DNA of 64,000 bases from Actinomycetota bacterium. Lineage in GTDB: Bacteria > Actinomycetota > Geothermincolia > Geothermincolales > RBG-13-55-18. Under the pieces are notes generated by a model. It made no database searches, was not told where the DNA came from, and saw nothing but the letters and a program-made list of their open reading frames with translations. The position numbers and the translations under genes are program-made. Shown in pieces: positions 1 to 64,000 of the stretch (the first letter of the stretch is position 1; the number at the start of each line of letters is the position of its first letter). The stretch spans positions 171,347-235,346 of the forward strand of contig JASEFK010000002.1 in assembly GCA_030019255.1 (NCBI GenBank). The letters are read 5' to 3'.

Positions 1-411
1 GCGCTCTATCTCCTCGTTGCGCAGGGCGAGCCTCTCCTCGGGGGTGGCCTCCAGGACCTTGCGCAGGGCGTCGGCCAGGATCACCGGGTTGAAGGGCTTG
101 ACGATGTAACCATCGGCGCCCATCCGCCAGCCCCGGGCTATGTCCTCCTCCTGGACCTTGGCGGTGAGCACCACCACGGGAAGGTCCCGCAACCGCTCAT
201 CCTCCCGGACCAGCTTGAGGATCTCCCAGCCGTCCATCTGGGGCATCATGATGTCCAGGACCAGCAGGTCGGGCCGGTTCTCGCGCATCATGCGCATGGC
301 CGTCTTCCCATCCCAGGCCTCCTCAACCTCGAAGTTCTCCAGCTCCAGGTTGATGCGCACCAGGCGGGTCACCATGGGATCGTCGTCCACCACCAGGACC
401 CGGTAGGCCAT
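1..411 (-). CDS. Response regulator receiver protein, C-terminus cut by window edge
   Basis: The first 137 codons form a CheY-like receiver domain. The acidic pocket is DDD at residues 9-11, the phosphoacceptor is Asp53 in LVLDIMMP, the conserved Thr is in VVVLTAK and the Lys is in IVKPF. The domain accepts phosphate from a histidine kinase. The ATG at 411 follows a purine-rich AGGGTGGAA. Reading continues past the receiver (ATPEERLALRNEEIER) and leaves the window at base 1, so it cannot be told whether an output domain follows. No kinase gene lies on the visible side. The receiver call is certain; the output is unknown. Confidence 0.9.
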   Translation of the reverse strand, partial: MAYRVLVVDDDPMVTRLVRINLELENFEVEEAWDGKTAMRMMRENRPDLLVLDIMMPQMDGWEILKLVREDERLRDLPVVVLTAKVQEEDIARGWRMGADGYIVKPFNPVILADALRKVLEATPEERLALRNEEIER

Positions 412-958
412 TTCCACCCTCCACGTGTCGTTTTACCCCCGATGCCTTAGTTTAAACTTTAAAGACCGCTCCTGACAAACCTCCTACACCGTCTCCAGCG
501 GGCCATTCGTTCCGGTGACCGAGTGCAGCGCCATGGATGAGGGGTCGAACACCGAAGGATCATCCCCATTGTCCCCTTCTCTTGCCCCTCCGGGACGAAA
601 ACGCGATCTCTCGGTCCCCTTCATCCCCGAAAGTGCCCCCGGAGACAATAGCTCGCCCAGCAAGGGGTTGACCAAACTGGCTACATAACGCGGGTGCCCG
701 GCCATTTCTCCGCCCACCCCTTCTATGCTTACTTTTCCAAAAGGAAATGGGTTCCCAACGTACGCTGAACGGGTCGGCACCATTATTCCGCATCGACATC
801 GCCGATTCTACATCCGCCAACGAAATTTTTATCGGTCAACCCCCCACCCAACTTCACACCCTTACCCGTGGACCCACCGGTGTTATAAAATCTTCCTGGT
901 TCGACCGGCCGAAAGGGCGCCTTCAAAAAGCCGGCGCTCCGATTCGAGGGAGGGCAGG
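412..958. other. Intergenic region between response regulator and acyl-CoA dehydrogenase
   Basis: This stretch separates two divergently transcribed genes. Short open frames on both strands have no recognisable domain and look like chance in GC-rich DNA. The only signal I can name is the extended -10 element near 881. No repeat or RNA gene was recognised. Confidence 0.5.
881..889 (+). promoter_or_regulatory. Extended -10 promoter for the acyl-CoA dehydrogenase
   Basis: TGT followed by TATAAA matches the TGn-TATAAT extended -10 pattern, about 70 bases before the start codon. No good -35 is present at 17 bases upstream, as is usual for extended -10 promoters. Confidence 0.45.
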
Positions 959-2101
959 ATGAGCTACGACATCTTCCAACCTGTTCACGAGGATTTCCGC
1001 CGCAACCTCCGGGAGTTCGTGGAAAACGAGCTCGCACCGCACGCCGACGAATGGGAGGAAGCGGAGGAGTTCCCCCGCTGGGTTTTCACCCGCATGGGAG
1101 AACTTGGTTTTTTGGGCATGTCCTACCCGGAGAAGTACGGCGGGGACGACGACCGCATAGCCGAGGCGGTTTTCCACGAGGAGATAACCCGCTGCGGCTC
1201 GGCGGGGGTGGCCGCCGGGCTGGGCGCCCACATCGGCATCGCCATGCCCCAGATAAACCGCTTCGGCACCGACGAGCAGAAGGAGAAGTACCTGGTGCCC
1301 GGCATAAAGGGAGAGACCATCGGGGCCCTGGGCATCACCGAACCGGAGGCCGGTTCCGACGTGGCCGGCATCCGCACCTACGCCGTGCGCGACGGCTCGG
1401 ACTGGATCATCAATGGTTCCAAGACCTTCATCACCAACGGGGTACGCTGCGACTGGGTGGTGGTGGCGGCCAAGACGGACCGGGACAAGGGTTACGCCGG
1501 CATCTCCCAGTTCATCGTGGACCGCGGCACCCCCGGCTTCGAGACCTCCAGGAAGATAAAGAAGCTGGGCTGGAAGGCCTCCGACACCGGGGAGCTCTCC
1601 TTCATCGACGTCCGCGTGCCTGCCGACGCCCTGCTGGGGGAGGAGAACCGGGGCTTCTACCAGATAATGGCGAATTTCGTCTGGGAGCGCCTGATCATGG
1701 CCCTGGGGGCGGTGGCCGGTGCCCAGCTCCTCTTCGACATCGCCCTGCAGTACGCCAAGGAGAGGCAGGCCTTCGGGAGGCCCATCGGGAAGTTCCAGGC
1801 CATCTCCCACATGCTGGCGGATATGGCCATGGAGATCGAGCTGGGGCGGGCCTTCACCTACCACGTCCTCAAGCTCTACGTGGAGGGCAAGGAGCCGGTC
1901 AGGGAAGTGGCCATGGCCAAGCTCTACACCTGCGACATGGCCTGCCGGGTGGCCGACCGGGCCCTGCAGATCCACGGCGGTTACGGCTACACGGAGGAGT
2001 ACCCCCTGGCGCGCGCCTACCGCGACATGCGCCTGGGGCCCATCGGCGGGGGCACCGACCAGATCATGCGGGAGATCATCGCCCGCTCCTACGGGCTGTG
2101 A
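959..2101 (+). CDS. Acyl-CoA dehydrogenase
   Basis: A 380-residue flavoprotein of the acyl-CoA dehydrogenase family, which forms the alpha,beta double bond of an acyl-CoA and passes electrons to ETF. The full three-domain fold is present: a helical N-terminal domain, the FAD-binding signature GALGITEPEAGSDVAG, WIINGSKTFITNG, and the C-terminal GGYGYTEEYPLARAYRD containing the position of the catalytic glutamate. Length matches the family norm. The ATG at 959 follows GAGGGAGGGCAGG and begins MSYDIFQ; upstream in-frame codons carry no family homology. It stands alone without ETF or thiolase nearby, so the substrate chain length is unknown. Confidence 0.95.
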   Translation: MSYDIFQPVHEDFRRNLREFVENELAPHADEWEEAEEFPRWVFTRMGELGFLGMSYPEKYGGDDDRIAEAVFHEEITRCGSAGVAAGLGAHIGIAMPQINRFGTDEQKEKYLVPGIKGETIGALGITEPEAGSDVAGIRTYAVRDGSDWIINGSKTFITNGVRCDWVVVAAKTDRDKGYAGISQFIVDRGTPGFETSRKIKKLGWKASDTGELSFIDVRVPADALLGEENRGFYQIMANFVWERLIMALGAVAGAQLLFDIALQYAKERQAFGRPIGKFQAISHMLADMAMEIELGRAFTYHVLKLYVEGKEPVREVAMAKLYTCDMACRVADRALQIHGGYGYTEEYPLARAYRDMRLGPIGGGTDQIMREIIARSYGL

Positions 2102-2176
2102 ACGGCAGCGGGCCCTGCGCGCGAAGCAGAGAATCCCCCGGAGACCGGGCTCACCGCCCGAGTCCCCTCCGGAAGC

Positions 2177-2692
2177 TCACAGTATTTTCCGGAGGGCGAC
2201 CTCCAGCTCCTCGGGGCGGCGGGAACCGAAGAGCACCCTCCTCCCGTCGCGCAGCCTGAGCTGCACGCCACGGTTCCCGGAGACGTTGAAGGCCCTTCCT
2301 CCCCTCCAGCCCCAGCGTATCCCCCACCCCCCGTACTCCAGGATGGGACGGTAGGTCCTGGCCTCCGCCTCCGCTATCTCCTCCCGGGCCAGGCGATGCC
2401 AGCGCCGGTGGAATGGATAGTACCGGTAGTGGAGGCCGTCCTCCCGCACCTCCACCACCAGGCGGGCGGAGAGGAAAAGCCAGGGGAAACCGATGCCCAT
2501 GAGGAGCCAGGTGAGGACCATCAGCCAGTCGGGGGAGGGCCGGTTCCCCAGGGGCCTGCGCAGCACCACCTGGCGTAGGAAAGCGTACCAGGCGAAACCT
2601 GCCGTCCCCAGGACCAAGGCGTATATCCACCACTGGTGGAAACGCTGTTCCTCGCGGAAGATGCACTTCTCACCGGTCGTCGTCTCGCTCAT
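2177..2692 (-). CDS. Small membrane protein with two TM segments and PH-like C-terminus
   Basis: A 171-residue protein with two hydrophobic stretches near residues 20-40 and 55-75, then a soluble part with alternating beta-like segments (VVEVREDGLHYRYYPFHRRWHRL and a later R-rich strand set). This layout resembles small membrane proteins with a PH-like or DUF6141-like domain, though I name the family only tentatively. The chosen ATG at 2692 overlaps the 3' end of lgt by 23 bases, implying co-transcription and coupled translation. Function is unknown; a membrane-surface role is inferred only from topology. Confidence 0.75.
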   Translation of the reverse strand: MSETTTGEKCIFREEQRFHQWWIYALVLGTAGFAWYAFLRQVVLRRPLGNRPSPDWLMVLTWLLMGIGFPWLFLSARLVVEVREDGLHYRYYPFHRRWHRLAREEIAEAEARTYRPILEYGGWGIRWGWRGGRAFNVSGNRGVQLRLRDGRRVLFGSRRPEELEVALRKIL

Positions 2693-3479
2693 GTCCTTCG
2701 CCCTCCGTGTCTCTCGAACCGCTCGACAGGGTAGCGGGTTCCGGTTCCCTTCTCGCTCTCCTTTCACGGTACCATACCAGGGAGAGGAAAATAACGGCGG
2801 CCGCCACGCTGGTCACCTGGAAGAAGATGCCTGCCGACGATTCGGCGTGGTAGCGGAAGAACTCGTTGAGGAAGCGCACCACGCCGTAACCCCCCACGGC
2901 CAGCAGGAAGAGATCCCAGTCCCCGGCCACGCTTTTCCTTAAGCGCAGGAGGAAGAAGAAGAGGGCCAGGTCCAGGAGAAGCTCGTAGAGCTGGGTGGGA
3001 TGCACCGCCGTGCTCGACCCCGGGAAGGTCACCGCCCAGGGCAGCCTGGAGGGCTTCCCCCCGCAGCAGCCGTTGAGGAAACATCCCACCCGAGCCACGG
3101 CCAGGGAGAGGGGCAGGGTGAGCCCCACGGCGTCGGCCACCTTCCCCGCCGGGAGCCCCATTCTCCTCACCGTCAGCGCGCAGGCGGGAACGGCCAGGGC
3201 GAGCCCGCCGTAGAAGACCAGCCCCCGCATGTTGAGGTCGAAGGCGGAAAGCCAATCCGGGGAGAACTCCCTCCAGTGCCCGAGGACGTAAAAGAGGCGC
3301 GCCCCCAGAACCCCGCTCACCGCTGCCACCGCCCCCACCGGGTAGATGGCCGACCCGTCCAGCCTCTTGCGCCTCAGCTCCCGCCCGGCGACCAGGACCC
3401 CGGCCAGGAAGGCCAGGAAGAGGAAGACCCCGTAGGAATAGACGGGGAAGGACCCAATGTGGAAAAGGACGGGACGCAC
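2670..3479 (-). CDS. lgt: Prolipoprotein diacylglyceryl transferase
   Basis: Lgt moves a diacylglyceryl group from phosphatidylglycerol to the lipobox cysteine of prolipoproteins in the cytoplasmic membrane. The sequence has about seven membrane segments, the N-terminal IGSFPVYSYGVFLFL, the signature-region variant AVARVGCFLNGCCGG and the conserved HPTQLYE motif. A GTG start at 3479 gives 269 residues and the usual N-terminus of the family, with GGGAG upstream; an ATG at 3521 would add a basic 14-residue leader and is the alternative. A PASTA lipoprotein, a likely substrate, is encoded divergently 324 bases away. The short membrane-protein gene downstream overlaps its end. Confidence 0.92.
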   Translation of the reverse strand: MRPVLFHIGSFPVYSYGVFLFLAFLAGVLVAGRELRRKRLDGSAIYPVGAVAAVSGVLGARLFYVLGHWREFSPDWLSAFDLNMRGLVFYGGLALAVPACALTVRRMGLPAGKVADAVGLTLPLSLAVARVGCFLNGCCGGKPSRLPWAVTFPGSSTAVHPTQLYELLLDLALFFFLLRLRKSVAGDWDLFLLAVGGYGVVRFLNEFFRYHAESSAGIFFQVTSVAAAVIFLSLVWYRERRARREPEPATLSSGSRDTEGEGHERDDDR

Positions 3480-3803
3480 CCCGGCATCACTCCCTTTTAC
3501 CCGACTTCCCCTTCGCCGCATCCGCACCGCCCCCTGCCGGCGAGAGCATCGCCGACGGGAGGTGGATCGGCGAAACCGGACGCCCCGGGACCGAGGCCGT
3601 TTAAAGTCTAACAGATCCGCCCCCGGTTCACCCGTCGCCACGGCCCGCTTTTACGGCTTGGGGAGAGGCGTGAAGGTCCATGGAATTCCTTTCCATACCC
3701 GCGACGCGGCCTCCAGGTGAAAATGCCGACGGGGCGGAAATTCGGTCCAGGAATAGCTTTTCGGAAACCTGGGTAAAATAAAAACGTCAGGGAGGTGGAA
3801 GTA
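3480..3803. other. Divergent intergenic region, lgt / PASTA lipoprotein
   Basis: Both flanking genes read outward. A TAAAAT at 3774-3779 could be the -10 of the lipoprotein gene, but no convincing -35 is found. Nothing else was recognised. Confidence 0.35.
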
Positions 3804-4406
3804 ATGGAGCGAGGTTCAAGCGGAAGATGGGTGGCCGCTCCCGTGCTGGTCGCCCTGTCCCTGGTCATTCTCCTCTGCGGATGCAGGAAATCGGCACCAG
3901 AAGTTGTCGACACCGTCGTTCCGGTCCTCGGCGGACTGAGCGTCGAGGAAGCGAGGACCGTCCTCGACGGGGAGGAGCTGGATATCGGCACCCTGTCGGA
4001 AGAATATTCAGACACGGTTCCCCCGGGCCTCATCATCCGCACCCTGCTGCCGGAGGGAGAGAGGGTGGAACGGGGAACCACGGTGGACCTGGTGATCAGC
4101 AGGGGTCCTGAACTGGTAACCCTACCCGACCTGCGGGGAAAGCCCGAGGGAGAAGCGCTATCCGTTCTGCAGGGACTGGGGCTGGGGGTCAACCTCCAGC
4201 GCGCCTACAACGAGTCCGTCTCCGCCGGGCTGATCTGCGCCTCGGACCCCGCGCCCGGCACCTCCCTCAAGAAAGGGTCCGCGGTCACGCTCATCGTGAG
4301 CCTGGGATCGGCCTACGTGACCTGCCCCACCTGCGGGGGAAGGGGGACGGTCACCATCTCGGAGACCTGCCCGGAATGCGGCGGCTCCGGCGTGTGCTAC
4401 TCGTGA
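3804..4406 (+). CDS. PASTA-domain lipoprotein with interrupted DnaJ-type cysteine-rich tail
   Basis: A 200-residue exported protein. The signal peptide ends in a lipobox-like LLCGC with the acylated Cys at residue 27. Two PASTA-like repeats follow (about residues 38-102 and 103-170; cues are LPDLRGKPEGEALSVL, DPAPGTSLKKGSAVTLIVS). PASTA domains usually bind peptidoglycan fragments, suggesting a wall-associated role. The end holds two zinc-finger-like motifs, CPTCGGRG and CPECGGSG, and stops at TGA 4404-4406. Two more CxxCGGxG motifs continue in the same frame after the stop (next entry). The ATG at 3804 follows GGAGGTGG. lgt is divergently adjacent. Confidence 0.85.
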   Translation: MERGSSGRWVAAPVLVALSLVILLCGCRKSAPEVVDTVVPVLGGLSVEEARTVLDGEELDIGTLSEEYSDTVPPGLIIRTLLPEGERVERGTTVDLVISRGPELVTLPDLRGKPEGEALSVLQGLGLGVNLQRAYNESVSAGLICASDPAPGTSLKKGSAVTLIVSLGSAYVTCPTCGGRGTVTISETCPECGGSGVCYS

Positions 4407-4508
4407 AGGGGCTCCAGCGTGCCGTGCAGCACGTGCGGAGGAACGGGAACCCTGAAGCGGACGTCCACCTGCCCCACCTGCGGGGGTCGGGGCAGAATCC
4501 ACCGCTGA
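4407..4508 (+). other. In-frame continuation of the cysteine-rich domain after TGA
   Basis: Reading on in the frame of the PASTA lipoprotein gives 33 codons ending at TGA 4506-4508. They hold CSTCGGTG and CPTCGGRG with a 7-residue spacer, mirroring the CPTCGGRG and CPECGGSG pair before the stop. Together these make the four CxxCxGxG motifs of a DnaJ-type zinc domain, which strongly suggests one original domain. The stop is a single codon with no frame change. It may be a nonsense mutation, a sequence error, readthrough or recoding; the sequence alone cannot decide. Confidence 0.7.
4412..4440 (+). other. Hairpin just downstream of the in-frame TGA
   Basis: CTCC (4412-4415) can pair with GGAG (4437-4440). 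Inside it GCGTGC pairs with GCACGT around a six-base loop CGTGCA. The loop begins 15 bases after the TGA, within the range of bacterial SECIS hairpins, but GC-rich DNA forms such stems easily, so this is only suggestive. Confidence 0.3.
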
Positions 4509-4650
4509 AGGCCTTCCCGGCGAATGGAGTCCGAATGGGACTGGAGGCCAGGGGTGCGAGGGAACGTGGCCGGAACCTCACCTTGCGTACACCCGCCGCA
4601 GGACCCAGGAACCTTACGACCTCGCAAAATTGCTACCCCCGGAGGTTATT

Positions 4651-4703
4651 GGGGGTGATTATCGGACCTTCAGCGGATACCCGCCGCGCCGTTCTCCTCC
4701 GTT
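4651..4703 (+). repeat. Direct repeat copy 1 (53 bp)
   Basis: Identical over 53 bases to 4737-4789, with a period of 86 bases. From GTG 4655 it reads a possible short peptide beginning MIIGPSADTRR and ending at TGA 4709-4711, with GGAGG at 4641-4645 in ribosome-binding position. Confidence 0.85.
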
Positions 4704-4736
4704 TAACCTGACCACCACACAACACTGCTACCTCCG

Positions 4737-4789
4737 GGGGGTGATTATCGGACCTTCAGCGGATACCCGCCGCGCCGTTCTCCTCCGTT
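4737..4789 (+). repeat. Direct repeat copy 2 (53 bp)
   Basis: Second identical copy. The same possible peptide starts at GTG 4741 and ends at TAA 4789-4791, directly abutting an ATG at 4792. It may be a translated leader or a relic of a duplicated gene end in front of the exported-protein gene. Confidence 0.85.
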
Positions 4790-4809
4790 AAATGAAATGT
4801 GAGGAGAAC

Positions 4810-5061
4810 ATGGCGGGAGGTGCACGGGAGATGAAGGGGTGGAAGACGCTGGCCAAGGGCATCCTCACCGCTTCCCTGGCGGCGCTCCTGCTGCTCGCCC
4901 TCCTGGCCCTTCCCGCGAAGGCCGTGGCCGCCGAGGGGGTCAAGGTGAAGGTCTCCATAGCCCCCTGCGTGCGGGTACGCGCTGACGGCACCCTGCAGAG
5001 CAACATCCCCGCCGTGACCCAGGAGGAAGGAGGTCTCCTCCTCACCGTGACCGCGAGGTGA
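4810..5061 (+). CDS. Small secreted protein
   Basis: An 83-residue protein with a clear Sec signal peptide: basic start, a Leu/Ala-rich core (TASLAALLLLALLALPAKA) and cleavage near AVAAE. About 43 mature residues follow, ending GGLLLTVTAR. The mature start (VKVKVSIAPCVRV) resembles in style the VNVSATVAEALRLTV of the WxL-like protein at 6335-6859, so it may be a short member of the same surface system. ATG 4810 follows GTGAGGAGAAC; ATG 4831 and ATG 4792 are alternatives. It converges on the DUF916-like gene. No known family was recognised. Confidence 0.65.
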   Translation: MAGGAREMKGWKTLAKGILTASLAALLLLALLALPAKAVAAEGVKVKVSIAPCVRVRADGTLQSNIPAVTQEEGGLLLTVTAR

Positions 5062-5087
5062 GGACCGCCCTCGCGGGAGCTAATATC

Positions 5088-6101
5088 CTACTTGCGGGTC
5101 ACCTTCAGGCTCACCCGGAAGCGCCCCCGTAAAAACCTCACCAGGTACCAGGTGCCCGCCGCCGCCAAGAGGATGAAGAGTATCCAGAGGAGGGGCACCA
5201 CCCAGAAGCTGCCCCCGGCACGCTTCTCGGTGTCGAAGGTGTACATGTCCGGCCCGTACATGATGACCGCCTCCACCCGGAAATATCCCAGGCAGGGCGG
5301 CGAGGGCAGGAAGCCGTCGAAATAACGTACCGTGCCCGGGAGGATGGTTATCTCCCCCAGGTCCACGGAACCGGAACCGAAACCTACTCCGGCGCGGTAG
5401 GTGAGGTAGGCCTGGAGGGTGAGGTGCACGTTCCCCGTGTTCTCCACCTCCAGGTGGTACTTCATGCTCCGTGCCGGCCATCCCGCCTCTCCCCCCTCGG
5501 GGGGCCCCCAAAGGGACAGGAAATCGCTCTCCACGGAGAGGGACCGGATCTCCGCCTCGCGCACGATGTCCCCGGGCACGGTGACCAGGATGAGGGAACC
5601 TATGCGGTAGGTGGGCTTGACCCCCAGGCCCGGGGGCGGCTCCGAGGCGTCCTGGAAGAAGAGCACCGCGTAGTGCCCTCCCGGTTCCGCGTCGGGGGGC
5701 ACCACCAGGGTGAAGGGCTCCTCGTGCTGGGAACGCGGGGGGATGGTCAGGCGGTCGCGCCGCATCTCCAGCCACCGGGAACAGGAATAAGAGTAGTAGC
5801 CGGGCTCGTGGAACTCGTAGCTGTTGTCCGGATTGATGAAGAAGTCCATGGGGTAGACCAGGAGCTCCAGGTCCCGTTCGGTGTGGTTTATCAGCGTGAT
5901 TTGGAAATCTATCCTCTCCCCCGGCTGCACGGTCAATTCCTTCTTCACCGGGGAGACGGTGAGATCGAAATCCTGGGCCTGTGCCTCCCGCGGCCCCAAC
6001 GGAAGGAGAACGAAGAGCAGGGCCGTGGACAGGACAAGGGCTGTCCGGGCGAGGGGATTGCCGGCCAGGGCCGAAATCCACCTCCTTCCCCCTCCGGTCA
6101 T
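5088..6101 (-). CDS. DUF916 / WxL-interacting-type membrane-anchored surface protein
   Basis: A 337-residue protein with a signal peptide (ALVLSTALLFVLLPL, cleavage near AQAQD). An N-terminal Ig-like domain begins FDLTVSPVKKELTVQPGERIDFQITLIN, typical of DUF916 proteins; a second beta domain follows near residues 170-290 (HLEVENTGNVHLTLQAYL). One C-terminal membrane segment (VVPLLWILFILLAAAGTWYLV) and a basic cytoplasmic tail complete it. In Gram-positives such proteins pair with WxL proteins and bind peptidoglycan or partner surface proteins. The WxL-like gene lies directly upstream on the same strand. ATG 6101 follows AGGGAAGGGAAAGG. Confidence 0.8.
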   Translation of the reverse strand: MTGGGRRWISALAGNPLARTALVLSTALLFVLLPLGPREAQAQDFDLTVSPVKKELTVQPGERIDFQITLINHTERDLELLVYPMDFFINPDNSYEFHEPGYYSYSCSRWLEMRRDRLTIPPRSQHEEPFTLVVPPDAEPGGHYAVLFFQDASEPPPGLGVKPTYRIGSLILVTVPGDIVREAEIRSLSVESDFLSLWGPPEGGEAGWPARSMKYHLEVENTGNVHLTLQAYLTYRAGVGFGSGSVDLGEITILPGTVRYFDGFLPSPPCLGYFRVEAVIMYGPDMYTFDTEKRAGGSFWVVPLLWILFILLAAAGTWYLVRFLRGRFRVSLKVTRK

Positions 6102-6274
6102 TGGCCTTTCCCTTCCCTTATCACCTGAACCGCTCAAGGCCTTCCCTCCTTCGCCTTCCCCCGGGCAAAGCCGGCGTCCTCGCCCACGCCCCCGGGGACC
6201 TGGATGTCCCTCCCCCACCGGGAAACATTATGGTGGATAAAGGTGGAGGTGACAAATTCTGGGGGACGAAGGCG

Positions 6275-6301
6275 GGAGGGCCCGGTCTGGCCGGGCCCTC
6301 C
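6275..6301 (-). terminator. Strong hairpin after the WxL-like gene
   Basis: GGAGGGCCCGG and CCGGGCCCTCC form a perfect 11-bp stem with a 5-base loop, 34 bases beyond the stop of the WxL-like gene. There is no clear T-run on the minus strand, so it may be a weak terminator or an mRNA-stabilising stem. Confidence 0.55.
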
Positions 6302-6334
6302 ACCCTTGCGGCCACGTTTTTGTGGGCAAACTCC

Positions 6335-6859
6335 TTACTGGGCTACCACCGTGTAGGTATGGGTGGCGGTGTAGGTGGACGGGGGGTCCTCCCACTCGAT
6401 GTCGATGGTATAGTTCACGTTGATGGGACCGATGTTGCCGCCCCGGTTGCCCTCGGCCACCATGACGTTTGTCCCGAACTCCGTGGGAGTACCCTGAACC
6501 GCCGTCACCCTTCCGTCGCTCGAGCTGGAGGTGAAGGTCAGGCGGCTGGAAGGTATGGTGTAGATTCCATCCGTGAGATCGTGGTCCTTCGACACCTGCA
6601 ACCTCCAGAGCCTGTTACCCCACACGGTGGCAGTCAGGCCGTCGTTGTACACGCCGTCACCGCCGGGACCGCCGTCAGGCAACAGTGTCCCTCCGAAATC
6701 CACCGCGTTCTTGCTCACGGTGAGGCGCAGGGCCTCGGCCACCGTGGCGGAAACATTGACCGTTTCCGGGTTGGCGGCCTGGGCCGGGGCTCCCAGGAGG
6801 AGCACCAGGAGCAGGGAAGCGGCCCCCAGCATCCCCAGGATTCTCATCCTCTTCCTCAT
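6335..6859 (-). CDS. WxL-like secreted surface protein
   Basis: A 174-residue protein with a signal peptide (RILGMLGAASLLLVLLLGAPAQA) and a beta-rich mature region. It contains NRLWRLQVSKDHDL, which fits the WxL motif of proteins that attach non-covalently to Gram-positive peptidoglycan. Thr/Ser-rich strands and a C-terminus TATHTYTVVAQ complete it. The ATG at 6859 follows AAAGGAGGTAGGAAG. The DUF916-type partner lies downstream on the same strand, separated by a hairpin. Only one WxL motif is seen, so the assignment is by motif and context rather than full family match. Confidence 0.65.
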   Translation of the reverse strand: MRKRMRILGMLGAASLLLVLLLGAPAQAANPETVNVSATVAEALRLTVSKNAVDFGGTLLPDGGPGGDGVYNDGLTATVWGNRLWRLQVSKDHDLTDGIYTIPSSRLTFTSSSSDGRVTAVQGTPTEFGTNVMVAEGNRGGNIGPINVNYTIDIEWEDPPSTYTATHTYTVVAQ

Positions 6860-7185
6860 CTTCCTACCTCCTTTTCAGGGCCATAGGTTTCGAGAACCTC
6901 TTTTCACTCCCTTTATCGAGTCCTCGCCTCCCACCTTTACCGGAAACACCACCAGCGCGGGGATAAGGGGGGCGAACGGTGCCTCCGGTGGGGTGAACGG
7001 GAAACCGCGAGGCATATTAACCCGCGGGTAGCCGCGGGGGACGGCACGCGGGACGGCAACGCCCGGCGCCTCCCGGGGTCCCGTGAAAGGGGAGGAAACG
7101 GCGTCCCAAGCGATGGACAGGAGGGAAATCATGTAAGCAAGAAGGCCGGAAGGCGACCAGACACGCCCCCGGCCCGCGCTCTTGC
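6860..7185. other. Intergenic region before tRNA-Thr
   Basis: No gene was recognised. A perfect 7-bp hairpin, CCCGCGG with CCGCGGG around a GTAG loop, sits at 7021-7038. The ribosome-binding site of the WxL-like gene is at the left edge. Confidence 0.4.
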
Positions 7186-7261
7186 TGGAGCCGGCGAGGA
7201 GACTCGAACTCCTGACCTGCTCATTACGAGTGAGCTGCTCTACCTGCTGAGCTACGCCGGC
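7186..7261 (-). tRNA. tRNA-Thr (anticodon CGT)
   Basis: A 76-base cloverleaf with encoded CCA. The acceptor stem is GCCGGCG/CGCCGGC and the anticodon stem GCTCA/TGAGC. The loop CTCGTAA gives anticodon CGT, reading ACG threonine codons. The T arm is AGGAG-TTCGAGT-CTCCT and a normal D arm is present. Confidence 0.97.
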
Positions 7262-7269
7262 CCAAGTCG

Positions 7270-7275
7270 ATTATA
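7270..7275 (-). promoter_or_regulatory. -10 element of tRNA-Thr promoter
   Basis: A perfect TATAAT on the minus strand, eight bases before the tRNA 5' end. The -35 region falls in an inverted repeat and has no clear consensus. Confidence 0.55.
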
Positions 7276-7293
7276 GGGGGTCAGGTCTTGAAT

Positions 7294-7317
7294 TTTGATA
7301 CCCCCAGGGGTATTAAA
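7294..7317. repeat. Inverted repeat between porB and tRNA-Thr
   Basis: A 24-base near-palindrome: ATACCC and GGGTAT around a CCAG loop, extended by TTT/AAA with one G-T pair. It overlaps the -35 zone of the tRNA promoter and lies 67 bases beyond the porB stop. It could be an operator or a porB 3' stem; no T-run follows. Confidence 0.5.
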
Positions 7318-7383
7318 CGCAAGCCATGACTCCCTTCGTCTAAAAAGGTAAAAATTCTAAAACCTACCCCCATGACCCGCTCC

Positions 7384-8346
7384 TCATAAACGGGGGGAGA
7401 TCTCTATATCCATGATGTGTTCCTTCATCTTGTGGGTGAACTGCAGGGTCTCGAAGACGTCGCTTATGCGCTTCTGAATGGCGGCGATGCGCTCCTCGTC
7501 CCTCTCCGGGTGAAAGAGGTGGCGGAACCTCCCCTGGGCCTTCAGGTACTCCTCCACCGGAAGGAGCTTGGCCTGGCCCTGGATGATGCGCTGGGTGCCC
7601 GCCGTGTAGGTGGTCTTCCCATTCTCGTGCTCATAGAGCATCCACATCCCGGTCTGCACCGCCAGCCGGGCGATCTTCACCGTGTGGCTGGAGGGGAATT
7701 TCCATCCCGGGGGGCAGGGGGCCTGGATCTCGATGTAGCGCGTCCCCCGGATCTCCCTGGCCTTGGCGAACTTGCGGAACATGTCCGTGGGATAGGCCAG
7801 GGAGGCGGTGGCCACGTAGGGGATGCCGTGGGCCACCATGATCTGGGCCACGTCCTTGCGCCACTCCTCCTTGCCCTTGGTGGTGTTGGTGGTCCAGGCG
7901 GCGTAGGGGGTGGCTCCGCTGCGCTGGGTCCCGGTGTTGGAATAGGCCTCGTTGTTGTAGCACACGTAGATGAGGTCCGCGTTGCGCTCCGCCGCCCCGG
8001 AGAGGGCCTGGATGCCGATGTCGTAGGTCCCCCCGTCTCCCGCCCACACCAGGATGGTGGGCTTCTCCTTGAACTTCCCCCTGGCCGTGAGGCGCTCGGC
8101 GGCCGCGGACATTCCCGAGCCCACCGCGCCCCCGGTGGCGAAGGCCATGTTCAGGGTGGGGAGATTGAGGGCGGACACGGGAAAGGGACTCTGCAGGACC
8201 GAGGTGCAGGAGGCTATGACGCACAGGATGGTGTTCCTCCCCAGGGCTTTGAAGGCCACCCGGAGGGCGGCGCTGCCCGGGCATCCCTGGCAGGCGGCGC
8301 TCCCCTGCAGGAAGAGCTCCTCGGCGGGAAAATCGCGCAGCCTCAC
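7384..8346 (-). CDS. porB: 2-oxoacid (pyruvate):ferredoxin oxidoreductase, beta subunit
   Basis: A 320-residue TPP-binding subunit of a four-subunit 2-oxoacid:ferredoxin oxidoreductase, which converts a 2-oxoacid and CoA to acyl-CoA, CO2 and reduced ferredoxin. The TPP motif is GDGGTYDIG with NNEAYSNTGTQRSGATP. Cluster cysteines appear as CQGCPG, ASCTSV and APCPPGW. The GTG start at 8346 overlaps the porA stop (GTGA), showing tight coupling. It is the last gene of porGDAB. The substrate, pyruvate or another 2-oxoacid, cannot be fixed from sequence alone; PorB-like motifs favour pyruvate. Confidence 0.9.
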   Translation of the reverse strand: MRLRDFPAEELFLQGSAACQGCPGSAALRVAFKALGRNTILCVIASCTSVLQSPFPVSALNLPTLNMAFATGGAVGSGMSAAAERLTARGKFKEKPTILVWAGDGGTYDIGIQALSGAAERNADLIYVCYNNEAYSNTGTQRSGATPYAAWTTNTTKGKEEWRKDVAQIMVAHGIPYVATASLAYPTDMFRKFAKAREIRGTRYIEIQAPCPPGWKFPSSHTVKIARLAVQTGMWMLYEHENGKTTYTAGTQRIIQGQAKLLPVEEYLKAQGRFRHLFHPERDEERIAAIQKRISDVFETLQFTHKMKEHIMDIEISPRL

Positions 8347-9563
8347 CGCACTCCCTCCTTCTTCCAGTACTCCTCCAGGCTCCTCTTCACTAGGCGGTGG
8401 TGCTCGTTCAGGCGCACCGCGGGCCAGTGGCTCCCGTGGGGCAGTTTTTCCTTGAAAGCGGCCATCGCGTTCTCCACGATGAGGTCATAGGGCACGTCCC
8501 GCCCTCCCAGGCCGGTGATGATGCCGTGGATGGAGGGGCCGCCGTTCCCGTAGACCGCCGCCTTGACCTCGGAAAACAGGGGGCCCTCTAGCCCGAAGGA
8601 GACGGCGCGGTCGATGACCAGCGCCGCGCGCAGGGGAGCCAGGAGCTCCCGGAGCTCCGCCACCGGGAAGGGACGGTAGGATCGTATCCTCACCAGGCCG
8701 CAGGGATAGCCCATCTCCCGCAGTTCGTCCACCGCCACGCGGCACTCCGAGGCCACGGTGCCCAGGGCCAGGAGGGCGTATTCCGCGTCCTCCATGCGGT
8801 AGGTCTCCACCAGCTCACCGTGATAGAAGCCCAGCAGGTCCCGGTATTCCCGGGCCGCCTCGGAGATGACCCGGCGGGCGTTGTCCATGGCCTGCTGCAT
8901 GGAGAACCTTACCTCCTCGTAGTCGTCGGGGTAGATCACCGACCCGTGGGTGAAGGGATACTCCAGGTCCAGCTTCCACAGGGAGCGGAAGGGGGGCAGG
9001 AAGCGGTCCACGGCCTCCTGATCGGGGATGTCCACCTGCATGTAGGTGTGGGACATGAGGAAAGCGTCGTAGCAGACCATGACCGGTAGGATGACCCGCG
9101 GGTCCTCGGAGATGCGGTAGGCCTGGATGACGGTGTCCAGTATCTCCTGGTGGTCGGCGCAGTAGAGCTGGATCCACCCCGTGTCCCGCGCCGCCATGGT
9201 GTCCTGGTGGTCACACCAGATGTTCCATCCCGGCCCCAGGGCCCGGTTGACGTTGACCATAACCATGGGAAGGCGGACGGCCGCCGCCCAGTGCAGGAGC
9301 TCGTGCATGTAGGCCAGGCCATGGGAGGAGGTGGCGGAGAAGGCGCGCACTCCCATGGCCGCCGCGCCGATCATGGCCGCCATGGCGCTGTGCTCGCTCT
9401 CCACGGGGATGTACTCGCACTCCATCTCCCCCTCGTCTATGAAGCGGGATATCTCCTCGATGACCTGGGTCTGGGGGGTGATGGGATAGGCGGACACCAC
9501 CTCCACCCGGGAAAGGCGCGCCCCCCAGGCGGCCACGTGGTTTCCGGTCTCTACCAGCCTCAT
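8343..9563 (-). CDS. porA: 2-oxoacid (pyruvate):ferredoxin oxidoreductase, alpha subunit
   Basis: A 406-residue alpha subunit with the pyrimidine-binding and transketolase-C-like domains. Signatures are SAYPITPQTQVIEEI, YIPVESEHSAMAAMIGAAAMG, SATSSHGLAYM and a C-terminal VLLALGTV-like region (YALLALGTVASECRVAVDELREMG). It binds the 2-oxoacid and CoA together with porB. ATG 9563 is preferred because AGAGG lies six bases upstream; ATG 9569 has no room for a ribosome-binding site. The start region lies inside a duplicated copy of the porD 3' end, so its translation signal comes from former porD coding DNA. Confidence 0.9.
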   Translation of the reverse strand: MRLVETGNHVAAWGARLSRVEVVSAYPITPQTQVIEEISRFIDEGEMECEYIPVESEHSAMAAMIGAAAMGVRAFSATSSHGLAYMHELLHWAAAVRLPMVMVNVNRALGPGWNIWCDHQDTMAARDTGWIQLYCADHQEILDTVIQAYRISEDPRVILPVMVCYDAFLMSHTYMQVDIPDQEAVDRFLPPFRSLWKLDLEYPFTHGSVIYPDDYEEVRFSMQQAMDNARRVISEAAREYRDLLGFYHGELVETYRMEDAEYALLALGTVASECRVAVDELREMGYPCGLVRIRSYRPFPVAELRELLAPLRAALVIDRAVSFGLEGPLFSEVKAAVYGNGGPSIHGIITGLGGRDVPYDLIVENAMAAFKEKLPHGSHWPAVRLNEHHRLVKRSLEEYWKKEGVR

Positions 9564-9643
9564 ATTCATCCTCTTTCACCATGCTCCTGGCCCTGGTGGG
9601 GCATTCCTCGGCGCACACGCCGCACCCCTTGCAGCAGCCTTGG
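9564..9643 (-). pseudogene. Duplicated 3' fragment of porD
   Basis: About 80 bases here match 9669-9748 with one mismatch until the last few bases. They encode the C-terminal ferredoxin motif again (CKGCGVCAEECPTRA, SMVKEDEYE). The period is 105 bases, exactly 35 codons, so the copy continues in frame after the porD stop. It is untranslated as porD and provides the porA ribosome-binding site. Confidence 0.85.
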
Positions 9644-9645
9644 TT

Positions 9646-9948
9646 TTACCGGTCCTTTCCGTCCTCATATTCATCCTCTTTCACCATGCTCATGGCCCTG
9701 GTGGGGCATTCCTCGGCGCACACGCCGCACCCCTTGCAGTAGTCGTAGTTTATCCTCAGTTCCTTGGTTATGCAGGCCTCAGGGCAGTATATCCAGCAGA
9801 GCAGGCACTTATTGCAGCGCTCCTGGTCGAGCACGGGACGGAAGGTCCTCCAGGTGCCGGTCAGCCCCACGCTCCCCTCCGAGGGTACGGAGAGGGTGGT
9901 GAGGAAACCTATCTCCTCCGGCTTCTCCTTTCTCTTCCTTCCGGGCAT
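9646..9948 (-). CDS. porD: 2-oxoacid:ferredoxin oxidoreductase, delta (ferredoxin) subunit
   Basis: A 100-residue 2x[4Fe-4S] subunit that carries electrons from the catalytic subunits to external ferredoxin. The cysteine sets are CNKCLLCWIYCPEA and CKGCGVCAEECPTRA. The N-terminal GLTGTWRTFRPVLDQERC is typical of PorD. ATG 9948 follows GGGGATAAGG. The tail EDGKDR and stop differ from the duplicated copy downstream, which reads EAGRDRKPRG in the same frame, so the stop may have arisen after the tandem duplication. It is the second gene of porGDAB. Confidence 0.9.
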   Translation of the reverse strand: MPGRKRKEKPEEIGFLTTLSVPSEGSVGLTGTWRTFRPVLDQERCNKCLLCWIYCPEACITKELRINYDYCKGCGVCAEECPTRAMSMVKEDEYEDGKDR

Positions 9949-10098
9949 CCTTATCCCCGTTTCCTCTCTTTTCCCGCGCGGCGGCAAGGATGCCCCGCGC
10001 GTTCCGGTATGCGGTCCTTCCTCCACACGATAGCAACCCCTCCGGCGGCGGTTATCCGAAATCAAGGCGCGGACATCCCCCCGCCGGTGGGGCCATGC

Positions 10099-10695
10099 TC
10101 AGGAGGCGGCGGTCCTCTCCCGGCTCTCCCTCTTCCCCGCTCCCGCCACCTCGCGCACGGAGGTGAAGCCCCTCCTGGCCGCTTCCATGCTGGCCTCCTG
10201 GCGACCGGGAGGGATGTTGCGGCGGATGACCTCGTTCACCGCCTCCAGGGGGATGAGTTCGGTGACGTAGGAGACCGCCCCCAGGAAAACCTGGTTCAGG
10301 ACGGGCATCCCCTCCACCACCATACCCAGGTCCAGGGCGATGGAGGTGGCGTCCAGCGCGTAGGTCCGGAAGGGGAGCCCACTCAGGGCGTCATCTTCCT
10401 CCTCCCGCTGGTTGACCAGGAGCACCGAGCCCTCCTTGGTTCCCTCCTCGAGTGCCGCCTGCAGCAGGGAGGGGCTCATCACCACCAGGAAGTCCGGGCG
10501 GTATATCTGGCTCCTCAGGTGGATGGGCCGGTCGTCCATCCGTACGTAGGACTTCACGGGGGCCCCCCTCCTCTCGGCGCCGAAGAAAGGGAAGGCCTGC
10601 ACCCGCTTGCCCACCAGGTCTCCCGCCTGGGCCAGGAGGTTGATGAGGGTCACCGCTCCCTGCCCGCCCAGGCTGTGAAAGCGAATCTCTACCAT
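10099..10695 (-). CDS. porG: 2-oxoacid:ferredoxin oxidoreductase, gamma subunit
   Basis: A 198-residue gamma subunit. Its signature N-terminus is EIRFHSLGGQGAVTLINLLAQA, followed by AFPFFGAERRGAPVKSYVR. This domain contacts CoA and holds the complex together. The ATG at 10695 follows AAAGGAAAAAA. A promoter lies 75-105 bases upstream, making this the first gene of the operon. The last 20 residues (GAGKRESRERTAAS) are basic and poorly conserved. Confidence 0.92.
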   Translation of the reverse strand: MVEIRFHSLGGQGAVTLINLLAQAGDLVGKRVQAFPFFGAERRGAPVKSYVRMDDRPIHLRSQIYRPDFLVVMSPSLLQAALEEGTKEGSVLLVNQREEEDDALSGLPFRTYALDATSIALDLGMVVEGMPVLNQVFLGAVSYVTELIPLEAVNEVIRRNIPPGRQEASMEAARRGFTSVREVAGAGKRESRERTAAS

Positions 10696-10769
10696 TTTTT
10701 TCCTTTAAACTGACATCCACCTCTCCGCCGCTTTTGGGCCGGGAAAGCTCGGGACCCACATAGACCAAA

Positions 10770-10799
10770 TATATAGCACACGCAAGTTTAGCTTGTCGA
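10770..10799 (-). promoter_or_regulatory. Promoter of the porGDAB operon
   Basis: On the minus strand TCGACA (10799-10794) and TATATA (10775-10770) are separated by 18 bases, a good sigma-70-type match. The predicted leader is about 65 bases. Confidence 0.55.
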
Positions 10800-10881
10800 T
10801 GAGAGGGATTCCCTCCCCGCCCCGGCGTCGTCCACCACAGGCCCGAGGCCTCCCGGCAGGACGGAAGGGGCCGGTGAAGCG

Positions 10882-11754
10882 CTAGTCCGGAGCCAACTCC
10901 TCGTCGGTGTCCTCCACGATCTCGTCCTCCACCTCCTCCTCCGGCTCCACCTCCTGGGGCGGCGGGCCGAAGTAGGCGGCGGGGACGGTGAACTTCTCCC
11001 CGTGCTCGAGCTCCAGGGTGACCCTCTCGTGGAGGACGTCGTGGGCCACCACCCTGGCCGGTCCCCGCTCCGTCTCCACCTTCTCCCCCACCGCGGGAAC
11101 CCAGCGGAGGAAGCGACGGTAGGCATCCTGCTCGTAGTGGAGGCAGCACATGAGGCGACCGCAGATGCCGGATATCTTCGCCGGGTTGAGGGGGAGGTGC
11201 TGCTCCTTGGCCATGCGGATGGAGATGGGGTGGAACTGGTTGAGGAAGGTCACGCAGCACAGGGGCCGGCCGCAGGGCCCCAGGCCCCCGATCATCTTGG
11301 CCTCGTCCCGCACCCCTATCTGCCTCAGCTCGATGCGCGTCTTCAGGGTGGAGGCCAGGTCGCGCACCAGGGCCCGGAAATCCACCCTCCCCTCGGCGGT
11401 GAAATAGAAGGTTATGGAGCTGCCGTCGAAGGCGTAATCCATGTCCACCAGCTTCATGGGCAGCTGGTGCTTGGCGATGAGCTCCAGGCACTTGCGCCAG
11501 GCGCGGTCCCGGCGGAACTCGTTGCGCTCCTTCTGCTGGCGGTCCCGGTCCGTCGCCCTCCTGATGACCTTGCGCAGCTTCTCCGGGTCGCGGGGATCGG
11601 GTATCTCCCGGGGGGGGACCACCACCACTGCGAATTCCACTCCCTTGGGCGTGGGGACCATGACCTCGTCCCCCACGCGCAGGGACAGCCGGTCGGGATC
11701 ATAGTAGTGGACCTTCCCGCCTTTCTTGAAAACCACTCCCACTACCGTGGCCAT
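10882..11754 (-). CDS. ricT: RicT/YaaT-type PSP1 domain protein
   Basis: A 290-residue PSP1-domain protein. The family signature is GGLGPCGRPLCCVTFL with GICGRLMCCLHYE, six cysteines that in Bacillus subtilis RicT bind [4Fe-4S] clusters within the RicA-RicF-RicT complex, which aids RNase Y-dependent mRNA maturation. The C-terminus is a long acidic tail (EVEPEEEVEDEIVEDTDEE). ATG 11754 follows GGGAGGTTGAAG. It lies downstream of holB as in Firmicutes. RicA and RicF genes are not in view, so the partner set here is unknown. Confidence 0.92.
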   Translation of the reverse strand: MATVVGVVFKKGGKVHYYDPDRLSLRVGDEVMVPTPKGVEFAVVVVPPREIPDPRDPEKLRKVIRRATDRDRQQKERNEFRRDRAWRKCLELIAKHQLPMKLVDMDYAFDGSSITFYFTAEGRVDFRALVRDLASTLKTRIELRQIGVRDEAKMIGGLGPCGRPLCCVTFLNQFHPISIRMAKEQHLPLNPAKISGICGRLMCCLHYEQDAYRRFLRWVPAVGEKVETERGPARVVAHDVLHERVTLELEHGEKFTVPAAYFGPPPQEVEPEEEVEDEIVEDTDEELAPD

Positions 11755-11915
11755 CTTCAACCTCCCGGCGCCCTCCCCCGACGCCCGGGGCGCGAGGTGG
11801 GCGCCACTTCCCTGAACCCGTCGTGCTCCGGCCCTTCACCGACCGCCGGACCCGCACGGCGTCCGCTCCAAGCGGTCGGGGCGATTCCCGGAGGCCCGGA
11901 AACCGTTCTCCTCCA

Positions 11916-13073
11916 TCAGGCCGGCACGCGGCCAAGTATGCCTCTGAGCTCCATCACCAGGTGGGAGAAGAGGAGCTCTTCGTCCACGTTGGCGTCCAGC
12001 GCCTTCCCGGCCTCCCGCAGCCTTTCCAGGCACTTGCGGACCCGCGGGGCGTCGAGGTGCTGGGCCTCTCTTTCCAGTTCCTTCCTCCACTCCGGGTTGA
12101 GAAGCAGGGAATCCCCCGCCTCTCGTCCCTCCTCCCCCATCAGGATCAAGAGCATTATATCCCGGTAGAAAGAGGCCATGCCATCCAGCAAGTCGTGGGC
12201 GGCCAGGCGCCTCGCCCGCCTGTTGCGGCGGGAGATCTCCTCCTCCCGGCGCTTTCGCAGGCGCTCCGCGCTCCTCCTGTCCAGGGCCTCCAGGTAGGCC
12301 TCCATACCCTCTTCCCCATCCTCCAGCCTGAGGTCGTGCAGTTCGCGGCGACAGGACTCCATTCTCTCCAGAGCCTCCCGGAGGGTGAGGCGGCGCAGGG
12401 AGGCGGCGCACTCCACGCCCTTCCTCCAGTAGGCCGCCGCCTCCGGGTGGCGCGCCCAGGTAACGGCGCGGCCGAACATCCCTCCCGCCCGGCGCGCCAG
12501 GGACCGCGCTTCCTCCCGGGGGAGGCCCTCCCTCTCCGCCAGGTATTCCTCCAGCTCCCGCGAACCGATGGAGGCGAAGCGCACCTCCCGGCAGCGGGAG
12601 ACCACGGTCGGGAGCAGGTTTTCCCGGCTCTCGGAGACCAGGATGAGGTAGGTGTCCGGCAGGGGTTCCTCCAGGGTCTTGAGTAAGGCGTTGGCCGCCT
12701 CCGCGGTCATGGACTGCGCCTCGTCTACCACCACCACGCGGCCCCGTCCCTCCACGGCCTTGCGGTGGAGGATGCCCTCCAACTCGCGTACCCGCTCCAC
12801 CCTTATGTTCATCCCCTCCGGCTCGAGCAGGTGCAGGTCGGGGTGCACCCTCGCCGCCACCCTCCGGCAGGAGGGGCAGCCGTCCGCGTCCCCGGAGGGG
12901 CAGAGGAGGGCCGCGGACATCACCAGCGCAGCGGTGAACTTTCCCACGCCGCGCGGCCCGGTGAAGAGGAGGGCGTGGGGGACGTCCCCCCGGCGGAGCA
13001 TGGAGCGGAGATACGCCACGGCGGCCTCTTGCCCGTATATCCCTCTCCACGTGCAGCCTTCTTCCCGGCCCAT
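11916..13073 (-). CDS. holB: DNA polymerase III subunit delta prime
   Basis: A 385-residue AAA+ clamp-loader subunit. It has a P-loop TGPRGVGKFT, a zinc-binding cluster (CPSGDADGCPSC with an upstream Cys), Walker B-like VVVVDEAQ and the SRC motif (VVSRCREVRF) that serves as the arginine finger. Delta prime helps open the sliding clamp. The C-terminal half is charged, helical and longer than the E. coli protein (334 residues). ATG 13073 with AGGAG upstream was chosen over an upstream in-frame codon. tmk is upstream and ricT downstream, the classical Gram-positive order. Confidence 0.92.
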   Translation of the reverse strand: MGREEGCTWRGIYGQEAAVAYLRSMLRRGDVPHALLFTGPRGVGKFTAALVMSAALLCPSGDADGCPSCRRVAARVHPDLHLLEPEGMNIRVERVRELEGILHRKAVEGRGRVVVVDEAQSMTAEAANALLKTLEEPLPDTYLILVSESRENLLPTVVSRCREVRFASIGSRELEEYLAEREGLPREEARSLARRAGGMFGRAVTWARHPEAAAYWRKGVECAASLRRLTLREALERMESCRRELHDLRLEDGEEGMEAYLEALDRRSAERLRKRREEEISRRNRRARRLAAHDLLDGMASFYRDIMLLILMGEEGREAGDSLLLNPEWRKELEREAQHLDAPRVRKCLERLREAGKALDANVDEELLFSHLVMELRGILGRVPA

Positions 13074-13287
13074 CTTCCGGACTCCTAACCCATGCCTTCC
13101 GCTTATCCGACGTTCGGTCACCCGCCAAGGTTAACGAGATTCCCTGCCCGGTGATGCGAGAACGTGAAACCGGACGGCTTTCCCTCCGCTAGCTTAATCC
13201 TCAATCCTCACGGGCGCCGCCCGCTTTGACCCGCGGAGGCCCTTCCGGCCCCGCTACCCGGACCTTCGCTCCCCCCTCCCCTTCGCC

Positions 13288-13305
13288 CCCCGGGACAATC
13301 CGGGG
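13288..13305. other. Short hairpin between tmk and holB
   Basis: CCCCGG and CCGGGG pair around a six-base loop in the 289-base gap. There is no T-run on either side, so a terminator role is doubtful. Nothing else was recognised in this gap. Confidence 0.35.
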
Positions 13306-13362
13306 ACAGGGAGAGGAAATAAGAACGGGTTAAGGAACCGGTCCCCTCCCGCGGGGCGGTTC

Positions 13363-14022
13363 TCAGGGGAGGATCTTCATTACCTCCTCCATCACCCGGT
13401 GATGGATGGTCTCCGGCTTGTCCGCCCCGTTGAGCACCACGTAACGGTGGGGGAAGAACTTGGCCAAGGTGCGATAGGCCTCCTGCACCTGCTCGTGAAA
13501 GGATTCCGGCTGCCCCTCCATCCTGTCTAGGGCCTTCTTGTGCTTCTCCAGCCTCTTCAGGCCCACCCGGTAGGGTATCTCGAGGAGAAAGGTAAGGTCG
13601 GGATAGAGATCGTCGGTGATCCATTCGTTAAGGTTGCGCACCCCTTCCAGGCCCACCCGCCTGGCCACCCCCTGGTAGGCCAGGGAGGAGTCCAGGTAGC
13701 GGTCGCAGAGGACCACCTTTCCCGCCTCCAGGGCCGGCTTTATGACCTCGTAGACGTGCTGGGCCCGGTCGGCGGCGTAGAGCACCGTTTCGGTGAGGGG
13801 ATGCATCTCCCGGAAGGCGGGATCCAGCAGGATGCGCCTTATTTCCTCGCCCAGCCTGGTCCCGCCCGGCTCGTGCGTGGCCACCACGTCCACCTTCATG
13901 CGGATGAGGTGAGCATGGAGCATGTTCATCTGGGTGGTCTTTCCCGATCCCTCCACGCCCTCGAAGGTGATGAGGACTCCCTTCCTTTTCGCCGCCGGCC
14001 TCAAAGCGTTCCTGTGGCTCAT
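13363..14022 (-). CDS. tmk: Thymidylate kinase
   Basis: A 219-residue dTMP kinase producing dTDP for DNA synthesis. The P-loop is FEGVEGSGKTTQ, the DR(Y/H) motif is CDRYLDSSLAYQG, and the substrate-binding HEPGGTRLGEEIR is present. Length is normal. The ATG at 14022 follows GAAAGGAAGGAG. It leads a likely tmk-holB-ricT unit on the minus strand. Confidence 0.96.
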   Translation of the reverse strand: MSHRNALRPAAKRKGVLITFEGVEGSGKTTQMNMLHAHLIRMKVDVVATHEPGGTRLGEEIRRILLDPAFREMHPLTETVLYAADRAQHVYEVIKPALEAGKVVLCDRYLDSSLAYQGVARRVGLEGVRNLNEWITDDLYPDLTFLLEIPYRVGLKRLEKHKKALDRMEGQPESFHEQVQEAYRTLAKFFPHRYVVLNGADKPETIHHRVMEEVMKILP

Positions 14023-14476
14023 CTCCTTCCTTTCTTCCTCTCCTCCGTCCCGTCAAGGGAAAAGTTTATCCCCCGCGGCGGTTCCAGTCCACCAGGAATC
14101 CACGCCAACTTCTCCGAGTGGCGGAAGCGGGAGGCCGTACCTCGGTTTCTCCCGGGGTGTCCCCGGCGCCGAGGGCAGGTCGTGATGGGCACCGCCGGAC
14201 GCAGGGATCAAAACGGCGGGTTCCGGTGCGGATTCCCTCGTTGATTCCGGCCTCCCGCATTTCCGGAACATAACCGTTTTATCGCGAAACTCCGGCCTCC
14301 GGCTGCCTTTCAACCCTGTGTCGACTGCGGCCGCCGCACAGGCTCGTTCCCCGGGAGCTGCCCTGAACGCCGGTGCCGGCGGATGGAGTTTGACGTACCC
14401 TGCCGCCTGGGGGCCGGGTGGGACAAGTATGGCCACCTCGGTGAGGTCGCGCGGGGTTCGGCCTCCTTCCCCGCCC
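14023..14476. other. Intergenic region between fumarase beta and tmk
   Basis: 454 bases with open frames on both strands but no recognisable domain, RNA gene or repeat. It presumably carries the tmk promoter; none with convincing boxes was found. Confidence 0.4.
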
Positions 14477-15037
14477 TTACGGCCGGGCCAGGTGGGCGAA
14501 GACGTCGCCCCCCCTGAGATCGTAGGCCACGAGGACCGGGAAATCCTCCACCTCCAGCTCGTATACGGCCTCCGGGCCCAGGTCCTCGTAGGCCAGTAGG
14601 CGCACGGCCCGCACCCGGGAACCCAGCAGGGCCGCGGCTCCCCCGATGCCCACCAGGTAGAGGACGCCGTTTTCCACCAGGGCACGCCTGGTTTCCGGGG
14701 AACGGGGCCCCTTGCCGATGCAGGCGGCGATGCCCTCCGCGGCCAGGCGCGGTGTGTAGGGATCCATCCGGGAGGCGGTGGTAGGCCCCACCGAGCCGGC
14801 GGCCTTTCCCGGGGGCGCGGGGCTGGGACCAGCGTAATATATTATCTCCCCCTTCAGGTCCACCGGTGGCCGTTCCCCCCTTTCCAGGGTCTCCACCAGC
14901 CTCCTGTGCGCCTGGTCGCGGGCGGTGATGAGCCTCCCGGTCACCAGCAGGCGATCCCCCGCCGAGACCCTTTCCCGGAACTCCCGGGTGAGGGGGGTGG
15001 TCACCCTTATCCCTCCGCCCTCCCTGCCGTCAGCCAT
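14477..15037 (-). CDS. fumB: Fumarate hydratase class I, beta subunit
   Basis: A 186-residue C-terminal-domain subunit of the two-subunit, oxygen-sensitive [4Fe-4S] fumarase/tartrate dehydratase family. Hallmarks are GDRLLVTGRLITARDQAHRRL, IIYYAGPSPAPPG, GSVGPTTASRMD and GKGPRSPETRRAL. It interconverts fumarate and malate together with the alpha subunit. Unusually, the alpha subunit gene (16764-17618) is separated from it by an MFS permease. ATG 15037 follows GCGAGGTGAAGG. The symbol denotes the subunit, not E. coli FumB. Confidence 0.88.
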   Translation of the reverse strand: MADGREGGGIRVTTPLTREFRERVSAGDRLLVTGRLITARDQAHRRLVETLERGERPPVDLKGEIIYYAGPSPAPPGKAAGSVGPTTASRMDPYTPRLAAEGIAACIGKGPRSPETRRALVENGVLYLVGIGGAAALLGSRVRAVRLLAYEDLGPEAVYELEVEDFPVLVAYDLRGGDVFAHLARP

Positions 15038-15120
15038 CGCCCTTCACCTCGCTTCGCCAAGAACCAGGAGATCCGTACCGGGATGGTCCTGACTTGAATT
15101 CCCGTGCCGTTTTCCCCACT

Positions 15121-16746
15121 TCAGCCGCCGTCTCCGTCCTTATTGGAAAGATTTACCAACCCCGAAACCCGCCCGACCGACTCCGGCCCCGCTTCCGAGC
15201 AGGGGCCTCGTAGCCCCATTCCGCCCTCACCCCGGGAAGGGTCGAGGGACCCGCTCGTACCCGCGCTCCCCGCAGTCAAGGGACCTCCCCGAGACTCCTC
15301 CCCCGCGAAACAGCGGTGGAAGGAGCGCTGCCCGTAGAGGCCGGCCGCGAAGATCACCAGGCCCCCGATGAGCAGGATGAGCTGGGGCCCGTTGAGGAGG
15401 TAACGGAAATCGACGTACCTCCCGTCTATCTCTCCCCGGTAGGAGCCACCCAGCCTCACCAGCCACAGGGAGAGGGGCCGCAAACCCAGCCGGCGCCCCA
15501 GCCCGGTTATCAGGTCCGCCAGGGGCCCAGCCAGCATGATGGAAACGAATATGGAGGCCCGCATGATGACCTGGATGGTGGCGAAGGCCCTCCCCCGATA
15601 TTCTTCGTCCAGCTTCTCGTGCAGCAGGGTGACCATGCCCACGATGGCGTAGCCCATGAAGACCCCGCCCAGGAAGGCCACCAGGAAGGATATCCAGGTC
15701 ACGGCGAGTAGGGAGAAGAGCACCACCCCCGCCCCGAAACCGGAGATGGCCAACCCCAGCACCCTCTCCTTGCGCACCCGGCTCCTGAACACCCCGGCCA
15801 GGATGGAACCCCCCATCATGCCGAAGAGCAGGGTGGTGAGGATGTACATGAAGGTGGACCCGCTTCCCCCCAGCACGTAGCGCACGAAGCTCACCGTGAG
15901 CACGTAGATGGTCCCTCCCCCCAGGAAGCAGGCCAGGGTGAGGAGGAGCACGGTGCGGGTCAGGGCCCTCCCCCAGAGGTATCTGAAGCCCTCCCGGAAG
16001 TCCTGCCTCACCTGCACGGAGGTCATCCTCACGCGCTCCTCCCGGGGTATTCTCTTGAAGCCGATGTGGTAGACGAGCCAAGCGGAGGCTAAGAAGGTCA
16101 GGGAATCGATGAAGAAGGCCGCCTTGTTGGGGTCGATCTTGCCCATGAAGCCCGGGTTCAGCCTGCCCAGCCAGGAGATGAAGCCGATGATGCTTCCGGC
16201 GAGGGCCGTGCCGAAGGCCATGGAGGCATAAAGGGTGAGCATGTTCATGGAGTTGGCGTTGGTCAGCTGTTCCGGCTCCACCAGGTCGGGGATGCTGGCA
16301 TCCTTGGCCGGCCCGTAGATGATGGTGAAGGTCTCAATGATGAAGACCAGGATGCAGATGAAGAGGAGGTTGCCGGCGAAGGGCAGGAAGACGACCAGCG
16401 CCGCGCGGGAGAGATCGCAGAGGATGAGGGTGGACTTGCGGTCCAGGCGGTCGATGATCACCCCGGCCAGGAAGCCCAGGAGCACGGCGGGCAGGAACTT
16501 GGAGAGCATCATGAGGCTGATGGCGTAGCTGCGCCCGCCGGAGATCTGGTCCACGTAGGCGAAGAGCACAGCCACGATTATCCAGTCCCCGACGGCCGAA
16601 ATCATCTGCCCCAACCATAGGAAGAGGAAATCGCGGTTGCGCAACAGTCCCCGGAAAGCAGCCGGCCTTATCTGTAGGTCTTCCTCCGTGCGCCGGAAAC
16701 TACCCGGCCGATAGTCGGTGCAGCTTTCCCTGGTATCTTTTTCCAT
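15121..16746 (-). CDS. Major facilitator superfamily permease
   Basis: A 541-residue membrane protein with about 12 hydrophobic segments. The N-terminal half has RNRDFLFLWLGQMISAVGDW and the loop GVIIDRLDRKSTLILCDLSRA, typical of MFS efflux permeases of the MFS_1/MFS_3 type. An extended loop of about 50 residues lies before the last helix (RRLGLRPLSLWLVRLGGSYR) and a 60-residue Gly/Ser-rich cytoplasmic tail ends the protein. ATG 16746 begins 17 bases after the fumarase alpha stop, with GGTGGAG upstream, so it is co-transcribed with fumA. A dicarboxylate-linked role is suggested only by location; drug efflux is as likely. Confidence 0.85.
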   Translation of the reverse strand: MEKDTRESCTDYRPGSFRRTEEDLQIRPAAFRGLLRNRDFLFLWLGQMISAVGDWIIVAVLFAYVDQISGGRSYAISLMMLSKFLPAVLLGFLAGVIIDRLDRKSTLILCDLSRAALVVFLPFAGNLLFICILVFIIETFTIIYGPAKDASIPDLVEPEQLTNANSMNMLTLYASMAFGTALAGSIIGFISWLGRLNPGFMGKIDPNKAAFFIDSLTFLASAWLVYHIGFKRIPREERVRMTSVQVRQDFREGFRYLWGRALTRTVLLLTLACFLGGGTIYVLTVSFVRYVLGGSGSTFMYILTTLLFGMMGGSILAGVFRSRVRKERVLGLAISGFGAGVVLFSLLAVTWISFLVAFLGGVFMGYAIVGMVTLLHEKLDEEYRGRAFATIQVIMRASIFVSIMLAGPLADLITGLGRRLGLRPLSLWLVRLGGSYRGEIDGRYVDFRYLLNGPQLILLIGGLVIFAAGLYGQRSFHRCFAGEESRGGPLTAGSAGTSGSLDPSRGEGGMGLRGPCSEAGPESVGRVSGLVNLSNKDGDGG

Positions 16747-16763
16747 GCTACATCTCCACCGGC

Positions 16764-17618
16764 CTAAAGGAGCAGCGTGCTGCGCCGCAGCGCGTGGCAC
16801 CCCAGCACCACCCCCACCGGGAGGCAGGCGATGTGGGTGGGAGCCTCCTCCAGGTGGACGTCGAGGGCGGTGGTGTCCCCGCCCAGCCCGGCGGCCCCGA
16901 TGCCCGTCGCGTTCACCTCCTCGAGGAGCTCCTCCTCCAGGCGGGCCAGGGGCTCGCGGGGATGCCTCTTTCCCACGGGGCGAAGCATGCCCCGCAGGGC
17001 CAGCTCCAGGGCCTCCCCGGCATCCCCCCCCACTCCCGCGCAGACTACCAGGGGAGGGCAGGCCTGGGCCCCCTTGGTCCGTACCGCCTCCATGACCGCC
17101 CTGCGAACCCCGTCCTCACCCTCCCCGGGAAGGAGCATGAAAAGGCGGGTGGCGTTCTCGCTCCCCCCTCCCTTGGCCAGGAGGGTGAGGCGCACCCTTC
17201 CCTCGGGTCCACCCTCGTGCACGTGCACGTGCACCGGGGTGTTGTCGCCCCGGTTGCGGCGTTCCCCGATGGGAAAATCCACCAGCGAGGAACGCAGGGG
17301 TACCCTGCGGGTGGCCCTCCGCAGCCCCTCGTCCACCGCCGAACGGAAGCCGGAGGGCAGGGCCACTCCCTCCCCCAGCTCCACGAAGAGGTGGAACATG
17401 CCCGTGTCCTGGCACAAGGGCAGCCGCTCCCTCCTGGCCACCGCCGCGTTCTCGAGGATCATGTCCAGGGCGTATCTCCCGAGCGGCGAGGATTCCCTTT
17501 CCCGGGCCTCTACGAGGGCCCTTTCCACGTCCGGCGGAAGCTCCAGGGAGGCCCTTATCGCCAGCTCCTCCATCGCCTCGCTCAACCGCGAGGGCTCAAG
17601 AACTCGCCAGCCACCCAT
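16764..17618 (-). CDS. fumA: Fumarate hydratase class I, alpha subunit
   Basis: A 284-residue alpha subunit carrying the [4Fe-4S] cluster. Motifs are ERLPLCQDTGMFHLFVELG, RGDNTPVHVHVHEG, LLAKGGGSENATRL and the C-terminal THIACLPVGVVLGCHALRR. ATG 17618 overlaps the 3' end of mdh by 23 bases and follows GGATGGAGGAG, so malate dehydrogenase and fumarase are made together as successive TCA-cycle steps. The beta subunit follows two genes later. The symbol denotes the subunit type. Confidence 0.9.
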   Translation of the reverse strand: MGGWRVLEPSRLSEAMEELAIRASLELPPDVERALVEARERESSPLGRYALDMILENAAVARRERLPLCQDTGMFHLFVELGEGVALPSGFRSAVDEGLRRATRRVPLRSSLVDFPIGERRNRGDNTPVHVHVHEGGPEGRVRLTLLAKGGGSENATRLFMLLPGEGEDGVRRAVMEAVRTKGAQACPPLVVCAGVGGDAGEALELALRGMLRPVGKRHPREPLARLEEELLEEVNATGIGAAGLGGDTTALDVHLEEAPTHIACLPVGVVLGCHALRRSTLLL

Positions 17619-18534
17619 CGAGCTCCTCCATCCTGCCCCGGATGAGGCGGGCGCACTCCTCCAGCTCCTTCAGCTCCTCGCCATCGAGGGGAAGCTCCAC
17701 CACCTTCTTCCACCCTCCCGAACCAAGGACCACCGGAACCCCCAGGAAGACGCCGCTCAGGCCGTATTCTCCCTCCAGGAGGACGCTGGCCGTCACCTGG
17801 CACTCCTCGTCGCGGAGGACGGCCTCCACCATGCGGGCCACGCAGGCGGAGGGGGCGTAATAGGCGCTTCCCGTCTTCAGGAGGGAGACGATCTCCGCTC
17901 CCCCCTCCCGGGTCCTCGAGCACAGCTCCTCGAGCTTCTCCGGCGGGAGCAGCTCGTCCAGGGGGACCCCGGCCACGGTGGTGAAGCGAGGGAGGGGAAG
18001 CATGGCCTCGCCGTGGCTTCCCAGCACCGTGGGCTGGACCTGCGAGGGGCAGGCGCCCAGCTCCCGGGCGGCGAAGTAGGCCAGTCGGGACCCGTCCAGG
18101 AGCCCAGCCATGCCCATTACCCGGTGCCGGTCCCATCCGGTCACCCTCCAGGCCAGGTAGGACATCTCGTCCAGGGGATTGGTGACCATGATGATCACGC
18201 TCTCCGGGGCGGCGGCGGCGGCCGCTTCCACCACTTTTCTCACCACCTCGGCGTTCTTCCCCAAAAGATCGGCCCTGGACATCCCGGGCTGGCGGGGAAA
18301 GCCGGCGGTCACCACCACCACCTCGCTCCCCTCGGCCAGGCGGTAATCGTCCCCGCCCTCCACGCGGGAAGGGGAACCGGTCAGGGGAAGGGCCTGGGAG
18401 ATGTCCAGGGCCTTGCCCCGCGCCAGGTCCCCGTAGATGTCGATGAGGGCCACGTCGGCCAGCCCTGCCTCCGCCACCCGCATGGCGGTGGTGGAACCCA
18501 CCATGCCGGCTCCCACCACGGTGACCTTGCGCAT
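17596..18534 (-). CDS. mdh: Malate dehydrogenase
   Basis: A 312-residue NAD-dependent dehydrogenase of the LDH-like malate dehydrogenase group. It has the Rossmann motif VVGAGMVGSTTA with an acidic residue after beta-2 (ALIDI) for NAD, and the substrate loop GFPRQPGMSRADL with the two arginines typical of malate dehydrogenase. MVTNPLD is present, and VLGSHGEAMLPLPR contains the catalytic His. It begins with ATG 18534 after GGAGGAGG and overlaps fumA. Length matches the family. Confidence 0.95.
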   Translation of the reverse strand: MRKVTVVGAGMVGSTTAMRVAEAGLADVALIDIYGDLARGKALDISQALPLTGSPSRVEGGDDYRLAEGSEVVVVTAGFPRQPGMSRADLLGKNAEVVRKVVEAAAAAAPESVIIMVTNPLDEMSYLAWRVTGWDRHRVMGMAGLLDGSRLAYFAARELGACPSQVQPTVLGSHGEAMLPLPRFTTVAGVPLDELLPPEKLEELCSRTREGGAEIVSLLKTGSAYYAPSACVARMVEAVLRDEECQVTASVLLEGEYGLSGVFLGVPVVLGSGGWKKVVELPLDGEELKELEECARLIRGRMEELDGWLASS

Positions 18535-19205
18535 GAACCAACCTCCTCCTTCCTTCCCTTCGGGTTATGGCGTTATTTTCCTATAAGCCGTTCGGGCGCG
18601 CAAACCGCCACCGGGTCCGGGAGCCTTGGCGCGGCCGAACGTGAAGCGCCGAACCTGCCTCCCGGAAATAGGCCTCGGGTGGGAATGCCCTGCTGCAGAT
18701 CACCCCCTTCCGGGGACATGTCCAGTCGAAACCGACGGGGCAGCAGGCGATGGTGGGCTTACCTGCAAGCGCAAGCCGACCCCGCGGAGCCTTAACCGGC
18801 AATCGTTTCCATAAGCAACCCGGTCCGGAAACGATAATCACCGCGAGGCTCTTGAACGGCGGCCTCCCGCCGCCAAACGGATAAGATCCTTTCGAAAACG
18901 GGTCTTAAGGATTCTCGATGCGCGTCCGGGAGGAAAATCCAACCCTTCCGGGTAAGATCTTCACCGATGTTCCACCCGCATTTCCTTGAGGGGCTGAAGA
19001 GGTTGATCCGAGGGTACACGAGGGCGTGACGAAGCAGAAAATACCGTTCAATTCCACTCACGGTTCCTTTTTCCCGGTATATCGTCTCCCTTTATCCCTA
19101 AAGAAGGGTGCCTTGCTTTCTTATCGCGGCGCTCTCGTTTGATAAGGCTTCGTGGCGGCCTCCGTCCATTCCGACTCAAATCGCCCGGAGGCCGCCCGGC
19201 GACCG
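18535..19205. other. Long intergenic region between mdh and topA
   Basis: 671 bases without a recognised gene. It contains a 9-bp inverted repeat at 18802-18835 and several short GC-rich stems. Open frames present have no domain features. Confidence 0.45.
18802..18835. repeat. Inverted repeat with 16-base loop
   Basis: ATCGTTTCC (18802-18810) and GGAAACGAT (18827-18835) are perfect inverted copies. No T-run follows on either strand, so a site for protein or a recombination relic is as likely as a terminator. Confidence 0.45.
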
Positions 19206-21287
19206 TTATGCCCCTTCCCCCTTGCGGTCCGCGCCGCCGGATGGAGTTCCCTCGCCGCCCGGTGGGGCTTCCCGGCCCTTGGTGGGACAGTCGGGGTCCA
19301 GACAGAAGGTCCAGGGCCTCCTTCCCCGGTTCACCATCCTCACCTTTGGCGAGCCGCACTCCGGGCAGACCTCGTCCGTGGGGACCAGGTTGCCGTTCTG
19401 CGGGAGGGGATAGGTCACCGTGCATTCCGGGTAGTTGCTGCAGCCCACGAACCTCTTCTTGCTCTTCTTGGCCCGGATGACCCGCAGAGGGGAGCCGCAG
19501 CCCGGGCAGGCGCCCAGTACGCGGTCCTCCCGGATGCCGTTGCGTATCTCCGCCGCCACCTCCGAGCGGCTGTCCTCCAGGAGGCGCATGACCTCCTCCA
19601 GCATCTCCCGCGACTTGTCCACCACTTCCCGGCGCGTCTCGGCGCCTTCCACGATGGCGTCCATGTCCCTCTCCAGGGCGGCGGTCATCTCGGGCGAGGA
19701 GATCACCCCGGCGAACTTGCGCAGGGCCTCGGCCACGGCGATCCCCGTCTCCGTGGGAACGATGGGATCCCCGTAGATGTATCCCCTTTGGTAGAGGCTC
19801 TCGATGATGGCGTGGCGCGTGGACTTGGTCCCCAGTCCCAGCTCCTCCATCTTCTCGATGAGCTTGCCCTGCGTGTAACGCGGCGGCGGCTGCGTCTCTC
19901 CCTTCTTTGGCGGCGGCGTGTCGACCACCTCCACCACCTCCCCCGTTTCCAGGTGGGGGAGGTCCACCTCCTTCTTCCTCCCGTAGGGATAGAACCGGTA
20001 CCAGCCCTCCTCCACGGTGCGCGAGCCCCGGGCCACGAAGGGCTCCGGGCCGCACTCGAGGTCGGCGCGCACCGAGAGCACCCGGGCCTCGCCGGCCAGG
20101 GTGGCCATGAAGCGCCTGGCCACCAGCTCGTATATCTTCCACTCCTGGGGAGAGAGGTCGTCGGGGGAAGCGGCGGCCGTGGGGTGGATGGGAGGATGGT
20201 CGGTGGACTGGCGGCTTCCCCGCGTGGGTACCAGCTTTTTCCTCTCCAGAAGCTCCCCCGCCGGCTCGCGGAAGGCCGGGCTCCTGGAGAGCTCCCGCAG
20301 GATGCCCCTTAAGTCCAGGGAGGGCGGGTACACGGTGTTGTCCACGCGCGGGTAGCTGATGTACCCGTTCATGTACAGGTTTTCGGCGATGTTCATGGCC
20401 TTGGCCGCCGGGAAACCAAGGGAGGCCGCCGCGGTGAGCAGCCCCGTGGTGTTGAAGGGGATGGGGGGCTTGACCACCCTCTCCGAGGATTTGACCTCCC
20501 GCACCGTGGCCTTCCCCTCCAGGCGGGAGTGGGCCTCCTCGGCCTCCTCCTGCGTTGGGAACCGCTCCCTGGCGTGGACGGCCTGGAAGGTCTCCCCGTC
20601 CTTGCGGCAGTCTATCTTCAGGGTCCAGAAGGGAGTGGGGACGAACTCCTTGCGCTCCTTCTCGCGGTCCACGATGAGGGCCAGGGTGGGGCTCTGGACC
20701 CTGCCCACGGAGAGGAAGTTCTTGCCCAGCCGGGTGGAGGCCAGGCTGATGAAGCGGGTGAGGCTGGCCCCCCAGATGAGGTCGATGTCCTGCCGGGCCT
20801 CCCCGGCCGAGGCCAGATTGTAGTAGGGGTCCTCCAGGTGGGCGAACACGCGCTTTATCTCCGCGGGAGTGAGGGCCGAGAAACGCGCCCTCCGGACCCT
20901 GATGTCCGGCCGCACTTCCCGGATGATGTTGATGGCGTCCACGCCGATGAGTTCCCCCTCCCGGTCAAAGTCAGTGGCGATGATCACCTCGTCGGCCTTG
21001 CGGGCCTCGCTCTGGAGGGTGCGCACCAGGGTCTTGCTGGTGGGGACCTTGACTATGTCGGCGCGGATCAGTTCCCGGGGCTCCACCTCCTGCCACTGCT
21101 GATAGCGGGGCGGGAAGTCCACCTTGAGGATGTGGCCCTTGAGTCCCAGGCAGTGGACCTCTTCCCCGTTCATGCGGAAGACGTACACGGGGTTACGGGA
21201 CGAGGAGAGCGGGCGCGCCTTCCCATCCGAGAGGATGGTGGAGATGCGCCGCGCGGTAGTGTTCTTCTCGGTGATGATAAGCTTCAT
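19206..21287 (-). CDS. topA: DNA topoisomerase I, archaeal-type
   Basis: A 693-residue type IA topoisomerase that relaxes negative supercoils. The N-terminus KLIITEKNTTARRIS and GLKGHILKVDFP match the archaeal TopA branch, not bacterial TopA, which begins with a VESPAKAKTI-type motif. The TOPRIM motif is DFDREGE (residues 106-112). The active-site tyrosine is Tyr312 in YISYPRVDNT. Two C-terminal zinc ribbons (CPGCGSP...GCSNYPEC and CPECGSP...CLDPDC) follow. ATG 21287 was chosen because upstream in-frame codons are unrelated to the family. No separate bacterial-type topA is in the window. Confidence 0.93.
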   Translation of the reverse strand: MKLIITEKNTTARRISTILSDGKARPLSSSRNPVYVFRMNGEEVHCLGLKGHILKVDFPPRYQQWQEVEPRELIRADIVKVPTSKTLVRTLQSEARKADEVIIATDFDREGELIGVDAINIIREVRPDIRVRRARFSALTPAEIKRVFAHLEDPYYNLASAGEARQDIDLIWGASLTRFISLASTRLGKNFLSVGRVQSPTLALIVDREKERKEFVPTPFWTLKIDCRKDGETFQAVHARERFPTQEEAEEAHSRLEGKATVREVKSSERVVKPPIPFNTTGLLTAAASLGFPAAKAMNIAENLYMNGYISYPRVDNTVYPPSLDLRGILRELSRSPAFREPAGELLERKKLVPTRGSRQSTDHPPIHPTAAASPDDLSPQEWKIYELVARRFMATLAGEARVLSVRADLECGPEPFVARGSRTVEEGWYRFYPYGRKKEVDLPHLETGEVVEVVDTPPPKKGETQPPPRYTQGKLIEKMEELGLGTKSTRHAIIESLYQRGYIYGDPIVPTETGIAVAEALRKFAGVISSPEMTAALERDMDAIVEGAETRREVVDKSREMLEEVMRLLEDSRSEVAAEIRNGIREDRVLGACPGCGSPLRVIRAKKSKKRFVGCSNYPECTVTYPLPQNGNLVPTDEVCPECGSPKVRMVNRGRRPWTFCLDPDCPTKGREAPPGGEGTPSGGADRKGEGA

Positions 21288-21529
21288 GTACCCGCTCTCC
21301 GTGGTCCGGTTAAATGGTAATTCCTGGAATTCAACCTCCGCCGGAGAGCTCCCCTCCCTCACCTCCCGCTCCCCGGCGAACATTCGGCAAATATCCGTAC
21401 CACATTAATAATGCGCCGTCAAGGAACGGCAACCCTTCCTCCAAGACCGCACCCCGACGTCCGATCTTAAGCGGTGTTCACAAGCGGTGCATAAGTGGTG
21501 ATGCCAGCCAGGTTCCCGGAAAATGCGAA

Positions 21530-21557
21530 GGGGCCGCCCTCCTGCGAGGGCGGCCCC
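21530..21557 (-). terminator. Terminator of hppA
   Basis: GGGGCCGCCCTC and GAGGGCGGCCCC form a perfect 12-bp stem with a CTGC loop, 13 bases past the hppA stop. A TTCGCATTTT sequence follows on the minus strand. Confidence 0.75.
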
Positions 21558-21569
21558 GCGGCTCGGATC

Positions 21570-23699
21570 CTACTTCACGAAGAGAGGGGCGAACACCAGG
21601 GAGATCACCGTCATCACCTTGATCATGATGTTCATGCAGGGTCCGGCGGTGTCCTTGAAGGGATCGCCCACCGTGTCGCCCACCACGGCGGCGGCGTGGG
21701 TGGGTGTACCCTTTCCGCCCAGGTTCCCGGCCTCGATATATTTCTTGGCGTTGTCCCAGGCCCCACCGGCGTTGGCCATGAAGATGGCCATGAGGAAGCC
21801 CACCACCAGGGCACCGCCCAGGTATCCGGCCAGGGCCTCGGCGTTCCACAGGCCGATGACGATGGGGCTGAGGACGGCGATGGAGGCGGGGGCGATCATG
21901 TAGCGCAGCGCGCCCTTGGTGGAGATGTCCACGCACCGGGCGTATTCCGCGCTGACCCCTTCCTTGCCCTCCAGGAGGCCCGGGATCTCCCGGAACTGCC
22001 GCCGCACTTCCTCCACCATCTTGTTGGCTGCCTTGCCCACGGCGCTGATGGCCAGGGAGGCGAAGAGGAAGGGGAAGGCGGCGCCCAGGAAGAGGCCGAT
22101 CACCGTCTGGTAGTGGCTGAGGTCGATGGAGGGCACCTTGGCCGCGTCGGTGAAGGCCCGGAAGAGGGCCAGGGCGGTAACCCCCGCCGAGGCGATGGCG
22201 AAGCCCTTGGCGATGGCCGCCGTGGTGTTGCCGGCGGCGTCCAGGCTGTCGGTTATCTGGCGCACTTCCGGAGGCTGCCCGCTCATCTCGGCGATGCCCC
22301 CGGCGTTGTCGGCGATGGGCCCGTAGGCGTCCACGGCCACTACCGTTCCCGTAGTGGACAGCATACCGATGGCCGCCAGGGCGATGCCGTAGATCCCCCC
22401 GGAGACCCCGAGGGATCCCGCCGCCGCGCCGCCCATGGCCCAGCGCCCCGCCAGGTAGGCGGCGGCGATGGCTCCCACCAGGAAGATGATGGAAGCCGTG
22501 GTCGACTCCATGCCCACGGCGATACCGGAAAGGATATTGGTAGCCGAACCGGTGGTGCTGGACTTGGCCAGGTTCTTGACGATGGGGAAGGCGTCAGAGG
22601 TGTACACCTCGGAGACCTGCCCGATGAACATGCCGGCGAAGAGGCCGGCCACTATGCCGATGAAGAAGCCCACCGGGTTCTTGACGCCCGGGGTGTCCTT
22701 GAGAAACAGGACGACCAGGCAATAGGTGGCGATGGTGGTCAGCACCGCCGCGCTGTAGGTGGCCAGGGACAGAGACCTTCCGGGATGCCCGCTCTCCCTG
22801 CCCCTGACGATCAAGCTGGCCAGTATGGAGCAGATGATACCCACGGCGGCTATGGCCAGCGGAAGGACCATCCCCTTCCACTCGTACCCGGTACCGGCGA
22901 AGAGGATGGCTCCCAGGGCCACCGGTGCCACGATGGAACCCACGTAGGACTCGTAGAGGTCGGCGCCCATACCGGCCACGTCCCCCACGTTGTCCCCCAC
23001 GTTGTCCGCGATGACCGCCGGGTTGCGGGGATCGTCCTCGGGAATGCCCGCCTCCACCTTGCCCACCAGGTCGGCGCCCACGTCGGCGGCCTTGGTGAAG
23101 ATGCCTCCGCCTACCCTGGCGAACAGGGCGATGGACGAGGCGCCCAGTCCGAAGGCGGCCACCACGTCAGGCACCGAGTTCCTGCCCAGCTCGGGAATCA
23201 CCTGCAGGACGGTATGGGGCGCCCACCACTTGGTCATCAGCAGGTAGACGAAGGACACGCCGAAGAGGCCCATCCCCACCACGGAAAGGCCGGTCACCGA
23301 GCCGCCCCGGAAGGCCAGCCTCAAGGCGCGCCCCATCCCCTGTTTCGCGGCCTGCGTGGTCCGGCAGTTGGCCCGGGTGGACACGGTCATGCCGATGACC
23401 CCGATGCTTCCGGAGCAGACCACGCCAAACAGGTAAGCGAGGGCCTGATACCTGCCGACGGGCAGGTCCCCGTTCTTCACGAAAAAGAACATGGCCAGGG
23501 CGACCAGGAGGAGGAACCAGATGGCGGTGGAATATTCGCGCTTGAGAAACGCTGCCGCTCCCTCCTGCACATGCCTGGAGATGGTTTGCATCTTCTCGTC
23601 CCCGGGATCCTGCTTGAGTACCCACCAGGCGTAAAAACCTGCCGTACCCAGGCCCAGCAGTCCGGCGATGAGCGTGATATAGGGCCAGGCGTTCTCCAT
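21570..23699 (-). CDS. hppA: Membrane-bound ion-pumping pyrophosphatase
   Basis: A 709-residue, about 16-helix membrane pyrophosphatase that couples PPi hydrolysis to H+ or Na+ export. Catalytic motifs are [21 protein letters not shown] and the C-terminal [23 protein letters not shown]. The selectivity helix reads [17 protein letters not shown]. Ala at the first key position fits the K+-dependent class, while the second key position is Ala where Gly is usual. Na+ pumping is possible but cannot be settled here. ATG 23699 follows AAAGGAGTGATGAG. It is a single-gene unit with its own terminator. Confidence 0.96.
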
Positions 23700-24128
23700 C
23701 TCATCACTCCTTTCCCTGACAGACCGTTATCGACTTATACCGTTCCTTTGTTTTTCCAAGTATTTATAGTCTATCGCCGGGCACTCCATCCCACCGACAT
23801 CCTTCGCCGCCCGCCGTGAGTCGAGTCGTCGTGCCTGCCCGCTTTACGAACCACACATATCCGTTCCCTCCTGCACTTCCCCACCCGCGCCTTCCGTGGT
23901 CATCAGGCCTTTCAGCGCCTGAGCTGGCTTCACAGCTGACCGGTCGATCACAACGGAAGAGGCCTTCACCGGTTCAGCCTTCCTCTGCGGCGCGGTAAAC
24001 ATGGTCGATAACCCCACAGGTTGATCATCTCATCCGCAGATCTATTTCGGGACTTCCGCAGGAAACCTTCTTCCGGTCTCGCGCCGGCAACTCGTGACTT
24101 AACTTAATATCCGATGGTCCTTATCGCC

Positions 24129-24157
24129 TTGAAAATTCGGAATGCCGAAATTATAAT
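24129..24157 (+). promoter_or_regulatory. Sigma-70-type promoter of the DtxR-family gene
   Basis: TTGAAA (24129-24134) and a perfect TATAAT (24152-24157) are 17 bases apart, the best promoter in the window. The spacer holds a palindrome, so a bound protein would block RNA polymerase. Confidence 0.8.
24136..24149. promoter_or_regulatory. Putative operator within the DtxR-gene promoter
   Basis: The sequence is TTCGG-AATG-CCGAA, with the same 5-4-5 symmetry as known DtxR-family boxes, lying between -35 and -10. Autorepression by the downstream regulator is the simple reading. Related motifs occur at 43906-43922 and 49425-49434. Confidence 0.6.
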
Positions 24158-24195
24158 TTGGGTTACTCAAAATTTCAAGGACCCTGGGAGGGGTG

Positions 24196-24870
24196 ATGAA
24201 GACTTCGCGGCAATCCTCTTTATTCGATCAGCACTGCGATTATCTTAAGCACATCTTCCGGCTCCAGCAGTCGCAGTGCCCCGTTTCCACCTCCGCCCTG
24301 GCGGAGTCCCTGAAAGTGGCCCCTTCCACGGTTACCGACACCCTCAAGAAGCTCTCCCAGAAAGGCCTTATAAATTATACTCCCTATCACGGCATAACCC
24401 TCACCCCGAAAGGGGAAAAGCTGGCCGTGAAGGCCATCCGGAGGCACCGCATCGTGGAGCGCTTCCTCACCGACATGCTGGGCTTCGAATGGCACGAGGC
24501 CCACGAGGAGGCCCTGCGCTTCGAGACCCAGATCTCGGAGGAGGTGGAGAGGCGGCTCTTCGTGGCCCTCAACCGCCCCAAGGTATGTCCCCACGGCTAC
24601 CCCATCCCCTCCAAGGTGGAGGACGTCCGCATGGAGGAGACCACCCTCTACTCCCTGGAGCCCGGGGAGCGAGCGGAGGTTATCAGCGTCAAGGACGACG
24701 AGCCAGAGCTGCTGCAGTTCATGGCCTCCCTGGGCATCAAGCCGGGGGTGAAGATAAGGGTGGTGGCCAAGGACCCCTTCAAGGGACCTCTGCAGGCGGT
24801 GGTGGGCCGGAACCGCCGCACCGTGGGGTGGCACCTGGCCAACTCCATCCACGTCCGGAAGATCACTTGA
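24196..24870 (+). CDS. DtxR/MntR-family metalloregulator
   Basis: A 224-residue regulator with an N-terminal winged helix (SALAESLKVAPSTVTDTLKKL), a dimerisation domain with RRHRIVERFLTDMLGFEWHEAHEEA and CPHGYPIPS, and a C-terminal FeoA/SH3-like domain (LEPGERAEVISVKDDEPELLQ). By remembered alignment with DtxR the ancillary ligands (His79, Glu83, His98) are kept, while the primary Cys102 and His106 positions appear as Leu and Thr, so its metal may differ or be absent. ATG 24196 follows GGGAGGGGTG. A palindrome in its own promoter suggests autoregulation. Confidence 0.85.
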   Translation: MKTSRQSSLFDQHCDYLKHIFRLQQSQCPVSTSALAESLKVAPSTVTDTLKKLSQKGLINYTPYHGITLTPKGEKLAVKAIRRHRIVERFLTDMLGFEWHEAHEEALRFETQISEEVERRLFVALNRPKVCPHGYPIPSKVEDVRMEETTLYSLEPGERAEVISVKDDEPELLQFMASLGIKPGVKIRVVAKDPFKGPLQAVVGRNRRTVGWHLANSIHVRKIT

Positions 24871-25230
24871 GCCGAAGGCTCCGCCCGAGCTCCCCTGGTA
24901 CCAGACGGAGGGACTGGAAACGAAACTCCTGCTCCACAATCCCGCCGCTTCCCCGATCACCTATTCTCGAGCCGCGGAGGCAGGAAACTCGTATCCTGGC
25001 CCTACCCGTTATCCTTGGAGCCCTTTCATGCTCCACTCCAAGTGAAACCTCGAGGTCAAGCCGGAGAGAAAGCTTCCGCATCGATATTCATTCCCCAACA
25101 AGGGCGTCGTCGGCAAAAAGAAAGGGGCCCCCCTCGCGTGGTCCGCGTGAGGGCCTCAACCCGTGATGGCTTCCGGGTCACCGTTCGTGCGCCGTCCCAA
25201 CCCCCACTCCCCTTGAGACGGCGATGACCT
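24871..25230. other. Convergent intergenic region
   Basis: 360 bases between the DtxR-family gene and the lipase gene, which converge. It holds a terminator-like structure at its right end and no recognised gene. Confidence 0.5.
25115..25155 (-). terminator. Terminator after the lipase gene
   Basis: On the minus strand an imperfect GC-rich hairpin (GGCCCTC...GAGGGGGGCC with an inner CGCG/CGCG stem) is followed by CCTTTCTTTTT, a rho-independent pattern, about 75 bases past the lipase stop. Confidence 0.6.
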
Positions 25231-26580
25231 TCAATCCAGGCTCTCCAGCCACTCTCCGATCAGCGGGAACAGCTCCTCCGGGGCGTTCAGCCCGATCACC
25301 AGGTCCACGTGAGCGGTTCCCGGGATGACCGCGAATTTATCCCTGTCGTTGCGGGCCTTGGAGTCGTAGAAACGCCTGATGTCCTCCGGGTTGGTGATGT
25401 CCCGCGTGGCGTCCGCGATGACCAGGGAAGGCAGGCTGATCTTGCCCAGGTTGTCGGAATAATAATAGAACCCGTCCCCGGGACAGGGAGCCGGAGGTGC
25501 CCAGCGCAGCCAGCTCAGGAAACCGCGGTTGCGGTAATGTTCCCTGAACTTCTGGTGCACGATGGCGTCACAGAACTGGGCCAGCACCCGGGTGCTCACC
25601 CCGTCCAAACCAAACTGAAAGAAATAGGAAGCTACCTCACCGCTCATGTTGTCGGGGTTGATGAGCAGGAGCAGGTTGAGCAGCCCCAGGTCCGGGTACC
25701 CCAGGGCGCCCCACAGCATACGGGCCAGGGACTCCAGCATCATGGCGGGAGAGGCCGCCACCCAGCCCAGGGTGGCGGTGAGCGCCCTCAGATCCAGGTA
25801 GAAGGGCACGTAGAGGGCCGTCCACAGGAGGGGCTGGAGCAGGCCGGGAATGGACCCCCCGGGGATCACCGGGCCGTCCAGGTCCACTAGGGCCTTGAGG
25901 GCCTGGGGCCCGTTCCCGTCGTTACGCATGGCCCGCAGGTAATCGTCGGAGACCACGCCGGAGGTGGGCATGGTGGGATCGATGAACCTAGCGCCCTGCA
26001 GGTAGATGTAAGCCATGGTGGAACCCATGCTGTGGCCCACCCAGACCGGCTTCTTTCCGGTCACTTCACGCACCTTGGTAACGATGGCCGGCATGTCATA
26101 GATGCCCAGCTCGTCTATGGCGTATCCCACCGCTCCCCCGCTGCGCATGGGCTCCCGGCCCTCGCCACGGTAATTGGCCAGCCACACGTCGTAGCCCTGA
26201 TCCCAGAGGTAATAGGCTAGGCTGTAGTAGCGCATGGGATCGGCCTGGATGTAGGGATCGCCCTCCGCCCAGCCGGCGAGGTCCTCGGGAAGCGTCAGGT
26301 TATAATCATTCCCCGCGGGGGTCTCCACCTGGAAGAAGTTGTGGTTACAGAGGAGTCCCGGCATGAGGATCACTGGCTGTGCCCCCACGTTGTGCCGGCT
26401 CTGGGCATCCGGCCTGTATCTCTGGAGCACCAGGTCCACCCCGTCCTGGGTGCGGACCGGGTAAAGGTCCTGCGCGGAGGCCACGGCGACGGCGACGCCC
26501 CCCTGCACCTGCGCCACGGCGAAGAAGGACGTGAGGAAGACGAGCAAGGAAACAAGTATGGCGGTAACCCTTACCTTCAT
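25231..26580 (-). CDS. Secreted alpha/beta-hydrolase, lipase family
   Basis: A 449-residue exported hydrolase. The signal peptide (VTAILVSLLVFLTSFFAVAQVQG) is followed by an alpha/beta-hydrolase fold resembling gastric/lysosomal acid lipases: VILMPGLLCNHNFF (oxyanion region), GYDVWLANYRGEGRE, the nucleophile elbow GHSMG (Ser184), an acid in DATRDITNPED and a His in GTAHVDLV. It likely hydrolyses lipid or ester substrates outside the membrane. ATG 26580 follows AGGGGGATGCG. The TetR gene is divergent, and a palindrome overlaps the predicted promoter, so it is probably TetR-controlled. Confidence 0.87.
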   Translation of the reverse strand: MKVRVTAILVSLLVFLTSFFAVAQVQGGVAVAVASAQDLYPVRTQDGVDLVLQRYRPDAQSRHNVGAQPVILMPGLLCNHNFFQVETPAGNDYNLTLPEDLAGWAEGDPYIQADPMRYYSLAYYLWDQGYDVWLANYRGEGREPMRSGGAVGYAIDELGIYDMPAIVTKVREVTGKKPVWVGHSMGSTMAYIYLQGARFIDPTMPTSGVVSDDYLRAMRNDGNGPQALKALVDLDGPVIPGGSIPGLLQPLLWTALYVPFYLDLRALTATLGWVAASPAMMLESLARMLWGALGYPDLGLLNLLLLINPDNMSGEVASYFFQFGLDGVSTRVLAQFCDAIVHQKFREHYRNRGFLSWLRWAPPAPCPGDGFYYYSDNLGKISLPSLVIADATRDITNPEDIRRFYDSKARNDRDKFAVIPGTAHVDLVIGLNAPEELFPLIGEWLESLD

Positions 26581-26800
26581 CGCATCCCCCTTTGAGTCAT
26601 CGGAGCGTTCAAACTCCCTGGAAGGCGAACTCGATGGTCTCCGATTCAGCACATCCCCCCTTTCACGTCCCGAAGCCGACTTTATCCTCACCGCATGAAA
26701 AAAATGCAGGGAGCGTCAACGCCCTTTCGACCTCCTGCCGGGGCCTTCCTCCGAGCCCCTTAGCCGCCGGAATCAATACCGATGTGTATTATTAACGATA

Positions 26801-26846
26801 AGTTTAATAAAAATAGATTGACATGTCAATCTATTCTTGATTGAAT
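26801..26846. promoter_or_regulatory. Divergent promoters over the palindrome
   Basis: Minus strand: TTGACA (26829-26824), 17 bases, TAAACT (26806-26801), directed to the lipase. Plus strand: TTGACA (26818-26823), 17 bases, TTGAAT (26841-26846), directed to tetR. Both -35 boxes lie within the palindrome. Confidence 0.6.
26812..26835. promoter_or_regulatory. Perfect 24-bp palindrome, probable TetR operator
   Basis: The left half is AATAGATTGACA and the right half is its exact reverse complement. It covers both divergent -35 boxes, a classic layout for repression by a TetR dimer. Confidence 0.75.
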
Positions 26847-27195
26847 CCGGTATTGCGTTTAAGCCCACCGTCGGCTCGCACCGGGAACGCAGTACCGGCT
26901 CTCCGCGCTTGCCCCTTCTCGCCGGGGGTTGCATAATAGCGAAGAAACGCGGCCGAGAAGAGGGGCTTGGAGATGGGCGGCTCGCGTCCCGTAATCCATC
27001 ACTCAAGCCACTCCGCGGTATGAGGTGCACCGTACAGGAACGTGCTTAATCCTTCCGGGGATGCCCGCGGAGCAGCCCCTTTGGGGAATGGACGGGCATG
27101 GAAATTGCCGGTAGTAGTTATGGGCAGGAAAACGGAACGACATCGGGGCATCGTATGTCGGGTGGGGACGGTTATCTAAGCGGCAGGCGGGATTC

Positions 27196-27939
27196 ATGGT
27201 TAAGAAAAGGACCATCCTCTCCCGCCAGGAGAGGGAAGAACAGATATTGAAGGTGGCGGCCAGGGTCTTCGCCACCAAGGGCTACCGCCATACCTCGGTG
27301 ACGGACATCGTGGAGGAAGCGGGCGTGGCCCGGGGGACCTTCTACCATTACTTCAACTCCAAGAAGGACATCTTTCTCCGCCTGGTGGACCTCTATTTTC
27401 ATAATATAAGCAACCTTATGCACCAGTCCGGGAAGCGCCTGCGGGAAGGCATTGAGGCCGGCGAGCCCCCCTTGCTGCTCTGGTACGACCAAGCCCTCGA
27501 GTACCTGCGCTTTCACCGGGAGAATCCCCACCTCTCCGTATCCGTTCTCCAGGAGGCCATGGGAACGGACCCACAGTTCTCGGAGAGGGTGGCCGAGCTA
27601 AGCCGCGCCGTGAGAATGCATCTCTCCGAGGACCTACGGCTCCTGCACCGGATGGGGCTGATAATCAAGGTTGACTTCGACCTGGCGGCCACCTTCATCA
27701 TGGGGACCTCAGTGGCCGCAGTGCTTAACCACGTCATGCCCGACCCTCGGTGCGACCTGAAAAGGATTGCCTTCGAACAGGTCAGGAACCATTCCCGCGC
27801 TCTGGCCGTCTCCCAGGCCGCGGTGGACGCGGCCCTGGCGGAGATGGAATCCATCTTGATGGGCCGGGAACGGGACAGGGTTTCGGTTGAAGCGCAAAAA
27901 GGTAACCCATGCGCGATAGCTGATGAGAAAAAGCCCTGA
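27196..27939 (+). CDS. TetR/AcrR-family transcriptional regulator
   Basis: A 247-residue regulator. The N-terminal helix-turn-helix is clear: ILKVAARVFATKGYRHTSVTDIVEEAGVARGTFYHYFNSKK region (about residues 17-58). The C-terminal ligand domain is longer than usual, with a basic tail. Ligand unknown; the divergent secreted lipase suggests fatty acid or acyl-CoA sensing, which is inference. ATG 27196 follows GGCAGGCGGGATTC. Confidence 0.9.
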   Translation: MVKKRTILSRQEREEQILKVAARVFATKGYRHTSVTDIVEEAGVARGTFYHYFNSKKDIFLRLVDLYFHNISNLMHQSGKRLREGIEAGEPPLLLWYDQALEYLRFHRENPHLSVSVLQEAMGTDPQFSERVAELSRAVRMHLSEDLRLLHRMGLIIKVDFDLAATFIMGTSVAAVLNHVMPDPRCDLKRIAFEQVRNHSRALAVSQAAVDAALAEMESILMGRERDRVSVEAQKGNPCAIADEKKP

Positions 27940-28116
27940 AACCCTCATCAGTATATATTCCCTGCGCACGAACGAAAATAGATGGTCCACCGACATGGCC
28001 GAAGATCAAGACGGTGATCCACCCAAGTAAATCCCGTGGTTTGCGGGTGAGCGCCGGGGCACGGAAAACGTGACTTACCGTAAACACCATGCGGGGGGAA
28101 ACGGTTGAGCCTGCAT

Positions 28117-28767
28117 TCAGCGGTCGGAGGGGTCCTTTCCAGCCTGCAGGCGAGCCTCCAGCTCGGATATGGCCTGTCGGAGCTTGCTCTGTCTGATGGC
28201 GGTGGTGAGGTCGCCCCTGGTGCGCTCGATAATTCCCCGTGCCATGTCCGTGGTGCGGCGCAGGTTGCCGGTGATGGCGTCCGGGTAGTCGAAGGACACC
28301 AGCAGGTAGTAGATGTCGTCCATGTGGGACAGCAGCTCGTCGCTCCGTTCCAGGTGTCCCTCCCGGATGAGGTCCAGGATGGCCCGCCGCAGCTCGCCTA
28401 CCGCCTCCCCTAGCCCGTTGAGGTAGGCGGGGTATTCCACCCCCAGCTCCTCGGGGCCGGGTAGGGGTTCGCGGTAGATGAGGGCGTAGGTGGCCCGGGC
28501 CTCGGCGTATTCCTTCTGGGCGTCATGGACGAAGCCCGCGGTATAGACTTCGGGGTGATCCTCGGTCATGTGAGTGATGCTCGAGGAGAGGCCGGCGGCC
28601 TGCTCGAGAAGCCTCTCCGCCTCCTCCCTCTCCCCCCGGTGGACGGCACGGATGACGTAACTGGAGGTCTGGACCAGGGAGCGGCAGAGCCTGAGCACCT
28701 CCTCCCGGGTGTTGTTCTTGGCCTCGAAGTCCGCCCTGATACGCGTGCGCAGCGCCTCCCAGTCCAT
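28117..28767 (-). CDS. Translin-family RNA-binding protein
   Basis: A 216-residue all-helical protein resembling the archaeal/bacterial translin family (COG2178-like). Cues are an N-terminal FEAKNNTREEVLRLCRSLVQTS, SYVIRAVHRGEREEAERLLEQA, VHDAQKEYAEARATYALI and DDIYYLLVSFDYPDAITGNLRR. Translins form octamers that bind or cut small RNA and DNA; the role of prokaryotic members is poorly known. ATG 28767 follows GGGGGAGAGC. It stands alone, divergent from the aminotransferase. Confidence 0.8.
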   Translation of the reverse strand: MDWEALRTRIRADFEAKNNTREEVLRLCRSLVQTSSYVIRAVHRGEREEAERLLEQAAGLSSSITHMTEDHPEVYTAGFVHDAQKEYAEARATYALIYREPLPGPEELGVEYPAYLNGLGEAVGELRRAILDLIREGHLERSDELLSHMDDIYYLLVSFDYPDAITGNLRRTTDMARGIIERTRGDLTTAIRQSKLRQAISELEARLQAGKDPSDR

Positions 28768-28950
28768 GCTCTCCCCCTTCCAACGTTCCGTTTGTCCTCG
28801 AAGATCAATATACACCAGGAGGCGCTCCCGGGAGCCGGGCACCGCATCATCCCGGGGCGGGACATACCAGGAGGGATTTCCCGGCGGGCGATCACCGAGC
28901 CGTTTCATGGCGCACAATCAGGCGGCCGGGGAAGGGAGACGACGGTGTAT

Positions 28951-28956
28951 TATAAT
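28951..28956 (+). promoter_or_regulatory. -10 element upstream of the aminotransferase
   Basis: A perfect TATAAT within TGTATTATAATAAAC, 73 bases before the start codon. No matching -35 is seen at 17 bases. Confidence 0.4.
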
Positions 28957-29028
28957 AAACCCCAAGTCTTACGGGGATCGACCCCGGGTTCCGCGAATGG
29001 AAAGCCGGTAACCCTCTCGGAGGTGACC

Positions 29029-30180
29029 ATGATCGCGCGACGGGGAGAGCGCATCCCCCCCTTCATCGTCATGGAGGTCTTGGAACGGGCCCTGCGGATG
29101 GAAAGGGACGGCCACGACATCGTGCACATGGAAGTGGGGGAACCCGACTTCGACACCCCCCGCTGCATAAAGGAGGCCGCCTACCGCGCCATGCTGGAGG
29201 GCAAGACCCGTTACACCCACAGCCAGGGGGTGCGGGAGCTGCGGGAAGCCATCTCCGAGAACTACCACCGCAAGTACCACGTGGAGGTGGACCCGGACCG
29301 CATCGTGGTCACCAGCGGGAGCTCGCCGGCCATGCTCCTCCTCTTCGCCGCCCTCCTGGACCCCGGGGACGAGGTCATCCTCTCCAACCCCTGTTACGCC
29401 TGCTATCCCAATATCGTGGAATTCGTGGATGGGAAACCGGTGGAAGTCCTGGTGCACGAGGAGGACGGCTTCCAGTACCGGCCCCGGGAGATCGAGAAGA
29501 AATTGAGCCCGAGGACCAAGGCCATCATCATCAATTCCCCCTCCAACCCCACCGGAAACCTCCTCGAACCCGAGGTCATGGAGGAGATCGCCTCCCTGGC
29601 CGGAAGGGGACTCTACGTGGTCAGCGACGAGATCTACCACGGGCTGGTGTACGAGAGCAAGGAGCATTCCATCCTCGAGTTCACCGACCAGGCCTTCGTC
29701 ATCAACGGCTTCTCCAAGCTCTACGCCATGACCGGCTGGAGGCTGGGGTACCTCATCGCCCCGCCGGAATTCGTCCGCCCCATCCAGAAGATGATGCAGA
29801 ATCTCTTCATCTCCGCCAACGACTTCGTGCAGTGGGCGGGGATCGCCGCCCTCACCGAGGCCGCCGAGGAGGTGGAGGCCATGGTGCGCACCTACGACCA
29901 GCGCCGCCGCTTCCTCCTTCCCCGCCTGAGGGAGATCGGCTTCGGGGTGACGGTGGAGCCCCAGGGCGCCTTCTACGTGCTGGCCAACGCCAAGCGCTTC
30001 ACCGCCGATTCCTATTCCTTCGCCATGGAACTCTTGGAGAAGACCCGGGTGGCGGTGACCCCGGGCATAGATTTCGGCAGCGGGGCGGAAGGCTACATCC
30101 GCTTCAGCTACGCCAACCACCTGGACCGACTCAAGGAGGGCATGCGCCGCTTGGAGGAATACCTGGTCCGCCGGGGTTGA
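29029..30180 (+). CDS. PLP-dependent class I/II aminotransferase
   Basis: A 383-residue fold-type I aminotransferase. Markers are MEVGEPDFDTP, YTHSQGVRELREAIS, INSPSNPTGN, VSDEIYHGLVY, the PLP lysine Lys230 in NGFSKLYAMTGWRLGY and the substrate arginine in IRFSYAN. It probably moves amino groups between an amino acid and 2-oxoglutarate or pyruvate; aspartate or aromatic/branched-chain substrates cannot be separated from sequence. ATG 29029 follows CTCGGAGGTGACC. It may feed 2-oxoacids to the oxidoreductases of this genome. Confidence 0.93.
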   Translation: MIARRGERIPPFIVMEVLERALRMERDGHDIVHMEVGEPDFDTPRCIKEAAYRAMLEGKTRYTHSQGVRELREAISENYHRKYHVEVDPDRIVVTSGSSPAMLLLFAALLDPGDEVILSNPCYACYPNIVEFVDGKPVEVLVHEEDGFQYRPREIEKKLSPRTKAIIINSPSNPTGNLLEPEVMEEIASLAGRGLYVVSDEIYHGLVYESKEHSILEFTDQAFVINGFSKLYAMTGWRLGYLIAPPEFVRPIQKMMQNLFISANDFVQWAGIAALTEAAEEVEAMVRTYDQRRRFLLPRLREIGFGVTVEPQGAFYVLANAKRFTADSYSFAMELLEKTRVAVTPGIDFGSGAEGYIRFSYANHLDRLKEGMRRLEEYLVRRG

Positions 30181-30266
30181 ATACCCGGCCCCAGGTGGAG
30201 GGGCACGCCTTCCGGGAGCGGCGGGAACGGCAATTCACGTGTTGGTAATTAATGAAATATATGTCC

Positions 30267-31694
30267 TCAGCGCCGGTCCACGATACGGGTGGCCTTAAGG
30301 ACGCGGGATGGGTCGTATATCTCCGGGGACTGCACGTACTCGATGCGCGGGGTTATCCCCACCGCCTCGCGCACCTTGGCCGTCACTTCCCTCTCCAGGT
30401 CCTGGCGCAGCCTCCCAGCCACGGAGAGGCGCAGAGTGAGCCGGTCCGGGCTCAGGGGGTCGCCGGGGTTCTCCTTCTCCACCACCAGCTGGTACTCCAC
30501 CACCCCGCGCACCCCGGCCAGCTGGTTCCTCACCGCCTCCGGGTTGACCAGCTTGCCCTCCACGCGGACGACCTTGTCCGCGCGCACCGCGTAGGTGGAA
30601 CCCATGCGGATGACCAGGCGCCCTCCAACCCGGCCGCAGTGGGGGCAGACCCCCCTCTCCAGGGCCACCAGGTCCCCCACCAGGTAACGCAGCAGCACCG
30701 TGCCCCGCCGGTCCAGGTGGGTGATCGCCAGGAGACCCAGCTCTCCGTCGGGAAGTGGCCGCAGGGTCTTGGGGTCCAGGACCTCCAGGTGGTAAAGGTT
30801 GGGAGCCGGGTTGTGGTTACCCCCGGACTCGCAGCATTCCACGAAGCTCCCCTGGCACTCGGTGAACCCGTAGCCGTTGATTATGAAGGCACGCGAGGCT
30901 TCCCCGGGAAGGTGAGCGCGCATCTCCTCGCGCATCCCCTCGGTGACCGTCTCCCCCAGGGAGAGGACGATGCGCACCGAGGAGAGGTCCGTTCCCGCCT
31001 GTTCCCCCCGCAGGATGAACCTCCTCTCCTGGCGTCCCATGCCCGCCAGCACGGTGACCCGGTGCTCGGCGGCCAGCTCGAGGGCCTCGTCCAGGGACCG
31101 GTGGAGCGGGAAGCCGGGCACGTCCCTCCCGGTGAGAGCGTTGACCAGCTTCATGCCCACCGAGGAGGCGAGGTGCACGGTGCGGTAGAAGCCGATGTGC
31201 GGGAGGTTGCCGTAAGGAAAGAGGTTGAGGACGGTGTCCCGGGGGGTCATCCAGCATATCTCGGCCATGCGGCGCATGGCGAGGCTGATGTTGTACATGT
31301 CGTAGGCGGTGTTGAAGAACGGAGCCGGCGTCCCAGTGGAGGTCCCCGAGGTGTAGGTTATTTCGTAGGTGACGTCCAGCTCCCCCGGCGGGTCCACGAC
31401 CAGGAGGAAGGCCAGGGGGTTGCGCAGGTAGGCTTCCATGGGGGTGACCGGTATCCTCTCCAGGTCCTCGAGGGAGCGGACCTTCTCCACCTCCACCTTC
31501 TCCCGGCGGAAGAGCTCACGGTAGTAGGGGCTGAAGCGGGCAGTCAGCTCCAGCTGTCGCCTGAGGTTGTGCGCCTGCAGCCCCTCGAGTTCCTCGGTGC
31601 TCATCCACAGGGGATTCCGGGCGTCCCGCCGGTAAATATTCCAGGACCGAGCGAATTCCCGGGCCTTCTCCGGGGTGACTTCGCCTATTCTCAT
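30267..31694 (-). CDS. Phenylacetate-CoA ligase-like AMP-forming acyl-CoA ligase
   Basis: A 475-residue adenylate-forming enzyme of the PaaK group. Its ATP loop is TYTSGTSTGTPAPF, the A5 region is GYGFTECQGSFVE, and YLVGDLVALE leads into a zinc-ribbon-like CPHCGR. The C-terminal lysine needed for adenylation is in PSRVLKATRIVDRR. It activates an aryl or other carboxylic acid with ATP and CoA; the substrate is not certain. ATG 31694 was preferred over a GTG four codons earlier. It lies 128 bases downstream of the SpoIIE-type gene and converges with the aminotransferase. Coupling to an indolepyruvate-type oxidoreductase for aryl-CoA formation or hydrolysis is possible. Confidence 0.85.
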   Translation of the reverse strand: MRIGEVTPEKAREFARSWNIYRRDARNPLWMSTEELEGLQAHNLRRQLELTARFSPYYRELFRREKVEVEKVRSLEDLERIPVTPMEAYLRNPLAFLLVVDPPGELDVTYEITYTSGTSTGTPAPFFNTAYDMYNISLAMRRMAEICWMTPRDTVLNLFPYGNLPHIGFYRTVHLASSVGMKLVNALTGRDVPGFPLHRSLDEALELAAEHRVTVLAGMGRQERRFILRGEQAGTDLSSVRIVLSLGETVTEGMREEMRAHLPGEASRAFIINGYGFTECQGSFVECCESGGNHNPAPNLYHLEVLDPKTLRPLPDGELGLLAITHLDRRGTVLLRYLVGDLVALERGVCPHCGRVGGRLVIRMGSTYAVRADKVVRVEGKLVNPEAVRNQLAGVRGVVEYQLVVEKENPGDPLSPDRLTLRLSVAGRLRQDLEREVTAKVREAVGITPRIEYVQSPEIYDPSRVLKATRIVDRR

Positions 31695-31769
31695 CCCAGC
31701 AAGCACCTCGACAGCCGCTCACGCGAACAACGTCTCCCGGCGGACGTGCCTATGCCCGCCGTGTTTTCC

Positions 31770-31775
31770 ATTATA
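31770..31775 (-). promoter_or_regulatory. -10 element upstream of the PaaK-like gene
   Basis: A perfect TATAAT on the minus strand 75 bases before the start. No good -35 is found. Confidence 0.35.
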
Positions 31776-31822
31776 AACCACGCTTGTCCCCCTCCCGGGC
31801 GCCACCGGGTTTACATGGGGAC

Positions 31823-34465
31823 CTAAGGGAGGTTCCTTTGCTTCACGTCGCAGAGGAGGAGGGTGAAATCGTCCTCCATGGCGCCCCCGCAGTAGCGGCG
31901 CAACACCTCGACCAGCTCCCCCAGGAAGGCCTCCGCGGACCGCGATCCAGCCCCCTTGAGGAAACGGCGCAGGCGCTTCTCCCCGAAGGGACGGCGGCGG
32001 GAGTCGCGGCAGTCCACCACCCCGTCGGTGTAGAAGAAGAGCCGGTCGCCGGGTTCCAGGTTCACCTCCTCCACTTCCAGGTCCAGGCTCTCGAAAGCCC
32101 CCAGGATGGTGCGCCGCTCCGAGGGCAGGGGGACCACCTCCCCGCCCCTTCGGATCAGGTAGGGATCGTTGTGGCCGGCGTTAACGTAGCGGAAACGCAG
32201 GGTGCGCAGGTCCAGCTCCCCGTAGATGATGGTTATGAAGCGGTCCTCCAGGCGGTGAGGATAAAGGGCATGGTTGGCCTTCCGCATGACCTCCAGGGGG
32301 TCCCGGCCGTCCACGGCCTCGGCGCGCACGGCGCTCATGGCCAGGGTGGCCAGCAGCGCCGCCGGGATACCGCTTCCCGCGGCGTCTCCCACCACCACCA
32401 CCAGCCGTTCCCCATCCATCCAGTAGTCGTACCAGTCGCCGCCCACGATGCGTGCCTGCTCCATGTGGGCCACCACCTTCACCGCCTCGTTCTCCAGGGA
32501 ACCCTCTGGAAGCAAGGCGCTCTGGATGCTGGCGGCGATGTCCAGCTCCTTGTCCACCAGGGCCAGGTGCTGCAAGCGTTTCTGCTCGGTGATGTCGCGG
32601 AAAACGCAGATGACGTTCTCTATCTGGCGCTTCGGGTTGCGGATGACCGAGAAGGAACCGCTTATCCAGACCTTTTTTCCGTCCCGCCTCTCGTACTCCA
32701 TCTCCGGGAGCGCGGCCCTTTCCCCCCGGAAGGCGGCCTCTATCGGGCAGTCCAGCACCGAACAGACCCCCGGCTCCGGGTTTTCCTCCCCATAGAGGAC
32801 CTCGTGGATGTGCCGGCCCAGGGCCTCCTCCTGGCGCCACCCGAAGAGCTCCCCGGCGGCGGGGTTGAAGAGGACGATGTTCCTCGAGCGGTCCACCACC
32901 ATGATGGCCTCCGGGTTGGCGGAGATGATGGCCTCGCTGCGCTCCCTCTCCCGGTAGATGCGCTCGTTGGCCTCCAGCTCCTGGAGCCTGCGTTCTCTCT
33001 CCTGGATGCGCTGGCGCAGCCCGGCCTGAAAGACGGCCACCGCCGCCTGGGCGGCGATGACCCTCACCATCTCCACCTCCCCCGGTTCGAAGACGCGGGG
33101 GGAGCGGACGTTTCCCAGCACCATCACCCCGGACACTGCGCCCTCCCGGAAGAGGGGGATAACCAGGCAGGACCTCAAGTTCAGGGAGGAGAGGTGGCCG
33201 CGGTCCACGCGCGGGTCGCCCTCCACCTCCGACACCGCCACCATCTCCCCCTCCCGTATAGCCCGGCGGGTGACCAGGTCCGCCCGGGAGAGGGGGAGAC
33301 GGCTCCCCTTAAGGCGCCGGTTCACCGGGGTGGTCAGGCCGTGGCCCCTCACGAACTCCAGCTCCTCATCCTCCGGGTGGTAGAGGAAGAGGATACATCT
33401 CTCCACCTTGGCCACCTCCGCCATCTTGCGCAGGATGATGCCCACCGCCTGGTCGAAGCCCACCGCCGCCGCCGCTTCCTCGGCCAGTTCCTTCATCATC
33501 TCCATCTCCCGGGCGCGCCTCCTCTCCAGCTCGAATAGGCGGGCGTTCTGGATGGCCACTCCCGCCTGGGGCGCGAAGGCGGCCAGGAGGGCCATGTCAA
33601 GGCGGTCGTAGGAACGGGGTTCCGCGTCGTAGAGTTCCATCCCCCCCAGGGGCGTGTGGTCCTTGAGGATGGGGCAGGAGAGGGCGGAGCGGACCCTGCC
33701 GCCGCCGGCCGGGACGGGGAGGGAAAGTCCGCGCAGCCGGTCATCCGCTCCGCTGACCGGCGCCCCGGTTTCAAAGGCCCGGCCCAGGAGCGAGCGCCGG
33801 GGATCCACACGCCGGCCCTTCGTCCATGGCGGGGCCAGTCCCATCTGGGCCACCAGCACCAGCTCTTCGGCCCCCTCCTCGAGGAGGTAGACCGCTCCCA
33901 TGGGGGACCGCACGATTCCCGCCGCCACCTCGAGGATCTGGTTCAGCACCGTGTCCAGGTCCATGGTGGAGGTTATGGTACGCCCTACCTCCAGGAGCCC
34001 ATGGAGCTCGCGGAGCTGGCGGCTCACCATCTCGTCCTTGGTCTCCAGGTAGGAAGCGGAAAGGGCGGCGAGGATCTCGGCGTTCACCTCCCCCGAGGCC
34101 TTGAGGAAATCTATCCACTCCCGGGTTCCCAGCTCCCCCTCCCTGACGGCGGGGAGAATGCGGTCCCAGATGATGGCCTCCACCAGGAATACAGCCCGCA
34201 CCAGGTCCCCCAGGGGAATGTTCTGCATGACCCGGCTTCTTCCCACCCGGCGGGCGAAGGCGTAGAGTTCGTCGCGGCCCGCACCCCGCCCCACCAGAAA
34301 GCCGGTGGTCCGCCGGATGAGCTCAGTGAGCTGCCTGCGGACATCGGCCTTGGCCTCCCCGGAGAGGGCTGCGTAAGTGGGGATGTTGCGCTCGAAGGCC
34401 TCCTGTATCTCCTCCACCAGGCCGGCGAGGCGCAGGGAAAGTTTGCCGGCGAAATCGTTCAGCAT
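31823..34465 (-). CDS. Multidomain SpoIIE-type protein phosphatase with GAF and PAS sensors
   Basis: An 880-residue cytoplasmic signalling protein. Order: an N-terminal helical domain like RsbRD_N (about 1-130), GAF 1 (about 155-310; TSTMDLDTVLNQILEVAAGIV), GAF 2 (about 335-485; ERCILFLYHPEDEELEFVRG), a coiled linker, PAS (about 515-635; AIISANPEAIMVVDRSRN and ENVICVFRDITEQKRL) and a PP2C/SpoIIE phosphatase (about 650-880). Metal-binding acids are seen in GGDWYDYW, VVGDAAGSGIP, FYTDGVVD and MEDDFTLLLC. Such proteins dephosphorylate anti-sigma-factor antagonists to release a sigma factor. ATG 34465 follows GGGTGGGCGG. No STAS or anti-sigma gene is adjacent. Confidence 0.92.
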   Translation of the reverse strand: MLNDFAGKLSLRLAGLVEEIQEAFERNIPTYAALSGEAKADVRRQLTELIRRTTGFLVGRGAGRDELYAFARRVGRSRVMQNIPLGDLVRAVFLVEAIIWDRILPAVREGELGTREWIDFLKASGEVNAEILAALSASYLETKDEMVSRQLRELHGLLEVGRTITSTMDLDTVLNQILEVAAGIVRSPMGAVYLLEEGAEELVLVAQMGLAPPWTKGRRVDPRRSLLGRAFETGAPVSGADDRLRGLSLPVPAGGGRVRSALSCPILKDHTPLGGMELYDAEPRSYDRLDMALLAAFAPQAGVAIQNARLFELERRRAREMEMMKELAEEAAAAVGFDQAVGIILRKMAEVAKVERCILFLYHPEDEELEFVRGHGLTTPVNRRLKGSRLPLSRADLVTRRAIREGEMVAVSEVEGDPRVDRGHLSSLNLRSCLVIPLFREGAVSGVMVLGNVRSPRVFEPGEVEMVRVIAAQAAVAVFQAGLRQRIQERERRLQELEANERIYRERERSEAIISANPEAIMVVDRSRNIVLFNPAAGELFGWRQEEALGRHIHEVLYGEENPEPGVCSVLDCPIEAAFRGERAALPEMEYERRDGKKVWISGSFSVIRNPKRQIENVICVFRDITEQKRLQHLALVDKELDIAASIQSALLPEGSLENEAVKVVAHMEQARIVGGDWYDYWMDGERLVVVVGDAAGSGIPAALLATLAMSAVRAEAVDGRDPLEVMRKANHALYPHRLEDRFITIIYGELDLRTLRFRYVNAGHNDPYLIRRGGEVVPLPSERRTILGAFESLDLEVEEVNLEPGDRLFFYTDGVVDCRDSRRRPFGEKRLRRFLKGAGSRSAEAFLGELVEVLRRYCGGAMEDDFTLLLCDVKQRNLP

Positions 34466-34684
34466 CCGCCCACCCCGTCACACTTTACCCCCCGGCGGGT
34501 GCGCGCCGAGCGTCTCGGGGGGTATCCTCCTCGACCAGCCCCCGGCACGGAGGGGAAGGTCAGCCTCCGTACTTGCGCTCCTTAGTGAGCCGGCTCCTTC
34601 CGTCCCGCTTCCTCCGGACGGTTTCCCGGCGTCCTTGAAGGGTAGCAGAAAACGGGCCTCGGGGGTTCACTTCCTACCTTTATG

Positions 34685-34714
34685 AGTATATGGGGGGCGG
34701 AAAACGTCTGTCAA
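34685..34714 (-). promoter_or_regulatory. Promoter of the SpoIIE-type phosphatase gene
   Basis: A perfect TTGACA (34714-34709) and TATACT (34690-34685) are 18 bases apart. The -35 directly abuts the T-run of the upstream ATPase terminator. The leader is about 210 bases. Confidence 0.75.
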
Positions 34715-34732
34715 AAAGCGGGAGAGCCCCGC
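34713..34732 (-). terminator. Rho-independent terminator of the A/V-ATPase operon
   Basis: GCGGG-GCTCT-CCCGC followed by TTTTT on the minus strand, 9 bases after the subunit D stop. Confidence 0.8.
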
Positions 34733-34740
34733 CGTCTACA

Positions 34741-35373
34741 TCAGCGGGAGGCCGCTTCCTCCTGCATGCTCTTGATCTTCATGAGCTGGGTGCGATAGGA
34801 GCGCTCCATCTCGTCCAACTTCATGGTGATGTAGACGATGGTCTCCTTCAGGGAGGGGATGAGCACGTGCTCCAGGGCGTTCACCCGCCTCCGGGTGCGC
34901 TCTATCTCCTGGGCCAGCAGGCTTACGTTGTTCTCCATCTCCGCCAGCCTCACCAGGTCGGGGGTGAGGTCCCGGTAGTTGAGGAGGGCCGCGTCCAGGG
35001 AGAAGGGGGTGGAGATGAGGCTGTAGCAGTCGAACTCGCCCTCCATGCGCACCTCGAAATGGGGAACGCGCACCCCCATGATGTTGGCCTGCTCCACCTC
35101 CACCTCCAGGCTCATGGTGGGGACGGAGAGGGACTCCTCCACCTCCTCGGTGATCACCTCGGAGCGGGCGATGGCGAAGATGAGATGCGCGTCGGCCAGG
35201 CGGGCCTCCACCTCGCGGCGCAGTTCCCGGCTCTCCTGCACCAGGGCCAGAAACTGCTTCATGAGCTCGTCCAGCTTGTCCTTGAGCAGCTTGTGGCCCC
35301 GCTCCGCGATGGCCGCGCGCTTGCGCAGCTTCAGGAGCTCCATGCGGTTGGGGTTCACCTGGATACGAGCCAT
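34741..35373 (-). CDS. atpD: A/V-type ATPase subunit D
   Basis: A 210-residue central-stalk subunit. It has the family N-terminus RIQVNPNRMELLKLRKR, long N- and C-terminal helices forming the rotor coiled coil and RRRVNALEHVLIPSL. It turns inside the A3B3 head and connects to the C/K rotor. It is the last gene of the operon, directly followed by a terminator. The symbol follows archaeal usage; ntpD/vatD are synonyms. Confidence 0.95.
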   Translation of the reverse strand: MARIQVNPNRMELLKLRKRAAIAERGHKLLKDKLDELMKQFLALVQESRELRREVEARLADAHLIFAIARSEVITEEVEESLSVPTMSLEVEVEQANIMGVRVPHFEVRMEGEFDCYSLISTPFSLDAALLNYRDLTPDLVRLAEMENNVSLLAQEIERTRRRVNALEHVLIPSLKETIVYITMKLDEMERSYRTQLMKIKSMQEEAASR

Positions 35374-35413
35374 ATCCCGCTCCTCTTAACCGGCAACCCG
35401 ATCCCTCACCGGC

Positions 35414-36790
35414 TCAACCGGTATTTTCCATATATTTCCTTATATGCTCCTCCTTGACCCGCTTCAGCTCGGCGCGGGGCAGGATGCGCAGCAGGTCCCA
35501 GCCTATGGTGAGGGTCTCCTCAATGCTGCGGTCCTCGTACTCGCCCTGGCGGATAAAGCGGTCCTCGAAGGCCTCGCTGAACTGCACGAAGAGCCTGTCC
35601 TCCTCGGAGAGGGCGGCTTCCCCCAAGATGACCGCCAACTCCTTGGCCTCCTTGCCCCTGGCGTAGGCCGAGAAGAGCTGGTTGGAGAGGGGCGAGTGAT
35701 CCTCGCGGGTCTTGCCCGGACCGATGCCCTTTTCCTTGAGGCGGGAGAGGGAGGGCAGGACGTCGATGGGCGGGTAGATGCCCCTCCGGTGCAGGTCCCG
35801 GGAGAGGATGATCTGACCCTCGGTGATGTAGCCGGTGAGGTCGGGTATGGGATGGGTCTTGTCGTCGTCGGGCATGGAGAGCACCGGGATCTGGGTGATG
35901 GAACCCTTGGCATCCTTGATCCTCCCTGCCCGCTCGTAGATGGTGGCCAGGTCGGTGTAGAGGTACCCGGGGTATCCCCTCCGCCCGGGGACCTCCTTGC
36001 GGGCGGCGGAGATCTCCCGCAGGGCCTCGCAGTAGTAGGTCATGTCGATGAGGATGACCAGGACGTGCATGTCCAGGTCGAAGGCCAGGTACTCGGCGGC
36101 GGTGAGGGCCATGCGCGGGGTGGCGATGCGCTCGATGGCCGGGTCATCGGCCAGGTTGATGAAGAGCACCGCCCGCTCGATGGCCGCCGTGGAGCGGAAC
36201 TCCTGGATGAAGAACTCCGCCTCCTCGAAGGTGATGCCCATGGCGGCGAAGACCACGGCGAACTCCTCCTCCGCCCCCAGCACGCCCGCCTGGCGGGCGA
36301 TCTGGGCGGCGAGGCGGGAGTGGGGGAGTCCGGCGCCGGAGAAGATGGGGAGCTTCTGCCCCCGCACCAAGGGATTCAGGCCGTCAATGGCCGAGATGCC
36401 GGTCTGGATAAAGTCGGTGGGGAAGTCCCGGGCGTAAGGGTTGATGGGGTTGCCGTTGATGTCCAGCCTCTTGTCCGGGATGATGCGCGGACCGTTGTCG
36501 ATGGGACGCCCCAGGCCGTCGAAGACTCGGCCCAGGATGTCCCGGGAGACCGGGAGCTCCAGGCCGCGCCCGGTGAAGCGCACCTTGGTCTGGCGGATGT
36601 TCAGGCCGCTGGTGGCCTCGAAGGACTGCAAAAGGACCAGGTCCTCCTCCACCTCCAGGACGTTTCCCAGCCCCACGGAACCGTCCGGGAACTCCACCTC
36701 CACCAGCTCGTTGTACTTGGCCCCCTCCACTCCCTCCAGGAGGATGAGGGGTCCCACTATCTCCTTGACCGTCAAGTACTCCTTGAGCAT
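35414..36790 (-). CDS. atpB: A/V-type ATPase subunit B
   Basis: A 458-residue regulatory nucleotide-binding subunit of the catalytic head. Markers are [61 protein letters not shown] and [17 protein letters not shown]. The classical P-loop is absent, as normal for B. ATG 36790 lies after GGAGACGGAGAAG; sequence further upstream has no family resemblance. Confidence 0.96.
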
Positions 36791-36928
36791 CTTCTCCGTC
36801 TCCTTCCCCACTGGATACTCACCGTCCCGGGGACCGCCGCCGTCCCACGATCCCCCGGCCCGTCCTGCGATCACCCAATATCTGTCAAGGGGGCTCTTCC
36901 ACGGGACGACCGGACCGTCCCCTGCCCT

Positions 36929-38692
36929 TCAGGCCCTCACCTCCGAGACCTGCCCGGCCAGCTGCTCGGCCACCTTCTCCTCCAGGCGGTCGAACCTCTC
37001 CAGCTCCTCCTCAGGGATGAACTTGGCCCGGGCGATCTCCTCCTGGACGGGGAGGTCGATAAGTTCCTCGATGGGCCTCCCCTTCTCCAGCTCCCGGGTG
37101 GCCAGGTGGTGGTAGGTCATGATCAGCCTGAGGAGCCGGTACTGCTTGCGCAGCGAGGTGAAGGCGTCTGCATCGTCGAAGGCGTTCTGCTGCAGGAAGT
37201 CCTCGCGCAGGGACTTGGCCGTCTCCATTATCAGGCGCTCCTGGTCGGAGAGGGCCTCGATGCCGATGAGGCGCACAACCTCCTGGAGCTCCGCCTCCCT
37301 CTGCAGGATGCCCATGGCCTCCTCGCGCAGCTCCGCGTAGGCCGGCTCCACCTCCTGCCTCCAGTAGTCCTCCACCTTGTCCAGGTAGAGGCTGTAGCTG
37401 TTCAGCCAGTTGATGGCCGGGAAGTGGCGGGCGAAGGCCAGCCGGTCCTCCAGCCCCCAGAAGACCTTGACCACGCGCAGGGTGGCCTGGGTCACCGGCT
37501 CTGAGAGGTCGCCTCCTGGAGGGGACACCGAGCCTATGGCGCTCACCGAGCCCTCCCGGCGGTCCTTCCCCAGGCACACCACCCTCCCGGCCCGCTCGTA
37601 GAAGGCGGCCAGCCGGGTGCCCAGGTAGGCGGGATATCCCTCCTCGCCGGGCATCTCCTCCAGCCGACCCGAGATCTCGCGCATGGCCTCCGCCCAGCGG
37701 GAGGTGGAGTCCGCCTGTAGGGCCACGTGGTACCCCATGTCCCGGTAGTACTCGGCGATGGTTATCCCCGTGTACACCGAGGCCTCCCGGGCGGCCACCG
37801 GCATGTTGGAGGTGTTGGCGATGAGTACCGTGCGCAGCATGAGGGACTCGCCGCTGTAGGGGTCGGTGAGCTCGGGGAACTCGAGGAGGACGTCGGTCAT
37901 CTCGTTCCCGCGCTCCCCGCAGCCCACGAAGACCACGATCTGGGCGTTGGCCCACTTGGCGATGGCGTGCTGGAGGACGGTCTTCCCCGAACCGAAGGGG
38001 CCGGGCACGCAGGCCGTCCCCCCCTTGGAGATGGGGAAGAAGGTATCCACGATGCGCTGCCCGGTGACCAGCGGCTCGTAGGGGGTCAGCTTCTCCGCGT
38101 ACATGCGGGGCCGGCGGACCGGCCAGCGCTGCATCATGGTCACCGGGACCTCTCCCCGGGGAGTCTCCACCACGGCCACCACGTCCTCCACGGTGAACTC
38201 CCCCTCTTTGATCTCGGAGACCTTTCCCTCCACCCCCACCGGCACCATGATGCGGTGGGTGATGACCTTGGTCTCCGGGACGGTGCCCAGGATGTCCCCG
38301 GGGCCCACCTCGTCCCCCACCTTTACCGCCGGGGTGAAGGCCCACCGGCGTTCCCGGGAAAGCCCGGGCTCCTCCACCCCGCGGGTGACGTAGTTACCGT
38401 ACTTGGCCCGGATGACGTCCAGGGGACGCTGCACGCCATCGTATATGGAGGTGAGCAGGCCCGGTCCCAGCTCCACGCTGAGGGGCTCGCCCGTGGATAT
38501 GACCTCGTCCCCCGGCCCCAGGCCCGCCGTCTCCTCGTAGACCTGGATGGAGGCCAGGTTGCCCCGCAGCTCGATGATCTCCCCCATCAGCCGCTCCCTG
38601 CCCACCTTGACCAGGTCGTACATCTTGGGATCGGGCAGGTCCCTGGCCACCACCAGGGGACCGGAAACCTTGACCACTACTCCCGCTTCCAT
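36929..38692 (-). CDS. atpA: A/V-type ATPase catalytic subunit A
   Basis: A 587-residue catalytic subunit that hydrolyses or makes ATP. Its P-loop is [12 protein letters not shown] and the catalytic region GCGERGNEM; the family-specific non-homologous insert (about residues 110-190) is present. The start [14 protein letters not shown] is typical. ATG 38692 is preferred with GAGGGG nine bases upstream; ATG 38701 has that sequence directly against it. Confidence 0.96.
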
Positions 38693-38774
38693 CTGATCCA
38701 TCCCCTCTTTTTGACTTATCTCGCGATCCCTCACACACCGGTTCCGAATCTATTTCCAGCTTATTCCAATCACG

Positions 38775-39098
38775 TCATCTCTCCAGGTCGGCGCCCACCG
38801 CCTTGATGATCCGCTCCCGTAACCTGGCCGCGGCCATCTCCCGGGTCCCGGTGACCGCCGGAATCACCAGCACCACCGGCAACCCGCCATGGGGCGGGAA
38901 CCCGGGTACCTCCCGGTGCAGCACCTCGAAGACCGGCTCGGTGACCATGATCACCGCGTAACGTTCCAGGTCCAGCTCTCCCCAGATGTGGGGACCGTCC
39001 TCGGGAAGAGAAGCGATGAAGGTCTCCACCCCCAGGGCCCGGAATCCCAGGGTGGAGGTTCGACCCCCGATCATGGCCACTTTCTTCCTGGTCGTCAT
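38775..39098 (-). CDS. atpF: A/V-type ATPase subunit F
   Basis: A 107-residue central-stalk subunit with Rossmann-like fold: KVAMIGGRTSTLGFRALGV, YAVIMVTEPVFEVL and LVIPAVTGTREMAAARLRERIIKAVG. It binds subunit D in the rotor and regulates activity. Order between C and A matches archaeal operons. Confidence 0.92.
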   Translation of the reverse strand: MTTRKKVAMIGGRTSTLGFRALGVETFIASLPEDGPHIWGELDLERYAVIMVTEPVFEVLHREVPGFPPHGGLPVVLVIPAVTGTREMAAARLRERIIKAVGADLER

Positions 39099-39164
39099 CC
39101 GCTTCTTCTCTCCTTCCCATACCTTAGCCGCCTCCCGCCCTGTATTGCCACTTCTCTCCTCTCC

Positions 39165-40286
39165 CTACTCCAAGTAGGGCTTGCGGAGCATCCTCTCGAT
39201 GGCCTCTGGGGCCAGGTTGTGGAGCTTGCCCATGAGGATCATGCGCACCATGGTCACCTCGTTCTCCCGGGCCCGCACGAAGGCGAATACCGGCTCCACG
39301 CCCACCGAGATGCGCCGGCTGGCCCGCAGCATGTCCATGATATAGTCGTCGCTGCGGCGGTCGAAGTCGCTCAGGCTTGGCTTTTCTTCCTCCTCTCCCA
39401 GGAGCTCCAGGAGGCGGGAGGAATAGCGGGTCTGCTCCAGCTTGCGCATCATCACCTCGTCGGTGTCGCCGTAGAGGTCCAGAAGGTGAGGGAGGGGGAT
39501 GAAGCCCCCCTCCACCAGGGACCTCTGCACCGCCTCCCGGTCCTTCCCCAGCCGCCTCGCCCGCAGAAGGGCCTTGAGGTTGGCGAAGTCGATGCTCGTG
39601 CGGGCGAACTCCACCAGGAACTCGCTCCCCTCCCGCCGGGCGAGGAACAGGCGGTAGCGCAGGTAGTGGCGGTCGATGATGGTCTCCGCCTCCTGCGGGG
39701 AGGGCTCTCTCTCCATCACCTCCACCACCACTTCCTTGTATGGTGAGGGGAGCTCCAGGGGGTTCTCCACCCCCCGCCTCAGGACCTCGACGTCCATCCT
39801 CCCCAGCCGGGGCAGGAGTGCTTCCTCCCCTGTCCCCCCAAGGCGCGCCTTGAGCAACACCTTGAGGTTGTGGAAGTCGTACCGGCAGTGGAAGAACTCG
39901 AAGAGCACCGAGTCCTTGGGGAGGGCTTCCCGCAGGAACTCGTAGACGTCGTGCAGGTAGTTGATGAGCCCGTCATCCACCTCCCGGGCCGTGGAAGCCC
40001 CGGCCAGGTAGTCCCCCATCTCCACCTCCTCCAGGATGTGCAGGGCCTCCTGGAAATCGGCCTCCACCAACCTGCCCAGGTGGTGGGAGACAAGAAGTTT
40101 CTTCTCCTGAGCCCTAACCCTCCCCACCGCATGACCGTAACGAAGCACGTCATGGAAAGGTTTGAATACCGGCCGCCGTACCTGAAAACGGGCGAGAGGC
40201 TTTTCCGCCTCCTCAAGAGTGTATTCCAAGGGTTTCCTCTTCCAACGAGGCCTCTTTCCCAAACTCAGTTTACCGGACATAACCAT
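39165..40286 (-). CDS. atpC: A/V-type ATPase subunit C
   Basis: A 373-residue subunit linking the central stalk to the membrane K ring. Features are VRAQEKKLLVSHHLGRLVEA, FFHCRYDFHNLKVLLKARLG, a second repeat TSIDFANLKALLRARRLG and the C-terminal FAFVRARENEVTMVRMILMGK. The two DFxNLKxLL(K/R)AR repeats are diagnostic. The N-terminus of about 30 residues is basic and unusual. It starts 4 bases after subunit E stops. Confidence 0.93.
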   Translation of the reverse strand: MVMSGKLSLGKRPRWKRKPLEYTLEEAEKPLARFQVRRPVFKPFHDVLRYGHAVGRVRAQEKKLLVSHHLGRLVEADFQEALHILEEVEMGDYLAGASTAREVDDGLINYLHDVYEFLREALPKDSVLFEFFHCRYDFHNLKVLLKARLGGTGEEALLPRLGRMDVEVLRRGVENPLELPSPYKEVVVEVMEREPSPQEAETIIDRHYLRYRLFLARREGSEFLVEFARTSIDFANLKALLRARRLGKDREAVQRSLVEGGFIPLPHLLDLYGDTDEVMMRKLEQTRYSSRLLELLGEEEEKPSLSDFDRRSDDYIMDMLRASRRISVGVEPVFAFVRARENEVTMVRMILMGKLHNLAPEAIERMLRKPYLE

Positions 40287-40289
40287 GCT

Positions 40290-40901
40290 CTACTTGCCTT
40301 CTCCCGGGCCGAAAAGAAGACGAATGATAATCTCCTCGTTCTCCTCCCACACCCTCTGCAACAATGCATCCACCGAAAGATTGACCTCGAGTCCCTCGCC
40401 GCGCAGAATCACCCCGCGGTCGAAGGTTACGTCTTCTCCGGAAAGGGCCAGCTCGCCCCTTTTTCCCATAGCGGCAAGTTCCCGGTTTATCTCTTCAAGA
40501 AGACCGCTTTCCAGCAGGTCCCTGTCATGCCGTGAAGCCATGATCATCTCATTTCCACTGACCACGCCCTCTAGGATGATCCCCTTCAACCAACCCCGGT
40601 AACTCTCTTCAGGGAGCTCTCGGAATAGGCGAGCGGTTTCCCTTACCACCTCTTCCACAAATTCATCCTTGGTTGCAAGCAAACTGATACGCCCCTCCAG
40701 CCTGGCACGACTGAGGATATTGAGACGTTCTCTCTCCGCCCTGGATCCGAAGGACCTGGCTATGGATTCTGCTTCGCGGCGCGCCTCTTCCTCCGCTTCC
40801 TTCCTTATTCGGACAGCTTCTTCCTCCGCCGCAGCCAGTATGCGGCGGCTCTCCTCCTCGGCATCGCTCCGAATCTTATTGAGTAGTTTTTCCAAGGACA
40901 T
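40290..40901 (-). CDS. atpE: A/V-type ATPase subunit E
   Basis: A 203-residue peripheral-stalk subunit. The first 85 residues are a charged Ala/Glu-rich coiled coil that pairs with subunit H; the C-terminal globular domain has GVILRGEGLEVNLSVDALLQRV, the family hallmark. GC content of this and the next three genes looks slightly lower than the rest of the operon, by eye. Confidence 0.9.
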   Translation of the reverse strand: MSLEKLLNKIRSDAEEESRRILAAAEEEAVRIRKEAEEEARREAESIARSFGSRAERERLNILSRARLEGRISLLATKDEFVEEVVRETARLFRELPEESYRGWLKGIILEGVVSGNEMIMASRHDRDLLESGLLEEINRELAAMGKRGELALSGEDVTFDRGVILRGEGLEVNLSVDALLQRVWEENEEIIIRLLFGPGEGK

Positions 40902-40924
40902 CTGTTATTCCCCACTCACAACTC

Positions 40925-41437
40925 TCAAATCCCCAAGGCAGAGTAGAGCGGCTTTATGACCACGAAAAGGTAAATAATGGTCACGATAAGGGAGAGCACC
41001 GCGTAGGTCTCCACCAGCGCCGGGAGCACCAAGGCCCTTCCCATCTCCTCTCGCCGCTTGGCCACCATGGGAGCCGCACCTACGCTGGTAAGGCCCTGGT
41101 AGATAGCCGAAATGCAGCACACGAAGGCCACCGGGAGGCAGGCCAGGAAGACCTGGAAACCCACCCAGCCGGGCAAGGCCCCCCATCCCGAGCCGGGTTT
41201 CATAACGAAAGCCACCACCACCCCGGTGATAAACCCGTAGATTCCCTGGGTACCGGGGATGACTACAAGCGGCAGGAGGGGGCCGAATAGATCCGGCATA
41301 TCCACCAGGATGCCCCCGGCCACGTTGGCGATATAGGTTATTCCCATGGACGAGCCCATCCCTCCTCCGATGACTGCCAGGGCAGCGCCCAGGACCGCCC
41401 AGTGCACGCCGGACAATCCGCCGAAGGTCGCGTTCAT
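40925..41437 (-). CDS. atpK: A/V-type ATPase membrane rotor subunit K
   Basis: A 170-residue, four-helix proteolipid formed of two fused hairpins. Glu143 in LPALVETYAVLSL is the ion-carrying carboxylate; the first hairpin has PGTQG where a Glu would be. Thr63, Gln64, Gln114 and Glu143 correspond in context to Thr64, Gln65, Gln110 and Glu139 that bind Na+ in Enterococcus hirae NtpK, so Na+ coupling is likely but inferred. It lies 3 bases after subunit I. Confidence 0.93.
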   Translation of the reverse strand: MNATFGGLSGVHWAVLGAALAVIGGGMGSSMGITYIANVAGGILVDMPDLFGPLLPLVVIPGTQGIYGFITGVVVAFVMKPGSGWGALPGWVGFQVFLACLPVAFVCCISAIYQGLTSVGAAPMVAKRREEMGRALVLPALVETYAVLSLIVTIIYLFVVIKPLYSALGI

Positions 41438-41440
41438 GCC

Positions 41441-43423
41441 TTACCTCCTCGAGTAATCGTCGACTACCACCTTTTCCGTAACCAGTCCGAATGGCCGGAA
41501 GGGTTCCCCTCCGTCCTCATAGAACTTCCCGAAGAACTCCACGTACTGCAGCCTCAGGGGGTGGACGAAGGCGCCCAGCAGGTTGATGAGCAAGTTAAAG
41601 AGGTGGCCACCGGCGAGGATGACCACCATCAGAACCACTCCCAACACAGGGATAGCGTAGATCATTCCTGCCATGCGGTTGATCACGCTCCCGATGGCCA
41701 CCGTGGCCATGCCCAGGGCGTAGAGGCGCAGGTAGGAGGCCACGTCACCGATGGTGCCCCCGAACAATCCATACAAGTTGTAGAGGCCGCCGAATATCTT
41801 GCCCAGGATGCTCTTGCTGGAGATGTTGGAGAGGAATATCACACCCCCTGCTCCCGCGGCCAGCAGTATGGTTCCCGCCGTCTGCACCGGCTTGGCCTTT
41901 ATCCCACCCCCTAAGGCTAGTACGGCCAGTCCAAGCCACAGGAGCAAGGTAGTCCCTTGCTCGCAGAAACCCAGCCATACCGAGTTGTGGCGCATGTTGT
42001 CGTACATCTCTATGGCCACCCCGATGGATATGTGCAGAAGCCCCAGCCCGGCACAGATGAGCATCATAGGCACGGGGTTCATGAGCACGTCCAGGGATCC
42101 CTTGAACTTTAAGAAGGAGGGGAGGGATTCCCCGTCTATACCGAACCAGCCTCGAGTGAAAACCCCGGCAAACATTGAGGCTATGCCGCAATAGAGCATG
42201 AGGCGGAAAAAGCGCCGCACAGCTTCGGAGAGATCGAATTTTCTCAGGGCGAACCAGGAAGCCAGGCAAATCAACGCTCCGTATCCTACGTCCCCGATGC
42301 ACATCCCGAAGAAGAGAATGAAGAAGGGAGCCACGAACGGCGTGGGATCGGTCTCTGCCGGATTGGGCAACCCGAAAAGGTTGATCAGACTCTCCGCGGG
42401 CCTTATCACCCTGCGGTTGATCAGTAATGTGGGCGGGAAATCCCCCTCTCCGGGGGGCTGGAGAGCGATGTCCAGGGTATCTCCCAGTTCCTCGGTTGCC
42501 CGGAGCACCTCTTCCTTCTGTGACTCCTCTACCCATCCCTCCACGGCCACCACCCGTTCCGTGCGCAGGAAGTTCTCCTTGACCTCTTCTTTGAGAAGCT
42601 GGTTGCGCAGGTAATCGCGGAGGGCCAGGAGCCTGGGTTTGAGGGGTAGTTTTTCCCTGATCCTTTCCTCAAGCGCTTCCTTGCCAGCCCTTTCCTCCTC
42701 CAGGACCTTCTCCAGCCGGGTTATCTCCTCCTCTGGAGTTCCCTCCACGCCCGGGAAACAGACCTCTTCCAGTGCGTATTTCTGCGCCAACTCCCGGTAA
42801 GCGTCCAGGCAATCCCGGTGCACGAGCACGGCCAGGAAGAGGCGCTCCCCCTCTCTGCGGAGTTCCTCCCACCACGAATAGGGACAGGCGGCCTCCATCT
42901 CCTCCGCCCATGCCGCGTACCCAGGAGCGCCCAGGGTCACTAAGGCGGCCCGGCACCAGCGCAGGCGCCCAAGCTCGCCCAGGGGAAAAAGGAGGTCCTT
43001 CCAGTGGCCCAGGGCTTCCAGACTCCTCCTGGTCTCCAGGATGCGGCTCTCGGTATGTCGTAACTGGATGTCGATCTCCTCCAGCTCCCGGTAGAGCGCT
43101 TCCAGGTCAATCTCCCGCTCCACCCGCAGGAACTCCTCGTAGGTGAGGTGGACCCTCTCCTGCAGGAAGCTCCCTAAAAGCCCCCCTTTCTTCTCCTCGA
43201 AGCGCTCCAGGAGCTCGATAAGGAAATCGGATTTCGAAAGGGACAGCCTCAACTCCCGGACCTCAGGCCGGCACGGCTCGGCCAGTTCTTTTATCTCCTC
43301 CTCAAGACGGGACGGAAGGTTCACCACGTGCACGGCTCCCAGCTCGTAGAGCCGCTGGATGAGCTCCTCCCCGTATTCGCAGGGAGCTAGAATGGCGACC
43401 TTGGACATCCTGGCGATGGGCAT
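41441..43423 (-). CDS. atpI: A/V-type ATPase membrane subunit I (stator)
   Basis: A 660-residue subunit. The N-terminal half is a cytoplasmic coiled-coil domain; from about residue 345 there are seven to eight membrane segments, starting DPTPFVAPFFILFFGMCIGDVGYG. The C-terminal region FVHPLRLQYVEFFGKFYEDGGEPFRPF is the family signature, with the essential arginine in the SYLRLYALGMA helix. It forms the ion path with K. ATG 43423 follows GAGG at six bases. Confidence 0.95.
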   Translation of the reverse strand: MPIARMSKVAILAPCEYGEELIQRLYELGAVHVVNLPSRLEEEIKELAEPCRPEVRELRLSLSKSDFLIELLERFEEKKGGLLGSFLQERVHLTYEEFLRVEREIDLEALYRELEEIDIQLRHTESRILETRRSLEALGHWKDLLFPLGELGRLRWCRAALVTLGAPGYAAWAEEMEAACPYSWWEELRREGERLFLAVLVHRDCLDAYRELAQKYALEEVCFPGVEGTPEEEITRLEKVLEEERAGKEALEERIREKLPLKPRLLALRDYLRNQLLKEEVKENFLRTERVVAVEGWVEESQKEEVLRATEELGDTLDIALQPPGEGDFPPTLLINRRVIRPAESLINLFGLPNPAETDPTPFVAPFFILFFGMCIGDVGYGALICLASWFALRKFDLSEAVRRFFRLMLYCGIASMFAGVFTRGWFGIDGESLPSFLKFKGSLDVLMNPVPMMLICAGLGLLHISIGVAIEMYDNMRHNSVWLGFCEQGTTLLLWLGLAVLALGGGIKAKPVQTAGTILLAAGAGGVIFLSNISSKSILGKIFGGLYNLYGLFGGTIGDVASYLRLYALGMATVAIGSVINRMAGMIYAIPVLGVVLMVVILAGGHLFNLLINLLGAFVHPLRLQYVEFFGKFYEDGGEPFRPFGLVTEKVVVDDYSRR

Positions 43424-43442
43424 CTTTTACCTCTTCGCCACA

Positions 43443-43778
43443 TTAAAAGGAGGCCTTTCCGGCCTCCTGCAATCTTTTCAATAGGAGAGCTACCGCCTCT
43501 CCCTTCCTTTCCCGGGCGACAGTAAGCAGGGCCGACTTCCTCCGGGAGAACTCCGCAGCTATCTCATCGGCTTCCCGCCTGGCTTCCCCCAACCTGCGTT
43601 CCAGCTCCTTCTCGCCGTCCTCGCGGGCCTTCTTCCTCTCCGCCTCCCTGTATGCCTCCGCTTCCTCCCGGGCCTTTCTCACTAGCTTCTCCGCCTCTCG
43701 GTGCGCTGCAGCGATGACCTCCGAGGCGGACTCCTCCGCCTCCTTTATCATCCTCAACTTCTCCGCCGTGGTTCTCAT
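43443..43778 (-). CDS. atpH: A/V-type ATPase subunit H (peripheral-stalk coiled coil)
   Basis: A 111-residue almost fully coiled-coil protein (EAEESASEVIAAAHREAEKL, repeated Glu/Arg/Ala heptads), the expected partner of subunit E in the peripheral stalk. It is the first gene of the HIKECFABD operon. ATG 43778 follows GGAAGTCAGGAG. Assignment rests on composition and position because this subunit is poorly conserved. Confidence 0.85.
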   Translation of the reverse strand: MRTTAEKLRMIKEAEESASEVIAAAHREAEKLVRKAREEAEAYREAERKKAREDGEKELERRLGEARREADEIAAEFSRRKSALLTVARERKGEAVALLLKRLQEAGKASF

Positions 43779-43905
43779 CTCCTGACTTCCTTTCCCTCTC
43801 CACGCGCAGCGCAAGAGGGACGGCTTATCGGGCTACGCCCGCCCCAAAAGCTATTCTGTACACCCTCCCTCGAGTCGGCGAGATTTTCAGTCGGCCGTAA
43901 TTTTA

Positions 43906-43922
43906 TTTTCGGAATACCAAAA
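43906..43922. promoter_or_regulatory. Motif resembling the DtxR-gene palindrome
   Basis: TTTTCGG-AATA-CCAAAA is an imperfect palindrome matching 12 of 14 bases of the site at 24136-24149. It lies in the leader of the ATPase operon. Confidence 0.4.
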
Positions 43923-43923
43923 T

Positions 43924-43941
43924 TTTAATTCCGGCATTAAA
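43924..43941. promoter_or_regulatory. 18-bp palindrome over the ATPase transcription start
   Basis: TTTAAT and ATTAAA flank a CCGG core with one mismatched pair. It starts 2 bases downstream of the -10 box and covers the expected start point, an operator-like position. Confidence 0.55.
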
Positions 43942-43942
43942 C

Positions 43943-43971
43943 ATATTAATTCCATTCAGCACCGTTGACAA
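43943..43971 (-). promoter_or_regulatory. Promoter of the A/V-ATPase operon
   Basis: TTGTCA (43971-43966) and TAATAT (43948-43943) on the minus strand, 17 bases apart, about 165 bases before the subunit H start. Confidence 0.65.
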
Positions 43972-44014
43972 GGCCTGTCCGGGAAGGTTTTCCGCGATGG
44001 TTCCCGGAGCGGAC

Positions 44015-44677
44015 TTAACTGGTGAGGATGCGCTTGAGATCCGCCTCCTTCTCCGGCTCGGTCACCGCGATGACCGTGTCCCCCGGCTGCAGCACCGAGT
44101 TGCCCTGGGGGATGATCACCTCGTCGCCCCGGATGATGGAGACCAGTACACAGCCCTGGGGGAGTCCCAGGTCCCGCAGGGGGATCTCGCAGGAGCGGCA
44201 GCGGTCCTCGGGGAGGTCCAGCTCCACCACGGCCAGCTTTCCCTTCTTCAGGGTGTGTAGGGTGATGATATCCCCCACCGTAGTGCGCTCCTCGATGAGC
44301 TGGGCGATGACCGTGGTGCTGGATATGGCGTCTATGCCCAGGCGATTGAAGATCCTCTCGTTTTTGGGGTTGTTCACCCGGGCCACGGCGCGGGGCACCT
44401 GGAAGTGGGTCCTGGCCAGCTGGCAGGCCACCAGGTTGTCGTCGTCGTCCCCGGTGACCGCGGCGAAGACGTCGGCCGCCCCCACCTCGGCCTCCTCCTG
44501 GTAGCGCAAGTCACAGCCGTCCCCCTCTATGACCACCGCCGAGGTGCGGGAGGCGATCCTCTCGCAGAGCTCGCGGTTACGCTCGATCACCGTGACCTTA
44601 TGACCCTTGGCCTCCAGTATCTCGGTCAGGAAGGAGCCGACCTTCCCGCCACCCATGATCACTACCCTGATCTCCAC
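44015..44677 (-). CDS. trkA: TrkA-type K+ channel regulator (set 1, third gene)
   Basis: A 220-residue protein with an RCK_N/TrkA-N Rossmann domain (VVIMGGGKVGSFLTEIL, acidic VIERN for NAD) and a TrkA-C domain (LPQGCVLVSIIRGDEVIIPQGN, LQPGDTVIAVT). TrkA gates TrkH/KtrB K+ uptake by binding NAD(H)/ATP. It is clearly paralogous to 51924-52619: both share AAVTGDDDDNL, CQLARTxF, LGIDAISST-like stretches. It ends the first triplet. Confidence 0.92.
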   Translation of the reverse strand: MEIRVVIMGGGKVGSFLTEILEAKGHKVTVIERNRELCERIASRTSAVVIEGDGCDLRYQEEAEVGAADVFAAVTGDDDDNLVACQLARTHFQVPRAVARVNNPKNERIFNRLGIDAISSTTVIAQLIEERTTVGDIITLHTLKKGKLAVVELDLPEDRCRSCEIPLRDLGLPQGCVLVSIIRGDEVIIPQGNSVLQPGDTVIAVTEPEKEADLKRILTS

Positions 44678-44780
44678 TCACCCCTTTCTTAGGCCCCATA
44701 CAGCCACGCCGCCAGGTCCCTTTTACTACATTTCGCCCGCTTCCTGAAGGCGATCAGCACCCTCATGCCATTATCACCAT

Positions 44781-45443
44781 TCAACTGAGCCCCAGGATCC
44801 TCTTCAGCTCCTCCGCCTTCTCCGCCTCGGATACGAAGAGCACCTTGTCCCCCTGCTTAAGGACCAGGTCCCCGCGGGGTATGAGCAGGCGGCGGTCGCG
44901 GAGCACGGTGGCCACCAGGGTCTGCGGGGGTAGGTTCAGCTCTCCGATGCTCTTTCCCACCACCTTGCTCCCCGCCTCGAGCAGGACCTCCTCCACGGCC
45001 AGGTTCTCGCGGCGCAGCTTCAGGAGGGTCACCATCTCCCCCAGGGAGATCTCCTCCTGCACCAGCTGGACGATGATGGAGGCGCTGCAGATGGCCTCGT
45101 CCACGCCCCAGTCGGAGGTGAAGAGCCATTCGTTCTTGGGGTTGTTCACCCGCGCGAAAACCAGGGGCACGCCGTATTCGAACTTCGCCAGGTAGGAAAT
45201 GACCAGGTTGTCCTCGTCGTCCCCGGTGACCGCGGCCGCCACGTCCGCCCCGGCCATCCTGGCCGTGTCCAGTATCTTGGGCTCGCAGGCATCGCCGTGG
45301 ACGATGGCCGCGTCCGGGAACCACTCGCGCAACTCCTTTACCCTCTCCAGCCTCTTTTCCACCACCACGACCTGGTGTTCCTTGGATAAGGCCTCTAGGA
45401 GGTACCTGCCCACCATACCCCCGCCCAGCACGATGATACGCAT
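44781..45443 (-). CDS. trkA: TrkA-type K+ channel regulator (set 1, second gene)
   Basis: A 220-residue TrkA-N/TrkA-C protein with GGGMVGRYLLEAL, VVVEKR, AAVTGDDEDNLVISYLAKF and a TrkA-C region LLIPRGDLVLKQGDKVLFVS. ATG 45443 follows GAGGGGGACGGAG; a GTG at 45458 that overlaps the preceding stop is the alternative. It is more divergent than its neighbours, with the central helix reading GVDEAICSASIIVQL. Confidence 0.9.
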   Translation of the reverse strand: MRIIVLGGGMVGRYLLEALSKEHQVVVVEKRLERVKELREWFPDAAIVHGDACEPKILDTARMAGADVAAAVTGDDEDNLVISYLAKFEYGVPLVFARVNNPKNEWLFTSDWGVDEAICSASIIVQLVQEEISLGEMVTLLKLRRENLAVEEVLLEAGSKVVGKSIGELNLPPQTLVATVLRDRRLLIPRGDLVLKQGDKVLFVSEAEKAEELKRILGLS

Positions 45444-45454
45444 CTCCGTCCCCC

Positions 45455-46105
45455 TCACTTAAGACCCAGCAATCTCTCCAGCTTGGCCTGGCTCTCCTTG
45501 GCCACGGCCAAGAAGAGGATGTCCCCCTCCCTGAAGATGGTCCCGGGGATGGCCAGCCTGGCGCTCCCCTCGCGGACCACGGCCACCACCTGGACCTCCC
45601 CGGGAACGTTGAGATCGGCCGCCCTCCTTCCCGCGAGGTGCAGGGGGAGGTCCAGCCTCACCAGGTCCACCTCGCCGCTTCCGAACTGGAACTCGCTGTC
45701 CAGCTCGCCGTGGGATATGTAGCTCAGGATGCGGTGGCCCGCCCAGGCCACGGTGGCCACGGTGGGGATCTTCAGGCGCCGGTAAATCTCCGCCCGCCGG
45801 GGGTCGTAGATGCGGGTTATCACCCGGGGGACGCGGAAATATTCCTTGGCCAGCCGGGCGCTGACGATATTGCTGTTGTCGCCGCTGGTCACCGAGGCGA
45901 AGGCGTCCGCCCTCTCTATACCGGCTTCGATGAGGGCATCGCGGTCGAAGACCACGCCCTTCACCTTCTTGCCCGAGAACCCCTCCCACAGGTTCTCGAA
46001 GGCCTGGGGGTCCTTGTCGATGACCGCCACCGTGTGGCCCTCCCTCTCCAGCATGTAGGCCAGGTAGGACCCCACCCGGCCGCACCCGCCTATGACCACG
46101 TGCAT
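45455..46105 (-). CDS. trkA: TrkA-type K+ channel regulator (set 1, first gene)
   Basis: A 216-residue TrkA-N/TrkA-C protein. Nucleotide loop GGCGRVGSYLAYML, acidic VIDKD, ASVTSGDNSNIVSARLAKE, and C-terminal IPGTIFREGDILFLAVAKE. It resembles 52624-53289 and 53335-53997 (GCGRVGAQLA, VIDRD) more than the other set-1 members. It begins at ATG 46105 with GGGGGTGAGGAG upstream and lies downstream of the P-type ATPase gene by 434 bases. Confidence 0.92.
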   Translation of the reverse strand: MHVVIGGCGRVGSYLAYMLEREGHTVAVIDKDPQAFENLWEGFSGKKVKGVVFDRDALIEAGIERADAFASVTSGDNSNIVSARLAKEYFRVPRVITRIYDPRRAEIYRRLKIPTVATVAWAGHRILSYISHGELDSEFQFGSGEVDLVRLDLPLHLAGRRAADLNVPGEVQVVAVVREGSARLAIPGTIFREGDILFLAVAKESQAKLERLLGLK

Positions 46106-46539
46106 CTCCTCACCCCCGCACTGTCGATTCCTCAGCCGTCCTGCCGGAGCCCCAAGGCATTCGCCCGATCATTACCATTTCTTACCATATGACCCTTTCC
46201 CGACCCCCGTTTAACCTCCTTCTTCCCGGCCAATCGGCCGATCCATTCCGTTTTCTGCACTTGCGCCGGGCGGGCGAGGCTTCCGGACCTCGCTTTTCGA
46301 GTGATCGGAACCGTTCATCTCGATAGTAGCACCCGCGCAACTCCCCATGCATCCGCGGCCCTCCGGCCGCTTCTCCAGCCGGGAACGCCTTCCCCACCAT
46401 GTTCCAAACTTCCATTTTAATCTCCACCCATGAAGGGTGTCGCCGCTTCCTCTCGCCCTCCCGGTCACCCCTCGAAGTCCGCCCTCTGTCGTCTTGCCTG
46501 TAAACCCGATGCGGAGTGGCAACGTCTCCGCTCTCCCGG
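46106..46539. other. Intergenic region after the P-type ATPase
   Basis: 434 bases before the trkA triplet. It holds a 17-bp direct repeat including the ATPase stop, a GCGGAG/CTCCGC stem at about 46511-46531 and a doubled TTACCAT near 46172-46188. No gene was recognised. Confidence 0.5.
46458..46474. repeat. Direct repeat of the P-type ATPase gene end
   Basis: CTCCCGGTCACCCCTCG, identical to 46533-46549, where it spans the stop codon of the ATPase gene. The period is 75 bases (25 codons). Confidence 0.6.
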
Positions 46540-46549
46540 TCACCCCTCG
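46533..46549. repeat. Direct repeat at the P-type ATPase stop codon
   Basis: The partner of 46458-46474. On the minus strand it reads GAGGGG-TGA-CCGGGAG, containing the stop. Confidence 0.6.
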
Positions 46550-49338
46550 TCCCCCTTCTTCCTCCGCCGCAGGTAGGCGCGAACCAGGGCCTTCCTTATC
46601 TCGTCCGCCACCAGGCAGGTGGGGATGAAGGGCACCAGAAAGAGCCAGTCCCTGAAGCCGATGGGCGCCGTCTCGAAGACGCGGTTCAGGAAGGGGACGT
46701 AGACGATGAGCACCTGCAGGGAGACCTCGGTGGCGACGCCCAGGAGGTAGAGACGGTTGGTGTGGAAGCCCACCCGCAGGATGGATTCCCGCGTGGTGCG
46801 GCAGGCGAATCCGTTGCCGATCTGGGTCATGACGATGCCGGTGAGGGACATGGTGGTGGCCTTCACGTAGGTGAGGGGATTGGCCTCGCTGAAGGCACGC
46901 AGCTCGGCCCCCCACCTCCACCCGAACATGTAGAGGTAGCCCAGCATGCACACCAGGGCCTCCAGGGGGCCCAGGAACCCGTAGGCGCGGAGCAACACCC
47001 GCAGGTTGAGCAACCTCTCCTCCATGGGCCGGGGCGGCCGCTCCATGATCCCCGGTTCCGGGGCCTCCGTACCCAGGGCCAAGGCGGGAAGTAGGTCGGT
47101 TCCCAGGTCCACGGCCAGGATCTGGATGATGGTCAGCGGGAGAGGGATGTTGAAGATGACCATGAGGATGAAGGGTACGATCTCCGGTATGTTGGAGGCC
47201 AGGATGTAGGTGATGAAGCGCCGGATGTTGTCGAAGATGGCCCTCCCCTCCTCCACGGCGGCCACTATGGAGGCGAAGTTGTCGTCGATGAGGATCATGT
47301 CCGCCGCTTCTTTGGCCACGTCCGTCCCCGCCCGGCCCATGGCGATGCCGATGTCCGCGGTCTTGAGCGCCGGGGCGTCGTTCACCCCGTCGCCGGTCAT
47401 GGCCACCACGTGGCCCATCTCCTTGAGTGCCTGCGCGATGCGCATCTTGTGCTCCGGCGCCACGCGGGCGAAGAGGACCTCCTCCTCGCTGAGCCGCCTC
47501 TTGAGCTCCTCGTCGCTCATCTCCTCCAGATCCGCCCCGGTGATGATGGCCGGTTGCTCCTGCACCATGCCGATACGCCGGGCGATGGACTCCGCGGTGA
47601 GGCCGTAATCCCCGGTGATCATGATCACCCGGATTCCCGCCGTACGGCACTTGCGTATGGCCTCCTCCACCTCGGGGCGCGGGGGGTCCATCATGGCCGC
47701 CAGCCCCACGAAGGTGAGGTCCGTTTCCGTGTTCTCCACCTCGTAGCGCGTGATATCGGGGGGCATTTCCCGCACGGCCAGGGCCAGGACGCGCAGGGCG
47801 GAACGGGCGTAGCGGTCGTTGACCCCCATGATGCGGTCACGGTCCTCGGGGCGCATCTCCCGGACCCCCTCCCGGGTGAGGATACGGGCGCACCTGCGCA
47901 CCACCTCTCCCGGGGCGCCCTTCACGTAGGCCTTCCTCGACCCGCCCTCCTCGCAGACCACGGTCATCATCTTGCGCGAGGAGTCGAAGGGGAGTTCCGT
48001 CACCCGGCGGTGATCCTTATTCAGTTCCTCCGGGTTCAAACCCCCTTTAATTCCCAGCACCACCAGGGCGCCCTCCGTGGGGTCCCCAATCACGCGCCAC
48101 CTGTCGTCCTCTTGCACCAGCCGGGAATTGTTGCACAGCAGGGAGACCAGCAGGGCCTCGCGGAGGTCGTTCATCTCCTCCGCCGAGAGGCGCCTCCTGC
48201 CGTTGCCCTTTCCGCCGCCCTTATCGTTGCCGTTCCGCTTGAGAAACTCTCCCTCGGGCGCGTAACCAACTCCGCTCACCTCAACCTCTAACCATGGCAC
48301 CCACAAGGAGCGCACGGTCATCTCGTTCTGGGTGAGGGTGCCCGTCTTGTCGGTGCAGATGACGGTGGTGGAGCCCAGCGTCTCCACGCTGGAGAGTTTC
48401 TTCACCAGGGCGTTGCGCCTGGCCATGCGCTGCGTGGCCATGGCCAGGGCCAGGGTGACCGTGGGGAGAAGCCCCTCGGGGACGTTGGCCACGATGATGC
48501 CGATGGCGAAGATCATGTTCTCGGCGAAGGGCAGCTTCACCACGTACTGGCCCAGGAGGAAGAAAACGATCCCCAGGCTCACGGCCAAAACGGCCACGAA
48601 CTTGGTGATGCGCTTCATCTGGATCTGGATGGGGGATTCCTCCTCCTCCACCGTCTGGGTGAGCTGAGCGATCTTCCCGAACTCGGTGTCCATTCCCGTG
48701 GCGTAGACCACCGCCCTGCCGCTCCCGATGGTTACCGTGGTCCCCATGAACACCAGGTTGAGGATGTCGCTCAGGGAGAGCCCCTCCTCGATGACCGGGG
48801 CCGCGGAGCGGCGCACGGGCTCGGACTCCCCGGTGAGGGCGGAGTTGTTGGTGCGCAGGTCCGCGCTGGACACCAGGCGGGCGTCGGCGGAGACATGGTC
48901 GCCCTCCCGCAGGATGATGAGGTCGCCAGGAACCAGCCGGGTGGCCTCGATCTGCTTCTCCTCCCCGTCCCGGATGACGGTGGCCATAGGGGGAAGGAGC
49001 TTCTTTAGGGCTTCGGTGGCCTTCTCCGCCTTGTACTCCTGGATGAAGGTGAACACGGCGTTGACCACGATGACCCCGATGATGGCCCAGGCCAGGGGAG
49101 CCTGGTCGGCGATGAAGGCTAGGAGGGCCCCGATCCACAGCAGTATGGCGAAGAAGTTGGTAAAGTGAATAAGAAATCTTTTCCAGAGAGGGACGCCCTT
49201 GATCTTCTTTATCTCGTTAGGACCATATTTTTCCAGGCGCTTGCCTGCTTCCTCTTCGCTGAGGCCCTGGGAAGAGGTCCCCAGCAAGGCATAGACCTCT
49301 TGGGGATCCAGCCTGCAAATGGTCTTCGCATCCTGCAT
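46540..49338 (-). CDS. P-type cation ATPase resembling Na,K-ATPase alpha (P2 type)
   Basis: A 932-residue P2-type ATPase. TGES at 169-172, phosphorylated Asp330 in CTDKTGTLTQ, KGAPG nucleotide site and TGDGVNDAPAL hinge are intact. TM4 reads VANVPEGLLPTVT (283-295), TM5 SNIPEIVPF and TM6 DLGTDLLPALALGTE, followed by IMERPPR; each matches the Na,K-ATPase (P2C) pattern more closely than SERCA (VAAIPEGLPAVVT). A Gly/Asn/Lys-rich insert lies near residue 395. No beta subunit is seen. Na+ export, perhaps with K+ import, fits the K+-transport neighbours but is inferred. It is preceded by a palindrome at 49425. Confidence 0.9.
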   Translation of the reverse strand: MQDAKTICRLDPQEVYALLGTSSQGLSEEEAGKRLEKYGPNEIKKIKGVPLWKRFLIHFTNFFAILLWIGALLAFIADQAPLAWAIIGVIVVNAVFTFIQEYKAEKATEALKKLLPPMATVIRDGEEKQIEATRLVPGDLIILREGDHVSADARLVSSADLRTNNSALTGESEPVRRSAAPVIEEGLSLSDILNLVFMGTTVTIGSGRAVVYATGMDTEFGKIAQLTQTVEEEESPIQIQMKRITKFVAVLAVSLGIVFFLLGQYVVKLPFAENMIFAIGIIVANVPEGLLPTVTLALAMATQRMARRNALVKKLSSVETLGSTTVICTDKTGTLTQNEMTVRSLWVPWLEVEVSGVGYAPEGEFLKRNGNDKGGGKGNGRRRLSAEEMNDLREALLVSLLCNNSRLVQEDDRWRVIGDPTEGALVVLGIKGGLNPEELNKDHRRVTELPFDSSRKMMTVVCEEGGSRKAYVKGAPGEVVRRCARILTREGVREMRPEDRDRIMGVNDRYARSALRVLALAVREMPPDITRYEVENTETDLTFVGLAAMMDPPRPEVEEAIRKCRTAGIRVIMITGDYGLTAESIARRIGMVQEQPAIITGADLEEMSDEELKRRLSEEEVLFARVAPEHKMRIAQALKEMGHVVAMTGDGVNDAPALKTADIGIAMGRAGTDVAKEAADMILIDDNFASIVAAVEEGRAIFDNIRRFITYILASNIPEIVPFILMVIFNIPLPLTIIQILAVDLGTDLLPALALGTEAPEPGIMERPPRPMEERLLNLRVLLRAYGFLGPLEALVCMLGYLYMFGWRWGAELRAFSEANPLTYVKATTMSLTGIVMTQIGNGFACRTTRESILRVGFHTNRLYLLGVATEVSLQVLIVYVPFLNRVFETAPIGFRDWLFLVPFIPTCLVADEIRKALVRAYLRRRKKGDEG

Positions 49339-49655
49339 CGTATCGCTTACCTTTCTGCCTATTCATTCCTCATTGGGTGAAATATTATCATGTCCCTGTT
49401 CCTGCGGGTATCAACGCCATTGCTCGGCATTCCGCTATCTAGAACGAGAACATGATCTTTATCGGGTCGTCTCGCTCCCGGAACCGCATCGATGGAATCC
49501 CGGCACCATCGTCTAAAAGTTTATTCTCAAGATAGGGAGGGCGGAAAGGCGGTTCCGTTTGCATCGTTCTGTGCGGATGTGGAAAAAGAACCAAGGATCG
49601 GATTGGAAGATCACCCGTAACCAGCATCCAAGCAAGTGAGGCGGGCGACCAATTT
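49339..49655. other. Promoter region of the P-type ATPase
   Basis: 317 bases with a possible minus-strand promoter: TTGATA near 49413-49408 and GATAAT near 49388-49383, 19 bases apart. The CGGAATGCCG motif lies just upstream of it. No gene was recognised. Confidence 0.45.
49425..49434. promoter_or_regulatory. CGGAATGCCG motif upstream of the P-type ATPase
   Basis: An exact 10-base match, on the opposite strand, to the core of the palindrome in the DtxR-gene promoter. It lies about 90 bases before the ATPase start, near the presumed -50 position. Confidence 0.4.
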
Positions 49656-50231
49656 TCAGAAAACGGAAGCTTCCTTCTTCTTACGTAACCGGCTCCCAAG
49701 AAATAACGCCACCAGCGCTAGGGACAAGCCCACTGCCAATTTCCCGTAGGAGAACGGGTGTTTTATGGGATAGCCCGGCTCTACCACCTCAAGGAATCTC
49801 CCCTCGATAACCGTGTCCCCCCCATGGGAGGGATCCGCCCGGTGAAAGATCCCTCTCACCCTCACCCGGTCGCCGTGATGCTTGTAGCTCCCCAGAACCT
49901 TCACCTTTTCGGCTTCTTTGCGAGGAAGAACGACCCCTATTCCACAGTTGCTGAGCCCGGCGAACTCGCCGCCCTCCTCCAGGCTTCGCCGACTGTAGGG
50001 GTCGTCATTGACGGTTATCCAAGCTTCCTCTCCCCGTATCATCACGTCCCCAACTGCTTCCCCCTCGATGACCACTTCCTGGCCGTCATATTCTTCCGCC
50101 CTCTCCACCAATTCCTGTACGGTCACCAGTCCGTCCGCGCCCCAGGCTCGCGGCGAGGAAGCGAGAGGGAAGGCGATCGCCAGGGCCAGGGCCAAGAGCC
50201 AGGGTAGGAGTTGAAGGTGGAGGCTTTTCAT
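49656..50231 (-). CDS. Membrane-anchored exported OB-fold-like protein
   Basis: A 191-residue protein with a signal peptide (LLPWLLALALAIAFPLASS), a beta-rich extracytoplasmic domain and one C-terminal membrane segment (LAVGLSLALVALFLGSRLRKKKE). The middle, VTVQELVERAEEYDGQEVVIEGEAVGD region through GDRVRVRGIFHRADPSHGGDTVIEGR, looks like an OB-fold similar to CcmE/tRNA_anti-type domains. ATG 50231 begins 5 bases after the trkH stop, with GGGAGGTAACCACG upstream, so it is in the trk operon. Function unknown; a link to K+ transport is suggested only by linkage. Confidence 0.75.
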   Translation of the reverse strand: MKSLHLQLLPWLLALALAIAFPLASSPRAWGADGLVTVQELVERAEEYDGQEVVIEGEAVGDVMIRGEEAWITVNDDPYSRRSLEEGGEFAGLSNCGIGVVLPRKEAEKVKVLGSYKHHGDRVRVRGIFHRADPSHGGDTVIEGRFLEVVEPGYPIKHPFSYGKLAVGLSLALVALFLGSRLRKKKEASVF

Positions 50232-50236
50232 CGTGG

Positions 50237-51748
50237 TTACCTCCCCCTTCTTCCCCGGACCAAGGCCCCGAAGAAGCTCAGGAGGGCTATGACGGACATG
50301 AACTCCAGCCTCCCTGCCCACATGGCGAATATGTAGTAGACCTTCATGGCCGTGGGCATAAGCGGGCTGGTGAGGCCGGCGGACAACCCCGTGTTGCTGC
50401 CCGCGGACACGGCGTCGAAGAAGGCCACCGAGGGCTCGTACCCGAAGAGGATCCCCATAATTCCACCGGCGAAATAGACGAGGACGTAACAGAGAAGGAT
50501 GAAGAGGGTCCCCTTTATCATGGCGTCTTCCAGCCATATGTCCCTGATATGGTGTATCTTCTCCGCGACCACCGCTCTTTCCGGGGATGCCAGCCTCCTC
50601 AGCTCGCTCCGGAAATACCGATACAGTATGCCCATGCGGAGCCCCTTGAACCCACCTCCCGTGGAACAGGCGCTGGCGCCGATGGCCATGGCCAGGATTA
50701 TCGCCCACATGGCCAGGGGACCGAAATCCCGGTAAAAGGAAACGGAATATATGGTGCTGTTGCCGGTGGTGGTGTGCCCGCTCACGAGGTTGTAGAAACC
50801 CTTGCGGAAGAATTCCATAAGGCTGCCGAAGACCCCAATCTTCCCGAAGCCCAGGGAAAGGAGGAGGGTGGTCAGCATCAGGGTGAAGGTGAAGGACCTG
50901 GTCTCCACGTTCCGGTATATCTCCTTCACGTCCCCCGTCCAAACCGAGTAATGCAGGGCGAAATTGAAGGACCCTATGACGAAGATGACTAGGGTAATGA
51001 GTTCCACCGTCAGGCTGTGGTAGTAGAGGAGGTTCAGGCTCTGGGGGGCGAAACCCCCAGTGGACCAAGCGCCCATGAAAAGCCACATGGCATGCAGGAA
51101 ACCCCTTCCTAACGGCATGCCCTCCTTCACCAGAGCCGCCCATAGAAAGGCGCTCCCCACCACGAGGTAGCTCAGGCTGATCATCCAGATGGCCCGCGCG
51201 GTGTTGATCACGTTGGGCAACAGCTTCTCCTCCTTACCCTCGCTCACGTAGATCTTGAAGGCCCCCGCCGTGCCCGCGAAGAGGAAGGTCAGGGCGATAA
51301 CGATAATCCCCTGTCCTCCGGCATAGGTCAGGAGGTGCCTCCACATGTTCAGGCCATGCGAACAGTGGTCCAGGTCCTGGAGGAGGTAAAGGCCAGTGGT
51401 GGTGTAACCGCTCATGAGGTCAAAGCAGGCATCCAGGAAGGACTTGAAATGCCCGGAGAGATAGTGAGGAATGGCCCCGAAGACCATGGCCGTCAGCCAG
51501 CCGGCGGAGGCCACGATGAGCCCGTGGAACCACCGCAGGTCCTTCTCCGTTCGGCAGGTGTTCTCCGTTACCAGCCAGAAGAGGACGCAGGCGACGATGC
51601 CGATGAGGAAATCCAGGACTACATTCCACTCCGAACAGGCTACGGAGACCAGGAGGGGCACGAGCATTATCAGCCCGACTCCCAGGATGACCCTCCCGAT
51701 GGCCCAGGCTATGAGCTTGACGTCCGCTCTAGATGGCTTGAGGATCAT
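50237..51748 (-). CDS. trkH: TrkH/KtrB-type potassium transporter
   Basis: A 503-residue K+ channel-like transporter with four M1-P-M2 repeats. Filter loops are SGYTTTGLYLL, GAWSTGGFAP, SGHTTTGNST and SAGSNTGLSAGLT, each carrying the TxG/NxG selectivity glycine. It takes up K+ through the membrane with TrkA regulators encoded just upstream (51924-53997). ATG 51748 begins 17 bases after the small membrane-protein gene. Confidence 0.95.
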   Translation of the reverse strand: MILKPSRADVKLIAWAIGRVILGVGLIMLVPLLVSVACSEWNVVLDFLIGIVACVLFWLVTENTCRTEKDLRWFHGLIVASAGWLTAMVFGAIPHYLSGHFKSFLDACFDLMSGYTTTGLYLLQDLDHCSHGLNMWRHLLTYAGGQGIIVIALTFLFAGTAGAFKIYVSEGKEEKLLPNVINTARAIWMISLSYLVVGSAFLWAALVKEGMPLGRGFLHAMWLFMGAWSTGGFAPQSLNLLYYHSLTVELITLVIFVIGSFNFALHYSVWTGDVKEIYRNVETRSFTFTLMLTTLLLSLGFGKIGVFGSLMEFFRKGFYNLVSGHTTTGNSTIYSVSFYRDFGPLAMWAIILAMAIGASACSTGGGFKGLRMGILYRYFRSELRRLASPERAVVAEKIHHIRDIWLEDAMIKGTLFILLCYVLVYFAGGIMGILFGYEPSVAFFDAVSAGSNTGLSAGLTSPLMPTAMKVYYIFAMWAGRLEFMSVIALLSFFGALVRGRRGR

Positions 51749-51765
51749 AACTGGAGCACCTTAAA

Positions 51766-51927
51766 TCACGGATGGAGTGCCTTGACCAGGAACATGAGGA
51801 GAAGGGCGGTGGAGGACAGTGCTGCCACCGCCAGCACCTCCACCAGCATCCCCCTGGCGTAACCCAGTACGACCCGGCCGTGGCTTTTCCTCCCGTTTAC
51901 TCTTCTCCCTTCCTTTAACTTCTTCAT
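51766..51927 (-). CDS. 53-residue membrane protein between trkA and trkH
   Basis: This short gene overlaps the trkA stop by ATGA (51927-51924) and ends 17 bases before trkH, so it is surely translated with them if expressed. The first 20 residues are basic (KKLKEGRRVNGRKSHGR); the rest is one hydrophobic helix (MLVEVLAVAALSSTALLLMFLVKALHP). AGGGAGG lies upstream. It is too short for confident family assignment. An accessory role like KdpF or other small transporter subunits is a reasonable guess. Confidence 0.7.
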   Translation of the reverse strand: MKKLKEGRRVNGRKSHGRVVLGYARGMLVEVLAVAALSSTALLLMFLVKALHP

Positions 51928-52619
51928 CCTCCCTCCACCCCTCGTTTGTCCGTGTGCGGCCTTCCGGTCAGGAGGAGGCGGCGGAGCTCCTCTTCCTTGT
52001 CCACCGCGGTCACGGCGATCACCGAATCCCCGGGGCGCAGGATGTCCTCACCGCGCGGGATTACGACCTGCTCTCCCCTGATCATGGAGATGAGCACGCA
52101 CCCCGGGGGCAGGCCAAGGTCCTTGATTTTGCGATAGCAGGCCTGGCTTCCGCCCGGGGGTATGTCCACCTCCACTACAACTATCTTGCCCTTGCGCAGG
52201 GCATGAAGAGTGATGATGTCCTCCACCGTGCTGACGCTTTCGATAAGCCTGGCCACTATGGTCGTGCTGGATATGGCGTCGATTCCCATCAGGTTAAAGA
52301 TCTCCTCGTTGGCGGGATCGTTCACCCGGGCCACCACGCGAGGAACCCCAAAAGAGGTCCTGGCCAGCTGGCAGGCGGTGAGGTTATCGTCGTCGTCGCC
52401 GGTTACGGCGGCGAACACGTGAGCCCTGAACGTCTGGGCCTCTTCTTGGGAATGGTAATCGCAAGCATCCCCGTGAATCACCAGCACATTGAGGCCCCGG
52501 GCCAGCCGTTGGCAGTCCTTCTCGTTCTTCTCTATGACCGCCACGGCATGCTTCCTGTCCATCAGCTTTTCGGCCAGGAAAGACCCCACTTTCCCCCCGC
52601 CGCCGATCACGACGTACAT
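51924..52619 (-). CDS. trkA: TrkA-type K+ channel regulator (set 2, third gene)
   Basis: A 231-residue TrkA-N/TrkA-C protein: VVIGGGGKVGSFLAEKL, VIEKN, AAVTGDDDDNLTACQLART, and TrkA-C LPPGCVLISMIRGEQVVIPRG with LRPGDSVIAVT. It is the close paralogue of 44015-44677. A 20-residue polar tail (HTDKRGVEGG end) extends past the family C-terminus. ATG 52619 follows GAGGTTGAAACC; the preceding trkA stops 5 bases upstream. Confidence 0.93.
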   Translation of the reverse strand: MYVVIGGGGKVGSFLAEKLMDRKHAVAVIEKNEKDCQRLARGLNVLVIHGDACDYHSQEEAQTFRAHVFAAVTGDDDDNLTACQLARTSFGVPRVVARVNDPANEEIFNLMGIDAISSTTIVARLIESVSTVEDIITLHALRKGKIVVVEVDIPPGGSQACYRKIKDLGLPPGCVLISMIRGEQVVIPRGEDILRPGDSVIAVTAVDKEEELRRLLLTGRPHTDKRGVEGG

Positions 52620-52623
52620 GGTT

Positions 52624-53289
52624 TCAACCTCTACTTCCGGCCTTTCGGCGCAGGTATACTTCCAGCTTGCCCAGGACACGGTCTGAGGCCAGAGCAGTTA
52701 TCTCGTCCCCCTCCTCCAGAATGGTATGCCGGTCAGGGAAAACAACGTTGCCCTCCCTCACCAGGTAAGCTATCCATATCGGCACCTGCCTCTCGCACCA
52801 CTCCATGGTCTGTCCCGCCCACCTCGGCGGGCAATCGAACTCCAGGAGGTTGAGGCTACCCTGACAGCATCTGGCCCTCCGCCTTATCATGGGCCTGGCG
52901 ATGATCTCCATGATGGACCTGGCGACTATCTCGGTCCCGATGACGTAATCGATCCCCAGGGCGCGGTAGGTCTCTTCCTTATCCGGGTTGTAGATACGGG
53001 CCACCACCCGGGGAACGCCGTATACGTTTTTGGCCACCTCCGCGGTCATCAGGTTGGCGTTGTCGTAACTGGTCACCGCCGCTAGGGCGTCGGCCTTCTC
53101 GACCCCTGCCTTCTTCAACGTGCTGCTGTCGAAAGACACCCCCTGTACGACCTCTCCCGGGAAGAGCTTGAACAGGCGGTCGAAGGCGGAACTGTCCCGG
53201 TCAATGACCACGACCTCTTGGTTGTCCAGGGAGAGCATCTCCGCAAGTTGTGCACCTACGCGCCCGCAACCGGCAATGATTATCCTCAT
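52624..53289 (-). CDS. trkA: TrkA-type K+ channel regulator (set 2, second gene)
   Basis: A 221-residue protein: IIIAGCGRVGAQLAEMLS, VIDRD, AAVTSYDNANLMTAEVAKN and a TrkA-C domain ending LEVYLRRKAGSRG. A Cys pair in RRRARCCQGSLNLLEFDCPP is unusual for the family. It is very similar to the upstream gene 53335-53997, a probable tandem duplication. Confidence 0.92.
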   Translation of the reverse strand: MRIIIAGCGRVGAQLAEMLSLDNQEVVVIDRDSSAFDRLFKLFPGEVVQGVSFDSSTLKKAGVEKADALAAVTSYDNANLMTAEVAKNVYGVPRVVARIYNPDKEETYRALGIDYVIGTEIVARSIMEIIARPMIRRRARCCQGSLNLLEFDCPPRWAGQTMEWCERQVPIWIAYLVREGNVVFPDRHTILEEGDEITALASDRVLGKLEVYLRRKAGSRG

Positions 53290-53334
53290 CCTTGCTCATC
53301 TCCACCCGTAATGCGGCTTTACGGACACAAGGGC

Positions 53335-53997
53335 TCAAACCTGCAGGCCGAGGTTTCCCAGGATATCTTCCAATATTTTCCATGCAGCCCTTTTGGCAGC
53401 GATTACCACCGTATCTCCCACCAACAGCCGCATATCCTTTTCCCAGCGTATTTGACGACCGGAACGCTGCAGGGCAAGGACGCGGGTGTCTTCGTTGATC
53501 TCAAGGTCACCCACCGTCATCTTCCTGGCCAGCCAGGGCACCTTGAACTCCAAGACCCTGACCCCCGGATCGTACCGTTCCTGATGGATGACGACGTCCC
53601 GCTGCAGGAGCTTATGCATCATCTTTTCCGCCACCAGGGTGGTGCCGCAGACGTAATTCACCCCGAGCTTCTCGAAGACCCTCCTTTTCGCCGGGTCGTA
53701 GAGGCGGGCAATGACCGTAGGCACATCGTAAAGGTTCGTGGCTATCTCAGCCACCATCAGGTTGGTGTTATCGTAATTGGTCACTGCCGCCACAGCATCA
53801 GCGAACTTTATCCCCGCCTCCAGGAGGGTCGTCTCGTCGAAGGCGACGCCGGTCATGGTGATGCCGTTGAAGCCAGCCGGCAAGCGGTGGAAGGATTCCT
53901 CGTCCCGATCGATGACTACAACGTCGTGACCTTCATAGGAAAGCAGCTGGGCAAGCTGGGCGCCCACCCTTCCACAACCCGTGATGATGACCCGCAT
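53335..53997 (-). CDS. trkA: TrkA-type K+ channel regulator (set 2, first gene)
   Basis: A 220-residue protein: VIITGCGRVGAQLAQLLS, VIDRD, AAVTNYDNTNLMVAEIATN, YVCGTTLVAEKMMHKLL and a TrkA-C domain. First gene of a trkA-trkA-trkA-small ORF-trkH-OB operon. The start ATG 53997 has GACGTATCCC upstream with no strong ribosome-binding site on that side, so the first gene may be weakly translated or start elsewhere. Confidence 0.92.
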   Translation of the reverse strand: MRVIITGCGRVGAQLAQLLSYEGHDVVVIDRDEESFHRLPAGFNGITMTGVAFDETTLLEAGIKFADAVAAVTNYDNTNLMVAEIATNLYDVPTVIARLYDPAKRRVFEKLGVNYVCGTTLVAEKMMHKLLQRDVVIHQERYDPGVRVLEFKVPWLARKMTVGDLEINEDTRVLALQRSGRQIRWEKDMRLLVGDTVVIAAKRAAWKILEDILGNLGLQV

Positions 53998-54249
53998 GGG
54001 ATACGTCCTTGCCCAAGTCCCAGGTCTTTTCGCGTCTTTCCCCCGAGATTATTTATTCTTTTTACTCCCGGCCTCATACCTTGTCAATACGGAACGGCCG
54101 CATTTCCCGCCGTCGCCACCGGTGGTAATGCAGGGCACACGAACCCGGAGAGGAGTGGATCCCGGTGTCGCTTTCACGGGGTGGATTCCCTGGCCGGCAC
54201 GTCGTAAGTTCGATCGTCGGCATCGTTCCGATCGCCTTGCCAGCGGCTC

Positions 54250-55812
54250 TCAATCGCTACCGCGATCCCCTAGAAAACGAGAGTACCAGGCCAGTTTCCC
54301 AGCCACGCGCACGGCCCTCTCCGGGGTGGAGGCGGTAAAGACGCCGGAGTCGCGCATGCGGAAGGAGGCGGAGCGCTCCCCCTCGTTCACCGCCACGGCG
54401 ATGATGGGCTTTCCCTCCTCCCTCATGAGGCGCTTGATGCGGCGCACCACCGCCAGGTCCGTCCACTGGAAGGTCTCCGTAGGATCGATGCCCCCGCTCC
54501 CCTCCCGGGTGCGCCCGCCGCGCTTGCGCAGGGAATCCCGGAAGCCCTTCCAGATGGAGAGCTGGAAGAAAGGAAGGAGGCGGGTGCGCCGGAAGAGCAT
54601 GTTGAAAAAGGGTCGCACCGCGGTCTTGAACATGTTCTCCAGCCAGAAGTCCCGGCCCATGAGGGTGCCCATGCTGATGACCATGTCCACCTCCGGGCAG
54701 CGGGCCAGGGCGTCGATGACCCGGAAATGGTTGGAGCGTTGCACGTTGCCCACGATGTCCACCGGGTTGCGGCGGCTCCAGAAGGCGGGGAGGTAGCGGT
54801 CCAGCTCCTCGATGACCTCCTCCGGGAGTTCGGCCATCTCCAGGCCCTCGCGGTCGAAGTAGTCGGCGGCGGCTACCCCCCAGCCTCCGCCCAGGGTCAT
54901 CACCGCCGTGCGGGAGCCTCGGGGCACGGGAAGGGAGGAGAAGGCCGCGGCCAGGTCCACCAGCTCCTCGGTGGTTTCCGCCTCGATGATGCCCGCCTGC
55001 TCCATGGCCCCGCGGAAGAGCTCGTAGGGGCCCGCCAGGGAGCCGGAGTGGGAGAGGACCGCCCGCTGCCCCTGGCGGCCCTTGCCCGCCTTGAGGGCAA
55101 TGACCGGCTTGTGGGGGGTGATGCGCCGGGCCACTTCCAGGAATTTCCTCCCGTCCTTCACCCCCTCGATGTAGAGGATGATGGTCTCCGTCTCCGGGTC
55201 CCCGCCCAGGTACTCCAGCCAGTCGCTGATGTCTGTGTTGGCGGCGTTGCCGCTCCCGATGAAGCGGCTGAAGCCCACCCCCTTGCGGTATCCCCAGGTC
55301 ATGAGCTGCACCCCCAGGTTCCCGCTCTGGGAGATGAAGCCCACCCCGCCTTTGAGGGGGAAGACTGGGGCCCCCAAGCAGCACAGGGAGCTGGTCTTGC
55401 TGTAGATCCCCATGGTATTGGGGCCTACGATGGTCATGCCCGCTCGGTTGGCGATCTCCGCCAGTTGCCGCTCTAGGCGGGCACCCTCCTCCCCCACCTC
55501 ACTGAAGTTGGAGGAGACGACGACCGCGTTCTTGACCCCCTTCTCCGCCGCCTGCGCTATAACGTCGGGTACCTTGCGCGCCGGGATAGCCACCACCACC
55601 AGGTCGATCTCCTCCTCGATATCCCCGATGGAAGGATAGGCGGGAAATCCCAGCACCCGCTTCTCATGGGGGTTGACCATGAAGAGCTTCCCCCGGTAAC
55701 CCCCGCCAATGATGTTCATGGGCATGTTGAACCCCCACTTGCCGGGCAGGTTGGAGGCCCCCACCACGGCTATGGACCGGGGATCGAACAACCGCTCGTA
55801 ATATCTCCTCAT
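54250..55812 (-). CDS. ADP-forming acyl-CoA synthetase, alpha-subunit-like
   Basis: A 520-residue protein with a CoA-binding Rossmann domain (FDPRSIAVVGASNLPGKWGFN, VVVAIPARKVPDVIAQAAEKGVKNAVVVSS), a succinyl-CoA ligase-like domain (GPNTMGIYS, GGVGFISQSGNLGVQLM) and the phosphohistidine loop AVLSHSGSLAG. Such proteins form acetate or another acid plus ATP from acyl-CoA. The ATP-grasp beta subunit is not adjacent, so it must be elsewhere or the protein acts otherwise. An insert of about 60 residues near 385-450 (FFNMLFRRTRLLPFFQLSIW) is unusual. ATG 55812 follows AGGAAGGGATAC. The divergent por-nuo operon could supply acyl-CoA. Confidence 0.85.
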   Translation of the reverse strand: MRRYYERLFDPRSIAVVGASNLPGKWGFNMPMNIIGGGYRGKLFMVNPHEKRVLGFPAYPSIGDIEEEIDLVVVAIPARKVPDVIAQAAEKGVKNAVVVSSNFSEVGEEGARLERQLAEIANRAGMTIVGPNTMGIYSKTSSLCCLGAPVFPLKGGVGFISQSGNLGVQLMTWGYRKGVGFSRFIGSGNAANTDISDWLEYLGGDPETETIILYIEGVKDGRKFLEVARRITPHKPVIALKAGKGRQGQRAVLSHSGSLAGPYELFRGAMEQAGIIEAETTEELVDLAAAFSSLPVPRGSRTAVMTLGGGWGVAAADYFDREGLEMAELPEEVIEELDRYLPAFWSRRNPVDIVGNVQRSNHFRVIDALARCPEVDMVISMGTLMGRDFWLENMFKTAVRPFFNMLFRRTRLLPFFQLSIWKGFRDSLRKRGGRTREGSGGIDPTETFQWTDLAVVRRIKRLMREEGKPIIAVAVNEGERSASFRMRDSGVFTASTPERAVRVAGKLAWYSRFLGDRGSD

Positions 55813-56193
55813 GTATCCCTTCCTCCTCACTGGCTCAGGTCCTGACGGGCTGACCGAGAATGTATACAAGCCTTAGGATATCACGGCCCTTCGCCCCAAA
55901 GGGGTGGGAATTAAAAACGCCCCTTTGTCATCCGGCAAGAAGGGCTTTTTCTCTTCTCCCTTACCGCATGCAAGGGCGCGTGGATGCGCTTTTGCCTCAG
56001 GCCTGTATCTCCATATCTTTTTGAGGTCGTAGCCGATGCAGTTCGTGTAAAGAATAGGTAGGCTTAGGTAAATCTCCACATAAAAGGAGAGCGGTCGGTT
56101 GAACCAGTTGAGGATTTGGATATAATATGTAGAAACTTTTTGCGGAAAAAGAGCTGTAAAGGATAGGATCAAAGGCAAACAGGAGCTTCCCGC
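55813..56193. other. Divergent intergenic region, acyl-CoA synthetase / por-nuo operon
   Basis: 381 bases with two GC-rich stems near 55895-55955 (AAAGGGG with CCCCTTT, and GCCC with GGGC followed by TTTTT on the plus strand) and a promoter at 56099-56126. An open frame on the minus strand looks like chance. Confidence 0.5.
56099..56126 (+). promoter_or_regulatory. Promoter of the porGDAB-nuoEFG operon
   Basis: TTGAAC (56099-56104) and a perfect TATAAT (56121-56126), 16 bases apart, 68 bases before the porG start. Confidence 0.65.
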
Positions 56194-56745
56194 ATGTTGG
56201 AGATCAGGTTTCACGGCAGGGGAGGCCAGGGAGCGGTCACCTCGGCCGAGCTGCTCGCCGTGGCGGCCATCAACAAAGGGATGTATGCCCAGGCCTTCCC
56301 GAGCTTCGGGCCCGAGCGCAGGGGGGCCCCGGTGGTGGCCTTCTGCAGGTTGGACAACAAGAGGATTCTGCTCCGCGACAAGATATATGAGCCCGATGTA
56401 GTGGTCATATTGGATTCGGGGCTCCTCACCCTTATCGATCCGGTCGAAGGCCTAAAGCCGGACGGCATACTCATCATCAACACCAAGAAGTCCTACGAGG
56501 AGATAATGAATGAGTGCCGTTTCTCCTGCCGGGTGGGCACGGTCAACGCCGACCAGATAGCACGGGAAGAGCTGGGGCGGGTCATCGTGAACACCACCAT
56601 GCTGGGGGCAGTCTTAAGGGCAACCGGACTGCTGGGGGTCGAGGATATGCGCGGACCCATGCTAGAGCGCTTCGGTCCCAAGCTGGGGGAGAAGAACATG
56701 AGGGCCCTGGAGCGGTCCTATAACGAGCTGGTATTGAAGGAGTAA
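56194..56745 (+). CDS. porG: 2-oxoacid:ferredoxin oxidoreductase, gamma subunit (second operon)
   Basis: A 183-residue gamma subunit: EIRFHGRGGQGAVTSAELLAVAA, AFPSFGPERRGAPVVAFCR. It is paralogous to 10099-10695. ATG 56194 follows ACAGGAGCTTCCCGC. First of seven tightly spaced genes. Confidence 0.93.
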   Translation: MLEIRFHGRGGQGAVTSAELLAVAAINKGMYAQAFPSFGPERRGAPVVAFCRLDNKRILLRDKIYEPDVVVILDSGLLTLIDPVEGLKPDGILIINTKKSYEEIMNECRFSCRVGTVNADQIAREELGRVIVNTTMLGAVLRATGLLGVEDMRGPMLERFGPKLGEKNMRALERSYNELVLKE

Positions 56746-56750
56746 GGGCT

Positions 56751-57044
56751 GTGGCTAAACCGATGGAAGAGATCAGGTGGCAGGACCTGGAAATAGGGGC
56801 GACGGTCAGCGACCCCGGGAGCTCCAGGGAATACAAGACAGGGAGCTGGCGTTCGCTCCGGCCGGTGGTGGACAAGGAACAGTGCATCCGCTGCGGCGTC
56901 TGCTGGCTTTTCTGCCCGGACGCGGCCATAGAGAGGTCCGTGGAGGGCCATTTCCAGGCCGACCTGGAGTACTGCAAGGGCTGTGGTATCTGCGCCAGGG
57001 AATGCCCAGTGGGATGCATAAGCATGGAGATCGAGGAAGGCTGA
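56751..57044 (+). CDS. porD: 2-oxoacid:ferredoxin oxidoreductase, delta (ferredoxin) subunit
   Basis: A 97-residue 2x[4Fe-4S] protein: CIRCGVCWLFCPDAA and CKGCGICARECPVGC. GTG start at 56751 with AAGGAGTAAGG upstream, 5 bases after porG. No duplication of the end is present here, unlike the first operon. Confidence 0.92.
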   Translation: MAKPMEEIRWQDLEIGATVSDPGSSREYKTGSWRSLRPVVDKEQCIRCGVCWLFCPDAAIERSVEGHFQADLEYCKGCGICARECPVGCISMEIEEG

Positions 57045-57045
57045 C

Positions 57046-58224
57046 ATGCCCAAGGAACGCAGGGGAATCGAGGTATCGCTGGCGGTAGCGGAGGCGGTAG
57101 GGCAAGCGGATTGCGACGTCATAGCGGCCTACCCCATCACCCCGCAGACCCATATCGTGGAACACCTCGCCGAGATGGTGGCCGACGGTCACCTGGACGC
57201 GGAATTCGTGCCCGTGGAGAGCGAGCACTCGGCCATGAGCGTGTGCTGCGGCGCGGCCGCCGTGGGAGCCCGTACCTTCACCTCCACGTCCTCACAGGGG
57301 CTGGCCCTGATGGCCGAGATATTCTTCATCGCCTCGGCCATGCGCCTCCCCGTGGTCATGGCCCTGGCCAATCGCTCTCTCTCCGCGCCGCTGTCCATCT
57401 GGAACGACCACACCGACACCATGATGGTGCGTGACGGCGGCTGGATACACGTGTTCGTGGAGAACGGGCAGGAAGCGTACGACCATGTCTTCTGGGCCTT
57501 CCGCGTGGCCGAGGACCCCGCGGTGCGCCTGCCGGTGGCCATAAACATCGATGGCTTCATTCTGACCCACATGATCGAGCCCATCGAATTCGAGGACGAC
57601 GAGCTGATCAAACGCTACATTCCTGAGTACAAGTTGGAGAACGCCCTGCACCCGGAAAAACCGGTTTCCATGGGGTGTTTCGGCATGCCGGAGATATACA
57701 CGGAGACGCAGATGGCCCGCGAAAAGGCCCTGGTGGGTTCCTATGTCACCTGCCTCAAGGCGTGGGAGGAGTGGGCCGCCCTCACCGGGAGGCGATACCA
57801 TCCCGTGGAGACCTACCGGGCAGAGGACGCCGAATACTGCATAGTGACCATGGGCTCTCTCGGGGAGACAGCCATGGTGGCCGTGGACGAGCTGAGGGAG
57901 CAAGGGGAGAAAGTGGGAGCGATTAAGATCCGGCTGTGGCGCCCCTTCCCCTTCGAGGACCTCTACCGGGCGGCAGAGGGAAAGGCGGCCCTGATCGTGC
58001 TGGACCGGGCCATAAGCTTCGGCGGCCCCGGCGGCCCGGTGGCCCTGGAGGTGAGAAGTGCCATGTACCGCAGGCCGCAGGCTCCGGCGGTCGTGAATTA
58101 CGTGGCTGGACTGGCGAGCAGGGACGTGAGGGTGGAGGACTTCAAGGCCATCATCCTGGGAGGAAAGGCCAAGGCCGCCGCGGGCGACACGGCCGGGTTC
58201 ACGCTGTACGGCGTGCGCGAGTGA
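57046..58224 (+). CDS. porA: 2-oxoacid:ferredoxin oxidoreductase, alpha subunit
   Basis: A 392-residue alpha subunit: AAYPITPQTHIVEHLAEM, FVPVESEHSAMSVCCGAAAVGA, TSTSSQGLALM and the C-terminal YCIVTMGSLGETAMVAVDELREQG. It starts one base after porD. Compared with the first copy it has a region CFGMPEIYTETQMAREKAL specific to this copy. The substrate may be pyruvate or a branched/aromatic 2-oxoacid. Confidence 0.93.
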   Translation: MPKERRGIEVSLAVAEAVGQADCDVIAAYPITPQTHIVEHLAEMVADGHLDAEFVPVESEHSAMSVCCGAAAVGARTFTSTSSQGLALMAEIFFIASAMRLPVVMALANRSLSAPLSIWNDHTDTMMVRDGGWIHVFVENGQEAYDHVFWAFRVAEDPAVRLPVAINIDGFILTHMIEPIEFEDDELIKRYIPEYKLENALHPEKPVSMGCFGMPEIYTETQMAREKALVGSYVTCLKAWEEWAALTGRRYHPVETYRAEDAEYCIVTMGSLGETAMVAVDELREQGEKVGAIKIRLWRPFPFEDLYRAAEGKAALIVLDRAISFGGPGGPVALEVRSAMYRRPQAPAVVNYVAGLASRDVRVEDFKAIILGGKAKAAAGDTAGFTLYGVRE

Positions 58225-58234
58225 GGAGTTGGAC

Positions 58235-59161
58235 ATGGACAAGTTCTCGGTTTATTCGGCGAGACTGGTCGAAAAGGGCGAATATTTCGCCCCCGGCCAC
58301 CGCGCCTGCCAGGGCTGCGCCGAGGCGCTGGCCGTCCGCCTGGTCATGAAGGCCCTGGGACGCGACACCATAGTGGCCATGGCCACGGGTTGCATGGAGA
58401 TCGTCTCCTCGCCCCTTCCCACCACGGCCTGGGAGGTGCCCTGGATCCACGTGGCCTTCGAGAACGCCTCGGCGGTGATCACCGGCTGCGAGTCGGGCAT
58501 GAAGGCCATGATGCGCAAGGGAAAGCTACTCCCGAAGAAGATCAACTTCGTGGCCATGGGAGGCGACGGGGCCACCGCCGATATAGGCATGGGCCAGCTC
58601 TCCGGGGCCCTGGAGCGCGGGCACGACTTCATCTACGTGTGCTACGACAACGAGGCTTACATGAACACCGGCATCCAGCGCTCCAGCGCCACTCCCTGGG
58701 GCGCCAGCACCACCACCAGCCCGGCCGGCAAGCTGTCCAAGGGCCAGCGCACCCAGAAGAAGGACCTGCCCAAGATCGCCATCGCCCACAACATCCCCTA
58801 CGTGGCCACGGCATGCCCCAGCTTCCCCTTCGATCTCATGGAGAAGGTGAAGAAGGCGGCCGCCATCGAGGGTCCGGCGTACCTGCACATCCTGTCCGTG
58901 TGCCCTACGGGATGGCGCATCCCGTCGGAGGAGGCCATCAGGTACGGGCGCCTGGCCGTGAACACCTGCGTTTTTCCACTCTACGAATACGAGTACGGAA
59001 AGTACCGCCTCACCTACCGGCCGGACCCTGTCCTGCCCGTGCGGGAATACATCGAGGGGCAGGGCCGCTTCCGGCACCTGACGCCCGAGGACATCGAGGC
59101 CATCCAGGAACGCACCACAGCGGAGTACGAGAAACTGGTGAAGCTCAGCGAAGAGGGTTGA
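58235..59161 (+). CDS. porB: 2-oxoacid:ferredoxin oxidoreductase, beta subunit
   Basis: A 308-residue TPP subunit: CQGCAEALAVRL, ATGCMEIVSSP, GDGGATADIGMG-like TPP loop (MGGDGATADIGM), NEAYMNTGIQRSSATPWGAS and SVCPTGWRIP supplying the fourth cluster Cys. ATG 58235 follows GAGGAGTTGGAC. nuoE begins 4 bases after its stop. Confidence 0.93.
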   Translation: MDKFSVYSARLVEKGEYFAPGHRACQGCAEALAVRLVMKALGRDTIVAMATGCMEIVSSPLPTTAWEVPWIHVAFENASAVITGCESGMKAMMRKGKLLPKKINFVAMGGDGATADIGMGQLSGALERGHDFIYVCYDNEAYMNTGIQRSSATPWGASTTTSPAGKLSKGQRTQKKDLPKIAIAHNIPYVATACPSFPFDLMEKVKKAAAIEGPAYLHILSVCPTGWRIPSEEAIRYGRLAVNTCVFPLYEYEYGKYRLTYRPDPVLPVREYIEGQGRFRHLTPEDIEAIQERTTAEYEKLVKLSEEG

Positions 59162-59165
59162 TGAG

Positions 59166-59639
59166 ATGACGGAGATGACCCAGGACGTGAGCCGGTTCGA
59201 CCGTATCATAGAGCGTTACGAGAGGTCGGAGGAATCGCTGCTGGCCATCCTGCAGGACTTCCAGCGCGAGTTCCACTACGTCCCCGAGGAGGGCATACGC
59301 CGCCTGAGCGAGGTCATGGGGGTCCCGGCGAGCAAGATCTACGCCATGGGCACCTTCTACAAGGCCCTCTCCCTCACCCCTCGCGGCCGGCACACCATCA
59401 AGGTCTGCACGGGGACGGCGTGTCACCTCAAGGGCGCGCCCCTGATCCTGGATACGCTGGAGCGGGAGCTGAAGGTGAAGCGCAACGGGACCACCGAGGA
59501 CGGGGAGTTCACCCTGGAATGCGTCAACTGCGTGGGGGCCTGCGCCATGGCGCCGGTGGTCCTGGTCGACGAGGTGTATCACGGGCAGACCCGCCCCTCC
59601 AAGGTCGTGGATATGGTCAAGAAACAGGTTGGGAGCTAG
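59166..59639 (+). CDS. nuoE: NADH dehydrogenase-like 24-kDa subunit
   Basis: A 157-residue [2Fe-2S] thioredoxin-like subunit: [30 protein letters not shown] and [13 protein letters not shown] supply the four cluster cysteines. It pairs with NuoF in Complex I and in bifurcating hydrogenases (HndA/HydC). Here it follows porB by 4 bases, tying the diaphorase to the oxidoreductase. Confidence 0.95.
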
Positions 59640-59643
59640 GGAT

Positions 59644-61500
59644 ATGGGAGCCATCAACTCCATAGAGGAACTGGAGGCCTACCGCCGGGAGCTCGCGGCA
59701 GCGGCCAAACCCGACCTGCCCACGGTGTTGGTATGCTTCGGTACCGGCTGCCAGGCTCACGGCTCCAGGCGGGTGGCGGAGGCTTTCATGGAGGCCATCA
59801 AGGAGCAGGGGCTCCAGGTGGACGTGAACATCGGCTTCAAGACCACCGGGTGCCACGGGTACTGCGAGAACGGTCCGCTAGTAGTGCTCCGGCCCCAGGA
59901 CATCCTCTACCTTAAGGTGAGACCAGAGGACGTGCCGGAGATCGTGGAGGAATCCATCAAGGGCGGCCGCATCGTGGAGCGGCTGGTCTATCGGGACAAG
60001 GTCACCGACGAGGTCGTCCCGCACTACAGCGAGATCCCCTTCTACAAGCACCAGCACCGTATCGCCCTGAGGCATATCGGAACCATAGACCCCACCAGCA
60101 TCGATGATTACATACTGGTGGGCGGCTACGCCGGGCTGGCCAAGGCGCTCACCATGAAGCCCGAGGACATCATCTCCGAGGTGGAGCGCTCGGGTCTGCG
60201 CGGGCGCGGTGGTGCCGGTTTCCCCACCGGGACCAAGTGGCGTTCCTGTGCGGCGGTGGAGAGCGACGTCCGCTACGTGATGTGCAACGGCGATGAGGGA
60301 GACCCGGGCGCCTTCATGGACCGCTCCATCATGGAGGGCGACCCGCACGCGGTGATCGAGGGCATGATCATAGGCGCCTACGCCGTGGGCTCGCACCAGG
60401 GATATATCTACGTGCGTGACGAGTACCCCCTGGCAGTGCGGAACCTCACCCTGGCCCTCGAGGCGGCGCGCGAGAAGGGCCTGCTGGGCGAGAACATCCT
60501 GGGGACCGGATTTTCCTTCGACATCAAGATCAGCCGCGGCGGTGGTGCCTTCGTGTGCGGCGAGTCCTCGGCCCTCATGCGTTCGGTCGAGGGCAACGTG
60601 GGTGAGCCGCGCGCCAAGTACATCCGTTCGGTAGAGAGGGGCCTCTACAATAAGCCGACCGTCCTCAACAACGTCGAGACCTGGGCCAACGTGCCCGAGA
60701 TCATCCTCAAGGGCGCGGAATGGTACGCGAGCATGGGCACCGAGGGTTCCAAGGGCACCAAGGTCTTCTCCCTGGTGGGCAAGGTCAACAATACCGGCCT
60801 GGTGGAGGTGCCCATGGGCATCTCCATACGCGAGCTGGTGGAGAACATCGGCGGGGGCGTCCTGGGGGGCAAGAAGTTCAAGGCGGTGCAAACCGGTGGC
60901 CCCTCCGGCGGCTGCATACCCGAACGCCTTGCGGACCTGCCCATCGATTTCGACAGTCTCACCAAGGCCGGGTCCATGATGGGGTCCGGAGGTATCATCG
61001 TCATGGACGAGGACACCTGCATGGTGGACGTCGCCAAGTACTTCACCGGGTTCCTGGTGGAGGAGTCCTGCGGGAAGTGTACCCCCTGCCGGGACGGCCT
61101 GCCGCGCATGCTCGACCTGCTCACCGAGATCACCGAGGGGCGCGGCAGGGAGGAGCACGTGGCCATGCTGGAGGAGCTGTGCGATCTGCTGACCTGGGGG
61201 GCGCTGTGCGGCCTGGGGACCTCGGCCGCCAACCCGGTGCTCTCCACCATCAAGTACTTCCGCGAGGAATACGAGGCCCACATTAGGGACAAGAAGTGTC
61301 CCGCCGGGGTATGCAAGGCGCTCATCACCTATTCCATAGACCCCGAGGCGTGCACCGGCTGCCGCCTGTGCGCCAAGAACTGCCCGCAGAATTGCATCAC
61401 GGGGAAGCGCAAGGAGGCCCACGTTATCGATACCTCCAAGTGTATAAAGTGCGGCGTCTGCAAGGACGTATGCAAATTCGACGCGGTGAGGATTTCGTAA
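59644..61500 (+). CDS. nuoF: NADH dehydrogenase-like 51-kDa subunit with extra Fe-S domains
   Basis: A 618-residue flavoprotein. Order: an N-terminal thioredoxin-like domain ([16 protein letters not shown] ... [11 protein letters not shown], four possible [2Fe-2S] Cys), the FMN/NADH core ([35 protein letters not shown]-like [12 protein letters not shown]), the [4Fe-4S] motif [12 protein letters not shown] ... C, and C-terminal 2x[4Fe-4S] ferredoxin ([28 protein letters not shown]). This is the HndC/HydB layout of bifurcating enzymes. ATG 59644 was chosen over a TTG 15 bases upstream. It oxidises or reduces NAD(P)(H). Confidence 0.95.
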
Positions 61501-61501
61501 C

Positions 61502-62230
61502 ATGGAAAAGATAAGCGTGGTCATAGACGGGAGGACCTTCGAGGCCGAAAAGGACTACTGCGTGCTGGAGGTGGCGCGCCAGAACGGCATCCACATCCCC
61601 TCGCTCTGCTACAACAGCGAGGTGACGTCGAGCGGCGGTTCCTGCCGCGTGTGCCTGGTGGAGGCCCACCAGCGGGGCAGGATGAGACTGGTCACGGCCT
61701 GCAACTTCCCGGTGCGCAAGGGCCTGGAGATAAAGACGGACACCCCCTTAGTACGTAGGATCCGTAGGGGCGTTCTGGAGCTGCTCCTGGCGCGCGTGCC
61801 GGATTCAGAGGTGATAAGGGAGATGGCCGCCGCCGAGGGCGTCACCGGGGTGCGCTTCCGCAAGGACGAGGGCGAGAACGAGCGCTACAAGTGCATCGCC
61901 TGCGCGCTGTGCACCAACGTCTGCGCCGAGGTGGTGGGCGTGCACGCCATAGCCATGGTGGGACGCGGGGCGGACAAGAAACCCGCCACCCCTTACAATA
62001 AGCCGTCGGACGTGTGCATCGGCTGCGGCGCCTGCGCCTACGCCTGCCCCACCGGAGCCATCCAGCTTAAGGAGGAGAACGGCGTGCGCCACATATGGCA
62101 CAAGGATTTCAAGATGGTCAGGTGCAGCGTCTGCGGTACGCCTTACATCCCCGAAGCTCAGGTGGATTGGATAGTGAAGAGGACGGGCAAGGACAGGTCG
62201 TTCTTCGACAAGTGCCCGGACCACCGCTGA
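61502..62230 (+). CDS. NuoG/HydA N-terminal-like Fe-S protein lacking a catalytic domain
   Basis: A 242-residue electron-transfer protein: a plant-type [2Fe-2S] domain (CYNSEVTSSGGSCRVCLVE, TACNFPV), a His-poor linker and two [4Fe-4S] motifs (CIACALCTNVCAEVVG, CIGCGACAYACPTGA). It ends in a zinc-ribbon-like CSVCGTPY ... KCPDHR. It matches the first third of HydA/HndD or NuoG but lacks the H-cluster hydrogenase and molybdopterin domains. It probably bridges NuoF to the por subunits. It starts one base after nuoF ends. Confidence 0.88.
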   Translation: MEKISVVIDGRTFEAEKDYCVLEVARQNGIHIPSLCYNSEVTSSGGSCRVCLVEAHQRGRMRLVTACNFPVRKGLEIKTDTPLVRRIRRGVLELLLARVPDSEVIREMAAAEGVTGVRFRKDEGENERYKCIACALCTNVCAEVVGVHAIAMVGRGADKKPATPYNKPSDVCIGCGACAYACPTGAIQLKEENGVRHIWHKDFKMVRCSVCGTPYIPEAQVDWIVKRTGKDRSFFDKCPDHR

Positions 62231-62411
62231 TTCCCGTCCCACGCGGAGGCGCCCGGCGCTCCAGGGAAACCGAAGGTGCCGCCGGCTCGGACGCTCCCGG
62301 GCAGGTGGACATGTTTTCCAGGGTCCCTTCGAGCACCGCGACCAAGTCTCCCCTGATTCCGCAAGAGATTGGGTTCAGCCCACCAGCCAGTGTGTCTCAA
62401 GGCGTATCCGC

Positions 62412-62440
62412 TTGACCCCGAGTATGAACATTTCGATAAT
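62412..62440 (+). promoter_or_regulatory. Promoter of the MarR-antiporter operon
   Basis: TTGACC (62412-62417) and GATAAT (62435-62440) are 17 bases apart, about 75 bases before the start. Confidence 0.6.
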
Positions 62441-62452
62441 TTAATTATTAAA
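62440..62452. promoter_or_regulatory. Palindrome adjoining the -10 box
   Basis: TTTAAT-T-ATTAAA, a perfect 13-base palindrome starting at the last base of the -10 box, is a plausible MarR binding site for autoregulation. Confidence 0.45.
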
Positions 62453-62470
62453 ATATTTAACTTTTCCAGA

Positions 62471-62486
62471 CTAACGCGACAGGAGG
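62471..62486 (+). repeat. Duplicated Shine-Dalgarno segment, copy 1
   Basis: CTAACGCGACAGGAGG, nearly repeated at 62495-62510 as ATAACGTGACAGGAGG. Confidence 0.6.
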
Positions 62487-62494
62487 TTTCCGGA

Positions 62495-62510
62495 ATAACG
62501 TGACAGGAGG
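62495..62510 (+). repeat. Duplicated Shine-Dalgarno segment, copy 2
   Basis: The second copy; its AGGAGG (62505-62510) sits at a good distance from ATG 62516 and is the working ribosome-binding site. Period 24 bases. Confidence 0.65.
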
Positions 62511-62515
62511 CAGCA

Positions 62516-62986
62516 ATGGGGAAAGTCCAGCGGGTCGCGGCGGATGTTTCGCCACCGAGGCTCGAGGAGCACATACTGAACGCCTCCCGCATCATGGTCA
62601 ATATCCTCGCCGAATCCCTGTTACAGGAGGGGGAAGAACAGATCACCGTCCCCCAGTTCCGGGTCCTGGACATGGTATACAACCTCAACGATAAACCGGC
62701 CAGGATAGCCGTCATGCTCGGCATTTCCCCCTCGGCGGTCACCTCCCTCCTGGAACGCCTGGAGGAGAAGGGCCTCCTCCGGCGCCGGCCGGGTACCGAC
62801 GACCGGCGCCGCGTGGAGCTGGCCTTAACCCAGCGGGGCGAGCATCTCGTGCGTCAGGTAAACGCCCGCCGCAAGAGGCACCTGGAGAGGATCCTTGAGG
62901 AAATGAACCCGACGGCGCGCCGCCACCTGGAGGAATCCCTGCGGGAATTCGTTTCCGCCTACCTGAGGACGAAGGAGGAAGCCTGA
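62516..62986 (+). CDS. MarR-family transcriptional regulator
   Basis: A 156-residue winged-helix protein: ITVPQFRVLDMVYNLNDKPARIAVMLGISPSAVTSLLERLEEKGLLRRRP and GTDDRRRVELALTQRG region is diagnostic (quoted from about residues 43-105 in parts). MarR proteins repress genes until a small ligand binds. It begins at ATG 62516, after AGGAGG at five bases. The antiporter start is 6 bases downstream of its stop, so both are one operon. Confidence 0.93.
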   Translation: MGKVQRVAADVSPPRLEEHILNASRIMVNILAESLLQEGEEQITVPQFRVLDMVYNLNDKPARIAVMLGISPSAVTSLLERLEEKGLLRRRPGTDDRRRVELALTQRGEHLVRQVNARRKRHLERILEEMNPTARRHLEESLREFVSAYLRTKEEA

Positions 62987-62992
62987 TTCCCG

Positions 62993-64000
62993 ATGCTCAA
63001 GGACCTCATACCCGAGAGCCCCCATTTCCTGGTCACCATGGTCGGCCTGGCCCTCCTGCTGGGATGGGGAGCGGGTCTTCTCTGCCGACGTTTTAAGGTT
63101 CCCATGGTGGTGGGATACATCCTGGTGGGCATCTTCATGGGTAAGTCCGTCCTGGGGATCTTCCACGACGACAACTTCGGTGGGCTGGTCTATTTCACCT
63201 ACCTGGCCCTGGCCTGCATCGGCTTCGACATCGGGGGGGAGCTGGCTTTCCGCAAGCTCCGGCACCTGGGGAACTCCATCCTCTGGATTTCCGTGCTCGA
63301 GTCCCTGGGGGCCACCGTGCTGGTGACCCTCGCCTTGTATATATACTCCCGCAACCTCCCCCTGGCGCTGGTGTTCGGCGCCCTGGCCTCGGCGACGGCG
63401 CCGGCGGCCACCGTGGACGTGCTGCGGGAATACCAGGCCTCGGGACCGCTGACCACCACCGTCTTCGCCGTGGTGGGCATCGACGACGCCTTCGCCATCA
63501 TCATCTACGCCTTCGCCATCTTCCTGGCCAAGTTCCTTCTCACGGGAAGCGAGGTGCACGTGGCGGAGGCCGTGCTGCGCCCCTTCGGGGAGATCCTGGG
63601 GGCCATGGCCCTCGGGTCGGCGGTAGGCCTTCTTTTCCTTTTCCTGGTACGCAACTACACCGCCCGGCGGGGACTCCTGGTGCTCACCCTGGGAGCCATC
63701 GTCCTCACCACCGGGCTGGCCAATGCCCTACATTTCTCCCTCATCCTGGCCAACATGTCCATGGGGATGGTCGTGGTCAACCTCACCAAATGGCGTAGGG
63801 AGGACCTCTTCGAGATCATGCGGGGCATAACCCAGCCTCTCTTCGTGATCTTCTTCGTGGTGGTGGGTTCGCAGCTGATGACCGGAAAGCTGCTCCAGCT
63901 GGGATGGATAGGCCTGCTGTATATCCTCTTCCGCTCCCTGGGGAAGCAGGCGGGGGCCTCCCTTGGAGGGAGGATATCCAGGGCTCCCGAGAACGTCCGC
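62993..64000 (+). CDS. CPA2-family cation:proton antiporter, cut by window end
   Basis: 336 codons of a KefB/NhaS-type antiporter membrane domain. About 10 helices are visible. Markers are FKVPMVVGYILVGIFMG, ASATAPAATVDVLREY, VVGIDDAFAIIIYAFA (the Asp pair likely carrying the ion) and GLANALHFSLILANMSMG. It exchanges Na+ or K+ for H+. Any C-terminal TrkA domain would lie beyond the edge. ATG 62993 is 6 bases after marR. Confidence 0.9.
   Translation, partial: MLKDLIPESPHFLVTMVGLALLLGWGAGLLCRRFKVPMVVGYILVGIFMGKSVLGIFHDDNFGGLVYFTYLALACIGFDIGGELAFRKLRHLGNSILWISVLESLGATVLVTLALYIYSRNLPLALVFGALASATAPAATVDVLREYQASGPLTTTVFAVVGIDDAFAIIIYAFAIFLAKFLLTGSEVHVAEAVLRPFGEILGAMALGSAVGLLFLFLVRNYTARRGLLVLTLGAIVLTTGLANALHFSLILANMSMGMVVVNLTKWRREDLFEIMRGITQPLFVIFFVVVGSQLMTGKLLQLGWIGLLYILFRSLGKQAGASLGGRISRAPENVR

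Follow-up and report, generated by a model that had tools for sequence, protein, structure and literature searches.

A probable selenoprotein family joining PASTA repeats to a DnaJ-type zinc domain in Candidatus Geothermincolia

The nearest described counterparts of the protein reported here are the DnaJ-type zinc proteins, which include the cysteine-rich domain of DnaJ itself (PF00684; E. coli DnaJ, PDB 1EXK) as well as BSD2, PSA2, LQY1 and ZnJ6, and which share with it four CxxCxGxG motifs and two expected zinc sites. A weak thiol-reductase activity has been reported for the zinc domain of DnaJ (PMC4428491), and an oxidizing and holding activity for ZnJ6, a free-standing thylakoid protein (PMC7865324). 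Another DnaJ-like zinc protein, Anti-TRAP (RtpA), gives a weak sequence match at the CxxCxGxG motifs, below the family cut-off, and is a short, free-standing regulator with neither PASTA repeats nor selenocysteine (Sec). PASTA repeats are also found in the PknB/PrkC kinases and PBP2x, whereas the protein considered here has no kinase or transpeptidase and is a small lipoprotein with a zinc/Sec domain. Known selenoproteins with a CxxU motif (GrdA, SelW-like, AhpD-like, DUF1858, the CC/Se motif family and Trx7/PDZ) have in common with it a UGA assigned to Sec, the motif itself, an in-frame SECIS hairpin and an accompanying Sec machinery; however, we see no relation to them in sequence or domains. 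A 2026 inventory lists 119 prokaryotic selenoprotein families and subfamilies, and there is no DnaJ-type zinc or PASTA member among them (PMC13188914).

The original prediction, made from the letters of the window (the whole 64,000-nt stretch of DNA analyzed here), was of a reading frame split by an in-frame TGA within a zinc domain of four motifs, with matching 7-residue spacers and an 11-residue central gap. All of this is borne out, and reading through the TGA at codon 201 extends the product from 200 to 234 residues (table 1). The residues C-Y-S before the TGA do create the CxxU-like setting that had been pointed out (C198-x-x-U201, in the linker that joins motif 2 to motif 3), and the small hairpin noted downstream is likewise present. 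Our homologue search covered 59 genomes (the window's own and relatives), 31 of which belong to the class Candidatus Geothermincolia (Actinomycetota), and the gene occurs in 10 of these 31; the nine homologues, full or partial, have the same architecture, and the GGAGGTG upstream of the start recurs in one of them (G003). On the comparisons set out below, we consider it very probable that the UGA is decoded as Sec and, by a slightly smaller measure, highly likely that the gene as a whole encodes a selenoprotein with the architecture described (lipoprotein, two PASTA domains and a four-motif zinc domain).

Table 1. Features of the locus and its divergent neighbor, in window coordinates.
Feature	Coordinates	Strand	Basis or remark
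lgt, prolipoprotein diacylglyceryl transferase, divergent neighbor	2670..3641	-	Pfam PF01790, 163.5 bits
Ribosome-binding site GGGAGGTGG	3790..3798	+	Sequence
Predicted selenoprotein gene	3804..4508	+	Signal peptide with lipobox, two PASTA domains and a zinc domain of four CxxCxGxG motifs containing the CxxU; ATG 3804, in-frame TGA stop 4506-4508
Lipobox LCGC, predicted acylated Cys27	3873..3884	+	Cys27 nearly invariant in alignment
PASTA domain 1	3915..4106	+	Pfam PF03793, AlphaFold, Foldseek
PASTA domain 2	4116..4301	+	Pfam PF03793 (residues 105-166), AlphaFold, Foldseek
Zinc motif 1, CPTCGGRG	4323..4346	+	Residue 174
Zinc motif 2, CPECGGSG	4368..4391	+	Residue 189
C-x-x-U motif (Cys198, Sec201)	4395..4406	+	Invariant in 10/10
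UGA, assigned selenocysteine codon	4404..4406	+	TGA in 10/10 genomes
SECIS-like hairpin A, GCGTGC [CGTGCA] GCACGT	4417..4434	+	Covariation; 16 nt from UGA to loop
Alternative hairpin B, CCGTGC [AGCAC] GTGCGG	4422..4438	+	Overlaps A
Zinc motif 3, CSTCGGTG	4425..4448	+	Residue 208
Zinc motif 4, CPTCGGRG	4470..4493	+	Residue 223

The PASTA assignment is above cut-off (PF03793, 105.4 bits in two stretches), and the corresponding part of the AlphaFold model has a pLDDT of about 95 and matches the PASTA domains of the PrkC and PknB ectodomains in Foldseek; the confident model covers the PASTA part only and not the zinc domain. Cys27 is preceded by a hydrophobic stretch, giving the signal peptide and lipobox cysteine of a lipoprotein. 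The four CxxCxGxG motifs form a tandem set, from which only one cysteine of motif 4 is missing in G009, and most copies retain all eight canonical zinc cysteines, Sec not counted. The protein nevertheless departs from the DnaJ-type zinc proteins in its 7/11/7 spacers, in its setting on a PASTA lipoprotein, in the CxxU between motifs 2 and 3 and in its score, as the match to DnaJ_CXXCXGXG (PF00684) is partial and, at 24.2 bits, below the Pfam gathering cut-off of 32.7. Pfam detects no J domain in the protein, which sets it apart from the DnaJ/Hsp40 co-chaperones. Other PASTA proteins of the class carry terminal CxxCxGxG-type domains without Sec (L053 about 7767, L054 about 4695 and 5557, L055 about 8176), so the pairing of PASTA with a DnaJ-type zinc domain is broader than the selenoprotein.

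Lgt attaches lipid to lipoproteins, and an lgt-like reading frame adjoins the gene in 7 of the 10 family genomes, in two different arrangements (judged by eye; that of the window is confirmed by Pfam). We take this adjacency as context and not as proof; no redox partner gene is adjacent. By analogy with the families to which its parts belong, the product would be exported and lipid-anchored at Cys27, the two PASTA domains would hold it at the peptidoglycan of the cell wall, and the four CxxCxGxG motifs should, like those of DnaJ, coordinate two zinc ions. Zinc would thus scaffold a non-thioredoxin fold, and the C-x-x-U in the linker would act as a redox pair cycling between selenylsulfide and dithiol, most likely in thiol-disulfide exchange (as a reductase or isomerase) on envelope proteins. 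With C-x-x-U placed on the loop from motif 2 to motif 3, a DnaJ-type domain would gain a strong redox pair. Provided that Sec is inserted, we lean toward such a role, that of an envelope-anchored thiol/selenol oxidoreductase. The fuller hypothesis, of a Sec-only family in which an extracellular DnaJ-type zinc domain serves as a selenium-dependent protein-disulfide enzyme of the cell wall, working through a selenylsulfide on a non-thioredoxin fold and having no cysteine counterpart, seems to us about evenly poised.

The selenoprotein could instead use Sec as a metal ligand or a metal(loid) trap, through selenolate-zinc coordination or the binding of arsenic or mercury, and not as a redox catalyst. 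The location of Sec within a metal-binding domain is in keeping with this, and metal binding has been proposed for other selenoproteins (PMC13188914). Additionally, an ArsM-like methyltransferase adjoins the gene in G009 and a similar reading frame lies close by in G005 (L045:1526-2335 and L047:860-1684), which hints at a connection with metalloid chemistry in that genus. However, CxxU is a usual redox motif of selenoproteins, most copies lie near lgt and not near metal-resistance genes, and the presence of eight canonical zinc cysteines besides Sec in most copies means that zinc binding does not require Sec. We therefore regard a metal-binding role as unlikely, and the thiol/selenol oxidoreductase as the better account of the protein.

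Decoding of the UGA as Sec would depend on SelA, SelB, SelC and SelD, directed by a SECIS hairpin within the following codons. The original prediction had proposed a search for these genes, and the window genome proves to have all four, with selD, selA, selB and selC in one cluster in which selA and selD lie upstream and selB directly precedes the tRNA-Sec gene (selC, at G000:C14:34936; 81.8 bits). Across the family, selB (above cut-off) and selD are present in all ten genomes and tRNA-Sec in nine; it was not detected in G023, where the contig runs on for only about 100 bp past selB, and since selC follows selB in the other genomes, it probably lies off the contig. The SelD of the window genome (L041:3124-4164) is itself encoded with a UGA (SG-U-AAK), as is SelD in 25 of the 27 genomes of the class with a SelD match, which served as a positive control. 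In most SelD genes examined, a hairpin begins 16-17 nt after the UGA, and one (L201) has the loop sequence CGTGC. An ordinary gene finder would place the start of the window genome's SelD after its UGA.

The published bacterial SECIS (bSECIS) model calls for a stem of 4-16 bp, a loop of 3-9 nt with a G in its first two positions, a distance of 16-37 nt from the UGA and a minimum free energy (MFE) of at most -7.5 kcal/mol (PMC13188914). Eight genes of the family conform to it through structure A (spacing 16) and the other two through structure B; G013 and G004 are one codon shorter, and there only B has the spacing of the model. In hairpin A, 90% of the cells pair across the ten sequences, and sliding the partner strand abolishes the pairing. 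Changes on both sides of the stem (compensatory changes) occur at 4 of its 6 pairs over the ten sequences, for the most part contributed by the distant genome G023, in which the hairpin reads AGACGC[CGTGCA]GCGTCT; G010, G006 and G004 have mismatches at one or two pairs. RNAalifold recovers the helix unaided. Hairpin B, which reaches up to 9 bp in G013, G010 and G006, shows no covariation.

The MFE of the region downstream of the TGA, compared with synonymous shuffles, is not unusual for its composition (combined p 0.09). As this comparison was not significant by itself, the specific pairing was tested instead: the six-pair helix of hairpin A forms 54 of its 60 possible pairs over the ten sequences, whereas 5000 synonymous shuffles that preserve the protein averaged 35 pairs and never exceeded 44. 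When the helix was not preset (any stem whose loop has a G within its first two positions), none of 3000 synonymous shuffles reached the observed total, and the same held with one gene per genus. Synonymous change points the same way, as the part after the TGA has a lower dS than the part before it and a stretch of 26 nt is identical in five genomes though their proteins are only 56-72% identical. Given the lack of covariation in B and the unexceptional total MFE, the exact fold is left unsettled, while selection on an RNA structure after the TGA is well supported by these comparisons.

Hairpins also serve as some readthrough signals, and to that extent the structure would suit recoding of another kind, whether readthrough by a near-cognate tRNA or a functional truncated product with the UGA in a regulatory role. 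We judge this very improbable: the Sec machinery of the genome is complete and decodes the UGA of SelD, the CxxU context, spacing and loop fit the bSECIS model, and a truncated product would keep only two of the four zinc motifs, with a remainder that is conserved but untranslated. The selenocysteine alternative, which had been raised beside mutation in the original prediction, is by contrast strongly supported by the conserved TGA in its CxxU setting and the hairpin downstream.

The homologue alignment that had been proposed as a check has TGA throughout. All ten intact copies (G000, the window genome, and G002, G003, G004, G005, G006, G009, G010, G013 and G023) carry it at exactly the same codon, with Cys and other sense codons absent from the site, and the only sense codon there belongs to one decayed pseudogene. 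Among the homologous loci compared there is no Cys orthologue at the Sec position, that is, no classical Sec/Cys pair. The carriers span genera of two families of the class, from G002 (of the same genus as the window genome and matching Candidatus Solincola tengchongensis) to G023, which belongs to the other family, and identity to the window protein ranges from 36 to 72%; there is no variation at Cys198, at the Sec position or at the glycines of the motifs. Both sides of the TGA are protein-coding and under purifying selection, with dN/dS of 0.24-0.38 before it and 0.24-0.58 after it. Decayed copies with many lesions occur in G001 (L012) and G021 (L178 about 4314), and since both genomes still have tRNA-Sec, the gene has been lost independently of the Sec machinery.

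A nonsense mutation, pseudogene or sequencing or assembly error, which had been put forward as the simplest explanation, is the usual cause of a lone TGA in a metagenome-assembled genome (MAG) and would find a parallel in the decayed relatives, but its probability is negligible here. An identical TGA at the same codon in nine other genomes, separately assembled by different projects, rules out a sequencing error or a mutation private to one genome; the frame and motifs after the TGA are conserved under purifying selection; and true pseudogenes differ in carrying many stops. Two other candidates were rejected: a general reassignment of UGA, since the window gene and most of its homologues themselves terminate at a TGA, and reinitiation after the TGA, since a directly following ATG is present only in G005.

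The pattern CxxCxGxG-x-CxxU, scanned over 396 Actinomycetota genomes, returned the ten genes of the family, the decayed copy of G021 and others whose flanking frames were chance-like where inspected, and a control pattern also matches in the background. In GTDB-r220, a pattern search returned at least six Sec copies, followed among the matches listed by a sharp fall to DnaJ-type proteins without Sec. No selenoprotein model of NCBIfam matches the protein. We found no report of such a selenoprotein in the literature; a mention is possible in Haft and Tolstoy 2025 or in the groundwater MAG survey of Deng et al. 2026, both of which are cited by the inventory review (PMC13188914). Judged by its sequence features, which agree with each of the selenoprotein requirements tested, this is very probably a new bacterial selenoprotein family outside all those listed.

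New selenoprotein families are rare, and here Sec would be joined to domains that are not listed with it. The authors of deep-Sep, a current prediction tool, point out that a selenoprotein need not have Cys homologues and that the tool risks missing families of this kind (PMC12013277); as the present family appears to be Sec-only, it would be a concrete example of this blind spot. It also gives a handle on the question of whether zinc domains of the DnaJ type genuinely catalyze redox reactions. A standard gene caller would stop at the UGA and record a truncated protein of 200 residues.

Two repeats were also recorded in the window. Just 3' of the selenoprotein gene is a direct repeat of 56 nt (4651-4706 and 4737-4792; 98% identical, 86 nt apart), and a 105-nt tandem duplication (9541-9750; two copies, 90% identical) overlaps the end of a 4Fe-4S ferredoxin-like reading frame on the reverse strand.
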